Below, piece after piece: positions 1-64,000 of a stretch of DNA of 64,000 bases (the first letter of the stretch is position 1; each line of letters opens with the position of its first letter). The stretch covers positions 2,790,001 through 2,854,000 of the forward strand of contig NZ_CDGG01000001.1 in assembly GCF_000821065.1 (NCBI RefSeq). The letters are read 5' to 3'. Source of the DNA: Oceanobacillus oncorhynchi. GTDB lineage: Bacteria; Bacillota; Bacilli; Bacillales; Amphibacillaceae. The translations under genes and the position numbers were made by a program. The notes below the pieces were generated by a model, which saw only the letters and a program-made list of their open reading frames with translations, did no database searches and was not told where the DNA came from.

Positions 1-367
1 CATCATCATATTGGGCAATCTCAGACACTAAATGACGCGGTTCCTCATAAAATCGCATTAACTTACCATCAGCTTCTCGTTTATCCAGTATATAAAAATC
101 ATCTGAAACGAGTGTGGAATCCACGTTGGCAGTTTCTCCGAATTCCTCCAGTAAGAATTCCGCTGCGTCCCTCGGCAGCCCATCATCTAATTCATCCAGT
201 TCTTTCTTCAGTTGTTCTGTTAATTCACTATTGTCTTCTGTGGTTTCTTTTATTTCGTCATCAGAAGCTTTGTCAGCAGTTTTATCCGACTGCTCCTCTG
301 AATCGCTGCACCCGGCAAGGATAACAAATAAAATAATTATCAGACCGTAAAAAAATCTTTTTTTCAT
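1..367 (-). CDS. Putative lipoprotein, 3' end outside window
   Basis: Translation from the ATG at 367 gives a lipoprotein signal peptide: MKKR, a hydrophobic stretch, then the lipobox LAGC with the acylated Cys near residue 20. A long acidic, low-complexity linker rich in Asp, Glu and Lys follows, then a more ordered part around residues 65-122. A GGATGG ribosome site lies just upstream. The gene runs off the left edge, so only about 122 residues are visible and the functional domain cannot be identified. It is probably anchored on the outer face of the membrane. Function unknown. Confidence 0.75.
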   Translation of the reverse strand, partial: MKKRFFYGLIIILFVILAGCSDSEEQSDKTADKASDDEIKETTEDNSELTEQLKKELDELDDGLPRDAAEFLLEEFGETANVDSTLVSDDFYILDKREADGKLMRFYEEPRHLVSEIAQYDD

Positions 368-500
368 CCAATTCCATCCTTTGTTTGAAAATTAATTCTT
401 TTGCTAATTAAATATCGAAAAATAACTATATCCTACAATTCATTATTTGTTAACCCTTGGTCATAGTGGCATAGTTGAAAACATCAGCTGCTGTATTAGA

Positions 501-920
501 TTACTTTACTATCAGCGCCGGGCAGTTCACCCGCTTCATCACTTTATGGCTGACACTTCCTAAAACCATCTCCTGAAGCGTATTTAAACCGCGGCTGCCG
601 ATGATAACCATATCTACTTTTTGCTGATTGGCGTACTGAACAATTTCGGGACCGGGCTTTCCACGCAGAATCGTTGTTTGATAGGCTGCATTTGCCTGGT
701 TTAGAACCTGGATGACTTTCGAATTCTTTTTACGGCGTTCTAAGTCAACGGCTTCACTGGAATTTGCATGGAGAACATCTGACTTTGATTTTTCAATATC
801 AATGACATACACCACGTCAATAACGGATTCTTTATCAAATGAAGCCACTTTAACCGCTTCTTGAGCAGCACGCACCGCGTTTTCTGAACCATCTGAAGCA
901 AGTAAGATATGTTTATACAT
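501..920 (-). CDS. Universal stress protein, UspA family
   Basis: A 139-residue single Usp domain. It begins with the typical MYKHILLASDGS strand (the Asp near residue 10 contacts adenine in the family) and ends with the ATP-binding pattern G-2x-G-9x-G-S seen as GSRGLNTLQEMVLGS, so it is likely an ATP-binding rather than a non-binding Usp. An AAGGAGAG ribosome site precedes the ATG. It lies 15 bases downstream of the SulP transporter gene on the same strand and is almost certainly co-transcribed. SulP-Usp pairs recur in bacteria, suggesting stress- or energy-dependent control of anion transport. Family certain; specific role inferred. Confidence 0.93.
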   Translation of the reverse strand: MYKHILLASDGSENAVRAAQEAVKVASFDKESVIDVVYVIDIEKSKSDVLHANSSEAVDLERRKKNSKVIQVLNQANAAYQTTILRGKPGPEIVQYANQQKVDMVIIGSRGLNTLQEMVLGSVSHKVMKRVNCPALIVK

Positions 921-935
921 GAAATATCTCTCCTT

Positions 936-2369
936 TTAATGTGAGGATAGAACCCCATTTAATTTATCCATTATTTTTTTACTTGAACTATCCAGTTCGA
1001 CAAGCTCCACCTGAATTCCTTTGGATTTTAACAGTTCCGATACTTTTAAAATGGCGCCGACACCAGAATCATCCCAAACGCGGCTGTCAGAGAAATCAAT
1101 CTGGATTTTTTTACTCTGGATATTCGCTTTTTTAAAGTAATCAACAAATCCATCGATGGAAGCGAAAAAGAGCTGCCCATGAATGCTGTAACGATTACCG
1201 TCTTTGGAAATTTTAACAGTTGAAATTTTTATTACAAAGAAAATAGCACTTAACAGCACTCCGGCAAGAACTCCTTTGGATAAATCATGGGTGTAGACGA
1301 CGATGATAACAGTAGTTAACATCACGATGGCATCTGTACGTGGAGCCTTTATTAAATAGTTAAAGGAGCTCCAATCAAATGTTCCGATACTTACCATAAT
1401 CATAATGCCGACTAAAACAGGCATGGGGATTTGAACAACCAGATCACCCAGTACAATAATGAGAAACATTAAAAAAATACCGGCAATGAACGTAGATAAA
1501 CGTCCGCGCCCGCCAGATTTTACATTAATCACCGACTGGCCGATCATCGCACAGCCGGCCATTCCGCCAAAGAATCCGGTAATAAAATTGGCTATTCCTT
1601 GCCCGCGCGCTTCCCCGTTTTTATTGCTTTCCGTTCCAGTCATATCATCGACAATCTGTGAGGTAAGCAGGGTTTCCAGCAACCCGACAATCGCCATGGA
1701 TAACGCATATGGAAATATAATTTGCAGCGTTTCAAATGTCCACGGTACATTCGGAATAAAAAAAGACGGAAGTGTCTGAGTGATTGTTCCAAGATCCCCT
1801 ACTGTATTAAGGTTGACGCCGCTGAATATGGCAATGGATGTTAATGCGACAATAGCAATCAATGGAGCTGGAATTACTTTGATAAACCGTGGTAAAGTAT
1901 ATACTAGGATTAACGTAATCCCCACAAATAGATAAGTCATGGTCGATATACCGATAAAATGCTCCAGCTGGGCCATAAAAATCAAAATAGCTAATGCATT
2001 GACAAAGCCAATCATGACGGCATTTGGAACAAATTTCATGACTTTAGCAACCTTGCAAATACCAAAGATAAGCTGAATAATACCTGTTAAAATGGTGGCT
2101 GCCAAAAGATAGTCGAGACCATAATCTCTGACCAGTGGAACCATAAGTAATGCCATTGCTCCGGTAGCTGCGGAAATCATTCCCGGCCGGCCGCCGGCAA
2201 AAGAAATGACTACAGCAATAATAAATGAGGTATATAATCCGACCATTGGATCAACACCTGCTATGATGGAGAAAGCTATTGCTTCCGGAATAAGAGCGAG
2301 CGCAACGACAATGCCGGATAAGATGTCAGCCCGGATATTACCGAACCATTGTTGTTTTAAAGTTTGCAT
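936..2369 (-). CDS. SulP family anion transporter with STAS domain
   Basis: A 477-residue SLC26/SulP protein. The N-terminal portion (about 10-375) is a run of hydrophobic helices with family motifs such as the early [17 protein letters not shown] stretch; the C-terminal 90 or so residues form a soluble STAS domain ([18 protein letters not shown]). The ATG at 2369 is chosen because AAAGGAG sits six bases upstream; the GTG at 2399 lies upstream of that site and has none of its own. SulP members carry sulfate, bicarbonate or other anions; the substrate cannot be read from sequence. First gene of a two-gene operon with the downstream UspA gene, and divergent from the recombinase-like gene at 2460. 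Confidence 0.92.
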
Positions 2370-2459
2370 GATAAACTCCTTTTCTAAAATTCTTTTCACA
2401 TTGTAGCACTAACTTTCCCAAAAAGGAACCCTTCAGGGAAATAAATAGGAGCGGATAAT

Positions 2460-3011
2460 ATGATATATGGCTATACAAGACCGTTATATAACGATAAACA
2501 TTCTCAAAATCAACTAGTATCTTTAAAGGGAAAATGTGACCGGATTTTTCAAGAAGCACATGGAACGCCGAAAAAACGAATCCAGCTGGAGAATCTATTG
2601 ATGGAGATGCAATCAGGAGACAGTATCCTTGTAGAAAAAATGATTGCCTTAGCGGATACCTTTCACCACTTGATGGAAGTATTAAAAGTATGTGAAAAAG
2701 ATAATGTGAAAATCCATTTTCTGAATGAGGATATTCAAAGTGATACGCTGCTAAACATTCATTTACAGGACATGATGGCATATATTCTGCAATTCCAATC
2801 AGACAGTATTAAACAATCTACAACGCAAGGGATGTATGAGGCGAAGCAGCAGGGGAAAACCATTGGGCGTCCTAAGAAATCGGATGAAAATATTAAAAAG
2901 GCGATTGCGATGTATCAGGATGGCTTTAAATTATTTGATATTAAAAATGAAACAGGGATAAGTAAGTCAACGCTTTATCGTTATTTGGAATCATTTGAAG
3001 GGGAAAATTGA
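2460..3011 (+). CDS. Serine-recombinase homologue lacking catalytic residues
   Basis: A 183-residue protein with the layout of a small resolvase/invertase: an N-terminal MIYGY strand, a long helix (about 105-130), a GRP hinge near 138 and a C-terminal Hin-type helix-turn-helix (about 145-180). In active members the start reads YARVS and a later motif reads LDRLGRS. Here these are YTRPL and MIALADT, so the nucleophilic Ser and both catalytic Arg residues are gone, while the DNA-binding end is intact. It therefore probably binds DNA without cutting it, as a regulator or structural protein. Divergent from sulP with about 90 bases between the starts. Ribosome site AGGAGCGG. Confidence 0.85.
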   Translation: MIYGYTRPLYNDKHSQNQLVSLKGKCDRIFQEAHGTPKKRIQLENLLMEMQSGDSILVEKMIALADTFHHLMEVLKVCEKDNVKIHFLNEDIQSDTLLNIHLQDMMAYILQFQSDSIKQSTTQGMYEAKQQGKTIGRPKKSDENIKKAIAMYQDGFKLFDIKNETGISKSTLYRYLESFEGEN

Positions 3012-3015
3012 TTTG

Positions 3016-3077
3016 GGAAGATATTGGAGCTATCTATTGATATTTGCAGATGAGGTTCTTCTAGTCCAATATCTTCC
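3016..3077. repeat. 13-bp perfect inverted repeat with 36-base loop
   Basis: GGAAGATATTGGA (3016-3028) is repeated as its exact reverse complement at 3065-3077, starting five bases after the recombinase-like stop codon. There is no T-run on either side, so it is not a classic intrinsic terminator. It may be an RNA hairpin that ends or stabilises the transcript, or a binding site. Confidence 0.6.
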
Positions 3078-3159
3078 TGCGTCAGGTTTTCTAATTTAAT
3101 TTTGTTTTCTGCCTAAAAGATGCTATTTCTAATCGTTTATTGTCCAAGTATTTTTCACC

Positions 3160-3732
3160 TTAATATGTAACACGCTTTTTCCTATCAATCAGAGGATACA
3201 CCTGAGTGATTTTTATAATAACGGCGCTGGCAATCAGTGCTTTTAAAATGTCTCCTGGTAAAAAGACCAAGGCAGAAATAGCGGTCGGTCCCCATGGAAG
3301 GTCAGATAAAATAGATAAATAGGTAACACCGATAATATTTACAATGATAACCCCGCCAAAGGTTGTAATTAATACGAGCTTCCAATAGGTCAGGTGACGA
3401 AAACTTTTTTCTGTTAAGTACCCGATAATCCATGCTGCGATCGGCCAGGATATAATATATCCTCCCGTCGGCCCGATAAGCACGCCTAAACCGCCGCGTC
3501 CGCCGGTTAATAAGGGGACTCCTACCGCAACGAGAAAAACAAAAAGCAAGACACTGAGTCCGCCTCGTTTTGCTCCTAATATTCCGCCTGCAAGCATGAT
3601 GCCAAGCGTCTGTACCACAATCGGTACAGGAATAAAAGGAACGGGAATAGGAGGGAAAATAGCCAGAACCCCCACGATTGCTGCGAATAGCGACATAAAC
3701 ATCATATCTCTTAATTTCAATTTTATTCCCAC
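3160..3732 (-). CDS. bioY: Biotin ECF transporter S component BioY
   Basis: A 190-residue membrane protein with five to six hydrophobic segments and the BioY signature pattern around PIPVPFIPVPIVVQTLGIMLAGGILG, GxxRGGLSVLLF and GPTGGYIISWP. It is the substrate-binding subunit for biotin uptake and works with the shared EcfAA'T energising module, which is not in this window. It stands alone here, with no biotin biosynthesis genes beside it. Control by the biotin repressor BirA is strongly suggested by the operator at 3777-3809 that overlaps its -35 box. Start ATG at 3732. Confidence 0.95.
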   Translation of the reverse strand: MGIKLKLRDMMFMSLFAAIVGVLAIFPPIPVPFIPVPIVVQTLGIMLAGGILGAKRGGLSVLLFVFLVAVGVPLLTGGRGGLGVLIGPTGGYIISWPIAAWIIGYLTEKSFRHLTYWKLVLITTFGGVIIVNIIGVTYLSILSDLPWGPTAISALVFLPGDILKALIASAVIIKITQVYPLIDRKKRVTY

Positions 3733-3776
3733 GCTTTCTAGTTTTGATATTAATAGAATAAGGGAATATATACTTA

Positions 3777-3809
3777 ATTGTCAACCATTATTTTAAAATG
3801 GGTGACAAT
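3777..3809 (-). promoter_or_regulatory. BirA-type biotin operator overlapping bioY promoter
   Basis: On the minus strand the half-sites ATTGTCACCC and GGTTGACAAT are separated by 13 bases; nine of ten positions are inversely matched. Counted as TTGTCACC and GTTGACAA the spacing is 15, which fits the Gram-positive BirA operator layout as I know it. The downstream half-site contains TTGACA, which with TATTCT 18 bases later forms a plausible sigma-A promoter, so biotinyl-AMP-bound BirA would block polymerase. Confidence 0.8.
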
Positions 3810-4007
3810 GAAATGTGGAAATGTAATAAATCCTCAGGAGAACCTCTCCTTATATTCAAAAGCAGTAACAAGGCTATGTATAAGGACAGAGGGAAACTAC
3901 TGAGGAATGAAATTTAATTTAATCCTTAATTCTAGAGAATAATTATACTTCTATATCAAATTTAGTTATAGTAAAGCCAGTATTCACACATTAAAAAGCC
4001 TCTTCTT

Positions 4008-4481
4008 TTAGATTCTATTCTGGATAGGCAAGCAAATTTCACAAACATGTTTTTCAAGCATGAAAGGCATATACCGCTCCAAAATCGGTCTTGTCTCATC
4101 TAACTGATAGCCAGCACCAGCTAATTCAGAAAAAATAACCTGCCATGCTCTGTTCATTGCTTCCTGAGTATGTTCAATAGTGAAAACAGCATAGCTGCCG
4201 CCTTGTAAAATAGCCTGTTGGACACATTCATCAGTTATTTCCTGTTGGGCAGACAATACAAGCGCTGTATCGTATCTGCACGCCTCGGGAGGAACATGTG
4301 CTGGATTGTCCCAAATAATACCTAATACAACTGCATTATCTGTCAATAAATTACCCTTTGAAACATTGTTATAGGTCATCCAATGCTTAAATCTAGCCAT
4401 TAGCTGATTATTTTCCTCTCCGTATGCACCAGTTCTCCGCATATAGACAATTGGCAGATCTGAAATTTGTTCTAATTTCAT
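4008..4481 (-). CDS. GyrI-like small-molecule-binding domain protein
   Basis: A 157-residue protein resembling the GyrI/SbmC effector-binding fold that often forms the C-terminus of AraC- and MerR-type regulators. Typical pieces are the opening IVYMRRTGAYGE, VLGIIWDNPAHVPPEACRYDTALVL, the GGSYAVFTIEH strand and the ending ERYMPFMLEKH. There is no DNA-binding domain, so it is a stand-alone version; such proteins bind or hydrolyse toxic small molecules or protect gyrase. The second ATG (4481) is preferred because GGAG lies ten bases upstream, whereas the first ATG (4490) is only two bases from it. A Cys-containing tail (HVCEICLP) is unusual but unexplained. Confidence 0.85.
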   Translation of the reverse strand: MKLEQISDLPIVYMRRTGAYGEENNQLMARFKHWMTYNNVSKGNLLTDNAVVLGIIWDNPAHVPPEACRYDTALVLSAQQEITDECVQQAILQGGSYAVFTIEHTQEAMNRAWQVIFSELAGAGYQLDETRPILERYMPFMLEKHVCEICLPIQNRI

Positions 4482-4641
4482 AATAAACATTCTCCTAAAA
4501 ATATAAGTACGCCGGCGTCTATGAACATCATAAGTCCCTTTAAAATGAAAAACAACCAGAGTTTTAAAATAATTTTAAAAATGATATTTTGAAATTTTAT
4601 TATTTTTAGGTGAAAGGTTATCTGATGACGATTCTCTCCAA

Positions 4642-5325
4642 TTAATTATTATTTTCTGCGTTGTATAAATCCTTTAATTGTATTTCTTTCGTACGGTCTT
4701 TATATTGAATGTGTATTATATCTTCCTCTGTCAATTTCTTTTCTGTTCCATCAGGTAGCAATAACGTATTTTCATCTAAAAATGTATACGTAATCTCACT
4801 TCCATTTTGGTGATCACTTGCCACTTCTGAAAAATAATTTAATTTCGTATCTGCAAGGATATTCCAATTTTCATAGATAATAATTGTATCAATATACTCT
4901 TTATCTCCTGGCTGCAGCATGGCTAAAAGGTAGCGGTTATCATTTTTTGATTGAAAAGTCAGCGTAGTTGTTTGATTCTGCTGCTGAATGGTTGTTTCCA
5001 CATTATTTTCATCTGCTATCCACATATGGACAAAAAGGAAATAATAACCAATAGATAGAAGAAGAAATAGTGCCAGCAGCGATCCTGTTATCATGAAAAT
5101 CTTTCTTCTGTTTTTTGACCGAACCTTTTTCAGATAATCAATATTTCTTTTCTCATCTTTTTGCTCATGGGTGTGTTCTGCTATCAAATCCTCTTGCATT
5201 TCTTTAAAGTATTCCCGGCACTCCGCACATTGTTCCATATGTTCTTCCATCTGTTTATTTGTTTCATCACTTGTCAGGTTTTCAATATAACTAGGTACTA
5301 AATCTTTGAAGACACTATGGTTCAT
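4642..5325 (-). CDS. Zinc-finger anti-sigma factor
   Basis: A 227-residue single-pass membrane protein. Residues 1-48 form a putative anti-sigma zinc finger with the H-x3-C-x2-C pattern (HMEQCAEC). A transmembrane helix lies around 77-99 (ITGSLLALFLLLSIGYYFLF), followed by an extracytoplasmic domain of about 125 residues that would sense the signal. It overlaps the upstream sigma factor gene by four bases (ATGA), the standard coupled arrangement. By family it holds the sigma factor inactive at the membrane until envelope stress releases it. The inducing signal is unknown. Confidence 0.9.
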   Translation of the reverse strand: MNHSVFKDLVPSYIENLTSDETNKQMEEHMEQCAECREYFKEMQEDLIAEHTHEQKDEKRNIDYLKKVRSKNRRKIFMITGSLLALFLLLSIGYYFLFVHMWIADENNVETTIQQQNQTTTLTFQSKNDNRYLLAMLQPGDKEYIDTIIIYENWNILADTKLNYFSEVASDHQNGSEITYTFLDENTLLLPDGTEKKLTEEDIIHIQYKDRTKEIQLKDLYNAENNN

Positions 5326-5813
5326 TCCTTTTGGCCACCCTTTCGTAATTGTTGTTTAGCTCGATAAAATGTTACCCGGGCCCAGTTTTCTGATTCTCCG
5401 AAAATCAATCCTATTTCTTTGAAAGATAAATCCCCCAGCAGCCTGAGATAAATAATTTCACGCTTTTTCTCATCAAGCTGATGGGCTTGCTTGAAAAAAT
5501 TGATTTTATTTTCCTTCTTAAAATATTCTTCCTCCAAATGATAAGATAGCGTATCCTCATTCTGGAGCGATTCTTCTAATTGTTTCCTTTTCTTTTCCTT
5601 ATGCAGTTCTTGTAACCAGACATTTTTTGCTATAGCACACAGCCAGGTAGAAAATTTAGCTCTTCCATTGTTATGAAAGTTATCGATGGATTTAATAGCC
5701 TGATAGAATGTTTCTTGCGTCAGTTCTTCAGCCGTCTGACTATTATTGGTCAGTGTTAATAAGTATTTAAAAATAAAGTCTCCATATTCCTGATAAACCT
5801 CCTCTGTGTTCAC
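5322..5813 (-). CDS. ECF-type RNA polymerase sigma factor
   Basis: A 163-residue sigma-70 family protein with region 2 (about 8-75, including TAEELTQETFYQAIKSIDNF and FSTWLCAIAKNVW) and region 4 (about 112-158, with REIIYLRLLGDLSFKEIGLIFGESENWARVTFYRAKQQL). No region 1 or 3 is present, as expected for extracytoplasmic function sigma factors. The start is GTG at 5813, behind a perfect GAGGAGG site. It is co-transcribed with the anti-sigma gene. A TGTAAC element about 75 bases upstream of the start could be an autoregulatory ECF -35 box; this is tentative. Closest named B. subtilis relative not determined. Confidence 0.93.
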   Translation of the reverse strand: MNTEEVYQEYGDFIFKYLLTLTNNSQTAEELTQETFYQAIKSIDNFHNNGRAKFSTWLCAIAKNVWLQELHKEKKRKQLEESLQNEDTLSYHLEEEYFKKENKINFFKQAHQLDEKKREIIYLRLLGDLSFKEIGLIFGESENWARVTFYRAKQQLRKGGQKE

Positions 5814-6170
5814 GTTTTACCTCCTCTCAATGGTAATCTGATTAATGATTGTTAAATGTTTAATCATCTATATATCCAAGAATTTACTGATTCGTTACAA
5901 TATTTTTTTCCAACTCTATTATTTTCTGCTATTTACCTTCTTCTGTAAACAATGAGCAGCAGGTCTAAATAGAGGGAACACAGCTGTATCGGGAGAATAA
6001 TAGGTCTCTAAATGATAAACAAACGAATCAAAAACAGTCTCATCGTTCATAGAACATATTAAAAGAAAAGTGGAAAATATATATTAATCCTATAAATTCT
6101 TGAAATTCATTTGTATAATGACCATAGATATCAGTTAACAGCAATGAAACAGATAAATGGAGGGACAGCT
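5814..6170. other. Intergenic region between sigma factor and response regulator
   Basis: About 357 bases with no credible gene. It should carry the divergent promoters of the sigma/anti-sigma operon (left) and the two-component operon (right; TATAAT at about 6114). No terminator or strong repeat seen. Confidence 0.5.
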
Positions 6171-6872
6171 ATGAAATTACTCATTGTAGAAGACGATAAA
6201 ACAATTGCTTCCGGCTTGGAGTATTCCCTAAGCCAAGAAGGCTATGAAGTAATCGTCTGTCATCATGCGCAAGGAGCAGAGGAAAGGATAGACACAGAGA
6301 TAGACAGCATTTCTCTATGCTTATTTGATTTATCTTTGCCTGATGGCAGCGGCTATGATTTATGCCGGCGTGTCAAAGAAAGTGCAGATGTCCCGGTTAT
6401 ATTTCTAACCGTTGCCGATGATGAAGTGAACGTGGTAATGGGACTGGATATAGGGGCAGATGATTATATTACCAAGCCATTTCGTATACGTGAATTAAGT
6501 GCACGGATTAAAACCGTGCTCAGGCGTTATCAAAAAAATAACACGCAGGAGAAGGATTCTGTCCACCTTGATTCGCTGGAGGTATTTCCGTTAGAAGGAA
6601 AAGTATATAAAGCAAATATAGAACTTGCATTAACCGCACTGGAATATAGGCTGTTGATGATTTTTATCAACCACCGCGGGCAGATATTGTCTCGGGAACA
6701 GCTGCTGGAACAGATATGGGATGTGGCTGGCGAGTTTGTCAACGATAATACGCTTACGGTGTATATTAAACGGCTTCGAAAGAAAATTGAAGATAATCCG
6801 CAGCAGCCGGCAATCATAGAAACAGTCAGAGGGCTGGGATACAGAATGGCGGCAGAAGATGTTACGAAATAA
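6171..6872 (+). CDS. OmpR-family response regulator
   Basis: A 233-residue two-component regulator. The receiver domain (1-115) has the acidic pair at 8-9, the phospho-acceptor Asp53 in LFDLSLPDGSG, and the TKPF lysine. A winged-helix DNA-binding domain follows (about 135-228), ending in ETVRGLGYRM. The ATG at 6171 is chosen over an upstream in-frame ATG because GGAGGGA sits directly before it. Its 3' end overlaps the histidine kinase by 14 bases and the ABC transporter genes follow, so it likely activates that transporter. The palindrome at 7905 is a candidate target site. Confidence 0.95.
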   Translation: MKLLIVEDDKTIASGLEYSLSQEGYEVIVCHHAQGAEERIDTEIDSISLCLFDLSLPDGSGYDLCRRVKESADVPVIFLTVADDEVNVVMGLDIGADDYITKPFRIRELSARIKTVLRRYQKNNTQEKDSVHLDSLEVFPLEGKVYKANIELALTALEYRLLMIFINHRGQILSREQLLEQIWDVAGEFVNDNTLTVYIKRLRKKIEDNPQQPAIIETVRGLGYRMAAEDVTK

Positions 6873-7866
6873 AGAAATCTGTTTTTTTCTCACTTCCACG
6901 GTATTGATTTTAGGAATCGGCATGCTATTAGGATATATGCATTCTCCTGTCACAGCTGTCTATATTGTGATTGTGGGCGGGAGCCTGGCGAGTTGCTATA
7001 TGGTATGGATGGCCTGGCGCTATCAGCGGATTATCCAGTTATCCGGTTATTTACGAAAAATTATGGCAGGAGATACCGCGCTCGATGTCCGGGATAATAG
7101 AGAAGGGGACCTCAGTATATTAAAAAATGAAATCTATAAAATGACCCGGATGCTATCTGAACAGCAGGAAGGGCTGCAGAAGGATAAAGAAAAACTCACG
7201 GATGCAATCTCCGATATTTCTCATCAAATCAAAACGCCGCTGACTTCGATGACCGTAATGGCTGATTTATTAAGCAATCCGAATATCGAGACGGAAAAGC
7301 GGCATGAATTTACATATCATATTCGCAGGCAATTAGAACGGATGGAATGGCTTGTATCCTCGTTATTAAAGCTTTCCAAAATCGATGCGGGAACTACTTT
7401 ATTCAGCAAGGAAAAGGTTGAAGTGGACCAGCTTATACAAGAAGTTGTTGCACCAATGGAGATTCCTGTGGAGCTGAAGGAGATAGAGCTGGAGATAGAA
7501 GAAAAGCCGGGGGTGACTTTTATAGGCGATAAAAATTGGACGAAAGAGGCTTGTATTAATATTTTAAAGAATGCAATAGAACACACCCCGCATGGCGGAA
7601 AAGTCTCCATCTCTTATGAGGAAAATGCTATTTTTACAGAAATACGAATTAATGATAATGGCAAAGGTATCGAGAAAGCAGAGCTTCCACATATTTTTAA
7701 ACGTTTTTATAAAGGAAGTCAGGCGGCTGATGGCAGTGTTGGTATTGGTTTGGCGATGGCTTATTCGATTGTTGCTAATCAGCAGGGAGATATTGAAGTA
7801 ATAAGTGAATCTGGAAAAGGAACCACTTTTTTAATTAAATTCTATCAGGGAGAAGCAGCTCGCTAA
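6859..7866 (+). CDS. Sensor histidine kinase, short extracellular loop
   Basis: A 335-residue kinase. Two transmembrane helices (about 8-26 and 31-52) are joined by only a few residues, so it cannot bind a ligand outside through a large domain; this is the intramembrane-sensing layout that usually relies on a partner transporter. A HAMP-like linker follows, then HisKA with His122 in DISHQIKTPLTSM, then the HATPase domain with the N box ILKNAIEHTP, G1 DNGKGI and G2 GSVGIGLAMAYSI. It overlaps the regulator gene and lies upstream of the ATPase and permease genes, forming one module. Confidence 0.94.
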   Translation: MLRNKEICFFLTSTVLILGIGMLLGYMHSPVTAVYIVIVGGSLASCYMVWMAWRYQRIIQLSGYLRKIMAGDTALDVRDNREGDLSILKNEIYKMTRMLSEQQEGLQKDKEKLTDAISDISHQIKTPLTSMTVMADLLSNPNIETEKRHEFTYHIRRQLERMEWLVSSLLKLSKIDAGTTLFSKEKVEVDQLIQEVVAPMEIPVELKEIELEIEEKPGVTFIGDKNWTKEACINILKNAIEHTPHGGKVSISYEENAIFTEIRINDNGKGIEKAELPHIFKRFYKGSQAADGSVGIGLAMAYSIVANQQGDIEVISESGKGTTFLIKFYQGEAAR

Positions 7867-7904
7867 ATGAAGTTTCACTTTATCAGCAGGTTATGTCATC
7901 ATAA

Positions 7905-7943
7905 GTGACAATATTGTCACTGTTATTGTCACCATCCCGTCAC
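7905..7943. promoter_or_regulatory. Candidate response-regulator operator of the ABC transporter genes
   Basis: A perfect 16-bp palindrome GTGACAATATTGTCAC (7905-7920) is followed by two more TCAC direct copies at 12- and 11-base spacing (TTGTCAC at 7926-7932 and CGTCAC at 7938-7943), about one helical turn apart. It lies in the gap between the kinase and the ATPase gene. This is the layout expected for cooperative binding of an OmpR-type dimer that boosts transporter expression. Confidence 0.6.
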
Positions 7944-7991
7944 CTTAGACAGGTAAAGTTGGGAATAAAGGAAAATAAGGAGGAAATTGTA

Positions 7992-8675
7992 GTGGAATTA
8001 ATGCGGGTTGAAAATTTGTCTAAAGTGTACGGAAAAGGTGACACGGCAGTAAAAGCATTGGATAATGTATCATTTTCCGTGGAGCAGGGGGAGTTTGTAG
8101 CAATTATTGGACCGTCTGGTTCCGGGAAATCGACACTGCTTCATTTGCTGGGTGGTGTGGACCGGCCGACGGATGGCAAGGTATTTATAGAGAATACAGA
8201 TATCTATGAATTAAATGAAACACAGTTAGCTGTTTTTCGCAGGAGACAGATTGGCTTAATTTATCAGTTTTACAATCTCCTGCCAATTTTAACTGTTGAG
8301 GAAAATATTACGTTGCCAATGCTGTTAGATTCTCATCAGGTGGAAAAAAAGCACTTTAAGGAATTGATAGAGATTCTTGGGCTTAAAGACCGATTAGATT
8401 ATTTACCGAATCAGCTATCTGGGGGCCAGCAGCAGCGTGTATCCATTGGCAGAGCTCTAATCAGTAATCCGTCTATTATTCTTGCGGATGAGCCGACGGG
8501 GAATTTAGACAGTAAGAATAGTAAAGAAATCATTGATTTATTAAAACTATTTAATAAATCATATCACCAGACATTGGTCGTCATTACCCATGATGAACGA
8601 ATTGCCCTTCAGGCTGATCGGATTATTTCCATTGAGGATGGTGTGATCGCCAAGGACGAGGTGATTCGCCAATGA
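7992..8675 (+). CDS. ABC transporter ATP-binding protein (MacB/LolD type)
   Basis: A 227-residue ATPase with Walker [11 protein letters not shown]-loop, signature [15 protein letters not shown], Walker [13 protein letters not shown] and the switch His in VITHD. The subfamily is the one that pairs with FtsX/MacB permeases for peptide or lipid-linked substrates. The GTG at 7992 is chosen because AAGGAGG lies eight bases upstream; ATG 8001 is a possible alternative. It overlaps the permease gene by four bases. Complete and probably functional. Confidence 0.94.
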
Positions 8676-11266
8676 ATATTGTCAATAAAGTTACGTTAAG
8701 GCATTTAAAAGAAAATAAACGAAGAACGCTTATTACTATCATTGGTGTCATTATTTCTGTTGCGATGATTACAGGAGTAGCTTCCCTGGGAATTTCTTTT
8801 ATAGATATGCAGCAGCGGGATGCGATTGCTAATGAGGGGAATTGGCATTACAGCATGGATCAGCTTGATTCAGAGCAGCTGGAAAAAATTCAAACCGATG
8901 CCAATACTGATTCTGTCGGTGTGATGAAGGAATATGGGTATGCACCGTTGAATGACCAATTATTGAAAAGATACCTGTATGTCCGGGGCATGGATGAAGC
9001 GGCTCTGGAGCAGATGCAAGTGAATCTGACGAAAGGCCGGCTCCCGGCAAGTGAAAAGGAGGTAGTGATCTCTGAGGAATTAAAGAGACAGGATTTTGAT
9101 TACCAAATTGGAGATACGATTGAGTTAGACATAGGAGAAAGACGTTATACAGGAACGGAAGGTATGGAAAATCGTGCGTTAGACCAAAATGATTCTCTTT
9201 TGGTTATTGAAGGACAATTAGATGAAGAATTACGTGAGCAAACCGAATACAGCTTTACCATTGTTGGTGAAATCGAAGAACCGATATGGGACGAGCCGTG
9301 GTCTCCAGGATATACCGTGTTAGCTTATACGGATGCACAAGCGTCATCTGTGGTGGACCGTGCTTTTGTAAAAGTGAATGATTTAGGGATAACCCTTTTC
9401 GATGATGTAGATTTGCTGGCGCAAGAATTGGATGTAGCGTCCGATGCGTATAATTTTAACACGACTTTATTGAATACGTACCTTGTTTCCTTGAACAGTG
9501 GGACGGTTTCTACTTTGTCCGGATTATTAACGGTTATTATGCTGATTATCGTGATTGGTTCAATGGCTTTAATTTATAATGCATTTGCTATCTCTGTATC
9601 AGAAAGATCACGGTATTTAGGGATGCTTTCCAGTACTGGTGCAACGAAACGGCAAAAGAGAAATTCCGTATTATTTGAAGGGCTCTTAATCGGATTGATC
9701 AGTATCCCTATTGGAATTGGAGCTGGTTTTGCCGGCATTGGCATCACGTTGCATTATGTGAATCAGATTTTACAAAATGTAGGGCTTGAGACAGATTTCC
9801 GGTTGGCTGTTACTCTTCCTTTAATCGGGATAGCTGTCGGTGTTTCTTTGATGACCATTTTGATTTCTGCATGGATACCTGCAGTCAGAGCATCTAAAGT
9901 AACTGCAATAGATGCTATCCGTCAGGCGAAGGATGTCAAATTAACGAAAAAGAAAGTGAAAACAAACCGTATCGTCCGTAAACTCTTTGGCTATGAAGCG
10001 GAAATTGCTTTGAAGAATTTAAAGAGACATAAGAAACGTTACCAGGTGACTGTTTTTTCACTCATGATCAGCGTTATTCTGTTCTTAACTGTAGGGTTCT
10101 ATACCAATTCGCTGACAAAATCATATGAAGTACTGTCGGAGGAACTGGAATATGATATTTCCATTAGCGGCACGGGAGAAATAGATGATTCCAATCCTTT
10201 GTGGGAAATCTATCAAGACATACAAGATTTAGATAGTGTGGAGGAAAGTTTCATTTACAAAACAGCCCAGCTTCAGGCGTATTTTCCAGAGCAAATGGCT
10301 GGAGAGAACTATGAAAATAGGGATGGAACTCCTGAAACAGCAGAAGGTCTCCCGTATTACCTGGAATTAGTGGGCTTATCTGATGCGGATTGGGAACAAT
10401 ATCTAGCCGATAATGATATAACAGATAGGACAGAAAGTGATTTTCGCGGTGTTTTAGTAAACCATGTCACCTATAATGATGGCACGCAATACATCGAAAC
10501 AGATATGTTAAAAGTGGATACGGGTGATATGCTGCCGCTTCAAGTGAACAGCTACAATGAAGAAAGAGACGATTGGAACTTCGAACAGGGAGAAGACATC
10601 GAGCTGCTTGGTCTGACGAATCAATATCCCGTTGGAAATTCCTATGCCGATTCGAACACTATTTATCTTATTGTACCGGAGCAAGTGCTTGAGAATACAA
10701 TGGAATCATTTCCAAATGAAAGAACAAGTTTATCCGAGATATATGTCACCTCTGATGATCCGGACCAGGCGCAAGAGGATATAGAAGCGCTGGGGATTGC
10801 GGATGAGGTATCTATTTACAATCAGTATGAAGTCAGGCAGGATAATGAACAATTCGCACGGGTGCTGTCTATTTTTGTTTACGGGTTTATCATCCTGATT
10901 ACATTGATTTCCGTTGCTAATATCTTTAATACCATTTCAACAAGTATTGCTCTGCGGAGAAGAGAATTTGCAACGATGAAATCGATCGGCATGACGCCAA
11001 AAGCTTTTCGTAAAATGATTTATTTTGAGAGCCTGTTTTATGGAATAAAATCCTTGCTGTATGGGCTGCCAATCAGTTTCGTGGTAATGTATATTATTTA
11101 CTGGCAGACGCAATACGCCTTTGATTACAGCTTCAACATTCCATGGATGTATATTGGAATAGCGATTCTAGCTGTATTCCTGATTGTTGGAGCAGCCATG
11201 CTATACTCGATGTCGAAATTGAAGAAGGATAGTATTGTGGAGACGTTAAGACAGGAAAATATTTAG
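8672..11266 (+). CDS. FtsX-family ABC permease, 864 residues
   Basis: A large permease with two FtsX cores. The N-terminal helix (about 20-40) is followed by an extracellular domain of about 230 residues and three helices around 277-410. Then comes a second helix near 460, a second acidic extracellular domain of about 260 residues, and three C-terminal helices from about 730 to 850. The size is as expected for duplicated-domain permeases in the SalY-like family. With the ATPase and two-component system it forms a probable antimicrobial peptide sensing or resistance module. Substrate unknown. Overlaps the ATPase by four bases; followed by a strong terminator. Confidence 0.93.
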   Translation: MNIVNKVTLRHLKENKRRTLITIIGVIISVAMITGVASLGISFIDMQQRDAIANEGNWHYSMDQLDSEQLEKIQTDANTDSVGVMKEYGYAPLNDQLLKRYLYVRGMDEAALEQMQVNLTKGRLPASEKEVVISEELKRQDFDYQIGDTIELDIGERRYTGTEGMENRALDQNDSLLVIEGQLDEELREQTEYSFTIVGEIEEPIWDEPWSPGYTVLAYTDAQASSVVDRAFVKVNDLGITLFDDVDLLAQELDVASDAYNFNTTLLNTYLVSLNSGTVSTLSGLLTVIMLIIVIGSMALIYNAFAISVSERSRYLGMLSSTGATKRQKRNSVLFEGLLIGLISIPIGIGAGFAGIGITLHYVNQILQNVGLETDFRLAVTLPLIGIAVGVSLMTILISAWIPAVRASKVTAIDAIRQAKDVKLTKKKVKTNRIVRKLFGYEAEIALKNLKRHKKRYQVTVFSLMISVILFLTVGFYTNSLTKSYEVLSEELEYDISISGTGEIDDSNPLWEIYQDIQDLDSVEESFIYKTAQLQAYFPEQMAGENYENRDGTPETAEGLPYYLELVGLSDADWEQYLADNDITDRTESDFRGVLVNHVTYNDGTQYIETDMLKVDTGDMLPLQVNSYNEERDDWNFEQGEDIELLGLTNQYPVGNSYADSNTIYLIVPEQVLENTMESFPNERTSLSEIYVTSDDPDQAQEDIEALGIADEVSIYNQYEVRQDNEQFARVLSIFVYGFIILITLISVANIFNTISTSIALRRREFATMKSIGMTPKAFRKMIYFESLFYGIKSLLYGLPISFVVMYIIYWQTQYAFDYSFNIPWMYIGIAILAVFLIVGAAMLYSMSKLKKDSIVETLRQENI

Positions 11267-11275
11267 AGCAACATA

Positions 11276-11319
11276 ACAAGCTATCTCGGGTGGGAATATC
11301 TGAGATAGCTTGTTTTTTT
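11276..11319 (+). terminator. Intrinsic terminator of the first two-component/ABC operon
   Basis: ACAAGCTATCTC and its complement GAGATAGCTTGT form a 12-bp stem followed by seven T residues, ten bases after the permease stop. Confidence 0.92.
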
Positions 11320-11397
11320 GTTATTTAGAATGCTGGGCTTTAAAATTATCATAACGTGGCTGTTCGTGCTAATAGTGAAAAAGATCCATAGATGAAC

Positions 11398-11445
11398 ATG
11401 TTTCGAATAGGAGAAGCAGCGAAACAAACAACGCTATCCGTTTAA
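11398..11445 (+). pseudogene. Fossil N-terminus of a MerR-family regulator
   Basis: A 15-codon reading frame, [15 protein letters not shown] then stop, matches the first helix of MerR-type DNA-binding domains (typical start MYRIGELAKxTGVSV). The stop codon coincides with the 3' end of fosB on the other strand, and nothing MerR-like continues beyond it. It looks like a MerR gene cut by the recombination that brought fosB beside it. No ribosome site is obvious, so it is not expected to make a protein. Confidence 0.6.
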
Positions 11446-11864
11446 ATATAAAACTCCATATGAGGCTTTTCCTGCTTATAATAATTCATTCTGTCCTGTA
11501 ACGTGCCAGTATGAAATTCAAACTTATGACCATCAGGGTCTGTAAAATAGATCGATTTCTTATCTTTTTCATCCCTGGGACGGCCCGTTAACATATTTAC
11601 GTCTAATTCCTCTAATTTGTTATATATGCTGTCAAAATCAGCTTCTTCAATGGAAAAAGCAATATGTGTATAGGATTGGCTTATTTCATTCCGGGGTATG
11701 TCCTTCTCCAAATTAAGAGCCAGCCACATGCCATTTAAATCAAAATAAGCTGTGCTTCTTCCCTTGACCAGTAATTTAGCATCAAACACATTCTGGTAAA
11801 AACGTATGGACTTTTCCAAATCAGAAACAGAAAATAAAAAATGATTTACTCCCTTTATAAACAA
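11442..11864 (-). CDS. fosB: Fosfomycin thiol transferase FosB
   Basis: A 140-residue vicinal-oxygen-chelate (glyoxalase-fold) enzyme very close to B. subtilis FosB as I remember it. It shows [19 protein letters not shown], the [23 protein letters not shown] block, the second metal His in [10 protein letters not shown], and the [23 protein letters not shown] block carrying the metal Glu. It adds bacillithiol (or cysteine) to fosfomycin using a divalent metal. The TTG start at 11864 is chosen because GAGGTGA lies just upstream and the protein then has the normal FosB length; upstream in-frame codons do not fit the family. Likely co-transcribed with the small lipoprotein gene upstream. Confidence 0.95.
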
Positions 11865-11898
11865 CTTTATCACCTCAATATGATTAGTTTCATTTTTT

Positions 11899-12120
11899 CT
11901 AAGAACAACAATAAATAGCTGCATCAAAAGCATCTTCCGGAATATAGATGATTTCATTTCTTATTTCGTAAGGTATATCATGGTTTTCTAACAATTCCGT
12001 AGCATTGCTGTTTGTCTTTTCTCCCCACTCGGTGTATTCGCCGGTATATTCTTTTTGACAAGCGGATAAGGCTGCCAAAAGAAAAAAAGCACAAAGTATA
12101 AATACTAGAACCTTCTTCAA
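11899..12120 (-). CDS. Small putative lipoprotein
   Basis: A 73-residue protein with a lipoprotein signal ([21 protein letters not shown], acylated Cys at 21) and a short mature part of about 50 residues ending in IYCCS. The start is TTG behind GGAGAG. It lies 34 bases upstream of fosB on the same strand and is probably in the same transcript. No domain recognised; the vicinal Cys pair at the C-terminus is notable. Function unknown. Confidence 0.75.
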
Positions 12121-12243
12121 AATCTTTCTCTCCTTTAAATGATTTAATCAATTTCGTTTATATTCATTCTTTAACTCTACCAAAAAGTTTTCTTACGTTA
12201 AAGAGCCCACTCTATTAATGCAAAAGCACATGTTAATTTCCGA

Positions 12244-12293
12244 TGTACGCGTATTTACGAAAAATCATTGTACGCGTATTTACGAAAAATCAT
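12244..12293. repeat. Perfect 25-bp tandem repeat, candidate double operator
   Basis: The 25-base unit at 12244-12268 (starting TGTACGCG and ending AAAATCAT) is repeated exactly at 12269-12293. Each unit contains TACGCGTA and a CGTA-TT-TACG inverted motif. It lies about 50 bases upstream of the -35 box of the permease/ATPase/PASTA operon and also upstream of the divergent lipoprotein-fosB genes, so it could serve either side as a regulator binding site. Confidence 0.75.
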
Positions 12294-12344
12294 TTCCGTT
12301 CCATCCTAAGGAAAAGAAAATTTTGTATATTTTAAAAAAAGTTA

Positions 12345-12373
12345 TTGTTTTTCTTCTGTATTAAGAATATAAT
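12345..12373 (+). promoter_or_regulatory. Predicted sigma-A promoter of the permease/PASTA operon
   Basis: TTGTTT (12345-12350), a 17-base spacer and a perfect TATAAT (12368-12373). It would give a leader of about 160 bases before the permease start. A TGTATTAATACA palindrome lies in that leader. Confidence 0.6.
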
Positions 12374-12540
12374 ACATTTAAATATGTGTCTTAGTGTATT
12401 AATACAGTATGACAAAAATACATCATTAGAACGAGGTGAGGGGTTATATTCAAGTAGTAGCTTGGATAGTTACTTTAGTATAATTGTAATATTTATACTT
12501 AAAAAGAATTTATTGTTAGAAGTTGTTGAGGGGGTTAGTT

Positions 12541-14010
12541 ATGAATTTTATGAAACGGGCTTTTTTAGGGATTACTAGAAAAAAAGGAAAGTCTTTAATT
12601 TTACTTGCAGTTATTTTTATTTTAGGAAATTTGATTTCTGGAGCTATTGCGATTCAGCAGGCAACCGGCAATGTAGAGACCACCATTAAAGAGAGACTGG
12701 GTACTGCAGCAACGGTTGACATGGATTATAAAGCATGGGAGTCCATGTCTGAGGAAGAACTGGAAACCTTGGAGATGGAAGAGCTGGGCGTTGATCTGAT
12801 TAAGCAGATTGGCGAGCTTCCTTATGTGAAATACTATGATTACAGCATGACCACCTGGATGGGGTCAGAGAGTATAGAACCTTATCAAGAAGAACTGGAA
12901 GAGGATGTTATGTATGGGGATGAAGATAATATCCCTTTTAGCCTGAAAGGGATCAATTACGCTCCAGTTATTGATTTTGAAGAAGGAAAAGGGGAGTTAG
13001 CAGACGGACGGGTGTTTACAGAGGAAGAGATTAAGAATGGCACGTCCGTGGCAATCATTTCTCAAAAACTGGCAGAGCAAAATAATTTAGAGGTAGGAGA
13101 TACATTTACATTATTAAGTGCTGTGTATGATTACTCGGAAGAGACGGGTGAAGAGACCGTATTGGATTCCAGAGATATTGTTTTAGAAGTGATTGGATTA
13201 TTCGATCCGCAATCTGGAAAGGAAGAGACAGAGAGTAAAGAGGAAGATAGCGATATGTTCCTGATGGAGGATATCGACTATCAGAATACCGTATATGTTC
13301 CTAATGCCATTATATCTGCCGAAGAACAGTATTACTGGGAGGTATATGCTGAAGACGATCCAGAAATTGCTGAAATGCTGGAAGAAGAGTCGATGGAATA
13401 CTATACGCCAATCTATTACTTAAATAATCCAGAGGACATAGAGCCATTTGAAGAAGAGGTGGCGCCGTTATTGCCGGAGCTTTATACGGTAATTAGCGCA
13501 AGTGACCAATATGATGATATTTCAGGACCGATGGAATCCATGTCCACGCTGTCAAAATATGTTTTATTAGTGGCTGTGATTGCGACCGTACTCATTACTG
13601 GATTAGTCGTTTTACTATTTTTGCGGGACCGCAAGCGTGAATTAGGGATTTACTTATCCTTAGGTGAGAAGCGGGGTAAGGTTGTCGGACAGATTTTAAT
13701 TGAAGTAATCGTCGTTGCCTTTGTTGGTATTACATTATCATTATTTACTGGAAATCTCTTAGCAGGGCAAGTATCAGATACGATGATGAAAGCAGATGAT
13801 ACGCAAGAAGAAAGCTATGAAGGTGTTATTTATTATGAAGGGATAGAAACCAATTTGACGGCAGAAGATGTGATAGATTCATATGAGGTCAGTCTTAATT
13901 CCAGCTATGTGCTCGGTTTTTATGGAATCGGTCTGTTAACGATTTTGATTTCAACGATTATCCCGCTGATTTATATTGTCCGGTTGAATCCAAAGAAAAT
14001 ACTGATGTGA
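12541..14010 (+). CDS. FtsX-family ABC permease beside a PASTA protein
   Basis: A 489-residue permease with one FtsX core: an N-terminal helix (about 14-36), a strongly acidic extracellular domain of about 300 residues, and three C-terminal helices (about 341-365, 388-415, 459-485). The ATG at 12541 follows GAGGGGG; a short overlapping frame upstream is not credible. A (frameshifted) ATPase gene follows after 15 bases and a membrane PASTA protein comes next. The shape is that of MacB/FtsX mechanotransmission permeases, and the PASTA partner suggests a role at the cell wall. Substrate unknown. Confidence 0.9.
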   Translation: MNFMKRAFLGITRKKGKSLILLAVIFILGNLISGAIAIQQATGNVETTIKERLGTAATVDMDYKAWESMSEEELETLEMEELGVDLIKQIGELPYVKYYDYSMTTWMGSESIEPYQEELEEDVMYGDEDNIPFSLKGINYAPVIDFEEGKGELADGRVFTEEEIKNGTSVAIISQKLAEQNNLEVGDTFTLLSAVYDYSEETGEETVLDSRDIVLEVIGLFDPQSGKEETESKEEDSDMFLMEDIDYQNTVYVPNAIISAEEQYYWEVYAEDDPEIAEMLEEESMEYYTPIYYLNNPEDIEPFEEEVAPLLPELYTVISASDQYDDISGPMESMSTLSKYVLLVAVIATVLITGLVVLLFLRDRKRELGIYLSLGEKRGKVVGQILIEVIVVAFVGITLSLFTGNLLAGQVSDTMMKADDTQEESYEGVIYYEGIETNLTAEDVIDSYEVSLNSSYVLGFYGIGLLTILISTIIPLIYIVRLNPKKILM

Positions 14011-14025
14011 TGGTGAGGTGAGAAG

Positions 14026-14693
14026 ATGATATTAGAAGCAAAGGATTTAAATTATTATTATCAGGACGGCGAACAGCGCCGTTATATTTTAAAGGATACA
14101 TCTATCTCTTTTGAGAAGGGGAAGTTTTATACGATTTTAGGGCAGTCCGGCTCAGGAAAGACAACCTTGTTATCCTTGCTCAGTGCGTTGGATTCACCGC
14201 ATAGCGGAGAAGTGTTATTTAACGAGGAGAATATTAAGAAAATTGGATATGAAAAATACCGCCGCAATAATGTAGGGATTATTTTTCAAAGCTATAATTT
14301 AATTCCGACTTTTACAGCTATTGAAAACGTACTGGTCCCGATGTCAATCACGGAAAATGAAATTCCGGATGATACCAAAACCGTAGCGTATAATTTGCTG
14401 GATTATATCGGGATTGTAAAAAATAAAGCAGACCGTCTGGTTAATCAGCTGTCCGGGGGAGAGCAGCAGCGTGTTGCCATTGCCCGTGCGCTGGCAACGA
14501 ACGTGGAATTAATTCTTGCCGATGAACCTACTGGAAATCTTGATGAAGAGATGGAGCAGGAAATCATTGATATCTTTAAAAAATTGATGAGCATGGGAAA
14601 TGTGTCATTGTGGTAACTCACTCCAATGAAATTGCCGAACAGTCTGATCAGGCTTTCCAATTAAGGAAGGGTGTTCTGTCTTCCTATGAGTGA
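14026..14693 (+). pseudogene. ABC transporter ATPase with a one-base frameshift
   Basis: The open frame runs to a stop at 14616 (196 residues) and contains Walker A GQSGSGKTT, signature [15 protein letters not shown] and Walker [13 protein letters not shown]. The rest of the domain, including the switch motif VIVVTHS, continues in the next frame until a stop at 14691-14693. A single missing base around 14595-14600 (GGGAAA) explains it. The restored stop overlaps the start of the PASTA gene by eight bases, which supports the ancestral frame. As written, the ATPase lacks its H-loop and should be inactive. It may be a real mutation, programmed slippage or an assembly error. Confidence 0.85.
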
Positions 14694-16239
14694 TTTTTTA
14701 TCCAAGTTTAATAAAGATAAATATGATGATCTGGTAAATGAAAAAGAAGACAAGGAAATAAAGAGCAGTGACAATAAGAAAGAACAGAAACAGGAAGAAA
14801 AAGTACCGCAGCAGAAGCACGAGGAACAGGCTTCTGCTGTGGAAAAGGAAGAGCCCGTATATAAAAAGCATGAGCCCGTCCCTGCTTCTTCCTCTCTTTC
14901 CTCCAGAAGCGGCCGCCGTCAAGATGCAGAAGAAGAAGTGGAAATTGACTTAGATTACCGGAGGAAGAAAAAACGCCGGATGTGGCTGCTTATTTCTGGA
15001 GCCGTTTTGGCTTGTATCCTGATTTTCTTCATTTATTATCTGCTTGTTCATGTGAAGGTAGAAAATTTTGAGGGTCAGCCTGTGGCAGATGTGCGGGCCT
15101 GGGCTGAGGAGAACGATGTGGAAATCGAATTAGAACAGGAATACAGCATGGAGCATGATGCGAACCATGTTATTTCACAAAGTGTTTCTGAAGGGGACAA
15201 GATTAAAAAAGGAAAAACGCTGCAATTAACCAGCAGTTTAGGTGCTGATCCAGAAGAAGTTATTCCGCTGGTTGATTTTTCAGAGATGTCCCAAGAAGAA
15301 GCACAAATCTGGATTGAAGAAAATAAAGCAGAAAACCTGCAGCTGGTCACAGAATATAGTGATGATATCGAAGCGGGGGGCTTTATTCAGTTTTCCATCA
15401 AGGATAGCAGTATTGATGAATCGGAATACAAACGGAAGGATAGTGCTGCTGTCTATTATTCAAGAGGGGAAGAAGTTTTCGAAAAGAATATTACTATCCC
15501 TGATTTTACCGGAGCTGCCAAAGAAGAAGTGGAAAAATGGGCAGAGACCAATGAAATTGAGATGACCTATGAAGAGGCTGATTCGGACAGCGTCGAAGAA
15601 GGAAATATTATCAGTCAAAGTGAACCGGCGGATGAGAAAATCGCGAAAAGAGACGAGATGGAAGTGGTTGTATCAGCCGGTAAAGCAGTGGTCGTTCCGA
15701 ATTTTGGAGGGGTAACTGCGGAAGAAGCAGCGATGAATTATCCAGATTTAAATGTCACCGTAAAACATGCTTTTCATGCAGACGTTGCCTATGGAACGCT
15801 GATTTCACAATCTGTTGAAGCAGATACAAAGCTGACAAATAAAGATGACAAGGATGTTACCGTAACGTACTCTCAGGGCAGACCATATTTGCATGATTTC
15901 CGAGGACAGACAGAAGGGGATTTGCCAAGACTGTTTTATGAGGAATATCAATCAAAGGGTGCGGACATCAACTATATTGTAAAGTATGTTGATTCCCCGG
16001 AAGTAAAGGGAACCGTCGTGGATATGGGGGTATTTAATGAATTTGTGCCCATGACGTATACGGTGGAGGTCCGAATTAGCAATAATGCTTCTGCACCGCC
16101 AAATCCGCCGGCATTTGATGAAGGACCGGAAGATATTTATCCGGAGCCCGGAGCAGGCGGAGCTGATGGACTGGAAGAACTTGAACCAGAGCTTGGTGCA
16201 GATGAGTCTCCGGATTCATTGGAGGAAACGGAAGAGTAA
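14686..16239 (+). CDS. Membrane-anchored protein with four PASTA-like domains
   Basis: A 517-residue protein. Residues 1-98 are cytoplasmic, very charged and low in complexity. A transmembrane helix lies at about 99-121, and four PASTA-like repeats follow at roughly 123-190, 195-265, 267-335 and 337-405 (HVISQSVSEGDKIKKG, NIISQSEPADEKIAKR and LISQSVEADTKLTNK are clear repeat cores). Then comes a divergent segment and an acidic, Pro-rich tail. PASTA domains bind peptidoglycan or muropeptides and beta-lactams in PrkC kinases and PBPs, but here there is no kinase or transpeptidase domain. ATG 14686 is chosen; GTG 14671 is an alternative closer to AAGGAAGG. Probably a wall-sensing partner of the ABC transporter. 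Confidence 0.85.
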   Translation: MSDFLSKFNKDKYDDLVNEKEDKEIKSSDNKKEQKQEEKVPQQKHEEQASAVEKEEPVYKKHEPVPASSSLSSRSGRRQDAEEEVEIDLDYRRKKKRRMWLLISGAVLACILIFFIYYLLVHVKVENFEGQPVADVRAWAEENDVEIELEQEYSMEHDANHVISQSVSEGDKIKKGKTLQLTSSLGADPEEVIPLVDFSEMSQEEAQIWIEENKAENLQLVTEYSDDIEAGGFIQFSIKDSSIDESEYKRKDSAAVYYSRGEEVFEKNITIPDFTGAAKEEVEKWAETNEIEMTYEEADSDSVEEGNIISQSEPADEKIAKRDEMEVVVSAGKAVVVPNFGGVTAEEAAMNYPDLNVTVKHAFHADVAYGTLISQSVEADTKLTNKDDKDVTVTYSQGRPYLHDFRGQTEGDLPRLFYEEYQSKGADINYIVKYVDSPEVKGTVVDMGVFNEFVPMTYTVEVRISNNASAPPNPPAFDEGPEDIYPEPGAGGADGLEELEPELGADESPDSLEETEE

Positions 16240-16264
16240 TAAACACAAATAAATATGATATCGA

Positions 16265-16308
16265 AACAGGAGTAATTTCCAATTGTCATGGAACTACTCC
16301 TGTTTTTT
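16265..16308 (+). terminator. Intrinsic terminator of the PASTA operon
   Basis: AACAGGAGTA pairs with TACTCCTGTT, extended by TTTCCA/TGGAA inside the loop, followed by a six-T run. Confidence 0.9.
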
Positions 16309-16350
16309 GAAAGTAAAATATTCCGATATAGCATTGGAAACTTCCAGTTC

Positions 16351-16714
16351 TTAATTTAACTGCAGCAGCGCTTCTTCTGAAACATCCTCTTCTCTTACCT
16401 CTGTCCAGCCTTTTCCATAGCTGCCCGATGCATCAATGCGCAGAAAAGCACCTGGCCGGAGCTCTCTATCGATTACTTTTGTGATTTGCTGTTCTTTGCC
16501 ATCCGCGTTATACCCTGAAAAGACATACTTGTAATTGCCGGTCCACAGCTTTTCGTAATTATCATCAGCTGTTTCTGCATAATAGGTTTCTACCGGATGC
16601 TGTAACAACCAGTCTGTTAATGGAATGATGCCGGCTGTCGTCTTTTGGATGGCAACAGCGGCGAGGGTGAAGAGAATGAGTATTCCAATCAATACTTTGT
16701 ACTGCTTTTTTCAT
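16351..16714 (-). pseudogene. YxeA-like protein with frame broken at codon three
   Basis: The frame from 16692 downwards encodes a signal helix, then the YxeA/DUF1093 pattern (PVETYYAETADD, YKYVFSGYNADGKEQQITK, RPGAFLRI, GKGWTEVREEDVSEEAL), about 113 residues. The natural start is the ATG at 16714, with GGAG nine bases upstream, but ATG plus six A leads into the wrong frame. Five A would read straight through as MKKQYKVLIGILILF. An in-frame TTG at 16692 is the only other start and lacks a good ribosome site. In B. subtilis yxeA belongs to the yxdJK-yxdLM system, and here it sits divergently beside that module's regulator. Small secreted proteins of unknown role. Confidence 0.75.
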
Positions 16715-16803
16715 ATCATGACACTCCTTTTTTACGTGCTTTATTCTAATCTTTATTGTAAAGAAGGAGGCAGATTGAAAAAATCGCTTTCTCTTACAAT
16801 TAG

Positions 16804-16869
16804 CTTACAGAATTGTAAGGTGAAAATGCTTTCTCTATTTTTGTGGTTCCATCCAATCTGTGCCATAAT
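16804..16869 (+). promoter_or_regulatory. BceR/YxdJ-type operator and promoter, site 1
   Basis: The inverted repeat CTTACA-GAAT-TGTAAG (16804-16819) lies 44 bases upstream of a -10 box CATAAT (16864-16869). The same operator with the same spacing occurs before the ABC genes at 20799. It fits binding sites of BceR-like regulators and implies autoregulation of the regulator gene. Confidence 0.75.
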
Positions 16870-16897
16870 TAGTTAAAAACGGGGAGGGGGGATACGG

Positions 16898-17596
16898 ATG
16901 CAAACCATTATGATTGTAGAAGATGACCCGAAGATTGCAAAGCATCTGCAGGATTATATTGAAAAATATGGTTATCGGGTGTCTTTTATCATGGATTTTG
17001 AACGGATCATGGAAGTATTTCAAGAGGAAAAGCCTGACTTAGTGCTTCTGGATATTAATTTACCAAGCTATGATGGTTTTTATTGGTGCAGGCAAATTCG
17101 CCAGCTGTCTACCTGTCCGGTCATTTTTATTTCTGCCCGCACAGGAGAGATGGACCAGGTAATGGCGCTGGAAAACGGAGGCGATGATTTTATCACAAAA
17201 CCGTTCAGTGCGGAAATCGTGATGGCAAAAATACGCAGTCAGCTGCGCCGGGCATATGGAGCGTATGCTCAGGACGCAAAGGAGCGTTTCTTAGAGGTGG
17301 AAGGGTTAAAGCTTTCCCCGGAACGGCTGGAATTAACCTTCGCCGGAGAGGATACGTTTTTATCAAAAAAAGAAGCGGATATTATGGAAACCTTAATGAA
17401 TCGTTATCCGCGTGTTGCCGGCAGGGAAGATTTGCTGGAGAAGCTTTGGGACGACCAGACCTATGTGGATGAAAACACATTGAACGTCAATATAACAAGA
17501 GTGCGGAAAAAGCTGCAGTCTGTCGGGATTGCAGATGGAGTGGAGACGGTTAGAGGAGTCGGCTACCGCTTAAAAAGCCTGTTGAAAGAAGAATAA
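16898..17596 (+). CDS. BceR/YxdJ-type response regulator
   Basis: A 232-residue OmpR-family regulator with receiver residues D9-D10, Asp52 (LLDINLPSYDGFYWCRQIR is characteristic of the BceR group), the TKPF lysine and a C-terminal winged helix ending VETVRGVGYRLKSL. A G-rich ribosome site GGGGAGGGGGG precedes the ATG. It should be phosphorylated by the kinase at 18131 and bind the paired operators at 16804 and 20799. The neighbouring yxeA-like gene points to the Yxd branch of the Bce family. Confidence 0.93.
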   Translation: MQTIMIVEDDPKIAKHLQDYIEKYGYRVSFIMDFERIMEVFQEEKPDLVLLDINLPSYDGFYWCRQIRQLSTCPVIFISARTGEMDQVMALENGGDDFITKPFSAEIVMAKIRSQLRRAYGAYAQDAKERFLEVEGLKLSPERLELTFAGEDTFLSKKEADIMETLMNRYPRVAGREDLLEKLWDDQTYVDENTLNVNITRVRKKLQSVGIADGVETVRGVGYRLKSLLKEE

Positions 17597-17616
17597 TGTA
17601 AATGGGGAGGATTCCT

Positions 17617-18054
17617 ATGCAATTTAAATCCGTTGTGGAAGCAGATTTGATTTCATGCAGTAAATTATTTTTAACCGTTTTTAATGGGGAACCATGGAAT
17701 GATAAATGGACGTTAGAAAAAGCCAAACAGTATCTGGCAGATTTTTACCGGACTCCTGGATTTTTTGGTGTGTCAGCGATAGAAAATGAAGAGATTATTG
17801 GATTTATTTTTGGGACACGCCGGGCTTGGTGGAATGGCGATGAGTTTTTTATCAATGAAATGTGTGTAGATACGGACAGACAAAATAAAGGAATAGGGAA
17901 GGAGCTCCTTACTCATTTGGAGAAAGTGATAGATTCAAATGAAATTACTGCTATTTCTCTTTTGACGGACCGGGGAATACCGGCAGAAGCATTTTATAAA
18001 AGAAATGGCTTTAAAGAAATAGAAAGGCTTGTTTTTCTCAGTCGTGAAGTTTGA
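17617..18054 (+). CDS. GNAT-family N-acetyltransferase
   Basis: A 145-residue acetyltransferase. Motif A is visible as MCVDTDRQNKGIGKELLTHLE (acetyl-CoA pyrophosphate loop Q-x-x-G-x-G), followed by a conserved strand and the GIPAEAFYKRNGFKE end. The upstream in-frame ATG at 17602 is rejected because the ribosome site GGGGAGG lies between it and the ATG at 17617. It sits between the BceR-type regulator and its kinase, in the same direction, 20 bases after the regulator, so it may be co-transcribed. Acceptor unknown; a resistance role is only suggested by location. Confidence 0.9.
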   Translation: MQFKSVVEADLISCSKLFLTVFNGEPWNDKWTLEKAKQYLADFYRTPGFFGVSAIENEEIIGFIFGTRRAWWNGDEFFINEMCVDTDRQNKGIGKELLTHLEKVIDSNEITAISLLTDRGIPAEAFYKRNGFKEIERLVFLSREV

Positions 18055-18072
18055 AGCAGATGTTTACCATGC

Positions 18073-18110
18073 GTGTTCAAAAAGTCATTTTCATTGGGCA
18101 TTTTGAACAT
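18073..18110. repeat. Palindromic short repeat, copy 1
   Basis: GTGTTCAAAA and TTTTGAACA flank an 18-base loop just before the kinase gene. A related element starting GTGTTCAAAAGTC and containing TTTGAACA is found at 31545-31588 in the purine operon leader. Probably a small dispersed element. Confidence 0.55.
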
Positions 18111-18130
18111 CCTCTTAAAGGAGGTTGAAA

Positions 18131-19123
18131 ATGAAGTTATTTTTAAAGGAACATGCTTTATTGATTTTACTTAATATCGTGCAGTTTACGGCTATCCTGC
18201 TTATTTACTGGCTGGATGGCTACCGGAATTTACTGCCGGCATTGTACGCGATTTTTATTGGATTCTTTTTTCTTGTCTGCTATCTTTTTTATCAGTATTT
18301 CAGCCGCCGGACATTTTATCACCGTTTAAGCCATCCGATGGAAACCTTAGATGAATCCTTGCAGAAAAGCAGTCCGCATCCTGTTTCCGAAGCAATGAAC
18401 GATTTGTTGAGAAGTCAGTATAAACAGTATCAGCAGCAGATCAATACCATTGAAAAGGAAAGGGAGGAGCATCTTAAGCTGATGGATCAGTGGGTGCATC
18501 AAATGAAAACACCTATCTCTGTCATTGAGCTTACCGCACAGAATCTGGATGAGCCAGACTCCTCCAGTATTCGAGAGGAAACGGAGCGGATGAAATCGGG
18601 ATTAAATACAATTCTTTATATGGCAAGGCTGCGGACAATTGAGCAGGATTTTCATATCAAGCCGATACATTTGAAATCATTGGTCCATGAGGTAAACGGT
18701 GAAAACAAACGATTCTACATACGCAATAAGGTTTATCCTAAAGTGGAAGAACGAACGGAAGGGTTGACAGTACAGTCAGATGAAAAGTGGCTTTACTTTA
18801 TCCTGACCCAGCTTGTTTTAAATGCTGTAAAGTACTCCGCAGACAAAAGCAATTCCATTCTTATCTCTATTTATGAAAGGGAGAAAGAAGCTGTGTTGGA
18901 AGTGAAGGATTTTGGTGTCGGGATTCCGGAAGCGGATAAGAGACGTATTTTTGATGCTTTTTATACTGGTGAGAACGGCAGGAAATTTAGAGAATCTACC
19001 GGAATGGGATTGTATTTAATCAAAGAATCCGTGGAGTATCTCCATCATCGGATTGAATTTGAGTCAAGGGTGGGAGAGGGCACCACGTTCCGGATTCTTT
19101 TTTCGGAAACGCAAAAGCGATGA
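18131..19123 (+). CDS. BceS/YxdK-type intramembrane-sensing histidine kinase
   Basis: A 330-residue kinase with two helices (about 8-27 and 36-55) joined by a very short loop, a linker and a HisKA site at His123 (MDQWVHQMKTPISVIELTAQ, the typical BceS sequence). The ATPase domain has LNAVKYS, DFGVGIPEADKRRIFDAFYTG and STGMGLYLI. The ATG at 18131 is preferred because AAAGGAGG lies six bases before it. BceS-like kinases do not sense peptides directly but respond to flux through the BceAB-type transporter, here encoded at 20901-23535 beyond the catalase gene. Confidence 0.94.
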   Translation: MKLFLKEHALLILLNIVQFTAILLIYWLDGYRNLLPALYAIFIGFFFLVCYLFYQYFSRRTFYHRLSHPMETLDESLQKSSPHPVSEAMNDLLRSQYKQYQQQINTIEKEREEHLKLMDQWVHQMKTPISVIELTAQNLDEPDSSSIREETERMKSGLNTILYMARLRTIEQDFHIKPIHLKSLVHEVNGENKRFYIRNKVYPKVEERTEGLTVQSDEKWLYFILTQLVLNAVKYSADKSNSILISIYEREKEAVLEVKDFGVGIPEADKRRIFDAFYTGENGRKFRESTGMGLYLIKESVEYLHHRIEFESRVGEGTTFRILFSETQKR

Positions 19124-19152
19124 ATATAAAGTAAAATAGTATATAAAAGAAA

Positions 19153-19190
19153 TGACATCTGCCGCAATGATGCTGCTGTGGCAGATGTCA
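19153..19190. terminator. Hairpin between convergent kinase and catalase genes
   Basis: TGACATCTGCC and GGCAGATGTCA form an 11-bp stem. The minus-strand flank is T-rich (TTTCTTTTATA), so it mainly serves the catalase transcript. Confidence 0.75.
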
Positions 19191-19199
19191 TGCTATGTG

Positions 19200-20609
19200 T
19201 TAGGATCGTAATCCATCCTCTACGCGTTCGCCAAGCTGAGGAGAAGCAAGCGAAAAATACTCTATTGCCTTTGCCTGCAAGTCTCGCCGTACTCCTGTCA
19301 GTCCAGTAACCAGATTCGAGACAAGCTGCGTTTTTCCTGTTTGCGATAAAGATTGATAGTATTCCCCTGCCTGGGTAAAATCATCCTGCTTTACAATATC
19401 CGAGCGTATGAGCTCGCCTTCCACATACCTGTCTTCTCCGCTCGTCTGTAAATTGCTTGGCTTCCAATGCTTCTGATCATTTACCGGCACATCTCGGAAC
19501 CGCGGTCCGATACGATAGCGCTGCGAATCCCAATATACATTCGCCCGCCCTTGTACGATTTTATCATCGGACAATTCTGCTCCGTCCAGCAAGTTTGACG
19601 GGGAGAACGCAAGCTTTTCCACCTGCTCCATATAATCGTCTGGATTGCGATTAAGCACCATCTTTCCGACAGGGTGAAAAGGAAACATCTTTGGATCCCA
19701 TACTTTCGTATCATCAAGCGGATCGAACGGAAGCTGCCCCGCATCTTTAGGATTCATCATTTGTACATACAGTCCGTATTCTACTAAGCTCCCGTCTGCA
19801 ATCGTGTTGTAGAGATCTTCTCCGGAATAATCCGGATTGGCCGCTGCAATTTTATCTGCCTCGCTGCTTGTAATGAATTGTACACCCTCAAATGGAATCC
19901 ACTGGTATTTAATATAATGCCGTTTTCCTTCTGCGTTTCGCCACACGTACGTACTGACGCTGTTAGCGGGGATTCGCCGAAAACTTTTAGCTGTGCCCTG
20001 GTTAGAAAAGAGACGGACGATAAAATGGGTGGACTCCGGGTGCCTGGCGACAAATTCCCAAAGCGAATTCGGATCCATCAGGTTGTTCTTAGGTGATGGG
20101 GAAAGAGCTTTGATACTTTCTGGGAAACGCATCGGATCACGCAATAAAAAGACGGGGATATCATTACAAATAAGGTCAAAAATCCCGTCGTCTGTATAGA
20201 ACTTCGTTGAAAATCCACGTATGTTTCGCGAGGTATCCGGGGTGCCTTTATTGCTCGCTCCAAGTGAAAAACGAACCGCGACAGGAACGGTTTGGCCAGC
20301 ATGCTGAAGAAAAGGAAGCTTTGTGTATTTACTCATGCTGTTCAGTGTTTCGAAATACCCAAATGCACCATACCCTTTCACATGTAAAGGACGTTCGATA
20401 ATCTTCTCGTGAATGAAGGTTTCCAGTGTTTCATGCAAAATGTTATCCTGTTCCAATATCGGACCATCTTTACCAACCGTTTGGGAGTGCATCGGGCCGG
20501 AAGTGTTGGATGAGTTATGTTGGCGTGTCGCGTGCTTGTTATCTGCTGCTTCTGTTTTTGGAACAGGATGACGTTTTCCTTGTTGCGGATTATGATTGTT
20601 ATCGCTCAT
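19200..20609 (-). CDS. Haem catalase
   Basis: A 469-residue monofunctional catalase. The catalytic His lies in ERPLHVKGYGAFGYF, and the distal Asn region reads CNDIPVFLLRD instead of the usual GNNTPVFF. The substrate-channel and core blocks VRFSLGASNKG, RNIRGFSTKFYTDDG and KMVLNRNPDDY are present, and the proximal haem ligand Tyr with its Arg lies in GRANVYWDSQRYRIGP. The N-terminal 60 residues are hydrophilic and His/Gln-rich. It converts hydrogen peroxide to water and oxygen. It is inserted in reverse between the kinase and transporter genes of the Bce-type module. Start ATG follows GGAGGAACTA. No clear PerR box was seen upstream. Confidence 0.92.
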   Translation of the reverse strand: MSDNNHNPQQGKRHPVPKTEAADNKHATRQHNSSNTSGPMHSQTVGKDGPILEQDNILHETLETFIHEKIIERPLHVKGYGAFGYFETLNSMSKYTKLPFLQHAGQTVPVAVRFSLGASNKGTPDTSRNIRGFSTKFYTDDGIFDLICNDIPVFLLRDPMRFPESIKALSPSPKNNLMDPNSLWEFVARHPESTHFIVRLFSNQGTAKSFRRIPANSVSTYVWRNAEGKRHYIKYQWIPFEGVQFITSSEADKIAAANPDYSGEDLYNTIADGSLVEYGLYVQMMNPKDAGQLPFDPLDDTKVWDPKMFPFHPVGKMVLNRNPDDYMEQVEKLAFSPSNLLDGAELSDDKIVQGRANVYWDSQRYRIGPRFRDVPVNDQKHWKPSNLQTSGEDRYVEGELIRSDIVKQDDFTQAGEYYQSLSQTGKTQLVSNLVTGLTGVRRDLQAKAIEYFSLASPQLGERVEDGLRS

Positions 20610-20798
20610 TAGTTCCTCCTTGTGAAAATATAATCTACCTTAATAATGTTATGAATATTGCTTGTTTCAATATGCATTATTAGTAAAAAATAATCAGAAG
20701 ATTGGGAAATCAAAAGGTAAAAAATAGATTTTGGTAATTGAAAAGACGAATTAAGATGATGCACGGAGGAAAATCTCTTTAAAACAATAGATACTTAT

Positions 20799-20864
20799 CT
20801 TACAATGCTGTAAGGTAATTGAAAGAAATTTCGATAGTTTCTTCCTTAAGAGCAGCGATATACT
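20799..20864 (+). promoter_or_regulatory. BceR/YxdJ-type operator and promoter, site 2
   Basis: CTTACA-ATGC-TGTAAG (20799-20814) followed 44 bases later by TATACT (20859-20864) in front of the transporter genes. The half-sites match site 1 exactly and the spacing to the -10 box is the same, which supports a shared regulator. Confidence 0.78.
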
Positions 20865-20900
20865 ATGGTTAAATGAAATGATAAGGAAGGAAGGATTTAT

Positions 20901-21665
20901 ATGTTGAAAGTAAGACAAGTCAGTAAAGTTTATGAAGGCAAAGTCTCCTACCGTGCTTTGTCAGATATTGATTTGACCGTAGAGGATAATGAATTTGTAG
21001 GAATTATGGGGCCGTCTGGAAGCGGTAAGACAACGTTGTTAAATATGATTGCTACGATTGACGAACCGACGACAGGGGAAATCTTAATTAACGGGAAGGA
21101 CCCGCATCGTCTCAAAAAAGAAAAGCTTGCTCAATTCCGCAGACGGGAATTAGGGTTTGTCTTTCAGGATTTTAACCTGCTCCACACACTGACCGTGGAA
21201 GAGAATATGGTGCTGCCGTTAACTCTTGATGGCAAAAAGGTAAGTGAAATGAAGAAAAAGGCAAAGGAAATTGCTGCGAAGCTGGGGATAACGGAAATCA
21301 TGAATAAACGAACCTATGAAATTTCCGGCGGGCAGGCGCAGAGGGCAGCTGTTGCCCGGGCAATGATTCATACGCCAAAGCTGCTCTTGGCAGATGAACC
21401 GACGGGAAACCTGGATTCCAAGTCCTCTAAAGATGTGATGGAATTGCTGGAATCCATTAATGAAAAGGAAAAGACAACAATGCTTTTGGTTACGCATGAT
21501 CCGCAGGCTGCGAGTTATTGTAATCGTGTGGTATTTATCCGGGACGGAAAGTTTTATTCCGAAATTCACCGCGGCGATAACCGGCAGGCGTTTTTCCAAA
21601 AGATTATCGACACACTCTCATTAATGGGAGGGGATTCCAATGACTTTTCGTCAGTTCGCGTTTAA
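20901..21665 (+). CDS. BceA/YxdL-type peptide ABC transporter ATPase
   Basis: A 254-residue ATPase with Walker A GPSGSGKTT, Q-loop FQDFNLLHTLTVEENM (a hallmark of BceA-type proteins), signature ISGGQAQRAAVARAM, Walker [13 protein letters not shown] and switch His in LVTHD. It powers the permease encoded by the next gene, with which it overlaps by 26 bases. The family removes cell-wall-active peptides such as bacitracin-like compounds from their lipid targets. Ribosome site AAGGAAGGA precedes the ATG. Confidence 0.94.
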   Translation: MLKVRQVSKVYEGKVSYRALSDIDLTVEDNEFVGIMGPSGSGKTTLLNMIATIDEPTTGEILINGKDPHRLKKEKLAQFRRRELGFVFQDFNLLHTLTVEENMVLPLTLDGKKVSEMKKKAKEIAAKLGITEIMNKRTYEISGGQAQRAAVARAMIHTPKLLLADEPTGNLDSKSSKDVMELLESINEKEKTTMLLVTHDPQAASYCNRVVFIRDGKFYSEIHRGDNRQAFFQKIIDTLSLMGGDSNDFSSVRV

Positions 21666-23535
21666 TAATGTCGTCCGGAATAAACGGCTTTATGCTGCGT
21701 ATTTTCTAACCAGCCTTTTTACCGTGATGGTTTTCTTTACCTTTTCTATTTTTGCTTCTCATCCGCAGCTGACAGGAAATAATATGGATTCCTATGTCAG
21801 CTTTGGAATGAATGTTGCCGCAGGGATTATCTATGTATTTTCTTTTTTCTTTGTGCTTTACTCGATGAGTTCTTTCCTGCAATCAAGGAAAAGAGAATTC
21901 GGCTTATTGATGATTCAAGGAATGAGCATGAAACAAATCCGCTCGATGGTTTTCCTGGAAAATATGTTTATCGGTTTGCTGGCTACGATTGGCGGTATTG
22001 GATTAGGACTGGTTTTTTCTAAAGGTATCTTATTGATTGCTGAAAATGTACTCATTATTGATAATGAACTGCCATTTTATTTTCCAACACAGCCTATTTT
22101 GATTACCTTTGGCTGCTTTATGGTGCTATTTTTCCTGATTTCTTTATTTGTATCATATATTTTACGAAGCCGGAAATTGATTGATTTAATCAAGGGCGAT
22201 AAAAAGTCAAAAGGGGAGCCGAAAGCAAACTTATTTTTAACCATTCTGGCAGTGCTTTTGCTCGGAACAGGATATGTGGTTGCTGTAACAGTCGATGGAT
22301 TAAAGGTGATTGCCGCACTGGTTCCAGTTGTTATTGTCGTGATTATTGGCACCTATCTTCTGTTCACCCAATTAAGTGTATTTATCATCCGGCGGTTAAA
22401 AAAGAAAGAGAATGTATTCTGGTATAAAACAAATATGATTCTTTTATCCGATCTATCGTTTAGGATGAAGGACAATGCAAGATCATTTTTCTTAGTAGCG
22501 ATTATTTCAACCGTCGCTTTTAGTGCGATTGGATCGCTGTATGGGTTTCAATCGTATATCACTGCAGGAATCAAGCAGATGAACCAAACTACGATTTCTT
22601 ATCAGGACTATGATACAGGAAATGAGGAAGCGAATGTTTCGTATATTGATGAAACGCTGCGGGAAGCAAATGTTGACGTGGATAAAGAGCAGGTAACGCT
22701 CCATTATTATGAGCTGCCTGATGAATCGCAGGTTATGGTTACAAAGGAGTCAGATTATAACCGAATTGCGGAATTAAGTGATAATGAAACGGTTCAGATA
22801 GAAGACGGTGCTCCGGCTTTGATGGGACCTGAAGTTATTTTTCTTAATATCGGCGGGGATAATTCGAATAAAGAGGAAGCGGAAATATTAAAGGATGCGG
22901 AGCTGGAGCTGGGAAACACTGTTTTAGAGCCAGTACAGCTGGTAGAATCTAGTATACTGCCTGCTACCCAAAAATATTATGTTGTTTCCGATCATGATTT
23001 CGAGAGCCTGCCTGAGCCTGCTATGGAGGAAAACTACTATGCTTGGCAGGAGACAGAGGATAAAGAAATTCCTTTAGGCGTAGCAGAAAAATTAGATGAT
23101 GCGTTATCTACAGAGGGAATCCGGATTGGTGAGTATGAAGAATATGTTATCAATAAAATGTATGGACCCATCCTGTTCGTCGGCTTATTTATCGGAATCG
23201 TCTTTTTCGTATCGGCTGGAAGCTTTCTCTATTTCCGACTCTACTCTGATTTAGATGAAGATAAAAAGAAATTCCAGGCAATCACGAAAATGGGATTAAC
23301 CGAGAAGGAATTGAAAAAAGTATTGAACAGACAAACCGCGCTTCTTTTCTTTGCGCCGATTGCTGTTGCGCTGGTTCATGGAGCTGTCGCATTAACGGCG
23401 CTTTCCAATATGTTCTTCTACAGTCTGGTAAAGGAATCGGCAATGGTACTCGGAATGTTTTTAGCTATTCAAATCGTGTATTTCTTTATTGTTCGTTTCT
23501 ACTATATCCGGCAGGTGAAGCAGGCCTTGCGATAA
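21640..23535 (+). CDS. BceB/YxdM-type peptide ABC permease
   Basis: A 631-residue permease with the BceB layout. The N-terminal helices include a FtsX core (about 60-160) and further helices near 200-300, followed by a roughly 200-residue extracellular domain between helices VII and VIII (about 303-505, acidic). Three C-terminal helices end in IVRFYYIRQVKQALR. The extracellular domain defines peptide specificity and signals to the BceS-type kinase. GGGAGGGGAT precedes the ATG, which lies inside the ATPase gene. Followed by a bidirectional terminator. Confidence 0.93.
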   Translation: MTFRQFAFNNVVRNKRLYAAYFLTSLFTVMVFFTFSIFASHPQLTGNNMDSYVSFGMNVAAGIIYVFSFFFVLYSMSSFLQSRKREFGLLMIQGMSMKQIRSMVFLENMFIGLLATIGGIGLGLVFSKGILLIAENVLIIDNELPFYFPTQPILITFGCFMVLFFLISLFVSYILRSRKLIDLIKGDKKSKGEPKANLFLTILAVLLLGTGYVVAVTVDGLKVIAALVPVVIVVIIGTYLLFTQLSVFIIRRLKKKENVFWYKTNMILLSDLSFRMKDNARSFFLVAIISTVAFSAIGSLYGFQSYITAGIKQMNQTTISYQDYDTGNEEANVSYIDETLREANVDVDKEQVTLHYYELPDESQVMVTKESDYNRIAELSDNETVQIEDGAPALMGPEVIFLNIGGDNSNKEEAEILKDAELELGNTVLEPVQLVESSILPATQKYYVVSDHDFESLPEPAMEENYYAWQETEDKEIPLGVAEKLDDALSTEGIRIGEYEEYVINKMYGPILFVGLFIGIVFFVSAGSFLYFRLYSDLDEDKKKFQAITKMGLTEKELKKVLNRQTALLFFAPIAVALVHGAVALTALSNMFFYSLVKESAMVLGMFLAIQIVYFFIVRFYYIRQVKQALR

Positions 23536-23556
23536 TGACATGTTTCAAAATAAAAG

Positions 23557-23604
23557 ACTGCATACAACAGGAAGCTTGGGCGCTTCTGCTGTATGCAGTT
23601 TTTT
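23557..23604. terminator. Bidirectional terminator between permease and hydrolase genes
   Basis: ACTGCATACA pairs with TGTATGCAGT, with an inner GAAGC/GCTTC stem; a T-run follows on the plus strand and TCTTTTATTTT on the minus strand. Confidence 0.9.
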
Positions 23605-24259
23605 ACACACTTTCATGTTTAGACGGATATGATACGGAGGTATTCCAGAAATCATTTATTATTTCTGCAAGCTCTTTCGGATTATCTGTGTTAGCTTCAT
23701 GTCCGGCTTTCCTGATTATTTTTAAGCTTGCACCATTTATCAGGCTGCTTAGCTGTTCCGCAGCTTTTTTATTGGGCTTATCTTTTTCCCCGCACAGAAT
23801 AAGCGTTGGACATGATATATCTGCTAATTCCCTGCTGAAATCTAATTGCTTCATGGATGTAGTTAATTGAATCACATCCTTTTTAGGCAGCCCCATTTTT
23901 TGAAAAACCGGGCTGGGGAGCATCCGAAAAACGACATTTTGAAGTGAGAGAAGAAAGCGGGGCATTTTATACTGTGCATTTATTAAAATAAGAGATTGGA
24001 CCTTCTCCGGGCGATCGATTGCATAATTTAAAGAAAGGATGGCCCCTAAGGAAAGACCGCACAGGTGAACCGGGCCCTTAAGACGTTCACAATAATCGTA
24101 AAAACGCTGGTATAGATGATGATAATCGACTTTCCCTTCTTCAAGAGATAGAAATAGGTCAGGAGAAGCTATTTGGTGAGAGCCTGTTTCTATATAATCA
24201 ATAATTCTTTGCCAGCTGGCAGCATTTTGACCAAGACCATGGACGAATATACAGTTCAT
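23603..24259 (-). CDS. Alpha/beta-fold hydrolase
   Basis: A 218-residue hydrolase with the oxyanion motif FVHGLGQNAASW, the nucleophile elbow LCGLSLGAILSLNYA (Ser about 70), the acid in LCGEKDKPNKKAAEQL and the catalytic His in RKAGHEANTDNP. The small size and lack of a lid insertion match the MenH/YbfF-like group of cytosolic esterases. No operon partner. The specific substrate cannot be assigned. Confidence 0.88.
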   Translation of the reverse strand: MNCIFVHGLGQNAASWQRIIDYIETGSHQIASPDLFLSLEEGKVDYHHLYQRFYDYCERLKGPVHLCGLSLGAILSLNYAIDRPEKVQSLILINAQYKMPRFLLSLQNVVFRMLPSPVFQKMGLPKKDVIQLTTSMKQLDFSRELADISCPTLILCGEKDKPNKKAAEQLSSLINGASLKIIRKAGHEANTDNPKELAEIINDFWNTSVSYPSKHESV

Positions 24260-24382
24260 GTTTTTATCACCCTTCTAATGATTTTGATTATTAGTATACA
24301 GCATATTGAATCAAGTCAGGGTTACATTGTAAAATAAGTTATGTTTACTAGAAAAAAGAGATGGATTAAAAGGGGGATTTAT

Positions 24383-24946
24383 ATGCATATTGCTGTGTAT
24401 TGCGGGGCAAGTCTTGGTACAGATCCAGCCTATCAGAAAGCGGCTAAGCGGGTTGGAAAGTGGATTGCTGAAAAGAAGCACACGTTGGTTTACGGCGGCG
24501 GAAAAGCTGGTTTAATGGGTGTCGTTGCGGATGAGGTATTGGCGAACAAAGGAGAAGCGATTGGAGTTATTCCTGACTTCTTAGTGGAAAGAGAGCTAAG
24601 TCATCCAAAGTTAACGACATTAGAAATTGTTGATTCAATGACTGTACGAAAGAATAAAATGATATCATTGGGTGATTGCTACATAGCCCTTCCAGGCGGG
24701 CCGGGAACGCTGGAAGAAATAGCTGAAGTGATATCCTGGTCAAGAGTGGGGCAGAATAATAACCCGTGCATTCTCTTTAACCAGAATGGGTATTATGACA
24801 GTTTAGCAAGGGTTTACGATGAAATGGTGGAAAACGGCTTTTTATCCATGCAGGACAGAGAACGCATTTTATTCTCTGATTCTCTGGAAGAAATTGAAGC
24901 GTTTATTTCCAGTTACGTACCGCCTGAAATACGACAATATACGTAA
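24383..24946 (+). CDS. LOG-family (TIGR00730) Rossmann protein
   Basis: A 187-residue protein with YGGGKAGLMG and the family signature PGGPGTLEE, plus the RKNKM block. Members hydrolyse nucleoside 5'-monophosphates (cytokinin-type phosphoribohydrolases) and act on AMP-like substrates. The internal ATG at 24383 is chosen because AGGGGGA precedes it. Single gene ended by a terminator. Confidence 0.92.
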   Translation: MHIAVYCGASLGTDPAYQKAAKRVGKWIAEKKHTLVYGGGKAGLMGVVADEVLANKGEAIGVIPDFLVERELSHPKLTTLEIVDSMTVRKNKMISLGDCYIALPGGPGTLEEIAEVISWSRVGQNNNPCILFNQNGYYDSLARVYDEMVENGFLSMQDRERILFSDSLEEIEAFISSYVPPEIRQYT

Positions 24947-24977
24947 AATGTATCGTGCGATTAATTAGACGTGTTAG

Positions 24978-25020
24978 AAAAAACATAGAAAAGCTGTCAT
25001 TACAGCATTTCTATGTTTTT
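24978..25020 (+). terminator. Intrinsic terminator after the LOG gene
   Basis: AAAACATAGAAA and TTTCTATGTTTT with an inner GCTGT/ACAGC stem, ending in a T-run. Confidence 0.88.
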
Positions 25021-25060
25021 AATGTATAAAATAGCGGCTTTATGTTACGTGGGAAAGTCT

Positions 25061-25105
25061 ATCGACGAATGTTAAGATGAAAAAGAATGTTTTTGTTCGT
25101 GTTTT
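25061..25105 (+). promoter_or_regulatory. PurR operator (paired PurBoxes) of pbuG
   Basis: A forward box with core CGAA at 25066-25069 (CGACGAATGTTA) and an inverted box with TTCG at 25096-25099 (TTTGTTCGTGTTTT) are separated by 26 bases between cores, close to the spacing of B. subtilis PurR sites. It lies directly upstream of the -35 box. Confidence 0.75.
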
Positions 25106-25106
25106 A

Positions 25107-25135
25107 TTGACAAATAGGAGGTGCATTAGTAATAT
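25107..25135 (+). promoter_or_regulatory. Predicted sigma-A promoter of pbuG
   Basis: TTGACA (25107-25112), 17-base spacer, TAATAT (25130-25135). It lies immediately before the riboswitch. Confidence 0.65.
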
Positions 25136-25156
25136 AATGATGTGAACTTAATAGAA

Positions 25157-25224
25157 ATGCGTATAATTTCGGGGATATGGCCCAGAGTTTCTACCAGACT
25201 GCCGTAAATGGTCTGACTACGCAG
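25157..25224 (+). ncRNA. Purine riboswitch aptamer, guanine class, upstream of pbuG
   Basis: P1 is formed by TGCGTA (25158-25163) and TACGCA (25218-25223). The conserved core ATATGG, GTTTCTACC and CCGTAAATGG is present, with P3 arms CCAGAC and GTCTG. The J3/1 sequence is GACTACG, where the C marks guanine/hypoxanthine rather than adenine specificity. The expression platform is the terminator at 25268. Confidence 0.95.
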
Positions 25225-25267
25225 CGGAAATAATTTTATTTTAGATTATTATCTGCTGTTCCTATGG

Positions 25268-25296
25268 AAACTCTTAATTTGATTAAGAGTTTTTTT
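25268..25296 (+). terminator. Riboswitch-controlled terminator of pbuG
   Basis: AAACTCTTAA and TTAAGAGTTT form the stem and a seven-T run follows, about 110 bases before pbuG. Confidence 0.9.
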
Positions 25297-25405
25297 AATA
25301 AGCACTGTTTACAAAACATGATCGTGCTGAATACATAGCATTTTTGGAACTTTTCTATCTAAGGGATGAATATAAATTCCGATAAAAAATGGAGGAAAAA
25401 AGTTC

Positions 25406-26710
25406 ATGAGTAAATTTTTTGAGTTTGAAAAACTGGGTACGAATTTTCGAACAGAGTTTATCGCGGGTTTAACGACCTTTTTAGCAATGGCTTATATTTT
25501 ATTTGTTAATCCGAGTATTTTAGGAGAAGCGGGAATGGACCATGAAGCAGTGTTTGCTGCAACAGCAATCGCGGCTGCATTTGGTTCCATTGTTATGGGA
25601 GTTCTCGCTAAATATCCAGTAGCACTTGCGCCTGGGATGGGACTGAACGCATTTTTTACGTATACCGTCGTAATTGGCTTTGGTGTCCCTTGGGAAACAG
25701 CACTTGCAGGTGTGTTAGCTTCAGGAATTATATTTATTGGTTTAACCTTAACCGGAATTCGTGAAATTATTATTAATGCTATCCCGCCAAGTTTAAAACA
25801 GGCGGTAGGAGCTGGGATTGGCTTGTTTATTGCATTTATCGGCTTAAAGAATGCAGAAATTGTTCAGGCTGATCCGTCAACCATTATTGCACTCGGTGAT
25901 TTATCCTCGCCGACGGTATTATTAGCTATCTTTGGGATTGCTGTTTCAGTTATTTTAATTACGGTTGGTGTTAAAGCAGGTATTTTTTACGGGATGATTA
26001 TCAGCTCGATTGTTGGGATGATTTTTGGATTGATTCCCGTGCCTTCTGGTCTCAGCGGAATCGTCAGCAGTGCGCCAAGCCTAGCGCCGACATTTGGACA
26101 GGCATTCATTCATTTTGATCAGATTTTTACCATGCAAATGCTGATTGTTATTTTAACGTTTTTGTTTGTTAATTTCTTTGATACGGCAGGGACGCTTGTT
26201 GCCGTTGCAACAAAAGCAGGATTGATGAAGGACAATAAGCTGCCAAGAGCAGGGAAAGCACTTTTTGCAGATGCGTCTGCAAGTGTTGTTGGGGCTGCTG
26301 TCGGTACATCTACAACTACTTCTTTTGTAGAGTCTACATCCGGCGTAAGCGTAGGCGGACGTTCCGGTTTTACAGCGGTTGTCACAGGCTTGTTCTTCCT
26401 GTTAGCTTTATTTTTCTCTCCATTATTAAGTGTGGTAACGAATGAAGTGACTGCTCCGGCATTAATTATTGTCGGTGTGTTAATGGCAAGCAGCTTGAAG
26501 GATATCCCTTGGGATAAATTTGAGATTGCTGTACCGGCTTTCTTTACTGTACTGATGATGCCGGTGACGGCCAGCATCGCATCGGGGATTGCGATTGGAT
26601 TCATATTCTATCCGATCACCATGCTTGTTAAAGGACGGGCGAAAGAAATTCATCCGATTATGTATGTCTTGTTTGTTATTTTTGCATTGTATTTTATCTT
26701 TTTGACGTAA
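25406..26710 (+). CDS. pbuG: Hypoxanthine/guanine permease PbuG
   Basis: A 434-residue NCS2/AzgA-type permease. Family blocks seen are LTTFLAMAYILFVNP, ALAPGMGLNAFFTYTVV, FFDTAGTLVAVATKAGL and SASVVGAAVGTSTTTSFVESTSGV, with about 13 hydrophobic helices. It imports hypoxanthine and guanine by proton symport. The guanine riboswitch and PurR site upstream match this substrate and give two-level repression when purines are plentiful. ATG follows TGGAGG. Confidence 0.96.
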   Translation: MSKFFEFEKLGTNFRTEFIAGLTTFLAMAYILFVNPSILGEAGMDHEAVFAATAIAAAFGSIVMGVLAKYPVALAPGMGLNAFFTYTVVIGFGVPWETALAGVLASGIIFIGLTLTGIREIIINAIPPSLKQAVGAGIGLFIAFIGLKNAEIVQADPSTIIALGDLSSPTVLLAIFGIAVSVILITVGVKAGIFYGMIISSIVGMIFGLIPVPSGLSGIVSSAPSLAPTFGQAFIHFDQIFTMQMLIVILTFLFVNFFDTAGTLVAVATKAGLMKDNKLPRAGKALFADASASVVGAAVGTSTTTSFVESTSGVSVGGRSGFTAVVTGLFFLLALFFSPLLSVVTNEVTAPALIIVGVLMASSLKDIPWDKFEIAVPAFFTVLMMPVTASIASGIAIGFIFYPITMLVKGRAKEIHPIMYVLFVIFALYFIFLT

Positions 26711-26730
26711 AAATAAAACTGAAATATATA

Positions 26731-26766
26731 GGGAGAGTGCGTTATGATAGCACTCTCCCTTTGTTG
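26731..26766 (+). terminator. Intrinsic terminator of pbuG
   Basis: GGGAGAGTGC and GCACTCTCCC form a perfect 10-bp stem with a nine-base loop, followed by TTTGTTGT. Confidence 0.85.
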
Positions 26767-26885
26767 TATACTGGAAATTAATCCATTGAGAAAAATAGTA
26801 TTCAATAGATTCACAGAATACACTTCGCATGTATAGAATACACCAAATGCAAATCATATAAAATATACAAGGAGGTAATGTACAA

Positions 26886-27599
26886 ATGAAACCAATCATT
26901 GGGTTAACCGCATCGATGGAAATAGACGGCATGGAATATAAAATGAACCTGCGAAATGTAAGAGCTATCGAAAAAGCCGGCGGTATCCCTGTTATTCTGC
27001 CGTATTACAGCGATTATCAGGAGATTGCAGCATTGCTTGATAAATTAGACGGACTCTATCTTCCTGGGGGCTATGATATTGATCCTTCTTTATTTCAAGA
27101 GGAGCCGAATCCTGCACTGGGTACGATCATTCCTGAAAGAGACCGCGTGGAAAGGAAGATTATCCCTTATTTTTTAGAGAAGGATAAGCCGGTATTGGGC
27201 GTTTGCAGAGGATGCCAAATTTTAAATGTTGTTACTGGCGGAAGCATGTATCAGGATTTAGATTCGCAATATCCAAAACAGTTGATACAGCATACTCAAA
27301 AAGCAGATTTTCATCACCGGTCGCATGCTGTCAAGATAACTCCAGCTTCTTTATTGGAAAAGCTGGTGCAGGCATCGGAAATCAAGGTGAACAGCTATCA
27401 TCATCAGGCAAACCGCTCTCTGGGGAAGGATTTTATGATTTCGGCTGTGGCAGGAGATGGTGTGATGGAAGCCTTTGAAAGTAAAATACATCGCTTTGTT
27501 TTAGGGGTGCAGTGGCATCCAGAAGGCATGATTCATCTTGAGAATGACCCGTCTCTGTCAATTTATAAGGGGTTTATTGAAGCGTGTAAAGAAAGGTAG
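26886..27599 (+). CDS. PuuD-type class I glutamine amidotransferase-like hydrolase
   Basis: A 237-residue peptidase C26 family protein. The nucleophile elbow is GVCRGCQILNV (Cys near 107), with YLPGGYDIDP upstream and the His-Glu pair in GVQWHPEGM. Family members cleave gamma-glutamyl-GABA or related gamma-glutamyl amides in polyamine degradation. No polyamine genes are nearby, so the substrate is uncertain. AAGGAGGT ribosome site. A weak stem (27597-27637) lies between it and the convergent SRPBCC gene. Confidence 0.9.
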   Translation: MKPIIGLTASMEIDGMEYKMNLRNVRAIEKAGGIPVILPYYSDYQEIAALLDKLDGLYLPGGYDIDPSLFQEEPNPALGTIIPERDRVERKIIPYFLEKDKPVLGVCRGCQILNVVTGGSMYQDLDSQYPKQLIQHTQKADFHHRSHAVKITPASLLEKLVQASEIKVNSYHHQANRSLGKDFMISAVAGDGVMEAFESKIHRFVLGVQWHPEGMIHLENDPSLSIYKGFIEACKER

Positions 27600-27663
27600 G
27601 TTGATGGATTACATGCAAAAAGAGACCATCTAACCTATTCGTTATCAAGTCTCTTCATCCATG

Positions 27664-28107
27664 CTATTTCGATTCATTTTCGGCTAAAGCTTTTATCACG
27701 TTAGAGGATTCTTTTGCAAAATCAACGGAAGCGTCATAATAATCCTTCCCTTGATCTAAAAGAGAGAAGTCACCAATTTCGATAACTAATTTTGTGTGGT
27801 TGCCCGCAGGTTCTAATAAATAACGGTAAGCAACCTCTCCTGGTTCGGGCTTGAATTTCCAGCCAGTTCCGTGTAAATCGATGATAAGCTCTCTTTCTTT
27901 TTCTGCTTTTATAATCGTAGTAATAGACTGTTCTCCATTTGGCAGGTCCCAGACTACTTTGCTGCCTTCCGTCATTGGTTCAGAAGGATAGTCCTCTGGC
28001 AGCTCATCCCATTGTGCTACATATTTTGGAAGTGTTAATACTTCCCAAACCTTCTCTAAGGATGCATGAATGGTTATTTCTTCGGTGACAATAAGTTGTT
28101 TTTCCAC
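27664..28107 (-). CDS. SRPBCC (START-like) family protein
   Basis: A 147-residue protein with the helix-grip fold pattern: an opening EEITIHASLEKVWEVLT, a central strand block KVVWDLPNGEQSITTIIKAEKERELII, and a C-terminal amphipathic helix DASVDFAKESSNVIKAL. These proteins bind hydrophobic ligands; closest in style to the AHSA1/polyketide-cyclase-like group. The GTG start at 28107 follows GGAGGAATT. It lies 24 bases downstream of msrA on the same strand and is probably co-transcribed. Ligand unknown. Confidence 0.85.
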   Translation of the reverse strand: MEKQLIVTEEITIHASLEKVWEVLTLPKYVAQWDELPEDYPSEPMTEGSKVVWDLPNGEQSITTIIKAEKERELIIDLHGTGWKFKPEPGEVAYRYLLEPAGNHTKLVIEIGDFSLLDQGKDYYDASVDFAKESSNVIKALAENESK

Positions 28108-28131
28108 TGAAATTCCTCCAAATAAGTTTGT

Positions 28132-28662
28132 TCAGGATGATGCTTGCCAATTTTTAGCGATAAATTCATCCCTGCCTGATTTAGCGCGGTCTTCTTCATA
28201 TTCTTTTTTACTTTTTTTATAAAAATCCTGATGGTAATCTTCTGCAGGATAAAAGGGTGCTGCTGCTTTGATTTCTGTTACAATCGGCTTGGCAAACCTG
28301 CCGCTCTCAGCAAGCTGCTGCTTTGATTTTTCAGCCAATTCTTTTTGGACTTCATTATGATAAAAGATAGCTGTTCGATATTGCTCGCCTCTATCCTGAA
28401 ATTGCCCGTCCGGATCAGTCGGGTCGATTTGCGGCCAGTATAGATCGAGGATTGTTTGATAATCGATGAAGGAATCATCATACGTAATCTCTACCGCTTC
28501 ATAATGTCCCGTATTTCCCTGCTTGACTTGCTCATAAGAAGGGTTATCGATATGTCCCCCTGTGTAACCGGATATCACTTGGTGTACGCCGTCCCATTGG
28601 TCGAAGGGCTTCACCATACACCAGAAGCAGCCTCCGCCAAACGTTGCTTTTTGTATTGTCAT
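28132..28662 (-). CDS. msrA: Peptide methionine sulfoxide reductase MsrA
   Basis: A 176-residue MsrA with the catalytic motif GGGCFWC (nucleophile Cys12, Cys15), [26 protein letters not shown] and [13 protein letters not shown]. It reduces the S-form of methionine sulfoxide in oxidised proteins. The usual recycling Cys near the C-terminus is absent, so Cys15 may act as the resolving residue. No msrB is fused or adjacent. The internal ATG at 28662 is used because AAGGAGGAAGG precedes it. Confidence 0.95.
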
Positions 28663-28759
28663 GTTACCTTCCTCCTTGAGGCTTTTCAAAAGTCACGATA
28701 ATTTGTAGAATGGAATTAATATAACATAATTTAAGTATTTTTAGAAATAAGGTGACATC

Positions 28760-29317
28760 ATGGAAGAACCATTTGTACATAGGATTCTTACTAGTAAACA
28801 GAAAGAGATAATAAATATTATGTATTTATCTAGATTAGGATTTGCCAAAGAGAATCCGGAAAAAAAGAAAGCTATCTTTGATAAAAGTATTTTTGCTTTT
28901 CCAGTGAAGCATTATAATGAACCGGGTATAAAGAAATTATTTACAGAACGTGCAGGCGAGAAGAAAGAAAATTTCTCTGTGCTGGAAATGGATGAGCATA
29001 CGGTTTTTATTGGCGATATTTATCAGTTAGGGGAAGCAACGATTCAAGTATCTCAGCCTGGCATCGTATCGCAGAAGGAAATGGAAAACGGCTTAAAAAC
29101 AGGATGGTATTTTCGCGTGCTGGAAGCAGGTAAAATCCAGCCGAAGAAAGATTTACAACTGATAGAACGTCCCAATCCCCAGTGGTCAATTGCAGCTTGT
29201 AATGAGGTCATGTATTTAGACCGTGAAAATTTATGGAGTGCGGATAAACTATTTCATTGTACAGATTTAGGAATTATTTGGAGGAAGACATTGCGAAAGA
29301 GATTGAGAGGATTCTAG
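28760..29317 (+). CDS. Degenerate MOSC-domain protein
   Basis: A 185-residue protein whose middle matches the YiiM/YflK-type MOSC domain: ENFSVLEMDEHTVFIGDIYQLGEATIQVSQP and GWYFRVLEAGKIQPKKDLQLIERPNPQWSIAACNEVMY. Active members read GGxxKAV near the start and QPC at the cofactor-linked Cys. Here the first block is worn (ENPEKKKAIF) and the Cys position reads QPG, and the usual N-terminal strands are missing. It is probably unable to carry molybdenum cofactor sulfur; either decaying or repurposed. The ATG follows AAGGTGA. Confidence 0.8.
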   Translation: MEEPFVHRILTSKQKEIINIMYLSRLGFAKENPEKKKAIFDKSIFAFPVKHYNEPGIKKLFTERAGEKKENFSVLEMDEHTVFIGDIYQLGEATIQVSQPGIVSQKEMENGLKTGWYFRVLEAGKIQPKKDLQLIERPNPQWSIAACNEVMYLDRENLWSADKLFHCTDLGIIWRKTLRKRLRGF

Positions 29318-29394
29318 GAAGATAGATTTCTAATGAAAATTTGAATCTTTAAGCCTTGTTAAATCGTAAGGCAGATAAAGGGAGGAAAATATTC

Positions 29395-29643
29395 ATGAAA
29401 AAATATCTGGTTTTTGCAGGGATTTTCTGTGTTTCTTTTTTAGTACTTCAAGTTGCTGCAGGGATGATATGGACGCTGCTTTATACTCCTGATATCAGTG
29501 CGGCCTGGCAGCAGGCAGGTGCTTTATCTTCGGAGACGGCACTTATAAAAGCAAGTGCTGCTTCCCCATTCATTATTGCTGTAACATCATTGGCAGTTAC
29601 TTTTGGTCTTACAAGATTAGTGCGTAAAAGAATAGCTATGTAA
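29395..29643 (+). CDS. Small two-helix membrane protein
   Basis: An 82-residue protein with two transmembrane helices (about 3-26 and 53-73), a short linker rich in Ala, Gln and Ser, and a positively charged C-terminus (TRLVRKRIAM). A strong GGGAGGAAAA ribosome site supports real translation and fixes the start over an upstream in-frame codon. Family not recognised; function unknown. Confidence 0.75.
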   Translation: MKKYLVFAGIFCVSFLVLQVAAGMIWTLLYTPDISAAWQQAGALSSETALIKASAASPFIIAVTSLAVTFGLTRLVRKRIAM

Positions 29644-29645
29644 TG

Positions 29646-29673
29646 AAAAAAAGGAGGGAAATCTCCTTTTTTT
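29646..29673. terminator. Short bidirectional terminator
   Basis: AAAAAAAGGAG and CTCCTTTTTTT flank a six-base loop between the convergent small membrane protein and DUF4269 genes. Confidence 0.85.
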
Positions 29674-29705
29674 CATGCTTATTGAGAAGGGGAAATCAAA
29701 ATACT

Positions 29706-30237
29706 TCAGATTATCTGTCTTTTACGCCCGTAATCTATTAAGGCTTCATAAGGATCTCCAGTTAACCCAAGCATAGCGCAAAATGCCTGCTCCGTTTTAA
29801 GCCCTTCTTCTTTTAACGCAAAAATCTTACTTTTCCACAATGGATGTTCATCCAGCAGGTATTTTTCAATAATCATATGCAGATAAGCATACTGCTCTGC
29901 GACAGGCTGGGGTTGACCAAATAGTTCAAATTCAAATTCCTGATAAGTGAAATTTGCTTTTACGATGGGTTTTCCCCGGATTGTTTTATTCTTTAACCGG
30001 AACCCTGAGTAAGAGCCATAATAATTATGTATAATCTTTGCAAAGTCCTGCAGGTGGTGCACTTCCATAATCATATCTAAATCAGAGCTTGCTGTGTCGA
30101 TTCCCATGCGGTATAGTTCCGCATAATATTGGAGAGTATGATTTTAAATCTTTCATTATATTTAATTGATGAATCACGTTATACGCTCTTTTCTGTTTTT
30201 CGTTTCCGAATTCCAGATACGCTATATTTTTTAACAA
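29706..30237 (-). pseudogene. DUF4269-type nucleotidyltransferase-like gene with frameshift
   Basis: Two minus-strand frames join into one DUF4269 protein. The first (from about 30237) reads NIAYLEFGNEKQKRAYNVIHQL to SPILCGTIP. The second (to 29706) continues as GIDTASSDLDMIMEV and ends YEALIDYGRKRQII. The frame changes at about 30098-30106 through one extra base (CCGCATGGGAATC). The GIDTASSDLDM block holds the nucleotidyltransferase-like Asp pair, which makes the break central to function. The suggested TTG start at 30237 follows AAGGGAAGTG. Could be a real pseudogene or an assembly indel. Confidence 0.75.
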
Positions 30238-30717
30238 AATAACACACTTCCCTTGTATGGAGATTGTGGGATAAGCTACTTCCAAATATACAAAAAGAAA
30301 CTTTTGAAAGAAAGGATGAACTTGGTCTACGTATTTATAAAATATCATAATATGAGTAAGAACTTTTATCACGGAGAAGCGCTCATAAAATTCCCGTTGA
30401 TCAAAGTTTTATTTTATCAAAAATCTGTAGCGTAATGATTTATAATTATGGTAAATTAAAGTAACCCTGTTTCACTTAAAATCAATGTGTTTTATTTTAG
30501 GAAATAAAGGGAAATATTCACAAGGTCTGTAATTTATTTGAATGTATTTTCTTCTGTTTGTAAGGATATTCTACCACAGTGTAACTGGCTGTAATTCACA
30601 AAGAGATGACGACCAGAAAGCTGTGATCGTAATCTTTGTTCCTTATTTAGGGAGGGATATACTCAACCTTCACTGAATAAATTTTCACTTAATATGAGGT
30701 AAAGAGGGGGAATCAAT
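30238..30717. other. 480-base intergenic region
   Basis: No convincing gene. A hydrophobic minus-strand frame extends upstream of the DUF4269 gene but has no recognisable domain. A fragment reading CAGTGTAACTGGC (about 30577) also occurs near 55054, perhaps the trace of a small repeat. Promoter of the yebE homologue expected near the right end. Confidence 0.4.
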
Positions 30718-31338
30718 ATGTTAGAGAATGCGCTTATTATGGTGGCCATTATATTTATAGTGAATGTGCTATACGTATCAATTATGACGGTTCGTATGAT
30801 TTTAACACTAAAGGGAAGAACCTATATTGCCGCATTTGTGAGTATATTTGAAATGGTTATGTATGTTGTTGGGCTGATGCTCGTATTAGATAATCTCAAC
30901 CAATTTCAAAATGTGATTGCTTATGCAGTAGGTTTCGCAACAGGGTTAATCATTGGTTCCAAAATTGAAGAAAAGCTTGCCCTCGGCTACATTACCGTAA
31001 ATGTCGTCTCTGCTAATCCAGATTTAAATTTCACACAGCGTCTTCGTGAAAAGGGATATGGCGTAACAAGCTGGTCCTCCTATGGAATGGATGGAGACAG
31101 ACTTTCCGTTCAAATTTTAACACCGAGAAAGTATGAATTGAGATTATATGAAACCATTCACGAAATTGATCCGAAAGCATTTATTATTTCTTATGAACCA
31201 AAACGAATTCACGGCGGATTCTGGGTAAAGCAGGTTCGTAAAGGAAAATTAATGCGTAAAGAGAATAATAATAAAAATAAAGAACAGACACAAAATGAAA
31301 GCCAGTCAAAAGAACAATCTTCAAAAACCGAACATTAA
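30718..31338 (+). CDS. yebE: UPF0316 (DUF2179/DUF5698) membrane protein, YebE-like
   Basis: A 206-residue protein with three N-terminal helices (about 4-24, 38-58, 65-82) and a soluble DUF2179 domain ([49 protein letters not shown]). The C-terminus is a Lys/Asn/Gln-rich tail of about 30 residues not typical of the family. It lies between pbuG and purE as yebE does in B. subtilis. The first PurBox of the purine operon overlaps its last codons. Possibly binds a nucleotide-like ligand at the membrane; not established. Confidence 0.9.
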
Positions 31339-31370
31339 TTTCATGTAAAGCTAAAATTGTTCGACATTAT
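31325..31370 (+). promoter_or_regulatory. PurR operator of the purine operon
   Basis: PurBox 1, AACCGAACATTAA (CGAA core 31329-31332), lies in the last codons and stop of the yebE homologue. PurBox 2 is inverted (AAATTGTTCGACATT, TTCG 31360-31363). There are 27 bases between cores, the B. subtilis PurR spacing. It lies just upstream of the -35 box, so PurR would repress when PRPP is low. Confidence 0.85.
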
Positions 31371-31371
31371 C

Positions 31372-31400
31372 TTGCATTTTTCATTTTTTTTTGGTATGCT
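31372..31400 (+). promoter_or_regulatory. Predicted promoter of the purine operon
   Basis: TTGCAT (31372-31377), 17-base spacer, TATGCT (31395-31400), between the PurR site and the riboswitch. Confidence 0.7.
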
Positions 31401-31422
31401 AAAGCCAACAATTGAAAAATGC

Positions 31423-31488
31423 CTCATATATACTTGAGAATATGGCTCAAAAGTTTCTACCCGGCACCGTAAATGACCGGACTATGAG
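31423..31488 (+). ncRNA. Purine riboswitch aptamer, guanine class, purine operon leader
   Basis: P1 pairs CTCATA (31423-31428) with TATGAG (31483-31488). The core shows AATATGGCTCA, GTTTCTACC and CCGTAAATG, with P3 arms CCCGG/CCGG. J3/1 reads GACTATG, and its C indicates guanine/hypoxanthine binding. Binding should favour the terminator at 31590 and shut off the operon. Confidence 0.95.
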
Positions 31489-31544
31489 GGAGGATGAGCC
31501 GTTGTTTAAAAAACAGCGGACGTTGAATGATGCTTATAATAAGG

Positions 31545-31588
31545 GTGTTCAAAAGTCCAGTTAACTACGCTTTGAACAACTTTTAACC
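31545..31588. repeat. Palindromic short repeat, copy 2, inside the pur leader
   Basis: GTGTTCAAAAGTCC with TTTGAACA downstream, followed by AACTTTTAA. Related to the element at 18073-18110. It lies between the aptamer and the terminator, so it could form or compete with the antiterminator. Confidence 0.55.
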
Positions 31589-31589
31589 T

Positions 31590-31633
31590 AAGTCTATTCA
31601 TCTTCCCTTATGGAAGGTGAATGGACTTTTTTA
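31590..31633 (+). terminator. Riboswitch-controlled terminator of the purine operon
   Basis: AAGTCTATTCATCTTCC pairs with GGAAGGTGAATGGACTT (one G-T pair), a five-base loop and a run of six T. Confidence 0.93.
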
Positions 31634-31892
31634 ATGGTTTATATTTTATTGATGCAGTAAGGTTTTTAAGAGCATATTTTAGTTTGTTTTTCAGAAGTTT
31701 TAGGGAGTTTGAGATGTAAAAGCATAGCTAGCAGAAGAAATTCACGGAGACTCCTGCGGGAAAGCGTAGTGTATTTCTGCAGCGGGAAATTATAACTCAA
31801 TATTTCATTATTTCAACCAAAATCCGAACATTATCTTAAAAACTATCTTTTAAAATCCGTAAAAACAATAAAAATTAAGAAAGAGGGATTTG
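31634..31892 (+). other. Leader segment with degenerate repeat and lone PurBox
   Basis: About 260 bases between the attenuator and purE, with no gene. At 31740-31785 there is a motif containing GAGACTCCTGCGGGA and later CAGCGGGA, a kind of GC-richer repeat common between genes in Bacillaceae; GACTCCTGCGGGA recurs at 52330. An extra single PurBox, AATCCGAACATTA, lies at 31821-31833 without an inverted partner at the usual distance. Confidence 0.55.
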
Positions 31893-32384
31893 ATGGCTCA
31901 AGTTGGTGTCATTATGGGAAGTATATCCGATTGGGAAACCATGCAGCATACCTGCAAAGAACTTGAAACGCTAAATATCAGCTATGAAAAAGAAGTTATT
32001 TCCGCCCACCGTACGCCAGGTGATATGTTTACCTACGCTCAAGGCGCGCGGGAAAAAGGGCTGAAGGTCATTATTGCCGGTGCAGGCGGGGCAGCACATC
32101 TGCCAGGAATGGTTGCTTCACAGACAACGCTGCCGGTTATTGGCGTCCCTGTTGAAAGCAAAGCCCTGCAAGGAGTCGATTCACTCTTATCGATTGTTCA
32201 AATGCCCGGCGGCGTCCCGACTGCAACAGTTGCCATTGGCAAAGCGGGGGCAAAAAACGCCGCTATTTTAGCAACGCAGATTATCAGTACGTTTGATAAA
32301 GAGACAGAAAAGGCATTAGAAGCATACCGTACAGGAATGAAAGACGCTGTTCAGGAAATGAGGGATCAGCTTGCAACCTATTAA
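31893..32384 (+). CDS. purE: N5-carboxyaminoimidazole ribonucleotide mutase PurE
   Basis: A 163-residue class I PurE with [24 protein letters not shown] and [26 protein letters not shown]. It converts N5-CAIR to CAIR in purine biosynthesis, after PurK. ATG 31893 is chosen over the adjacent TTG because of its distance from AAGAGGG. First gene of the operon; its stop overlaps the TTG start of purK by 14 bases. Confidence 0.97.
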
Positions 32385-33504
32385 ACAAATCTTGCCACCT
32401 CAGACAATTGGAATTATTGGCGGCGGTCAGCTTGGCAGAATGATGGCGATTGCTGCCAGATACATGGGATACCGCATTGTTGTTTTAGACCCGACACCGA
32501 ACTGCCCGACTGCACAGGTTGCCGATGAGCAGATTGTTGCAGGCTATGCAGAAATTACAGCTGTAAAAGAATTGATTGAAAAAACCGATGTGATTACATA
32601 TGAATTTGAAAATGTCGATTTAGATGCTGCAGAGCTTATCCAGAACGCAGGAAAGCTTCCGCAGGGTGCGTTGGCATTAGAGGTTACACAGAACCGGGAA
32701 AAAGAGAAGCTGCTGATGGATGAGTTAGAGCTTTCCGTGCCGGCATTTCGCATCGTGAAAACAGAGGAAGCTTGTAAAGAAGCGCTATCCATTATTCCGC
32801 TTCCGGCAGTCATTAAAACCTGCCGGGGAGGGTATGATGGAAAAGGACAGCTGAAACTCACAACAGAAGAAGATAAAAAGGAAGCATTAGCGTTTTTCCA
32901 AGAGCATGGCTACTGTATAATAGAGCGATGGGTTCCTTTTGATAAGGAAATTTCGGTTGTCTTTACAAGGTCGCAGCAAGGATATATCACCTTCTTCCCT
33001 ATCGCTGAGAACGAACACCGTGACCATATTCTGTACAAAACAACGGTGCCGGCAGAGATAGAGGCGGTTTTTGAAGAAAAAGCGTATGCGATGACAGCGA
33101 AAATTGCGGAACGCATGGAGATTGTCGGGACTTTTGCGATTGAGATGTTTGTCGGCGAGGGTACGATTTATATGAATGAAATGGCACCAAGACCGCATAA
33201 TTCCGGACATTATACAATCGAAGGATGTAATGTATCGCAATTTACGCAGCATATCCGGGCAATTTGCGGACTGCCGCTTATTCCAGTCAGCTTGCATCAG
33301 CCGACCGCGATGATCAATATCTTAGGAGAATCCCTTCCGGAAGCTATCGAATTTACTGCGAATCATGATTTTGGTTTTCTTCATCTGTATGGAAAAGAAG
33401 AACCGAAAGAAAAACGTAAAATGGGACACATCACATTTACAGCTGAAACAACAGAAGCTTTACGGAAACAATTAGATATTTTTGAGGAGGCAGCAAACCA
33501 ATGA
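32371..33504 (+). CDS. purK: N5-carboxyaminoimidazole ribonucleotide synthase PurK
   Basis: A 377-residue ATP-grasp enzyme with [34 protein letters not shown] (glycine-rich ATP loop), EISVVFTR and [18 protein letters not shown] (metal site). It makes N5-CAIR from AIR, bicarbonate and ATP. The TTG at 32371 lies within purE; an AGGGATC-like site precedes it. Overlaps purB by four bases (ATGA). Confidence 0.97.
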
Positions 33505-34796
33505 TCGAACGTTATACAAGAGAAGAAATGGGCAATATCTGGACGGAGGAAAATAAATTCAAAGCATGGCTGGAAGTGGAAATTTTGGCTTGTGAAGCAT
33601 GGAGCGAGCTTGGATTTATTCCGAAAGAGGATGTTAACAAACTACGTAAGAATGCTTCCTTTGATATCAACCGTATCTACGAAATCGAGCAGGAAACACG
33701 CCATGATGTGGTTGCATTCACCCGCGCTGTATCGGAAACATTAGGCGAGGAAAGAAAATGGGTCCATTATGGTTTGACTTCAACCGATGTGGTGGATACA
33801 GCTCTTTCTTATATATTGAAACAGGCAAATGACATTTTAAGAAATGGATTGAATCGCTTTGTCCGTATTTTAGAAGAAAAAGCGAAAGAACATAAACATA
33901 CGGTGATGATGGGGCGGACCCATGGTGTGCATGCAGAGCCGACGACCTTTGGCTTGAAAATGGCCTTATGGTATGAAGAAATGAAGCGTAATGTCGAGCG
34001 TTTTGAGCTTGCTGCAAGTAATGTAGAGTTTGGAAAGATGTCTGGAGCGGTTGGGACCTATGCCAATATTGATCCGTTTGTAGAGCAATATGTCTGCGAA
34101 AAGCTGGGAACATCGCCGGCACCGGTATCCACACAAACCTTACAGCGTGACCGTCATGCAGCTTATTTATCTACACTGGCATTAATTGCTACATCGATTG
34201 AAAAGTTTGCAACGGAGATCCGCGGCCTGCAAAAAACAGAAACAAGAGAAGTAGAGGAACGCTTTGCAAAAGGCCAAAAAGGGTCTTCTGCGATGCCGCA
34301 TAAACGTAACCCGATTGGCTCTGAAAATATGACAGGGATGGCACGCGTTATCCGCGGTTATATGGTTACGTCTTATGAAAATGTGGCTTTGTGGCATGAA
34401 CGTGATATCTCGCACTCCTCTGCAGAGCGTGTCATTTTGCCGGATGCGACGATTGCACTCGACTATATGCTGCACCGCTTCGGAAATATTGTAGAGAATT
34501 TAACAGTATTCCCTGAAAATATGAAGCGCAACATTGACCGTACTCACGGGGTTATTTTCTCACAACGTGTATTGTTAACGCTGATCGATAAAGGATTGGC
34601 GCGTGAGGAAGCTTATGATATCGTACAGCCAAAAGCAATGGAAGCCTGGGAAACAGCGACTTCCTTTAAGGAATTGGTAGAGCAGGATGAGCGGATTACA
34701 AGTAAATTAACCCAGGAAGAAATCGATGGCTGCTTTGACTATACCTACCATTTAAAGAACGTCGATCAAATCTTTACAAAAATTGGACTTGCCTAG
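33501..34796 (+). CDS. purB: Adenylosuccinate lyase PurB
   Basis: A 431-residue fumarase/aspartase superfamily lyase with [43 protein letters not shown] (catalytic His) and the signature [20 protein letters not shown]. It acts twice, on SAICAR and on adenylosuccinate, releasing fumarate. A GAGGAGG site lies inside the purK end. Confidence 0.97.
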
Positions 34797-34809
34797 GAGG
34801 AATTCCCAT

Positions 34810-35523
34810 ATGGAACTCGAGCTTTTGTATGAAGGAAAAGCAAAGAAGGTTTATCAATCAGACACGGATGAAAATCACTTGATTCTCTCGTATAAGAATG
34901 ATGCAACAGCTTTTAATGGAGAGAAGAAAGCTCAGTTTACCGGGAAGGGGAGACTCAACAATGAGATCTCTTCCCTCCTGTTCCAAGCATTAGATAACAA
35001 AGGAATTCCGTCGCATTTTATCGAGCGGCTGGATTCCACTACCCAAATAGTTCAGAAAACAGATATTATTCCGCTAGAAGTGGTAATTCGGAATATTGCG
35101 ACAGGAAGTATTACCAAGCGTCTCGGCATCGAGGAGAAAACGCCTTTTGAGCCTGCGCTGGCAGAACTGTTTTATAAGGAAGATCGTTTAGGAGACCCGT
35201 TGATTAATGATGAGCATGCGCTTTATCTAACAGATATTAAAGCGGAAGAATTAGCTGGTATCAAAGAGAAGGCAAGAAAAGTGAACACGGCTTTAACAGA
35301 AATTTTTGCTGCTATCGGTGTCCGTCTGGTCGATTTTAAATTGGAATTCGGCAGAAACAAGGAAGGTAATATTCTGCTCTCTGATGAGGTGTCCCCGGAT
35401 ACGTGTAGATTATGGGATATCGAAACCAATGAAAAATTAGATAAAGATGTTTTTCGTCAAGGAACAGGAGATTTGATTACTGTATATGAAGAAATATTAA
35501 ATCGTTTGGAGGCGCAGCTATGA
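34810..35523 (+). CDS. purC: SAICAR synthetase PurC
   Basis: A 237-residue enzyme with LLYEGKAKKVYQ, LSYKNDATAFNGEKKAQFTGKG, LEVVIRNIATGSITKRLG and VDFKLEFG, then LSDEVSPDTCRLWD. It joins aspartate to CAIR using ATP. The internal ATG at 34810 is chosen since TAGGAGGAATT lies just upstream; an earlier in-frame start would overlap purB. Overlaps purS by four bases. Confidence 0.97.
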   Translation: MELELLYEGKAKKVYQSDTDENHLILSYKNDATAFNGEKKAQFTGKGRLNNEISSLLFQALDNKGIPSHFIERLDSTTQIVQKTDIIPLEVVIRNIATGSITKRLGIEEKTPFEPALAELFYKEDRLGDPLINDEHALYLTDIKAEELAGIKEKARKVNTALTEIFAAIGVRLVDFKLEFGRNKEGNILLSDEVSPDTCRLWDIETNEKLDKDVFRQGTGDLITVYEEILNRLEAQL

Positions 35524-35765
35524 GAAAAGTACAGGTATATATTACATTAAAACAAGGTGTGTTAGACCCGCAGGGAAAGGCAATTCAAACATCGCTTCAT
35601 TCTTTGGATTATCCAGAGGTGGAAGATGTTCGTGTCGGAAAATATATTGAACTTCAAGTAGAGGATGGGCCTGGATTAGAGGGAAGAGTAACGCAGATGT
35701 GTGAGCAATTATTGGCGAATCCGGTTATTGAAGATTATCGGATTGAGCTAGAGGAGGCACGATAA
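35520..35765 (+). CDS. purS: FGAM synthase subunit PurS
   Basis: An 81-residue protein matching Pur[43 protein letters not shown]. It bridges PurL and PurQ and is needed for ammonia channelling in the three-part Gram-positive FGAM synthase. Starts inside the purC stop (ATGA); GGAGG lies upstream. Confidence 0.96.
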
Positions 35766-35767
35766 TT

Positions 35768-36454
35768 GTGAAGGTAGCTGTGATTGTTTTTCCAGGTTCC
35801 AACTGTGACAGGGACATGTATCATGCAGCCGGAGAGGTTGCAGGTGCTGAAGCCAGCCTTGTCTGGTATACAGATACGCATTTGTTAGATGATGTGGATG
35901 GCATTCTGATTCCGGGCGGTTTTTCTTATGGAGATTATTTACGGTCTGGTTCGATGGCATCTACATCGGATATTATGAACAAGATTCGAGAGCATGCGGA
36001 AAAAGGCAAGCCTGTACTGGGAATTTGCAATGGATTTCAGATATTGACGGAAGCAGGCCTCCTGCCGGGAGCATTAATGCGCAATAAAAATCTTTCGTTT
36101 ATGTGTCATCAGGAGGAATTGGTGGTCGAGGATAATGAGACGGTTTTTACAACGTTGTATGATAAGAACGAGGTTGTCCGTTTTCCAATCGCTCACGGAG
36201 AAGGCAACTATTTCTGTGATGAGGAAACGTTACAGGAATTAAAGGACAATAATCAAATCGTATTTACCTATAAAAACAATCCAAACGGTTCCGTTGAAGA
36301 TATTGCCGGTATTCGCAATAAAGCAGGTAATGTGCTGGGTATGATGCCGCATCCGGAACGGGCAGTGGAAGCTTTATTAGGAAGTGAAGACGGCTTAAGG
36401 CTATTTCAATCTATGATCGCGAATTGGAGGAGCAGCAATGCAGTTAACGCATAA
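35768..36454 (+). CDS. purQ: FGAM synthase glutaminase subunit PurQ
   Basis: A 228-residue class I amidotransferase with [25 protein letters not shown], nucleophile Cys in [19 protein letters not shown], and the His/Glu pair in MMPHPERA. It supplies ammonia to PurL. GTG start two bases after purS, with GAGGAGG at its side. Overlaps purL by 17 bases. Confidence 0.97.
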
Positions 36455-38666
36455 TATGGATTCAGAGAAAATTGAACAAGACCGATTGTATCAGGATATG
36501 GGTTTAAGTGATGAAGAGTTTGAGAAAATCAAAACGATCCTTGGCCGTCGTCCGAATTTTACGGAGACAGGCATCTTTTCTGTTATGTGGTCAGAGCATT
36601 GCAGCTATAAAACATCAAAGCCTCTCTTAAGAAAGTTCCCGACAGAGGGCCCGAATGTTTTGCAGGGACCTGGAGAAGGTGCAGGAGTCATTGATATTGG
36701 CGATGAGCAGGCAGTTGTTTTCAAGGTGGAAAGTCATAATCATCCCTCCGCTGTTGAGCCGTATCAGGGAGCAGCAACAGGCGTCGGCGGCATTATCCGT
36801 GATGTATTCTCCATGGGAGCACGCCCGATTGCGTTAATGAACTCTTTGCGCTTTGGTCCGTTAACAACGAATCGTACCAAGTATCTATTTTCTGAAGTTG
36901 TTGCCGGGATTGCTGGATATGGAAACTGTGTTGGTGTTCCAACCGTCGGCGGAGAGGTACAATTTGATGACAGCTATGAAGATAATCCGCTTGTCAATGC
37001 CATGTGTGTGGGACTGATCAATCATGATGAAGTACAAAAGGGAATTGCTGCGGGAATCGGCAATACGATTTTGTATGCAGGACCGCCAACAGGAAGAGAC
37101 GGCATTCATGGCGCGACCTTTGCATCAGATGATTTAGCAGAGGATTCCAACAAGGACCGGCCTGCTGTACAAGTCGGCGATCCATTTATGGAAAAATTGC
37201 TGATTGAAGCATGTATGGAGGTCATTCATTCTGACGCCCTTGTCGGCATGCAGGATATGGGAGCAGCCGGCTTAACCTCTTCTGCCAGTGAAATGGCGAG
37301 TAAAGCAGGTACCGGGCTGGAAATGAACTTAGATCTTGTGCCGCAGCGCGAGCAAAATATGACCGCTTATGAAATGATGCTGTCTGAGTCGCAGGAAAGA
37401 ATGCTGCTTTGTGTGAAAGCTGGCCGGGAACAAGAAATCATAGCTATTTTTGAAAAGTACGGTTTGAAATCTGTTCCAGTCGGAAAGGTTATCGAGGAAA
37501 AAGTCTTCCGTATCAAGCATCACGATGAGGTTGTAGCCGATATTCCAGTGGATTCTTTGGCGGATGATGCACCAGTCTATCATATGCCATCGAAGGAAGC
37601 TGCTTATTATCAAGCTTTTCAGCAAATCGATGTCCAAACACCAGCTGTGAATCATCATGGAGAAACGTTGAAACAATTACTGCAGCGTCCGACGATTGCA
37701 AGTAAAGAGTGGGTCTATGACCAATACGATTCCATGGTGCAGACCAATACGGTTGTTACACCTGGTTCTGACGCAGCAGTCGTTCGTATCAAAGGTACGG
37801 ATAAAGCCTTGGCCATCACAACCGACTGTAATTCCCGCTATATTTATTTAGATCCGGAAGAAGGCGGGAAGATTGCTGTTGCAGAAGCAGCCCGCAATAT
37901 TGTCTGCTCCGGAGCGAAGCCATTAGGTCTTACAGATGGATTGAATTTCGGTAATCCGACAAACCCGGAAATCTTCTGGCAAATGGAAAAAAGCGTGGAT
38001 GGAATGAGTGCGGCTTGTAAAGCATTACAAACGCCGGTTATCAGTGGAAATGTTTCCTTATATAATCAGTCCAAAGGGAAATCGATTTATCCGACACCGG
38101 TTGTCGGCATGGTTGGCTTGCATGAATCTACGGCGCATATTACGCCAAGCTTTTTCCAAAAAACGGGCGACAATATTTATCTTATCGGGGAAACGAAAAA
38201 TGAATTTGGCGGCAGTGAATTGCAATTTATCCAGGATGGAAAATACGAAGGAAAAGCACCGCATCTGGATTTAACGATCGAAGCGGAACGTCAGGAAAAA
38301 ATGCTCTCTTTAATCAGGCAGGGTAAAATCCAATCTGCGCATGACCTTGCAGAGGGCGGGTTAGGAGTTGCATTAGCGGAATCATTATTCTCCAGTGAAG
38401 CGCTGGGTGCAGAAGTGACACTTACAGGAGATGCAACGGTTGCGTTATTCAGTGAAACCCAATCACGTTTTCTTGTTACCGTAAAGCCGGAGCACCAGGC
38501 CGCTTTTGAAGATGTATTTGCGGATGCAGCCAGACTTGGTCAGGTAACAGCAGATAATCAACTAACGGTTACGGCAAATAACGAGATGATTCTACAGGAA
38601 GATGCAGCAGCGTTAAAAGCACTTTGGAAAGGGGCTATTCCATGCTTGCTGAAATCAAAGGCATAA
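36438..38666 (+). CDS. purL: FGAM synthase large subunit PurL
   Basis: A 742-residue small-type PurL with [50 protein letters not shown] and the second AIRS-like half ([41 protein letters not shown]). It makes FGAM from FGAR, ATP and ammonia from PurQ. The ATG follows GGAGGAGCAGC. purF starts within its last codons. Confidence 0.97.
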
Positions 38667-40048
38667 ACGAGGAATGCGGCGTATTCGGAATTTGGGGACA
38701 TGAGAAAGCAGCAGAATTAACCTATTACGGTCTGCATTCGATGCAGCATCGCGGGCAGGAAGGTGCCGGAATTGTTGTCAGCAAAGATAAGGAATTAACA
38801 GGCTATAAACAGCTTGGACTGGTTAATGATGTTTTTAAGCAAGTAAAATTTGATGATTTAAACGGAAAAATTGCTTTAGGGCATGTAAGGTATGCTACCC
38901 AGGGCGGAAAAGGGCTGGAAAATGTACAGCCCCTTCTTTTCCAGTCACTTACCAGCGGGATGGCTTTAGCACATAATGGAAATTTAATGAATGCTACCGC
39001 ATTGCGTGAGGAGCTTGAAAAAGAGGGAAGCATTTTTCAAACGACCTCAGATACAGAAGTGTTAGCTCATTTAATGAAACGAAGCGGAGAGGTCACGGAA
39101 GCAACCATCTCGGAAGCGCTCAACCGTGTCAAAGGAGCTTACGCCTATCTTATTTTAGAGGATGATACTTTATATGCTGCGCTGGACCCGGCTGGAATCA
39201 GACCACTTTCTATTGGAAGAATAGGAGAAGCGTATGTCGTTGCTTCGGAAACATGTGCTTTCGATCAAATCGGTGCAACCTTTGAGCGGGAGGTATTGCC
39301 GGGTGAATTAATAAAAATTAACCAAGACGGTCTTACTTCCTTCCGGTTTGCTCCGCGTGGCAAGAGACAAATGTGTGCGATGGAATATGTCTATCTTTCC
39401 AGACCGGATAGTGATTTAAATTATGTCAATGTCCATGCATCCCGGAAACGGATGGGAAAAGAGCTGGCTAAGGAAGCGCCGGTTGATGCAGATTTAGTGA
39501 TAGGAGTACCGGATTCCAGTATTTCAGCTGCCATTGGCTACGCAGAGGAAAGCAAGCTGCCTTATGAAATGGGGATTATCAAAAATCGTTATGTTGGAAG
39601 AACATTTATTCAGCCCTCCCAGGAGCTGAGAGAGCTTGGTGTAAAGATGAAGCTTTCTCCAGTCCGCGGAATCGTAGAGGGAAAACGTGTCATTATGATT
39701 GATGATTCGATTGTTCGGGGAACAACAAGCAGACGAATTGTAATAATGTTAAAAGATGCTGGTGCAAAGGAAGTGCATGTACGGATTGCTTCTCCGGCGA
39801 TAACAGACCCTTGTTATTATGGAATCGATATGTCTACGAAGGAAGAATTGATTGGAGCAAACAACAGCATTGAAGAAATTGGAGAAATCATTGGGGCAGA
39901 CAGTATCGCTTATCTGTCTGAAGAAGGCTTAGAGAACGCCATCGTCAAAGATAAAACGATCAATCAAGGTGTCTGCATGGCTTGTATGACAGGCTTGTAT
40001 CCAGTTGCTCCGGCAGATGAGAAGGAAATGGACATATCAAACTGCTAG
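38642..40048 (+). CDS. purF: Amidophosphoribosyltransferase PurF
   Basis: A 468-residue glutamine PRPP amidotransferase. From ATG 38642 it has an 11-residue propeptide ending before Cys12 ([16 protein letters not shown]), as in the B. subtilis enzyme, where processing exposes the nucleophile Cys. [29 protein letters not shown] (PRPP motif) and the C-terminal [12 protein letters not shown] point to the iron-sulfur type. First committed step of purine synthesis. The start overlaps purL by 25 bases behind GGAAAGGGG. Confidence 0.97.
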
Positions 40049-40107
40049 AAGAGGATATTCCATTTGAAACACACACTAGAATCAAAACCATGTTGGAGGG
40101 CGAAAAG

Positions 40108-41127
40108 ATGTCAGATGTTTATAAACAAGCAGGTGTAGATGTTGAAAAAGGCTACGAAGCAGTAGAGCGAATGAAAAAACATATTCAAAAAACACATCGT
40201 AAAGAGGTGCTGGGCTCTTTAGGTTCCTTTGCAGGAGCATTTGATTTATCCTCCTTATCCTATCAAGAGCCTGTCCTGCTTTCCGGGACAGATGGCGTTG
40301 GCACCAAATTAAAGCTAGCAATCGAACTGGATAAGCATGATACGGTAGGGATTGATTTAGTAGCGATGTGTGTCAATGATATTGTTGCTCAGGGAGGCGA
40401 TCCGCTTTTCTTTTTAGATTATATTGCATGCGGAGAAAATGACCCGGCGAGGATTGAAGCGATTGTCTCTGGTGTTGCCGAAGGGTGCCAGGAGGCCGGC
40501 GCTGCATTAATCGGCGGTGAGACAGCAGAGATGCCGGGGATGTATGATGCAGATGAATATGATTTAGCTGGTTTTGTGGTAGGTATCGTCGAGAAAGCAG
40601 AGATTATTACAGGAAAAACCATTGCAGAGGGAGATACGCTGATTGGCTTCGCTTCGAGCGGAATTCATTCCAATGGCTACTCGCTTGTCCGTAAGCTGAT
40701 TGAAGGTCTGGATTTTGAAGAAACTCCTGATGGATTATCAAAACCTCTAAGTGAAGCCGTGATGGAACCGACGAAGATTTATGCAAAAGCGGTTAAAGCT
40801 ATAAAAGAAGAGGTACATATTAAAGGAATTGCACACATTACCGGCGGCGGGTTTGATGAAAATATTCCTCGGATGCTGCCAGAAGGTCTTGGAGCAGCAG
40901 TGCAGGCAGGAGCCTGGAATGTTCCGGAGATTTTTCCGTTCCTGCAAAAACGAGGAGAAATCGATGCACGTGAGATGTATCGTATTTTCAATATGGGCAT
41001 TGGCATGGTCTTAGCTGTATCCAATGAAGAAGCGCAGAAAGTCTGTGATCTATTGCAGGAGAACAAGGTCGAAGCAGCAGTTATCGGAGAGGTCATTGCA
41101 GGTGAAGGGGTGCAGATTTCTTCATGA
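40108..41127 (+). CDS. purM: AIR synthetase PurM
   Basis: A 339-residue enzyme with [52 protein letters not shown] and [14 protein letters not shown]. It closes FGAM to AIR with ATP. ATG 40108 is chosen because TTGGAGGGCG lies just upstream. Overlaps purN by four bases. Confidence 0.97.
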
Positions 41128-41699
41128 AACAGCGGTTCAGTGTATTTGCATCAGGTACAGGAAGTAATTTTGATGCCATGATGCAGGATAAAAAAATTGC
41201 AAGCTCGATCGTACTGCTTGTTTGTGATAAGCCGGGAGCAGCGGTTATTAAAAAGGCTCAAGGTTATGGCGTCGAGACGCTTGTGTTAGAGCCAAAAAGG
41301 TATGCTTCCAAGCAGGAATATGAAAAAGTGATTGCTGAAAAACTTCAGGATTTAGAAGTCGAATGGATTTTCTTAGCAGGCTATATGCGGCTTATCGGGG
41401 AGACCTTACTTTCACAATATGAAGGCAGGATTGTTAATATACACCCCTCCCTTTTACCGGACTTCCCTGGGAAAGACGCGATTGGCCAAGCCTATAGAGC
41501 CGGCGTTTCCAAGACAGGAGTAACGATTCACTATGTAGATGAGGGCATGGACACCGGTCCAATCATTGCACAGGAAGAAATAGAAAGGCTGCCTGAAGAA
41601 ACGGAAGAGCAGCTGAAAACGAGAATCCAAGCCGTGGAGCATCGCTTATATCCAAATGTAATCAATCAACTTATGCAGAATGTAACGGAGGAATTATAA
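41124..41699 (+). CDS. purN: GAR formyltransferase PurN
   Basis: A 191-residue formyltransferase with [28 protein letters not shown], the catalytic [12 protein letters not shown] and [21 protein letters not shown]. It uses 10-formyl-tetrahydrofolate. Its stop codon shares one base with the purH start (TAATG). Confidence 0.97.
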
Positions 41700-43231
41700 T
41701 GAAAAAACGTGCGCTTATTAGTGTATCTGATAAAACAGGGGTCGCAGAATTTGCAAAAGGACTCGAAGCAAAAGGGTTTGAAATCTTATCAACCGGCGGA
41801 ACCATCCGTTTATTGAAGGAGTCTGGCGTCCAGGCGATTCCGGTAGAGGAAGTAACAAATTTTCCGGAAATGCTTGATGGCAGAGTAAAAACATTGCATC
41901 CGATGATTCATGGCGGGCTTTTAGGAAAACGAACCAATGAAGATCATCGTGCGCAAATGGAGGAGCATCATATTGCTCCAATCGATCTTGTAGCAGTGAA
42001 CCTTTATCCGTTTAAAGAAACAGTTCAAAAATCAGGGGTAAGCCATGATGAAATTATTGAAAACATTGATATTGGCGGACCCTCCATGCTTCGCTCTGCA
42101 GCGAAAAACTTTGCAGATGTCTTCGTTGTTGCCGACCCGTCTGACTATCCATCTGTTTTAGCAGCTCTGGAAACGGAAGAGGATAACTATGCTTTTCGTC
42201 AGCAATTAGCAGCGAAAGTATTCCGTCATACTGCGCATTATGACGCGATGATTGCAGCTTATTTCCAAACACAGACAGAAGAAGTATTTCCAGAAACATA
42301 TACCGTAACTTATGAAAAGGTGCAGGATTTACGTTATGGAGAGAACCCGCATCAGCAGGCAGCTTTTTACAAAGCGCCTATTCAACATGAAGCAACCTTG
42401 GCAACTGCCAACCAGCTGCATGGCAAGGAGCTTTCCTATAATAATATCCAGGATACCAACGCAGCATTAGAAATTTTGCGGGACTATAGTGAACCTGCTG
42501 CAGTAGCGGTCAAGCATATGAATCCATGCGGCATCGGTATTGGGGCAACATTGGCAGAAGCGTTTGGACGTACGTATGAAGCGGATCCTATATCTATTTT
42601 TGGAGGGATTGTAGCCTGCAATCGTCCGGTTGATGTACAGACAGCAGAGCAGCTTTCTTCGATCTTCTTAGAAATCATCGTTGCACCTTCTTTTGAGGCG
42701 GATGCACTTGCTTTACTAACAGAGAAGAAAAATATCCGTCTCTTAGAATTGGATGTTTCGAATCAGCAGGCTGACCAAAAACGGATGACCACCGTTGATG
42801 GTGGAGTTCTTATCCAGGATTTAGATGTCAAAGAAGTGACGAACGAGGACTTAGAAGTGGTAACGGAAAAGCAGCCGACTGAAGCAGAAATAGCTGATTT
42901 ACTATTCGCTTGGAAAGCTGTGAAACATGTGAAATCAAATGCAATCGTACTTGCAAAGGATGCACAGACCATTGGTGTGGGCGCCGGTCAGATGAACCGG
43001 ATTGGAGCAGCAGAGATTGCCATTAAACAGGCTGGAGATAAAGCGAAAGGAGCTGTGCTTGCATCAGATGCCTTCTTCCCGATGCCAGATACCGTAGAAG
43101 CAGCAGCTAAAGCCGGTGTCACAGCGATTATTCAGCCGGGCGGTTCCAAACGCGATCAAGATTCGATTGATGTATGTAATCAATATGGGCTTGCGATGGT
43201 GACTACAGCTGTTCGTCATTTTAAACATTAA
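41699..43231 (+). CDS. purH: AICAR transformylase/IMP cyclohydrolase PurH
   Basis: A 510-residue bifunctional protein. The N-terminal IMP cyclohydrolase (MGS-like) has ISVSDKTGVAEFAKGL, STGGTIRLLKE and DGRVKTLHPMIHGGLLG. The C-terminal transformylase has RYGENPHQQAAFY, KHMNPCGIGIG and the ending IQPGGSKRDQDSIDVCNQYGLAMVTTAVRHFKH. Last two steps to IMP. Followed by its own terminator, unlike the B. subtilis purHD order as I recall it. Confidence 0.97.
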   Translation: MKKRALISVSDKTGVAEFAKGLEAKGFEILSTGGTIRLLKESGVQAIPVEEVTNFPEMLDGRVKTLHPMIHGGLLGKRTNEDHRAQMEEHHIAPIDLVAVNLYPFKETVQKSGVSHDEIIENIDIGGPSMLRSAAKNFADVFVVADPSDYPSVLAALETEEDNYAFRQQLAAKVFRHTAHYDAMIAAYFQTQTEEVFPETYTVTYEKVQDLRYGENPHQQAAFYKAPIQHEATLATANQLHGKELSYNNIQDTNAALEILRDYSEPAAVAVKHMNPCGIGIGATLAEAFGRTYEADPISIFGGIVACNRPVDVQTAEQLSSIFLEIIVAPSFEADALALLTEKKNIRLLELDVSNQQADQKRMTTVDGGVLIQDLDVKEVTNEDLEVVTEKQPTEAEIADLLFAWKAVKHVKSNAIVLAKDAQTIGVGAGQMNRIGAAEIAIKQAGDKAKGAVLASDAFFPMPDTVEAAAKAGVTAIIQPGGSKRDQDSIDVCNQYGLAMVTTAVRHFKH

Positions 43232-43237
43232 TAGATA

Positions 43238-43282
43238 GAGCTCCTGTATTTCTGCTCGATTTATTTATCCAGGAGCTTTTTT
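43238..43282 (+). terminator. Intrinsic terminator after purH
   Basis: AGCTCCTG and CAGGAGCT flank a 24-base loop and are followed by TTTTT. It separates purD from the rest of the operon. Confidence 0.8.
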
Positions 43283-43292
43283 GAAGAATAGG

Positions 43293-43540
43293 AAAGTATA
43301 TAAAAAAATGCTGAAAATAGTCGCTCCAACGGGTTATGGTGGGGTGAGTAATCGCAACCCCAGAAAAACACTACGCTTTCCATGGGCTTGCGCTCAGCCT
43401 CCTTTAAAGAAGACTTAGCGATTGGCAATTCTTCTTTAAAGGAGGCTGAACGTTGCCCGCGGAAAGCGACTTCCGTAGCGGACATCTCTTTGGCAAGAAC
43501 ACCGATGTTTTAAAGACCAAGTGGTATTCTTGGTTTTTCT
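43293..43540. repeat. Dispersed intergenic repeat, copy A
   Basis: About 250 bases that share long blocks with 52126-52557: the start AAGTATA...GCTGA, the block GGGTTATGGTGGGGTGAGTA, CAGAAAAACACTACGCTT, and the block from TTCTTTAAAGGAGGCTGAACG to GGTATTCTTGGTTTTTCT. It contains a perfect 16-bp inverted repeat (43396-43411 with 43432-43447, AGCCTCCTTTAAAGAA). Short frames in it are not genes. It looks like a REP-like or MITE-like non-coding element. Confidence 0.75.
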
Positions 43541-43689
43541 TACAGTTGAGAAAGTATAAACTTTCTTACTGCATAAGTGTAACGAAGGTTTTCATTTAAA
43601 GGCCTGGTGACAACCAAATATTCTAATTAAGTTACGAACTGATAAAAAAATTCACTCATCTTGAGAAGTTTGAAAACGGAGGGGAAGCT

Positions 43690-44934
43690 ATGAAAATATT
43701 AGTTGTAGGACGCGGCGGCAGAGAGCATAGTATCATCAAAAAGTTAAAGGAAAACCCGCAGTTAGACAAGATTTATGTTGCTCCTGGAAATGCCGGCATG
43801 GAAGAAGAAGCCGAATGTGTTCCCATTGATGAAATGAACATAGAAGAATTAGCAGCTTTTGCAAAAGAAGCGGCAATTGATTTAACGGTTGTTGGCCCTG
43901 AGAATCCGTTAAATGCCGGAATCACCAACCGGTTTCAACAGGAAAACCTTGCAGTTTTTGCCCCCACACAAGAAGCAGCATGGCTGGAAGGCAGTAAAAG
44001 CTTTGCAAAGGATTTCATGAAAAAATATGATATCCCTACTGCTTCTTACGGTGTCTTTCAGGATGCTGAAGAGGCGAAAAAGAGAATTGCGGAAACTGGT
44101 GCTCCTATTGTAATCAAAGCAGACGGTTTAGCAGCTGGAAAAGGTGTTATTGTGGCGATGACAGAGGAGGAAGCTGTTCAGGCGATCGATGATATGCTTG
44201 TGGACAAAGCATTTGATCAGGCCGGCTCTACTGTGGTGATTGAAGAGTATTTAGAGGGCGCTGAATTTTCCTTAATGGCGTTTGTCCATGAAGATAAGGT
44301 CTATCCAATGATGGCAGCAAGAGATCACAAAAGGGCGTTTGACCATGATGAAGGTCCCAATACAGGCGGCATGGGAGCTTTTGCTCCGATTCCGGATTTG
44401 AGGGCAGAAGATTATCAATTCGCTGTTGAACAGATTTTAGAAAAAACAGCAGCAGGAATGCTGGAAGAAGGCAGACCATTCACAGGGATTCTTTATGCGG
44501 GCTTAATGATGACGGAAAAAGGCCCTAAAGTAATTGAGTTCAATACACGTTTTGGCGATCCGGAAACGCAGGTCGTTCTTCCTTTATTAAAGAATGATCT
44601 ACTCCAGGTTCTGCAGGATGTATTGGCGAAAAAGAACCCGCATTTAGAATGGCATAAGGAAGCCTGTGTCGGTGTCGTGCTTGCATCGGAAGGGTATCCA
44701 GGAGCGTATAATAAAGGGAATGAGCTTCCTCAATTTGAAGATACAGAAGACACCTATATTATTCATGCCGGAACAAAAAAGGCAGATGGAAAGCTTGTCA
44801 ATGACGGAGGAAGAGTGCTCCTGATCGGCGGACGTGCAGACACACTTTCACAGGCTGCAGAAAAAGTGTATCAGCAGCTGGATAAAGCAGAACTGAATGG
44901 TAACTTTTTTTACCGGAGCGATATAGCTAAATAG
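43690..44934 (+). CDS. purD: GAR synthetase PurD
   Basis: A 414-residue ATP-grasp enzyme with VVGRGGREHSIIKKLKENP, PIVIKADGLAAGKGVIVA, AARDHKRAFDHDEGPNTGGMGAFAP and EFNTRFGDPETQVVLPLL. It joins glycine to phosphoribosylamine. GGAGGGG precedes the ATG. It is separated from purH by 458 bases holding a terminator and repeat copy A, so it needs its own promoter or readthrough. No PurBox pair was seen directly upstream. Confidence 0.97.
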   Translation: MKILVVGRGGREHSIIKKLKENPQLDKIYVAPGNAGMEEEAECVPIDEMNIEELAAFAKEAAIDLTVVGPENPLNAGITNRFQQENLAVFAPTQEAAWLEGSKSFAKDFMKKYDIPTASYGVFQDAEEAKKRIAETGAPIVIKADGLAAGKGVIVAMTEEEAVQAIDDMLVDKAFDQAGSTVVIEEYLEGAEFSLMAFVHEDKVYPMMAARDHKRAFDHDEGPNTGGMGAFAPIPDLRAEDYQFAVEQILEKTAAGMLEEGRPFTGILYAGLMMTEKGPKVIEFNTRFGDPETQVVLPLLKNDLLQVLQDVLAKKNPHLEWHKEACVGVVLASEGYPGAYNKGNELPQFEDTEDTYIIHAGTKKADGKLVNDGGRVLLIGGRADTLSQAAEKVYQQLDKAELNGNFFYRSDIAK

Positions 44935-44940
44935 AGGTAG

Positions 44941-44976
44941 AAAAATGCAAAGGACGGAAATCTCCTTTGCATTTTT
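44941..44976 (+). terminator. Intrinsic terminator of purD
   Basis: AAAAATGCAAAGGA and TCCTTTGCATTTTT with a short loop and T-rich tail. Confidence 0.9.
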
Positions 44977-45106
44977 ATTTGCATTTTAAAAGTTATTGCG
45001 AAAAAATATTTCTATTTTCTGAATATGTGATGCAAGGGTACGTTACTGTTTTGGCAATCCAAATGATGGGTATAATAAAGGGAAATATAAGAATTGGAGA
45101 GATTTG

Positions 45107-46198
45107 ATGTCTAATGTTATTTTTACTTCACCGAGCAAATATGTTCAAGGAAAAGGAGCTTTAAACGAGCTTGGCAAATATGTTGAAGCAGTTGGGAAGA
45201 AACCATTAATTATATCTGATGAAGTGGTTTGGAAGATAACGGAGGAAACGGTTGAGAGCAGCCTGAAAGATGTAAATATCGATTTTCATTTTGTTCCATT
45301 TAATGGCGAAGCCTCTATAACAGAAATCAGCCGCATAGCAGAAGAAGGTAATAAAGCGGAGGCCGACTTTATCATTGGTGTCGGAGGAGGAAAAACACTT
45401 GATACAGCAAAAGCCGTTGCGGATGAGCTGGAAGTAAGTGTTGTTATTGTTCCTTCGACTGCATCAACAGACGCACCGACAAGTGCATTATCTGTTATTT
45501 ATAATGACGAGGGTGTTTTTGAATCCTATAAGTTTTATAATAAAAATCCAGAATTAGTGCTGGTAGATACGAAAGTAGTAGCTGGTGCACCAGCCCGTCT
45601 GTTTGCTTCTGGAATAGCTGATGCCATGGCAACATGGGTGGAAGCAAGAGCAACGATTAAAAGTAATGGAGAAGCAATGGCAGGAGGAAAGACGAGCATT
45701 GCTGCACGTGCTATTGCAGAAGCGTGTGAGAAAACCTTATTCGCTTACGGAAAAGCAGCATATAAAGCAGTAGAAAAAAATCTGGTGACCAAGCAAGTGG
45801 AAGCAGTTGTAGAAGCAAACACCCTTTTATCCGGACTTGGATTTGAGAGCGGCGGATTAGCTGCTGCACATGCCATCCATAATGGCTTTACCGTGCTGGA
45901 TGGAGATATCCATCATCTAACGCATGGTGAAAAAGTTGCTTATGGTACGCTGACACAGCTTGTACTGGAATTGCATCCAGAACAGGAAATCCAAAAATAC
46001 ATCGACTTTTATCAGTCACTAGGCCTGCCGACGACCTTGGAGGAAATGCATTTGGACGAAGTATCCTATGAAGATTTACAAAAGGTTGGAGCTGCAGCAA
46101 CACAAGAAGGAGAAACCATGGGCAACCTTTCTAAAGAAATCACTGCCGATGATGTTGCCCAAGCTATTTTAGCGGTGGATCAATTAAGTAAAAAGTAA
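45107..46198 (+). CDS. gldA: Glycerol dehydrogenase GldA
   Basis: A 363-residue iron/zinc-type alcohol dehydrogenase. [18 protein letters not shown] binds NAD. The metal ligands lie in [15 protein letters not shown] (Asp), [14 protein letters not shown] (His) and [13 protein letters not shown] (His). It oxidises glycerol to dihydroxyacetone or works in reverse. ATG 45107 is used, as AATTGGAGAG lies at normal distance; the TTG three bases earlier is less likely. Single gene with its own terminator. Confidence 0.94.
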
Positions 46199-46230
46199 TC
46201 GTATGATCCTAAAAATCGAATGAATTAATA

Positions 46231-46270
46231 AAAGCTCTGCGTCCAGTTATGGGTGCAGAGCTTTTATTTT
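46231..46270 (+). terminator. Intrinsic terminator of gldA
   Basis: AAAGCTCTGC and GCAGAGCTTT stem followed by TATTTTTTC. Confidence 0.88.
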
Positions 46271-46311
46271 TTCTGAATGAAGAAAAATCTGTATTTTTAT
46301 CTTTGAAATAG

Positions 46312-46371
46312 TTTGACTTTTTACTTTTATTGTAATAATATGAACGAATGAACTTGCATACTGTATACAAG
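46312..46371 (+). promoter_or_regulatory. Promoter and palindromic operator of the GntR/CoA-transferase/TRAP operon
   Basis: TTGACT, a 17-base spacer and TAATAT form a good sigma-A promoter. Just downstream, at 46353-46371, lies CTTGCATAC-T-GTATACAAG, an imperfect palindrome matched at eight of nine positions. Its place over the early transcribed region fits repression by the operon's own GntR-type regulator, released by the substrate or its CoA ester. Confidence 0.7.
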
Positions 46372-46373
46372 AG

Positions 46374-47051
46374 GTGATTGTCATAGTAGAAATCGTAAAG
46401 AAAACCTTAAAAAGCCAAGTATACGATTACTTGAGAGAGCAAATTATTGTCGGAAAATTCAAACCTGGAGAAAGATTAATAGAAGAAAAGATAGGAGAAG
46501 CATTAAATGTTAGCCGGAGCCCTATTCGTGAATCGATACGGATGCTGGAAAAAGAGGGATTTCTGAATTTATCAAAAACCGGCGGTGTTACGGTTGTAGA
46601 GCCTTCTCTTACAGATTTCAGGTATTTGTACGAATGCCGGATAGGGATGGAGTCACTTGCCGCTTATTACGCTGCTATCAGACGGACAGATGAACAGCTG
46701 CTCTTGATGAAGCAGGAAGTGGAAAATACCGCCCGTCATAAAGAAAAGCAGGATGATAATGAAAAACATGTCACGGTAGCTTTTCACGATATTATTATTG
46801 AAGCCAGTGCAAATCCTTTTCTCATATCCATGCTCGGGACACTGCGCGGGGTGAATAGTTTTTATCGGGAAGTCATTGTGGATAAAGACCCGACACATAG
46901 AGAAACAGCATTTGCGGATCATGAGCAAATATGGGAGGCCATTGCCAGGCAGGATGCAGATGCTGCAAAAGAATTAATGAAACAGCATATTGAAAGAGAT
47001 TTTACACACTTTCTGAATTTGAACAGAGATGAGTTGGAGGGATTAGATTGA
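46374..47051 (+). CDS. GntR-family regulator, FCD (FadR) type
   Basis: About 225 residues. The N-terminal winged helix reads LKSQVYDYLREQIIVGKFKPGERLIEEKIGEALNVSRSPIRESIRMLEKEGFL. The C-terminal FCD domain has the metal/ligand residues in FHDIIIEAS, FADHEQIW and MKQHIERDFTHF. FCD regulators bind organic acids. The start is uncertain: the GTG at 46374 is part of the AGAGGTG site itself, and no ATG exists in the first 80 codons at the right place. First gene of the operon; its stop overlaps the next start (TTGA). Confidence 0.9.
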   Translation: MIVIVEIVKKTLKSQVYDYLREQIIVGKFKPGERLIEEKIGEALNVSRSPIRESIRMLEKEGFLNLSKTGGVTVVEPSLTDFRYLYECRIGMESLAAYYAAIRRTDEQLLLMKQEVENTARHKEKQDDNEKHVTVAFHDIIIEASANPFLISMLGTLRGVNSFYREVIVDKDPTHRETAFADHEQIWEAIARQDADAAKELMKQHIERDFTHFLNLNRDELEGLD

Positions 47052-48250
47052 GCAAGAAAAAGCCACTTGAAGGAATAAGGGTATTAGAATTAGGAAATAT
47101 TGTAGCTGCTCCTTTTGCAGGAAAATTATTCTCTGAATTTGGAGCAGAAGTGATTAAGGTAGAAGAACCGAAAAATGGTGATCCGCTTAGAAACTGGAGA
47201 GTCATGTACAAGGATACATCCGTTTGGTGGCATGTTCAATCACGGAATAAAAAATCGATTACCGTCAATCTTCGTGAAGCGGAAGGACAGGAGATTATTA
47301 AGAATCTGACGAAAACAGCGGATGTTGTTTTAGAAAATTTTAAACCAGGAACGTTGGAACGGTGGGGATTAGGCTATGAAACGCTGAAGAAAGTGAATCC
47401 TTCTATCGTATTAACAAGAATATCCGGTTATGGCCAGACAGGCCCATATCGGGAAAAAGCCGGATTTGGAAGTGTAGCAGAAGCAGTCGGAGGACTGAGG
47501 TATTTAACGGGTTACCCGGATTTGCCGCCGGTTCGGGTCGGAATTGCTATTGGAGATATGGTTGCCGGATTATATGCTGTTATCGGCACATTGATGGCGT
47601 TACGAGTCCGCGATCGGGATGAGGAAAAAAAGGGGCAGGAAGTAGATGTTGCTCTTTATGAGTCCGTATTCAGCTTATTGGAAGGAATGCTTCCGGAGTT
47701 TGATTTAACAGGGGAGATTCGCGAGAGAACAGGAAGTACACTGCCGGGTGTAGCTCCGTCTAATTCCTACCTGTGTGCGAATGGTTCCTACGTCATTATC
47801 GGCGGAAATGGAGACCGTATTTTCCAGCGTATGATGACAGCCATCGGAAGAAAGGACATGGCAGAAGATCCCAAATATGCAACGAACCAAGACCGGGTGA
47901 ATAACGTGGAATATATTGATAGTGTCATTGAATCATGGACGAAACAATATCCGATTAAAGAGGTGCAGCGGATTTTAGACGAAGCTTCCGTGCCGGTCAG
48001 CCCGATTTATAGTATCAAGGATATTATTGAGGACGTACATTACCAATCCAGAGATATGATCCAGGAAATTGTGCTGGATGACGGCCAAAAAATAAAGACC
48101 CCGGGCATTGTACCGAAGCTTTCGGAAACGCCGGGAGAAATTGAAGCAAACGGGCCGATGCTGGGTCAGCATAATGAGGAAATCTATAAGGAATTTCTAA
48201 ACTTCTCCTATGAGGATTTTAAAAGGTTAAAAGAGGGAGGAATCATCTGA
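47048..48250 (+). CDS. CaiB/BaiF class III CoA-transferase
   Basis: A 400-residue enzyme with PLEGIRVLELGNIVAAPFAGKLFSEFGAEVIKVE, NKKSITVNLREAEG, VLENFKPGTLERWGLGYE, RISGYGQTGPY and the conserved Asp in AIGDMVAGLYAVIG, which forms the acyl-enzyme in this family. It resembles succinyl-CoA-dependent dicarboxylate CoA-transferases (the glutarate/hydroxymethylglutarate/citramalate group). The TTG start follows GGAGGG. With the lyase behind it, it probably activates an imported hydroxy-dicarboxylic acid. Overlaps the lyase gene by one base (TGATG). Confidence 0.9.
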   Translation: MSKKKPLEGIRVLELGNIVAAPFAGKLFSEFGAEVIKVEEPKNGDPLRNWRVMYKDTSVWWHVQSRNKKSITVNLREAEGQEIIKNLTKTADVVLENFKPGTLERWGLGYETLKKVNPSIVLTRISGYGQTGPYREKAGFGSVAEAVGGLRYLTGYPDLPPVRVGIAIGDMVAGLYAVIGTLMALRVRDRDEEKKGQEVDVALYESVFSLLEGMLPEFDLTGEIRERTGSTLPGVAPSNSYLCANGSYVIIGGNGDRIFQRMMTAIGRKDMAEDPKYATNQDRVNNVEYIDSVIESWTKQYPIKEVQRILDEASVPVSPIYSIKDIIEDVHYQSRDMIQEIVLDDGQKIKTPGIVPKLSETPGEIEANGPMLGQHNEEIYKEFLNFSYEDFKRLKEGGII

Positions 48251-49161
48251 TGACACAGGTTACTATTATTGATGTAAGCCCGCGTGACGGATTGCAAATA
48301 GAACCGAAAAAAGTTTCTACAGAAGAAAAAGCAAAGTTTATCGATAAGCTCACAGAAGCAGGAATTAAAAAAATTGAGGCTGCCTCTTTTGTTCATCCGA
48401 AAAAAGTTCCACAGATGGCGGATGCCGAAGCGTTATTAGAGCAGATCCATTCAAATAAGAATATACAGCCTATTGCATTGATTCCGAATCAAAGAGGGTT
48501 TATGCGGGCAAGTGAGTTTCCGCATTTGGAACTGAATTGGGCAGCCTCTGCAACAGAAACCTTCAGCGATAAAAATTTAGGAATGACGATTGATAAAAAT
48601 TTCGAAATGTTTACGGAAGTAGCAAAAGAAGCAAAATCAAAAGGGATGGAAATTTGCTTCTCGATTGCGGTCAGCTTTGGCTGCCCCTATGAAGGGCATG
48701 TAGAGGAAGAAAAAGTGCTTGAATTGGCAGAAAAAGCGGTACAGGCCGGAGCGGACAGAATTGGAATTGCAGATACAATTGGCATCGCGACACCAGATGC
48801 TGTGAATCGTTTATTCAAAAAAGTATTCGATGTGACAGGAGATACAAATGTTTCTTTCCATATCCATGACACGAGAGGATTGGGTTTAGCGAATGCATAT
48901 GCTGCGTACACGGCAGGCGTGCGGATATTTGAAACAGCAGTCAGCGGAATCGGCGGCTGTCCGTTCGCTCCAGGATCAGCAGGGAATCTGGCAACGGAAG
49001 ATTTAGTATATCTGTTTGAACGGATGGGGGTTAAAACAGGAGTAGATATCAATAAGCTGTTCGAAGCGGCTGACTTTGCAGCGAGTCTTTCTTCTAAAAC
49101 ACCGCTTGGGAGAATCCGCCATTTAGATAGAACACGCACGATGAAGGAGATGATGGAATGA
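48250..49161 (+). CDS. Hydroxymethylglutaryl-CoA lyase
   Basis: A 303-residue DRE-TIM enzyme. Catalytic and metal residues known from HMG-CoA lyase are present: Arg and Asp in DVSPRDGLQ, two His in FHIHDTRGLGLAN, and the active-site Cys loop GIGGCPFAPGSAGNLATEDLVY. It splits HMG-CoA to acetoacetate and acetyl-CoA. In many bacilli the gene belongs to leucine breakdown, but here it is tied to a CoA-transferase and a TRAP transporter, so a free acid such as 3-hydroxy-3-methylglutarate is the likely substrate; citramalate is an alternative. Overlaps the next gene by four bases. Confidence 0.92.
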   Translation: MTQVTIIDVSPRDGLQIEPKKVSTEEKAKFIDKLTEAGIKKIEAASFVHPKKVPQMADAEALLEQIHSNKNIQPIALIPNQRGFMRASEFPHLELNWAASATETFSDKNLGMTIDKNFEMFTEVAKEAKSKGMEICFSIAVSFGCPYEGHVEEEKVLELAEKAVQAGADRIGIADTIGIATPDAVNRLFKKVFDVTGDTNVSFHIHDTRGLGLANAYAAYTAGVRIFETAVSGIGGCPFAPGSAGNLATEDLVYLFERMGVKTGVDINKLFEAADFAASLSSKTPLGRIRHLDRTRTMKEMME

Positions 49162-50189
49162 AGAAATTACGTTATTTTTCATTCCTGCTGCTTCTTACAG
49201 GAGTCATTTTATCGGCCTGCAGCAATGGTGACGAGACCCCGAAAGAAACAGAAGCGAGCGGCGAGGAGTATGAACCGGCTACGATTCGATTAGCTTATAA
49301 CCTGCCATCAGGTCATCATATTTCAGAGGGAATAGAAGAATTTGCTAAAAAAATAGAAGAGAAATCAAACGGCCAGATAGATATGCAGATTTTTGCGAAT
49401 GGGCAGCTGCTGTCTGATACAGATATGAACCAGTCGCTTTTAACAGGCGGTGTAGAAATGGGAATGAATTCTTCTACAATCTGGTCTTCTACAGTACCTG
49501 CGATGGGAATATTTGATGTCCCTTATGTATTTGAAGCATATGAGGAAGCAGGGGAAGCCTTGAATGGTGAATTCGGAGATATACTTCGTTCCGAAATGGA
49601 AGACGTCGGTGTGAAAGTATTGATGTTTGGTGATTATGGCTTTGGACAATTTGCGAATAATAAACGTCCGCTGGAATCTCCAGAAGATTTTAGAGGTCTG
49701 AAAATCCGCAGTGTAGGAACACTCCCTTCTGAATTAATTCAAGCTTATGGCGCATCTCCGGTGTTTATGGGAGGCGGAGAAGTATACATGGGATTGCAAA
49801 GGCAAACCGTAGATGGTGCTACATCTGGAACAACAGCAATGGTGCAGCGCAGTTATGATGAAGTAACAGATTATTTGACGATAAATAATTATACTTATTT
49901 TGAATTTATTCTGGGCGTTAATCAAGAATTTTGGAATGATTTGCCTGAAAATACACAAACATTAATTGAAGAAACTGCCAATGAGACCGAAGAATGGATT
50001 CGCCAGCAAACGAAGCTGGAAGATGAACGAACACTCCAAGTGCTGAAAGACAGAGGAATGGAAGTATATGAAGTAACTGATGATGAACTCGATATATGGA
50101 AAGAAGCTGCAATGCCGGTGTGGGAAATCTTTGAAGAAGAGGCTGGAGAAGCAGGCAGTGAATTATTAGATATAGTAGATGGCGAATAA
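49158..50189 (+). CDS. TRAP transporter solute-binding lipoprotein (DctP family)
   Basis: A 343-residue protein with a lipobox LSAC (Cys about 21), then the DctP fold: IRLAYNLPSGHHISEGIEEFAKKIEEKSNGQIDMQIF, and the strand GLKIRSVG holding the Arg that salt-bridges the substrate carboxylate, then GGGEVYMGLQRQTVDGATSG. Anchored outside, it hands a carboxylate to the DctQM membrane parts. The start overlaps the lyase gene. Confidence 0.93.
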   Translation: MKKLRYFSFLLLLTGVILSACSNGDETPKETEASGEEYEPATIRLAYNLPSGHHISEGIEEFAKKIEEKSNGQIDMQIFANGQLLSDTDMNQSLLTGGVEMGMNSSTIWSSTVPAMGIFDVPYVFEAYEEAGEALNGEFGDILRSEMEDVGVKVLMFGDYGFGQFANNKRPLESPEDFRGLKIRSVGTLPSELIQAYGASPVFMGGGEVYMGLQRQTVDGATSGTTAMVQRSYDEVTDYLTINNYTYFEFILGVNQEFWNDLPENTQTLIEETANETEEWIRQQTKLEDERTLQVLKDRGMEVYEVTDDELDIWKEAAMPVWEIFEEEAGEAGSELLDIVDGE

Positions 50190-50220
50190 AAGTTGTTCAT
50201 CACTTGGAAGGAGTTACAGC

Positions 50221-50718
50221 ATGAATAGATTGTATAAATTTTCTGATTTATTAATTAAATACGCGGGTTATCTAGCTGGGATTTTAATATTCGCGACAAC
50301 GTTGATGACGTTTTATGAAGTAATATCCAGATCATTCTTTGGTATGCCGACTGCATGGGCCACGGAATTATCTACGTATGCGATTATAGGAAGCTGTTTT
50401 TTGGGAACGGCATATGCAGTGAGGACATATGCGCATATTACAGTAGATTTATTGGTAAATCGTGTGAATGACGCTGCTCGCAGGATATTCGCATATATTT
50501 GTAACGGGCTTGGATTACTTTTTAGTGCGATATTGACATGGTATGGATTTAAACATGTTTTTATGACATTTGAATTAGGAGTTATTTCCACCTCCTTGCT
50601 GCGTATACCGATGTATTTACCTGAATTATTTATTCCGATAGGCGGCGTTCTGCTCATTATCGCATTTATATTGCAGCTGATTGACGGGAATGTACATAAA
50701 GGAGGAGACCATCTATGA
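50221..50718 (+). CDS. TRAP transporter small permease (DctQ family)
   Basis: A 165-residue protein with four transmembrane helices and the family pattern VISRSFFGMPTAWATELSTYAIIGSCFLGTAYAVR. ATG 50221 follows AAGGAGTTAC; an earlier in-frame start overlaps DctP and has no site of its own. Overlaps the large permease by four bases. Confidence 0.92.
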   Translation: MNRLYKFSDLLIKYAGYLAGILIFATTLMTFYEVISRSFFGMPTAWATELSTYAIIGSCFLGTAYAVRTYAHITVDLLVNRVNDAARRIFAYICNGLGLLFSAILTWYGFKHVFMTFELGVISTSLLRIPMYLPELFIPIGGVLLIIAFILQLIDGNVHKGGDHL

Positions 50719-51989
50719 ATCTATTTTTTGCTGGAGGATTAGCTACATTCTTGCTTATCGGTCTCCCGGTTGCATTTTCTTTAGGGATGCTTGCTGTACT
50801 CGGAATGTTTCTATTTAACGGGGGAAGCTTTGCTTTTGCACAAATTCCGATTATAGCGTACTCAGCTTTGGATGACTTTACATTGACAGCTTTGCCGATG
50901 TATATACTGATGAGTCAAATCCTTGTTGTCAGCGGAGTAGGACGGGATTTGTACGAAATGGCGAGCAGATGGTTCAGACATTTTCCCGGGGGGTTAGGTA
51001 TAGCGACCGTTTTCTGTTGTGCGATATTTTCTGCTATTTCGGGATCCAGTGTGGCAACAGCTGTAACAGTTGGCGCCGTAGCGCTTCCGGAAATGGTTCG
51101 CCGGGGATATAAAAAGAAATATGTGCTTGGATTATTGGCAGCCGGCGGTACGCTGGGTATTCTTATTCCTCCGAGCGTGCCGATGATTTTATACGGTTCA
51201 CTCACCGGGGAATCCGTCGGAAAATTATTTATTGCCGGTGTCGTGCCAGGGATTATCTTAACGTTAAGCTTTATGATTTTTTCTTCTATTCAAATGCGGC
51301 ATATAAAAGAAGAACCTGCTACATGGGCAGAACGGTGGGAAGCGTCTAAAAAAGCCATCTGGGGGCTATTGCTGCCGATTGTGATTATCGGCGGAATTTA
51401 CTCAGGAATCTTCACACCGACAGAAGCGGCTGCAGTCGGCGCGGTATTAGCCTTTCTCATTGCCATTGTGGTATATCGGAATCTGACGTTTGCTAATTTG
51501 AAAGTGATGATCCTGTCCACAGTTAAAACGAGTGCGATGATTCTATTTATTATCATTGGTGCTAAGCTGCTTGGTTTTATCTTAACTATATTGCAAATTC
51601 CGCAGCAGATTACAGCAGCTGCCACCGCGACAGATTTATCACCTTGGGTTATCTTTATTCTGATTAACATTGTATTACTTGTATTGGGAATGTTTTTAGA
51701 AACTGTCTCTATTTTGGTTATTACCGTACCAATCCTGTATCCGATTATTACTGCGTTAGGATTTGATCCGATATGGTTTGCTATTATCATGGTAATTAAC
51801 ATGGAATTGGCACTAATTACACCGCCTGTAGGTTTAAATCTGTTTGTTTTAAAAGGGCTGGATAAAAACAATACCATCGCCGAAATTGTAAAAGGCGTGA
51901 TACCTTATGCCCTGATTATGGTTCTGTTTATCATTCTGTTATGCATCTTCCCGCAAATTGCAACTTACTTTACAGGGGATGTACATTAA
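50715..51989 (+). CDS. TRAP transporter large permease (DctM family)
   Basis: A 424-residue permease with about 11-12 helices and the signatures ALPMYILMSQILVVSGVGRDLY, SGSSVATAVTVGAVALPEM, AAGGTLGILIPPSVPMILYG and ITPPVGLNLFVLKG. It drives sodium-coupled uptake of the acid delivered by DctP. Last gene of the six-gene operon. Ribosome site AAAGGAGG. Confidence 0.94.
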   Translation: MNLFFAGGLATFLLIGLPVAFSLGMLAVLGMFLFNGGSFAFAQIPIIAYSALDDFTLTALPMYILMSQILVVSGVGRDLYEMASRWFRHFPGGLGIATVFCCAIFSAISGSSVATAVTVGAVALPEMVRRGYKKKYVLGLLAAGGTLGILIPPSVPMILYGSLTGESVGKLFIAGVVPGIILTLSFMIFSSIQMRHIKEEPATWAERWEASKKAIWGLLLPIVIIGGIYSGIFTPTEAAAVGAVLAFLIAIVVYRNLTFANLKVMILSTVKTSAMILFIIIGAKLLGFILTILQIPQQITAAATATDLSPWVIFILINIVLLVLGMFLETVSILVITVPILYPIITALGFDPIWFAIIMVINMELALITPPVGLNLFVLKGLDKNNTIAEIVKGVIPYALIMVLFIILLCIFPQIATYFTGDVH

Positions 51990-52077
51990 ATAAAATGTAA
52001 ACAGCTTTATGATCAAAAGGAACTTTTCAAGTAACTCGGATTTCTTTGAAACATCCGATCATATCTTAAATAAGATG

Positions 52078-52120
52078 CAGTGCAGTTTTTGCGAAATTTG
52101 TAGAAACTGCACTGTTTTTG
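52078..52120 (+). terminator. Intrinsic terminator of the TRAP operon
   Basis: CAGTGCAGTTT and AAACTGCACTG form an 11-bp stem, followed by TTTTTG. Confidence 0.85.
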
Positions 52121-52125
52121 CACGT

Positions 52126-52557
52126 AAGGAAGTATAAAAAAGTGCTGAGTATAGCCGTTCCAACGGATTTCATGGGGGGGAGTAATTTTCAATGTTGTCA
52201 GGTTAATGCGACCGCTGCGACGGGTTATGGTGGGGTGAGTAATCGCAACCCCCAGAAAAACACTACGCTTCCCCATAGGAGTCTACGTGTTTTTCCTCAT
52301 AATTCTTCTTAGATGGGAGCGGATGTTGTCGACTCCTGCGGGAAAAGCAACAGGTAGACCTGAGCAGGAAGTGGTTTTCTTTCTACCCGCAGGGCATAAG
52401 TGCGACTATGCTTCTGTCTGCGCCTGACGGTTTGCCAATCAGCAATTCTTCTTTAAAGGAGGCTGAACGTTGCCCGCGGAAAGCGACTTCCCGGAGCGGA
52501 CATCTCTTTGGCAAGAACACCAATGTTTTAAGAACAAGCGGTATTCTTGGTTTTTCT
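52126..52557. repeat. Dispersed intergenic repeat, copy B (longer)
   Basis: Shares the blocks of copy A (43293-43540) in the same order and orientation, but has extra sequence at about 52165-52218 and 52275-52440. The extra part includes GACTCCTGCGGGA (52330), also seen in the pur leader. Short frames within it look non-coding. No transposase is present. Confidence 0.7.
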
Positions 52558-52795
52558 AATTGGATTTAGGTGGTAATCGTGATATCAATAAATTTCTGGA
52601 ATCGGACTCTGTCTTTTTCTAGATTGCATTAGCTCCTTTGTCCATGCTGTAAAAATTGCTGGAGCAAGTATATAAAATATAAAAACGCAGTACCGATCTA
52701 TACCTATTCATAAGAGAAAAAGTCAACTTTATTATATTAAAGCACTACATTTATGATAGAATAAAAATAAATGACAAATAGTGGAGAGTTGCTTA
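52558..52795. other. Intergenic region before yerA
   Basis: About 240 bases with no gene and no PurBox. It should contain the yerA promoter; nothing decisive was seen. Confidence 0.4.
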
Positions 52796-54523
52796 ATGAC
52801 ATTATGGAGAAATCGGGAATTACGACAGCATGTCAATGTAATCGACGGGACGGTTGCACCCAGCACTATCTTGACCAATGCAACCTATTTAAATGTATAT
52901 ACAAATCAATGGATGGAAGCAAACGTTTGGATTTATGAGAACCGGATTGTTTATGTTGGTGAAAATCTGCCTGAAGAGACAACAGGGACAAATTTTTATG
53001 ATTGTCAGGGGAAATTTGTAGTGCCAGGCTATATTGAGCCGCATGCTCACCCTTTTCAGGCTGCTAATCCGGAAGAAACGGTGATGTATGCTGCGAAAAC
53101 GGGAACGACGACCTTTGTAAATGATAATTTAACCTGGTATTTGCTGTTAAATAAAAAGAAAACGTTCTCTATGATAAATGCTTTTTCTAAATTGCCGGTA
53201 AATATGTTTTGGTGGAATCGTTTTGACAGCCAGACCATACTGAAGGATGACCATGTGTTTAATACGAGAGATGTATTAGATTGGGCAGAGCATCCGCTGG
53301 TTATTCAGGGAGGAGAGCTGACGGACTGGCCGAGCTTGCTGACAGGCGGTGATCGTCTGCTGTACTGGATTCAGGAGATGAAAAAGCTGGGCAAGCCGAT
53401 AGAAGGCCACTTGCCGGGCGCGTCATCCCGCACTCTGACAAAAATGAAGCTTTTCGGCATTTCGAGTGATCATGAATCAATGACGGCGGAGGATGTGTTA
53501 AAACGGCTGGAGCTTGGTTATCGTGTCAGTCTTCGTTACTCACCAATCCGTCCAGATTTGCCGGAAATAATTAAAGGCCTTCTCGATAAAGGATTATCGC
53601 AATTTGATAATATGAGTTTTACAATGGATGGACCAACACCAGCCTTTATGGAGGATGGCATAATCAATGTTTGTATTGAGAAAGCAATAGAGAATGGACT
53701 GCCTGCAGAAACGGCTTATCGCATGGCGAGCTACCATCCTGCCAGACATTTTAATATGGAGGAAGAATTCGGCAGTATTGCGCCGGGAAGAGTTGCTAAT
53801 ATAAATATCCTTTTAGATAAACAAAATCCGCATCCGGAGAGCGTGATAAGCAAAGGGAAATGGATCAAAAAGGACGGCGAAGCAATTCCTTATCCATCCG
53901 TCATTAATTGGGAAGAATTTGATATTACATCAGTTGAATTTGACTGGGAGCTGACGGACGAGGATTTACAGTTTTCGAGTCCAATCGGGATGGATATGGT
54001 CAATGATGTGATTATCCAGCCATATACGATTGTATCAGATGTCAGTGCTGATCAGATTCCCTCCAGTAAAAGCGAGCAATTTATTGCATTAATTGATAAG
54101 CATGGCAAGTGGCGGGTAAATACAATTATTCGCGGATTTGCTCCGAAGCTCGGTGCGCTGGTCAGCAGTTTTTCAGCTACGGGAGATGTTATTCATATTG
54201 GTAATTCTAAGAAAGATATCCGTATTGCCGCGAAACGGATGAGAGAGCTGGGCGGAGCAATTGTATTGGTGGACCAGGGAGAGATTTTAGCAGAAATGCC
54301 GCTTCCCCTTGGAGGAGTGATGTCGAAGAACGCGATGGAAGAATTGATTCCGATGAACAAGGAAATAAAAAAGGTGTTGAAAGCACACGGATACGCATAT
54401 GAAGATCCGATTTACAGCCTGTTATTTCTTTCTGCCTTCCACCTTCCTTTCTTCCGTATTACACAGCAGGGATTGCTGGATGTGAAAAAAAGGGAAATTG
54501 TAATTCCGGCTACGATGCGTTAG
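52796..54523 (+). CDS. yerA: Adenine-deaminase-like amidohydrolase YerA
   Basis: A 575-residue amidohydrolase with the adenine deaminase layout: a composite beta domain, the metal motif VVPGYIEPHAHPFQ, EGHLPGASSRTLTK, ISSDHESMTAEDVL, and a C-terminal adenine-deaminase domain with SSFSATGDVIHIGNS and PLPLGGVMS. The catalytic TDDR motif of true adenine deaminases reads TMDGPTP here, so adenine may not be the substrate. Start ATG 52796 follows GTGGAGAG. Position near purD and pcrB matches yerA in B. subtilis. Confidence 0.9.
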   Translation: MTLWRNRELRQHVNVIDGTVAPSTILTNATYLNVYTNQWMEANVWIYENRIVYVGENLPEETTGTNFYDCQGKFVVPGYIEPHAHPFQAANPEETVMYAAKTGTTTFVNDNLTWYLLLNKKKTFSMINAFSKLPVNMFWWNRFDSQTILKDDHVFNTRDVLDWAEHPLVIQGGELTDWPSLLTGGDRLLYWIQEMKKLGKPIEGHLPGASSRTLTKMKLFGISSDHESMTAEDVLKRLELGYRVSLRYSPIRPDLPEIIKGLLDKGLSQFDNMSFTMDGPTPAFMEDGIINVCIEKAIENGLPAETAYRMASYHPARHFNMEEEFGSIAPGRVANINILLDKQNPHPESVISKGKWIKKDGEAIPYPSVINWEEFDITSVEFDWELTDEDLQFSSPIGMDMVNDVIIQPYTIVSDVSADQIPSSKSEQFIALIDKHGKWRVNTIIRGFAPKLGALVSSFSATGDVIHIGNSKKDIRIAAKRMRELGGAIVLVDQGEILAEMPLPLGGVMSKNAMEELIPMNKEIKKVLKAHGYAYEDPIYSLLFLSAFHLPFFRITQQGLLDVKKREIVIPATMR

Positions 54524-54661
54524 TATAATAAAGTTGTCCTGATGGACGAAAATAAGCTCTTGTTTAGAGAAGGAAGCTTCGTTGGATGAATAAAATACTA
54601 TTTCCTATTCTTCTTTTCAGAATGGTACAGAGAAGGACAGGAAAAATAAGGGGGAATTGAA

Positions 54662-54985
54662 GTGCAAATAGATAAGCTACGAGGGGAGCAGCTCGATCAA
54701 TTGTTTGATGCTATATTATCATTAAAAACGCGTGAGGAGTGTTATCAGTTTTTTGATGATATTGCTACTATGTCAGAAATCCAATCCCTGGCACAACGTT
54801 TACGGGTTGCGAAAATGCTGACAGAAGAAAAAACATACAGTGCCATCGAGCAGGAAACAAAAGCTTCCACTGCAACCATCTCCCGAGTGAGACGCTGCAT
54901 TAACTATGGCAGTGACGGCTATAATTTGGTTTTGAAAAGGCTGCATATCAAAGGAGAAGAAGAAAAAGAAGAATCAGAAGAATAA
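54662..54985 (+). CDS. yerC: YerC, TrpR-like DNA-binding protein
   Basis: A 107-residue all-helical protein of the TrpR-like YerC/YecD family: CYQFFDDIATMSEIQSLAQRLRVAKMLTEEKTYSAIEQETKASTATISRVRRCINYGSDGY, with the helix-turn-helix in the second half. An acidic tail ends it. GTG start behind GGGGGAATTG. The yerB lipoprotein gene that I recall between yerA and yerC in B. subtilis is absent. Followed by a strong terminator. Confidence 0.93.
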   Translation: MQIDKLRGEQLDQLFDAILSLKTREECYQFFDDIATMSEIQSLAQRLRVAKMLTEEKTYSAIEQETKASTATISRVRRCINYGSDGYNLVLKRLHIKGEEEKEESEE

Positions 54986-54991
54986 TGCCTA

Positions 54992-55047
54992 AAAGAGAAA
55001 TCGAAACTATTGAAATAAGGCAAATAGTTTCGATTTCTCTTTTTTTA
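54992..55047 (+). terminator. Intrinsic terminator of yerC
   Basis: A long stem, AAAGAGAAATCGAAACTATT with AAATAGTTTCGATTTCTCTTT, followed by a T-run. Confidence 0.93.
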
Positions 55048-55268
55048 TTTTATTGCAGTGTAACTGGCCGGCGTTGTGATTACTCGCCTATCATAAAGCG
55101 TTGTGCGTTGAAAAATCCCCACTGAAGGAAGTTTCACTTTATAAACACTATTTTGTAAATAAGTTTTTGCTTAAGATATTGAAAATCTTTACCTTATCCG
55201 TTCTATTCATTTGCCGATTTTTGTTATAATAAAGAGATGAATGTAATAATGGAGGATTTGTACTGATT

Positions 55269-55958
55269 ATGAATATAAATGAATGGAAGCATCTGTTTAA
55301 ATTAGATCCAGCAAAGGAAATATCTGATGAAGATTTAGATAAAATTTGTGAATCAGGGACCGATGCGATTATAGTCGGCGGCACTGATGATGTCACATTA
55401 GACGGGGTTTTAGATTTATTATCAAGAATTCGCAGAGCACATATGGTACCGGTGGTTTTGGAAATCTCGAATGAAGAAGCATTGACTCCAGGCTTTGATA
55501 CTTATTTTGTTCCGATGGTATTGAATTCAAAAGAGAAAAAATATGTGATGGATATACAGCAAAAAGCAATCAAGGAATATATCGACATGATGGAGTACAG
55601 TGAGGTATACTTTGAAGGTTATTGCATTTTAAATCCAGAAGCAAAAGCTTTCCAGCATACGAATTGTGAATTGCCCGATATAGAAGATGTAAAGGCATAT
55701 GCATATATGGCAGAGCATGTTTTTCATCTGCCCATTTTTTATGTGGAATACAGCGGTACCTATGGTGATGCAGAAGTCGTTCGCGAGGTGAAGGCAGAAC
55801 TTAATGACACCAAGCTTTTCTATGGCGGCGGTATTGAGACAGCGGAGCAGGCCAAAGAGATGAAAGAGTATGCTGATGCAATTATTGTTGGAAACAGTAT
55901 TTATACGGATATAAAACAATCACTCAAGACAGTAGCTGCTGTTAAAGAGGATATGTAA
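55269..55958 (+). CDS. pcrB: Heptaprenylglyceryl phosphate synthase PcrB
   Basis: A 229-residue TIM-barrel prenyltransferase with [54 protein letters not shown] and [17 protein letters not shown]. It links heptaprenyl diphosphate to sn-glycerol-1-phosphate, an archaeal-type ether lipid reaction kept in bacilli. It stands before pcrA, as in B. subtilis. Confidence 0.96.
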
Positions 55959-55990
55959 AAAGGAGAATAACCAAGGAAGGAAGAGATAAG

Positions 55991-58237
55991 ATGGAGCAAA
56001 CGCTGGAAGCGATGATAAATACATTAAATCCGGAGCAGCAGAGGGCTGTACGGTATACAGAAGGTCCGCTCTTAATTATGGCAGGAGCCGGAAGCGGGAA
56101 AACACGCGTATTGACACATCGAATTGCTTACTTAATGGGAGAGAAGGAAGTAGCTCCTCGAAATATTTTAGCGATTACCTTTACCAATAAAGCGGCAAGA
56201 GAAATGAAGGAGCGGGTAGCGGAATTAGTCGGTCCTCAAGGTGAATATATGTGGGTCTCTACATTTCACTCGATGTGTGTCCGGATTTTACGCCGGGACA
56301 TTGACCGGATTGGATATTCCTCGAACTTTTCCATTTTAGACAGTGCAGATCAATTATCTGTTGTAAAGCAAGTACTTAAAAATCTCAATATTGATCCAAA
56401 GAAATTTGATCCCCGGGCGATGCTTGGACAGATTAGTACAGCAAAAAATGAGCTGATTACAGAAGATGAATTTGCGAAGAATGCCGGTAATTTCTATGAC
56501 CGCCAAGTAGCGCAGATTTATGAAGGCTATCAGAAAATGCTGCGGAAAAATCAGTCCTTAGATTTTGATGACCTGATTATGCAGACGATTCATTTATTTG
56601 ACCGTGTACCGGAAGTTTTGGAATATTACCAGAGACGGTTCCAATATATTCATGTCGATGAGTATCAGGATACAAACCATGCACAATACTTTCTGGTCAA
56701 ACAGCTTGCCAAAAGGTATCAAAATCTGTGTGTAGTCGGCGATTCAGACCAGTCTATCTACCGTTGGCGCGGAGCAGATATTACGAATATCCTGTCCTTT
56801 GAAAAAGATTACCCGTCAGCGAAAACTGTCATGCTGGAGCAAAATTACCGCTCTACCAAATCGATTTTACTGGCGGCGAATAAAGTAATTGGCAATAACT
56901 CTGGACGAAAGCCGAAAAATCTTTGGACGGATAAGGATGACGGAAAAAAGATATCCTATTATAAAGGAGCAACTGAGCAGGAAGAGGCTTTATATATTGC
57001 AGATACCATTCAGCAGTTAACTCGGTCAGGCAAATACCAGCCAAGTGACATTGCTATATTGTATCGTACCAATGCACAATCCCGTGCAATTGAGGATACA
57101 TTTGTCAAATCAGCTATCAGTTATCAAATGGTTGGCGGTACACGCTTCTATGACCGTAAAGAAATCAAGGATATGATTGCTTATTTAAGGTTAATTACGA
57201 ATCCCGATGATGATATCAGCTTCCAGCGTGTGGTAAATGAACCTAAAAGAGGAATAGGAAAAACATCGATTGAACGCTTGCAAGCATATGCAGCAGAGCA
57301 TGATATTTCTCTCTTTGAAGCAGTGAAGGAAGTTGATTTCACCGGTGTTTCGAAAAAAGCAGCCAATGCTTTAGCAGGATTCGGTAGCCTTATCAGCTCG
57401 CTTACACAGCAGCAGGAGTTTCTGACAGCGACGGATATGGTAGAAGCTGTGCTGGAACGGACCGGCTATGAAGAAATGCTGAATAATGAGCGTTCCATTG
57501 AAGCGCAGTCTAGACTGGAGAACTTAGAAGAGTTTAAAACTGTTACACAAGAATTTGAAAAAGCAAGTGAAGAAGACAAAACACTCATCGCCTTTTTAAC
57601 CGATTTAGCATTGATTGCAGATATTGACCGTGTCGATGAAGAGGATCCGGATCACTCTCAAAAAATCACCCTGATGACATTGCATGCAGCAAAAGGACTG
57701 GAGTTCCCTGTCGTTTTCTTAATTGGAATGGAAGAGAATGTATTTCCACACAGCCGCTCGATGTTTGACGAGGAAGAGATGGAGGAGGAACGCCGTCTTG
57801 CTTATGTCGGTATTACCAGAGCAGAAGAGGAGCTTTATTTGACGCATGCTCAAATGCGTACTTTATATGGACGTACCAATATGAACCCAATCAGCCGATT
57901 TATCAATGAGATTCCGGTGGAATTGATGGATGGCATGGAAACAACCAAAAAATCACCATTTGGCGGAGCTGGCAGCATGCGAAAGAGCTTTGGCTCGAGC
58001 CAGAAGCAGGAAGCACCACCGAAGAGACGGGCTGAAAAAATGCAGGCACATAAGTCCAGCGGAGCAGAATCTAAAAGCTGGTCTGTCGGTGATAAAGCTG
58101 CTCATAAAAAATGGGGAACGGGTACGGTTGTAAGAGTACAGGGAGAAGGAGAAAAGCTGGAATTAGATGTAGCATTTCCTGCTCCGGTAGGCATCAAACG
58201 TCTTCTTGCAAAATTTGCCCCCATAACAAAGGAGTAA
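55991..58237 (+). CDS. pcrA: DNA helicase PcrA
   Basis: A 748-residue UvrD/Rep helicase. Motif I is [14 protein letters not shown], Ia [72 protein letters not shown] (approximately) and [20 protein letters not shown]. The C-terminal region after about 660 is a linker with a small RNA-polymerase-binding-like fold. Essential 3'-5' helicase in repair and plasmid replication. Six bases before ligA, so co-transcribed. Confidence 0.97.
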
Positions 58238-60253
<2,016 letters not shown>

Positions 60254-60259
60254 TTCGCT

Positions 60260-61378
60260 TTGAAAAAATGGATGCTATCCATTAGTGTAGTGGCACTGTT
60301 TTTAAGCGGATGTGTGCAGCAGAAGTCATCCAGCGAGGAGGAAGTCGTCCAGGAGGATGCCAGCAGCCAGGAAGAGACTTCTATCGTGCCTAGCAATAGA
60401 CTTTCAGGGGAAAATTACCGAATGATTTTACCATATCAGCCAAGTGAGGCAAGAGGTGTTATTACCAATCAGGTAGCTAACCGTGTGGACATCGATGAAA
60501 TGGAAGAAGGATTGCGCCGGCTGTCCATGGATTCATATAGTCCGGAAGATTATTATTTTCAGGAAGGACAGTATTTTGACAGTAATCGTGTTTATAATTG
60601 GATTGATGAATTAAATCCTGAAGTAAGCCTGGGGTCAGATGAAGAGACTTTCAGGGAAAATCCGCGTTATTTATCACATGTTCTAGAACAAAATTATTTA
60701 ACACAGACAGAGGATGGAAATGTCAATTTAGAAGGAATCTCTATAGGACTTGCGATGAAATCTGTTTATCAATTCCAGACAGATACTGGAGAGCCTTACC
60801 AATATGAAGATATCTCTGAAAGTGCAATGATGGAACAAGCAACAGAAATTGCACAGGATATTGTCAATGATATTCGTGAAAATGATGAAGAGCTCAGTGA
60901 TGTTCCTATTATGATCGGTATTTACCGGGAAGAGGAGCAAGCTTCTCCTGTGCCGGGAAATTTTGTAGCTAAAACAAATGTGGATGGAGGGAGCAGCTCA
61001 ATTGACGGCTGGGAGGATGTAGAAGAAGAAAATATCCTCTTCCCTTCTGATGAAGGTCAGGAAAAATATTATGATGATCAAGAGCTTGTAACAAGCTTTG
61101 GAAATGAAATTCGTGATTTCTTTCCAAACTATGTCGGAATGGTAGGGGAAGGCTTCTATATAGATGAGGAGCTTCAGAAATTACGCATCGATGTCCCGAT
61201 AGAATTTTACGGCAAGGGAGAGGTTATCGGTTTTACCCAGTATGTGTATGGTCTGATTGAAGATATGTTTCCAAACTATTATGATATAGAAGTTAATATT
61301 ACTTCCAGCCAAAAGACGGAGAGCCTGCTTTACCGTAATGCGGGTGAGGATGAAATTCAAGTTCATATTTATGATTAA
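60260..61378 (+). CDS. CamS-family sex pheromone lipoprotein (YerH-like)
   Basis: A 372-residue lipoprotein with signal MKKWMLSISVVALFLSGC (Cys about 18), an acidic Ser/Glu linker and the CamS domain (YRMILPYQPSEARGVITNQVANRVDIDEMEEGLRRLSMDSYSPEDYYFQEGQYF, VGEGFYIDEELQKLRIDVPIEFYGKGE). In enterococci the CamS signal peptide is processed to a mating pheromone; in bacilli the role is unknown. The TTG start lies just after the ligA stop, behind GGAGAGGAGTG. Confidence 0.93.
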   Translation: MKKWMLSISVVALFLSGCVQQKSSSEEEVVQEDASSQEETSIVPSNRLSGENYRMILPYQPSEARGVITNQVANRVDIDEMEEGLRRLSMDSYSPEDYYFQEGQYFDSNRVYNWIDELNPEVSLGSDEETFRENPRYLSHVLEQNYLTQTEDGNVNLEGISIGLAMKSVYQFQTDTGEPYQYEDISESAMMEQATEIAQDIVNDIRENDEELSDVPIMIGIYREEEQASPVPGNFVAKTNVDGGSSSIDGWEDVEEENILFPSDEGQEKYYDDQELVTSFGNEIRDFFPNYVGMVGEGFYIDEELQKLRIDVPIEFYGKGEVIGFTQYVYGLIEDMFPNYYDIEVNITSSQKTESLLYRNAGEDEIQVHIYD

Positions 61379-61387
61379 AGCATCAGG

Positions 61388-61452
61388 AAATTCACTGTTA
61401 CTAGCAGTTTATCAGCTAACAGCAGTGAATTTTCTTTTTTTAAGAAAATTTT
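61388..61452 (+). terminator. Intrinsic terminator of pcrB-pcrA-ligA-CamS operon
   Basis: AAATTCACTG and CAGTGAATTT stem with inner TTA/TAA pairing, followed by a T-rich run. Confidence 0.85.
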
Positions 61453-61726
61453 CCGGGAAGGCGAAAGTTATTTAATGATTCTTCTATTGATTTTCCCAAA
61501 TTGAAGAACGGCAGAGTATGGTACAATGGGTTTATAGAAGATATAATGACAAAGGAATTAAAATAGCTTATCATTGGAAAATGTTTTTAAGCACTTTCGC
61601 ACTAATTTTCTTTATTTATGAAAAAATTAGATAAGCAGTCAAACATAATTTCTCTATTACAGAGACGGTTGCATCACGAACCGCTATGCCGTGATAAAAG
61701 TATAAAAGTGTGGGGTGAAAGATAAC
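61453..61726. other. Intergenic region before HTH-TPR regulator
   Basis: About 270 bases with no gene. A TGGTACAAT element near 61519 may be an extended -10 box. No repeat or riboswitch seen. Confidence 0.4.
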
Positions 61727-62995
61727 ATGATAGCGATTGGGACGTATATCAAAATCCAGCGTACAAAGCAGAAAATGACTCTAGGGGAGCTATCGGAGGG
61801 AATTGTTTCTTTATCCTATTTATCGAAGATTGAGAATCAAAAAACAGAACCGAATGAGGATATTATCCGAAGGCTGTGTCACCGGCTTTGTATTACAATA
61901 GATCAGAGCCAGGAGGAGAAAATCGGCGAACTCTGTAAGAATTGGTATGAGATGCTTGATGAGAATACCAAAGAAAAAGACATGGAAGCTGCCTATCAGG
62001 AAATCCAGATGCTGATGGATAAAAATTATTCTAATCATCTCATTATGTTTGAGATTCATAAGATTAATTATTTTTTATTCATTGAAAGAATCGATTTGGC
62101 TGCCAATAAAATTACGCAGTTAAAAGAGGTTGTAAACACGTTTAGTGTAGAAGAACAGTATTACTGGTATTTATTTAATGGACGCTACAGCTTTGCGGTG
62201 AAGAATTATTATCATTCCATGTATCAATATAAACGGGCAGAAAAAATTACAGAGGATCATCGCCTGGAGGAAAAGGCAGAGGCCGACTTGAAGTATTATA
62301 TTTCGATGGCACATTCTAAGCTGAGGAACTCCCTTGAAGCAATCGAATATGCAGAAGAGGCTCTGGAAATGTATATGAAGCAATATAGCTTCCTGCACTG
62401 TGCACGTGCCCATAATATTTTAGGAATTTGTTATACTCATATTAAGCTTTATGAAAAGGCAATTAAAAATTTCACACTTGGTCTGCAGCTTGCAGAAACC
62501 ATTCATGATAAAAAAGTCGTTCAAAAGATTCACCAGAATCTTGGTTATCTATATGCTTCAAAGGGTGATTCGACAAAAGCGATTGAATACTATAAAGGGA
62601 TTTTAAATGATTCAGACGTGTCAGCGAATACCAAAGTGGAGATCACAGCTTCACTCGTACGTGAATATTATCATTCGAATTATTATGATGAGGCAGAAGA
62701 GTATATTGATTACGGATTAAGTGTATTCTATGATTTAAAGGATAAACAGCCATACCTTGTGTATAAATACATCTTGCGCAGCTATAATTATCTGCTTGAA
62801 GAACAGTTCAATCTGTTTGAACAATTATTGGTCAAAGATTTACTTCCATTATTAAAGAAGCAAAAGGACTACGGGAATTTTATTCTTTATTCCGAGCTGC
62901 TGGCAAAACGCTATGAAGGTAATAATAATTACAAGGACGCGGCACAGTATTATAGAGAAGTAAACCAAATGTATAAGCATATTGCTCACATTTGA
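61727..62995 (+). CDS. HTH-TPR transcriptional regulator, RNPP (PlcR/NprR/Rgg)-like
   Basis: A 422-residue protein. Residues 1-60 form an Xre-type helix-turn-helix (IGTYIKIQRTKQKMTLGELSEGIVSLSYLSKIENQKTEPNEDIIRRLCHRLCI). The rest is a TPR superhelix with recognisable repeats, for example AHNILGICYTHIKLYEKAIKNFTLGLQLAE and HQNLGYLYASKGDSTKAIEYYKGIL. This is the architecture of peptide-controlled quorum-sensing regulators. No short signal-peptide gene with a secretion signal was found within 340 bases downstream, so it may be an orphan. ATG 61727 fits GGGGTGAAAG better than the GTG at 61715. Confidence 0.88.
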   Translation: MIAIGTYIKIQRTKQKMTLGELSEGIVSLSYLSKIENQKTEPNEDIIRRLCHRLCITIDQSQEEKIGELCKNWYEMLDENTKEKDMEAAYQEIQMLMDKNYSNHLIMFEIHKINYFLFIERIDLAANKITQLKEVVNTFSVEEQYYWYLFNGRYSFAVKNYYHSMYQYKRAEKITEDHRLEEKAEADLKYYISMAHSKLRNSLEAIEYAEEALEMYMKQYSFLHCARAHNILGICYTHIKLYEKAIKNFTLGLQLAETIHDKKVVQKIHQNLGYLYASKGDSTKAIEYYKGILNDSDVSANTKVEITASLVREYYHSNYYDEAEEYIDYGLSVFYDLKDKQPYLVYKYILRSYNYLLEEQFNLFEQLLVKDLLPLLKKQKDYGNFILYSELLAKRYEGNNNYKDAAQYYREVNQMYKHIAHI

Positions 62996-63383
62996 TATAA
63001 TTTTATGTCTAAAACCAAGTTATTCTATAATGTTAATTGTAAATTATAGTATAATTTGGTTTTTTTGTTATGCAGCAATATAAACTTGCCTTGTATAAGC
63101 AAGTTTTGCTATTATCATAAGTGGAATCCGTGTTAATAACGGTATTAATAAGAGTGTTATTCATAGTACTATTATTAATACCACCACGAATGTTAATAAT
63201 GCTACTAATATTAATTTCAATTTATATAGCAATAATTAATATAAAACATCTTATAAAAATGATATAATGTTGTTTTAATGAGTGTATAGGCTGAATGATG
63301 TTTATTCTAAATGCACGCTCGAATATAAGTGCTATTTTTATAGCATATTATAAATAAATACGATTATTTTGGAGGTTAAGCAA
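62996..63383. other. AT-rich intergenic region with TTAATA-rich low-complexity stretch
   Basis: After the terminator at 63013-63066, the interval 63120-63240 is a run of TTAATA/TATTAA-like words. It includes a perfect 11-bp inverted repeat, GGTATTAATAA (63141-63151) with TTATTAATACC (63173-63183). No supported gene. The gatCAB promoter should lie near the right end. Confidence 0.5.
63013..63066 (+). terminator. Intrinsic terminator of the HTH-TPR gene
   Basis: AACCAAGTTAT..CTATAAT pairs with ATTATAG..ATAATTTGGTT and is followed by a six-T run. Confidence 0.85.
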
Positions 63384-63674
63384 ATGGCAGAGATTTCAAA
63401 AGAGCAAGTAAAGCATGTAGCTAATCTCGCACGCTTGGAATTTGATGATGAAGCTGTGGAACAAATGGCGAATGAGCTGAGTGCTATCATTGAATATGCT
63501 GAGCAGCTGAATGAATTAGATACAGATAATGTGAAGCCAACCACACACGTATTAGATTTGAAAAATGTGATGCGTAAAGATGAACCTAAAAAGTGGATTA
63601 CACAAGAGGATGCATTGAAGAATGCTCCTGACCAAAAGGATGGACAAATCCGTGTTCCATCGATTCTAGAATAA
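63384..63674 (+). CDS. gatC: Asp/Glu-tRNA amidotransferase subunit C
   Basis: A 96-residue GatC with [32 protein letters not shown] and the C-terminal [34 protein letters not shown]. It stabilises the GatAB complex that converts Glu-tRNA(Gln) to Gln-tRNA(Gln). The internal ATG at 63384 is used because TTTGGAGG precedes it. Confidence 0.97.
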
Positions 63675-63692
63675 AAGGAGGCAAACATATTC

Positions 63693-64000
63693 ATGTCTTT
63701 ATTTGACTATACGATAAAAGAATTGGAAGCAAAATTACATAATCAAGAGATTACTGTAGAAGACTTAGTGAAAGAATCTTATCAGCAAATTAAAGAAGTG
63801 GACGGAGATGTGCATGCATTCCTGACACTTGATGAAGAAAAAGCGCTGGAGAAAGCAAGAGAACTGGACAAACGTGAGAATAAATCCGGTGTATTATTTG
63901 GTATCCCGGCTGGTATTAAAGACAATATCGTAACGAAAGGACTTCGTACTACCTGTGCAAGTCAATTTTTAGATAATTTCACGGACCCGTTATACAATGC
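63693..64000 (+). CDS. gatA: Asp/Glu-tRNA amidotransferase subunit A, 5' part
   Basis: The first 102 codons of an amidase-family Gat[34 protein letters not shown] and [25 protein letters not shown], where the Lys of GIKDN is the first member of the Ser-Ser-Lys triad. It releases ammonia from glutamine for GatB. Starts 18 bases after gatC behind AAAGGAGG; cut by the window edge. Confidence 0.97.

Follow-up and report, generated by a model that had tools for sequence, protein, structure and literature searches.

Type VII ABC systems are defined here by an ABC ATPase and an FtsX-like permease that has an ectodomain and four membrane helices. The MacB and Spr0694-0695 systems have in addition a one-helix third subunit, while a YclHI-type system is recognised by a two-component system adjoining the permease and the ATPase. 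PASTA domains are known chiefly from kinases and penicillin-binding proteins, and they may also serve as ligand-free spacers. In its accessible text, PMC11466899 presents FtsX-like activators of hydrolases as established and several type VII transporters (YclHI, YtrEF, YvrON) as being without known function, YclHI of B. subtilis being a type VII ABC system of this kind. In the accessible text of two studies, the ytr operon of B. subtilis, to which the FtsX-like YtrF belongs, is described as induced by lipid II-cycle inhibitors and as thickening the wall when over-expressed (PMC12772383, PMC8060467); in that of the first, deletion of ytrF gave no clear phenotype, and the operon was not confirmed to have a consistent role in resistance (PMC12772383). 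Among the titles and abstract openings listed by our open-access literature searches, none describes a PASTA-ABC system.

Anatomy of the locus and conservation of the trio

The window, i.e. the whole stretch of 64,000 nucleotides that was analysed, covers positions 2790001-2854000 of an Oceanobacillus oncorhynchi genome (4.6 Mb, one contig); in the PASTA tree, its closest neighbours are Oceanobacillus sojae and O. neutriphilus. It carries a trio of genes encoding a permease, an ABC ATPase and a kinase-free PASTA protein, all on the + strand, with the following features:

12357..12376, no strand: operator palindrome TGTATTA-N6-TAATACA, with a single further perfect copy elsewhere in the genome
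12387..12406, no strand: imperfect second operator copy, TGTCTTA-N6-TAATACA
12541..14010, + strand: permease, 489 aa, with FtsX C-terminal and MacB_PCD domains and a type VII fold
14026..14616, + strand: ABC ATPase ORF, frameshift-truncated in the window strain
14590..14605, + strand: approximate place of an out-of-frame deletion relative to relatives
14686..16239, + strand: PASTA protein, 517 aa, with a DFLS.F motif, a variable charged linker, one membrane helix, five PASTA-like modules and an acidic tail

Bce-like modules and a FosM-type gene surround the trio within the window; by ORF clustering, these neighbours are not conserved over 60 trio loci. The anatomy first described was confirmed: beside a permease of the FtsX/MacB_PCD kind and an ABC ATPase, the locus encodes a PASTA protein in which a charged cytoplasmic region is combined with a single membrane helix. 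The genes had also been described as overlapping, but in the window strain they are separated by gaps of 15 bases (permease/ATPase) and 69 bases (from the truncated ATPase ORF to the PASTA ATG), and an 8-base ATPase/PASTA overlap is a trait of the relatives.

The permease start is best set at a conserved MNF at position 12541. The protein belongs to the type VII class, since the Pfam FtsX and MacB_PCD models score above their cut-offs and the predicted model and its fold matches agree with them. In structure comparison, the predicted model shares its fold with MacB, LolCDE, BceB, YtrF, FtsX and Spr0694-0695. None of the 59 permeases reached the curated FtsX cut-offs (22.2 bits against 250 for the window protein), FtsX_actino matching weakly in 11/59 (best E 1.5e-5) and FtsX_Gpos in 2/59 (best E 0.00054). 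The curated MacB and LolCE cut-offs were not reached either, with weak matches in 20/59 and 10/59 (best E 7.8e-5 and 3.9e-7, respectively). The large acidic ectodomain of the original prediction is real in the window, where the main ectodomain has a net charge of -65, but acidity was rejected as a defining trait: charge was counted in 28 of 59 rows, and those from the Streptococcus group, Enterococcaceae, Tissierellia and Erysipelotrichaceae reached a net of just -13 to -29, so that acidity is lineage-specific.

In the PASTA protein, the membrane helix spans residues 89-121 and the PASTA-like modules residues 123-468. Four repeats had been announced and the count differs: three score above the Pfam cut-off, a fourth was recovered by profile comparison and a fifth PASTA-like module appears in the AlphaFold model. 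The best sequence and structure matches of this stalk are the PASTA kinases PrkC, Stk1 and PknB; unlike them, the trio protein has a short motif and a variable linker instead of a kinase domain ahead of the PASTA repeats, and a Pfam scan of 59 members found PASTA in all 59 and no other family. Seven of the first eight residues are invariant in 59/59 rows of alignment A4, an invariance that is partly due to selection, the named-collection search patterns having been MSDFLS[KR]F or E[VLI]KGTVV[DGS]M; the alignment omits five of 63 loci (L088, in which the PASTA frame is not open from the overlap, L094, L121, L124 and L125). An MSDFLS start was also present in all eight loci that the class search recovered by profile and not by motif. 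Other profile-found loci start with MSDFLS (L192), with MSSFL (L190) or, in three genomes of the genus Streptococcus, with MNDFLS or MSNDFLS. An invariant N-terminus followed by variable residues 21-80 is as expected for a docking motif. A phosphoproteome of Streptococcus suis lists, in its accessible text, a non-kinase 'PASTA domain-containing protein' with reduced sites T25 and S30 (PMC8707513). T25 together with S30 occurs in none of the six trio-bearing genomes of that genus, one of them (L232) having S25 and T30 with the start set by eye, and comparison of the sequences does not support identity of the two proteins.

The original prediction had staked the system on conservation of the trio outside this strain, and this was borne out from Bacillaceae to Erysipelotrichaceae. 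In a named collection of 84,980 species, the order permease-ATPase-PASTA was found in 60 of 63 loci; two of the exceptions (L121 and L124) end at contig edges and the third, L125 from O. piezotolerans, is a decayed remnant. The hosts include Oceanobacillus, Gracilibacillus, Amphibacillus, Evansella, Sutcliffiella, Streptococcus, Enterococcus, Vagococcus, Granulicatella and Isobaculum, as well as Tissierellia, Clostridia and Erysipelotrichaceae bins, and the eight additional loci of the class search all have the same order. The 8-base ATPase/PASTA overlap sequence, ATGAGTGA, is exact in 60/60 loci, this being a count of the ATPase-terminal 8 bases and not of open PASTA frames.

Presence of the genes was compared in several genome sets, the score limits for co-occurrence being set at gaps after the lists had been viewed. 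Against 147 relatives, the PASTA query gave 24 orthologues (window included) of at least 485 bits, followed by one 74.5-bit fragment with an internal stop and by kinase-like matches of at most 58 bits; the permease profile found the identical 24 genomes at 725 bits or more and matched five others, at best with 170. In the class set, the PASTA protein was present in 10 of 398 genomes and the permease reached at least 465 bits in those 10; in 17 other genomes the permease matched with no more than 175 bits. The phylum set of 398 genomes contained seven with a PASTA match, window included; of the six others, the four inspected (G796 and G879 were left out) had the genes in order (G150, G616, G839 and G581), those of G581 being broken. 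Within the genus Streptococcus, 6/147 genomes gave a PASTA match.

By ORF clustering of the 60 loci, only the three trio families are general, the next being response regulators in 10/60; this clustering found no conserved fourth gene, and hydrolase, substrate and biosynthesis genes are all absent from the conserved neighbours. Pairwise distances over 57 loci, compared without an unrelated-gene control, correlate with r of 0.91 (permease-ATPase), 0.94 (permease-PASTA) and 0.93 (ATPase-PASTA), and strongly supported conflicting splits number 0, 3 and 0 for the same pairs. Conservation of the trio is far beyond chance, and it is close to certain that the three genes form one unit; the proteins likely work together. 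Since the PASTA tree mostly tracks genera, an old system with many losses appears more likely than transfer between distant groups.

PASTA-free kin and an operator in Oceanobacillus

Six weaker permease matches (L167-L171 and L193) were inspected by eye. At each, the permease-ATPase pair adjoins a response regulator and a histidine kinase, and the PASTA gene is absent from these loci. A seventh member of the sister clade, L100, lies near a trio in S. henryi and has no two-component neighbours. These kin, which we take to be YclHI-type, share with the trio pair an MNF-KR-type N-terminus and their size. They differ from it in lacking the PASTA gene and, in 6/7, in standing beside a response regulator and histidine kinase, whereas only 10/60 trio loci have a response-regulator family and 7/60 a kinase family. 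In a permease tree of 37 rows, the 25 trio rows and the six labelled kin are each set apart by a branch; six rows belonged to no group, and several long branches leave the inner placement unsure. The two-component system beside 6/7 of the PASTA-free sister loci hints that the PASTA protein may supply the input.

With at most one mismatch, the operator was detected in 15/60 upstream regions (shuffle mean 0.4, maximum 3), in 12 of the 15 with the 6-base spacer, and all 15 belong to Oceanobacillus and close kin. The window genome has exactly two perfect sites, one at the trio promoter and the other before an operon that encodes a GntR-family regulator, an ABC ATPase and, as judged by eye, a predicted membrane protein; the regulator promoter also carries a second near-copy at nearly the same offset as at the trio. 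Across 28 Oceanobacillus genomes, TRTATTA-N6-TAATACA occurs in 26, and in 26/26 a homologue of the regulator lies behind such a site (52-92% identical in 25, plus the query). The sites left over lie at the trio promoter, in six genomes, or are TATATTA variants standing alone; the latter number five and are at chance level, since a reversed control pattern occurs 17 times in the 28 genomes. The exact TGTATTA form is found in this set only before the regulator and, in three genomes, before the trio. Within the genus, 11 genomes carry the trio, and eight of these have the operator at one mismatch or less.

An operator common to the trio and the repressor's own operon points to a putative GntR/YtrA-type regulon in Oceanobacillus, where the regulator has the GntR Pfam domain. 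Its best NCBIfam matches, MocR-type models and below them PmtR (46.5 against 200 bits), are all far under the cut-off. As far as the accessible source goes, the B. subtilis ytr operator is AGTGTA-N13-TACACT as opposed to TGTATTA-N6-TAATACA here; YtrEF (ytrGABCDEF) differs further in that no PASTA protein is reported there and that the trio forms an operon apart from the repressor gene. Because the operator is confined to Oceanobacillus and close kin, the link between trio and regulator may be local. On balance an envelope role of the trio is favoured, with independent support from the operator that it has in common with a GntR/YtrA-type repressor operon and weak support from the neighbourhood. 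Published motifs for envelope stress and other responses, scanned as consensus sequences in the 60 upstream regions, were rejected as candidates: WalR in two loci (0.2 hits expected), SigB in one, Spo0A in two, and the YycF half site in 41, yet with fewer hits than in shuffles (73 vs 84). LiaR/CesR, SigW, SigM/X, SigD, LexA, PhoP and BceR motifs gave 0 hits in these regions.

Candidate mechanism and alternatives

The reading that we prefer, at a probability of about 0.58, is that the three proteins by themselves make up a complete ABC system of type VII (mechanotransmission), in which a PASTA stalk would sense or grip the wall and couple its state to the motor. The physical complex would comprise a motor of two MacB-fold permeases and two ATPases, and the PASTA protein as a dedicated third subunit whose DFLS.F motif would dock on the cytoplasmic face of the motor. 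The five-module stalk would extend into the wall alongside the permease ectodomain and bind peptidoglycan or a precursor, so that signalling would run from the wall state to ATP-driven movement of the ectodomain. The PASTA domain family is the reason to think that the array may read muropeptide or lipid II, as the original prediction had it. Most likely, the system would adjust some envelope process when the wall is under stress and would not pump a drug. A narrower version, to which we would give somewhat less than even odds, is kinase-free PASTA signalling, in which the wall-bound stalk would gate the type VII motor via DFLS.F, so that mechanical work, and not phosphorylation, would answer to the wall, with a GntR/YtrA-type envelope-stress repressor in some lineages. 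If true, a conserved PASTA subunit on an ABC motor would be another use of wall sensing beside kinases and penicillin-binding proteins, and a PASTA trigger would offer a testable input for type VII transporters of unknown function.

Alternatively, the PASTA protein could replace a fusion protein of the MacA/YknX type and guide a peptide or lipid through the wall. Such an exporter would fit the fold that the permease has in common with MacB and Spr0694-0695, and it would suit the operator, since GntR/YtrA-type regulators also control peptide exporters and their class includes regulators such as PmtR, a weak match of the regulator found here. The third subunit of the trio is nevertheless a PASTA protein, unlike that of MacAB, Spr0693-0695 and YknXYZ; we know of no PASTA protein acting as an export adaptor, and the trio loci lack a substrate or biosynthesis gene as a conserved neighbour. 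We consider an exporter unlikely.

Control of a hydrolase as in FtsEX, with the PASTA protein or the ectodomain activating an autolysin encoded elsewhere, would draw on the type VII fold common with FtsX and on the precedent of FtsX-like hydrolase activators given in the accessible text of PMC11466899. The trio departs from FtsEX in its permease-first gene order, in FtsX family scores far below cut-off in 59/59 members and in having no hydrolase among its conserved neighbours, although a gene elsewhere would fit too, and this reading seems quite unlikely to us. Protection of the BceAB kind is very unlikely: the PASTA stalk would detect a peptide antibiotic that the system then removes from its lipid target, which would agree with the BceB fold match, with the Bce-like modules and FosM-type gene around the trio in the window and with an operator type linked in B. 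subtilis, in the accessible sources, to lipid II-cycle inhibitors, but those neighbours are not kept across the 60 loci, and for the ytr operon itself the accessible text of PMC12772383 did not confirm a consistent resistance role. That the PASTA protein is co-transcribed and acts independently elsewhere has a negligible chance in view of the fixed order (60/63), the identical overlap (60/60) and the co-occurrence in two genome sets.

The ATPase gene of the window strain

When the three frames of 14,520-14,790 were compared, the ATPase frame was seen to shift right before the switch-histidine motif, and the window ORF is devoid of this motif and of the C-terminus. The ATPase is full length (223-229 aa) in 23/23 relatives, its gene ending in the 8-base overlap with the PASTA gene, and in 60/60 loci of the named collection the ATPase match extends to the end of the profile. 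In one genome of the phylum search (L191), the ATPase, and indeed the entire trio, is in pieces. A sequencing slip appears less likely as the cause in the window because the difference is a short out-of-frame deletion and not a change in run length. No close spare copy of the ATPase was seen in the window genome, the next ATPase scoring 175 bits vs 409. Judged from its truncated ATPase, the motor of the window strain is probably inactive. Intact trios occur in culturable Bacillaceae, and non-pathogenic species such as Oceanobacillus profundus and Sutcliffiella halmapala carry one, so that the system is open to direct test.

Genes bordering the trio in the window

The permease-ATPase-PASTA trio is bordered by two regulator-kinase-ABC modules, the permease of the first being a Bce-like protein of 864 aa with two FtsX stretches. 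Upstream of the trio and on the opposite strand, we observed a FosM/FosB-type thiol transferase gene (281.6 bits vs a cut-off of 255).

6111-11266: first regulator-kinase-ABC module
11442-11957, minus strand: FosM/FosB-type thiol transferase gene
16898-23535: second regulator-kinase-ABC module

Additional permeases at related loci

Three loci from other genomes carry an extra permease beside the trio genes (positions are those within each locus stretch).

L110, 1536-7584: tandem permease pair, then ATPase and PASTA gene
L114, 1913-7602: tandem permease pair, then ATPase and PASTA gene
L190, 4800-10702: divergent trio, then second permease and putative secreted protein

The paired permeases of L110 and L114 possibly form a heterodimer. 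The last protein listed for L190 looked secreted and lipoprotein-like when read by eye, and it gave no Pfam match.

Incomplete, decayed and plasmid-borne copies

Two other loci carry trio-type genes.

L188, 6916-8418: lone second trio-type permease
L189, 5598-9276: trio-like locus with permease and ATPase in fragments

ATPase and PASTA matches were absent from the examined stretch of L188, and the L189 locus, where a PASTA match was absent, is apparently decayed. In Oceanobacillus piezotolerans (L062/L125), the PASTA gene survives as a remnant of its end, with permease and ATPase matches absent from the examined stretch. Finally, on the Enterococcus raffinosus plasmid pCX012922 (L229), the PASTA gene is split, IS110 copies lie nearby, and the annotation holds no adjoining permease or ATPase. 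Five E. raffinosus plasmid records matched the PASTA query, one of them covering >90% of it.
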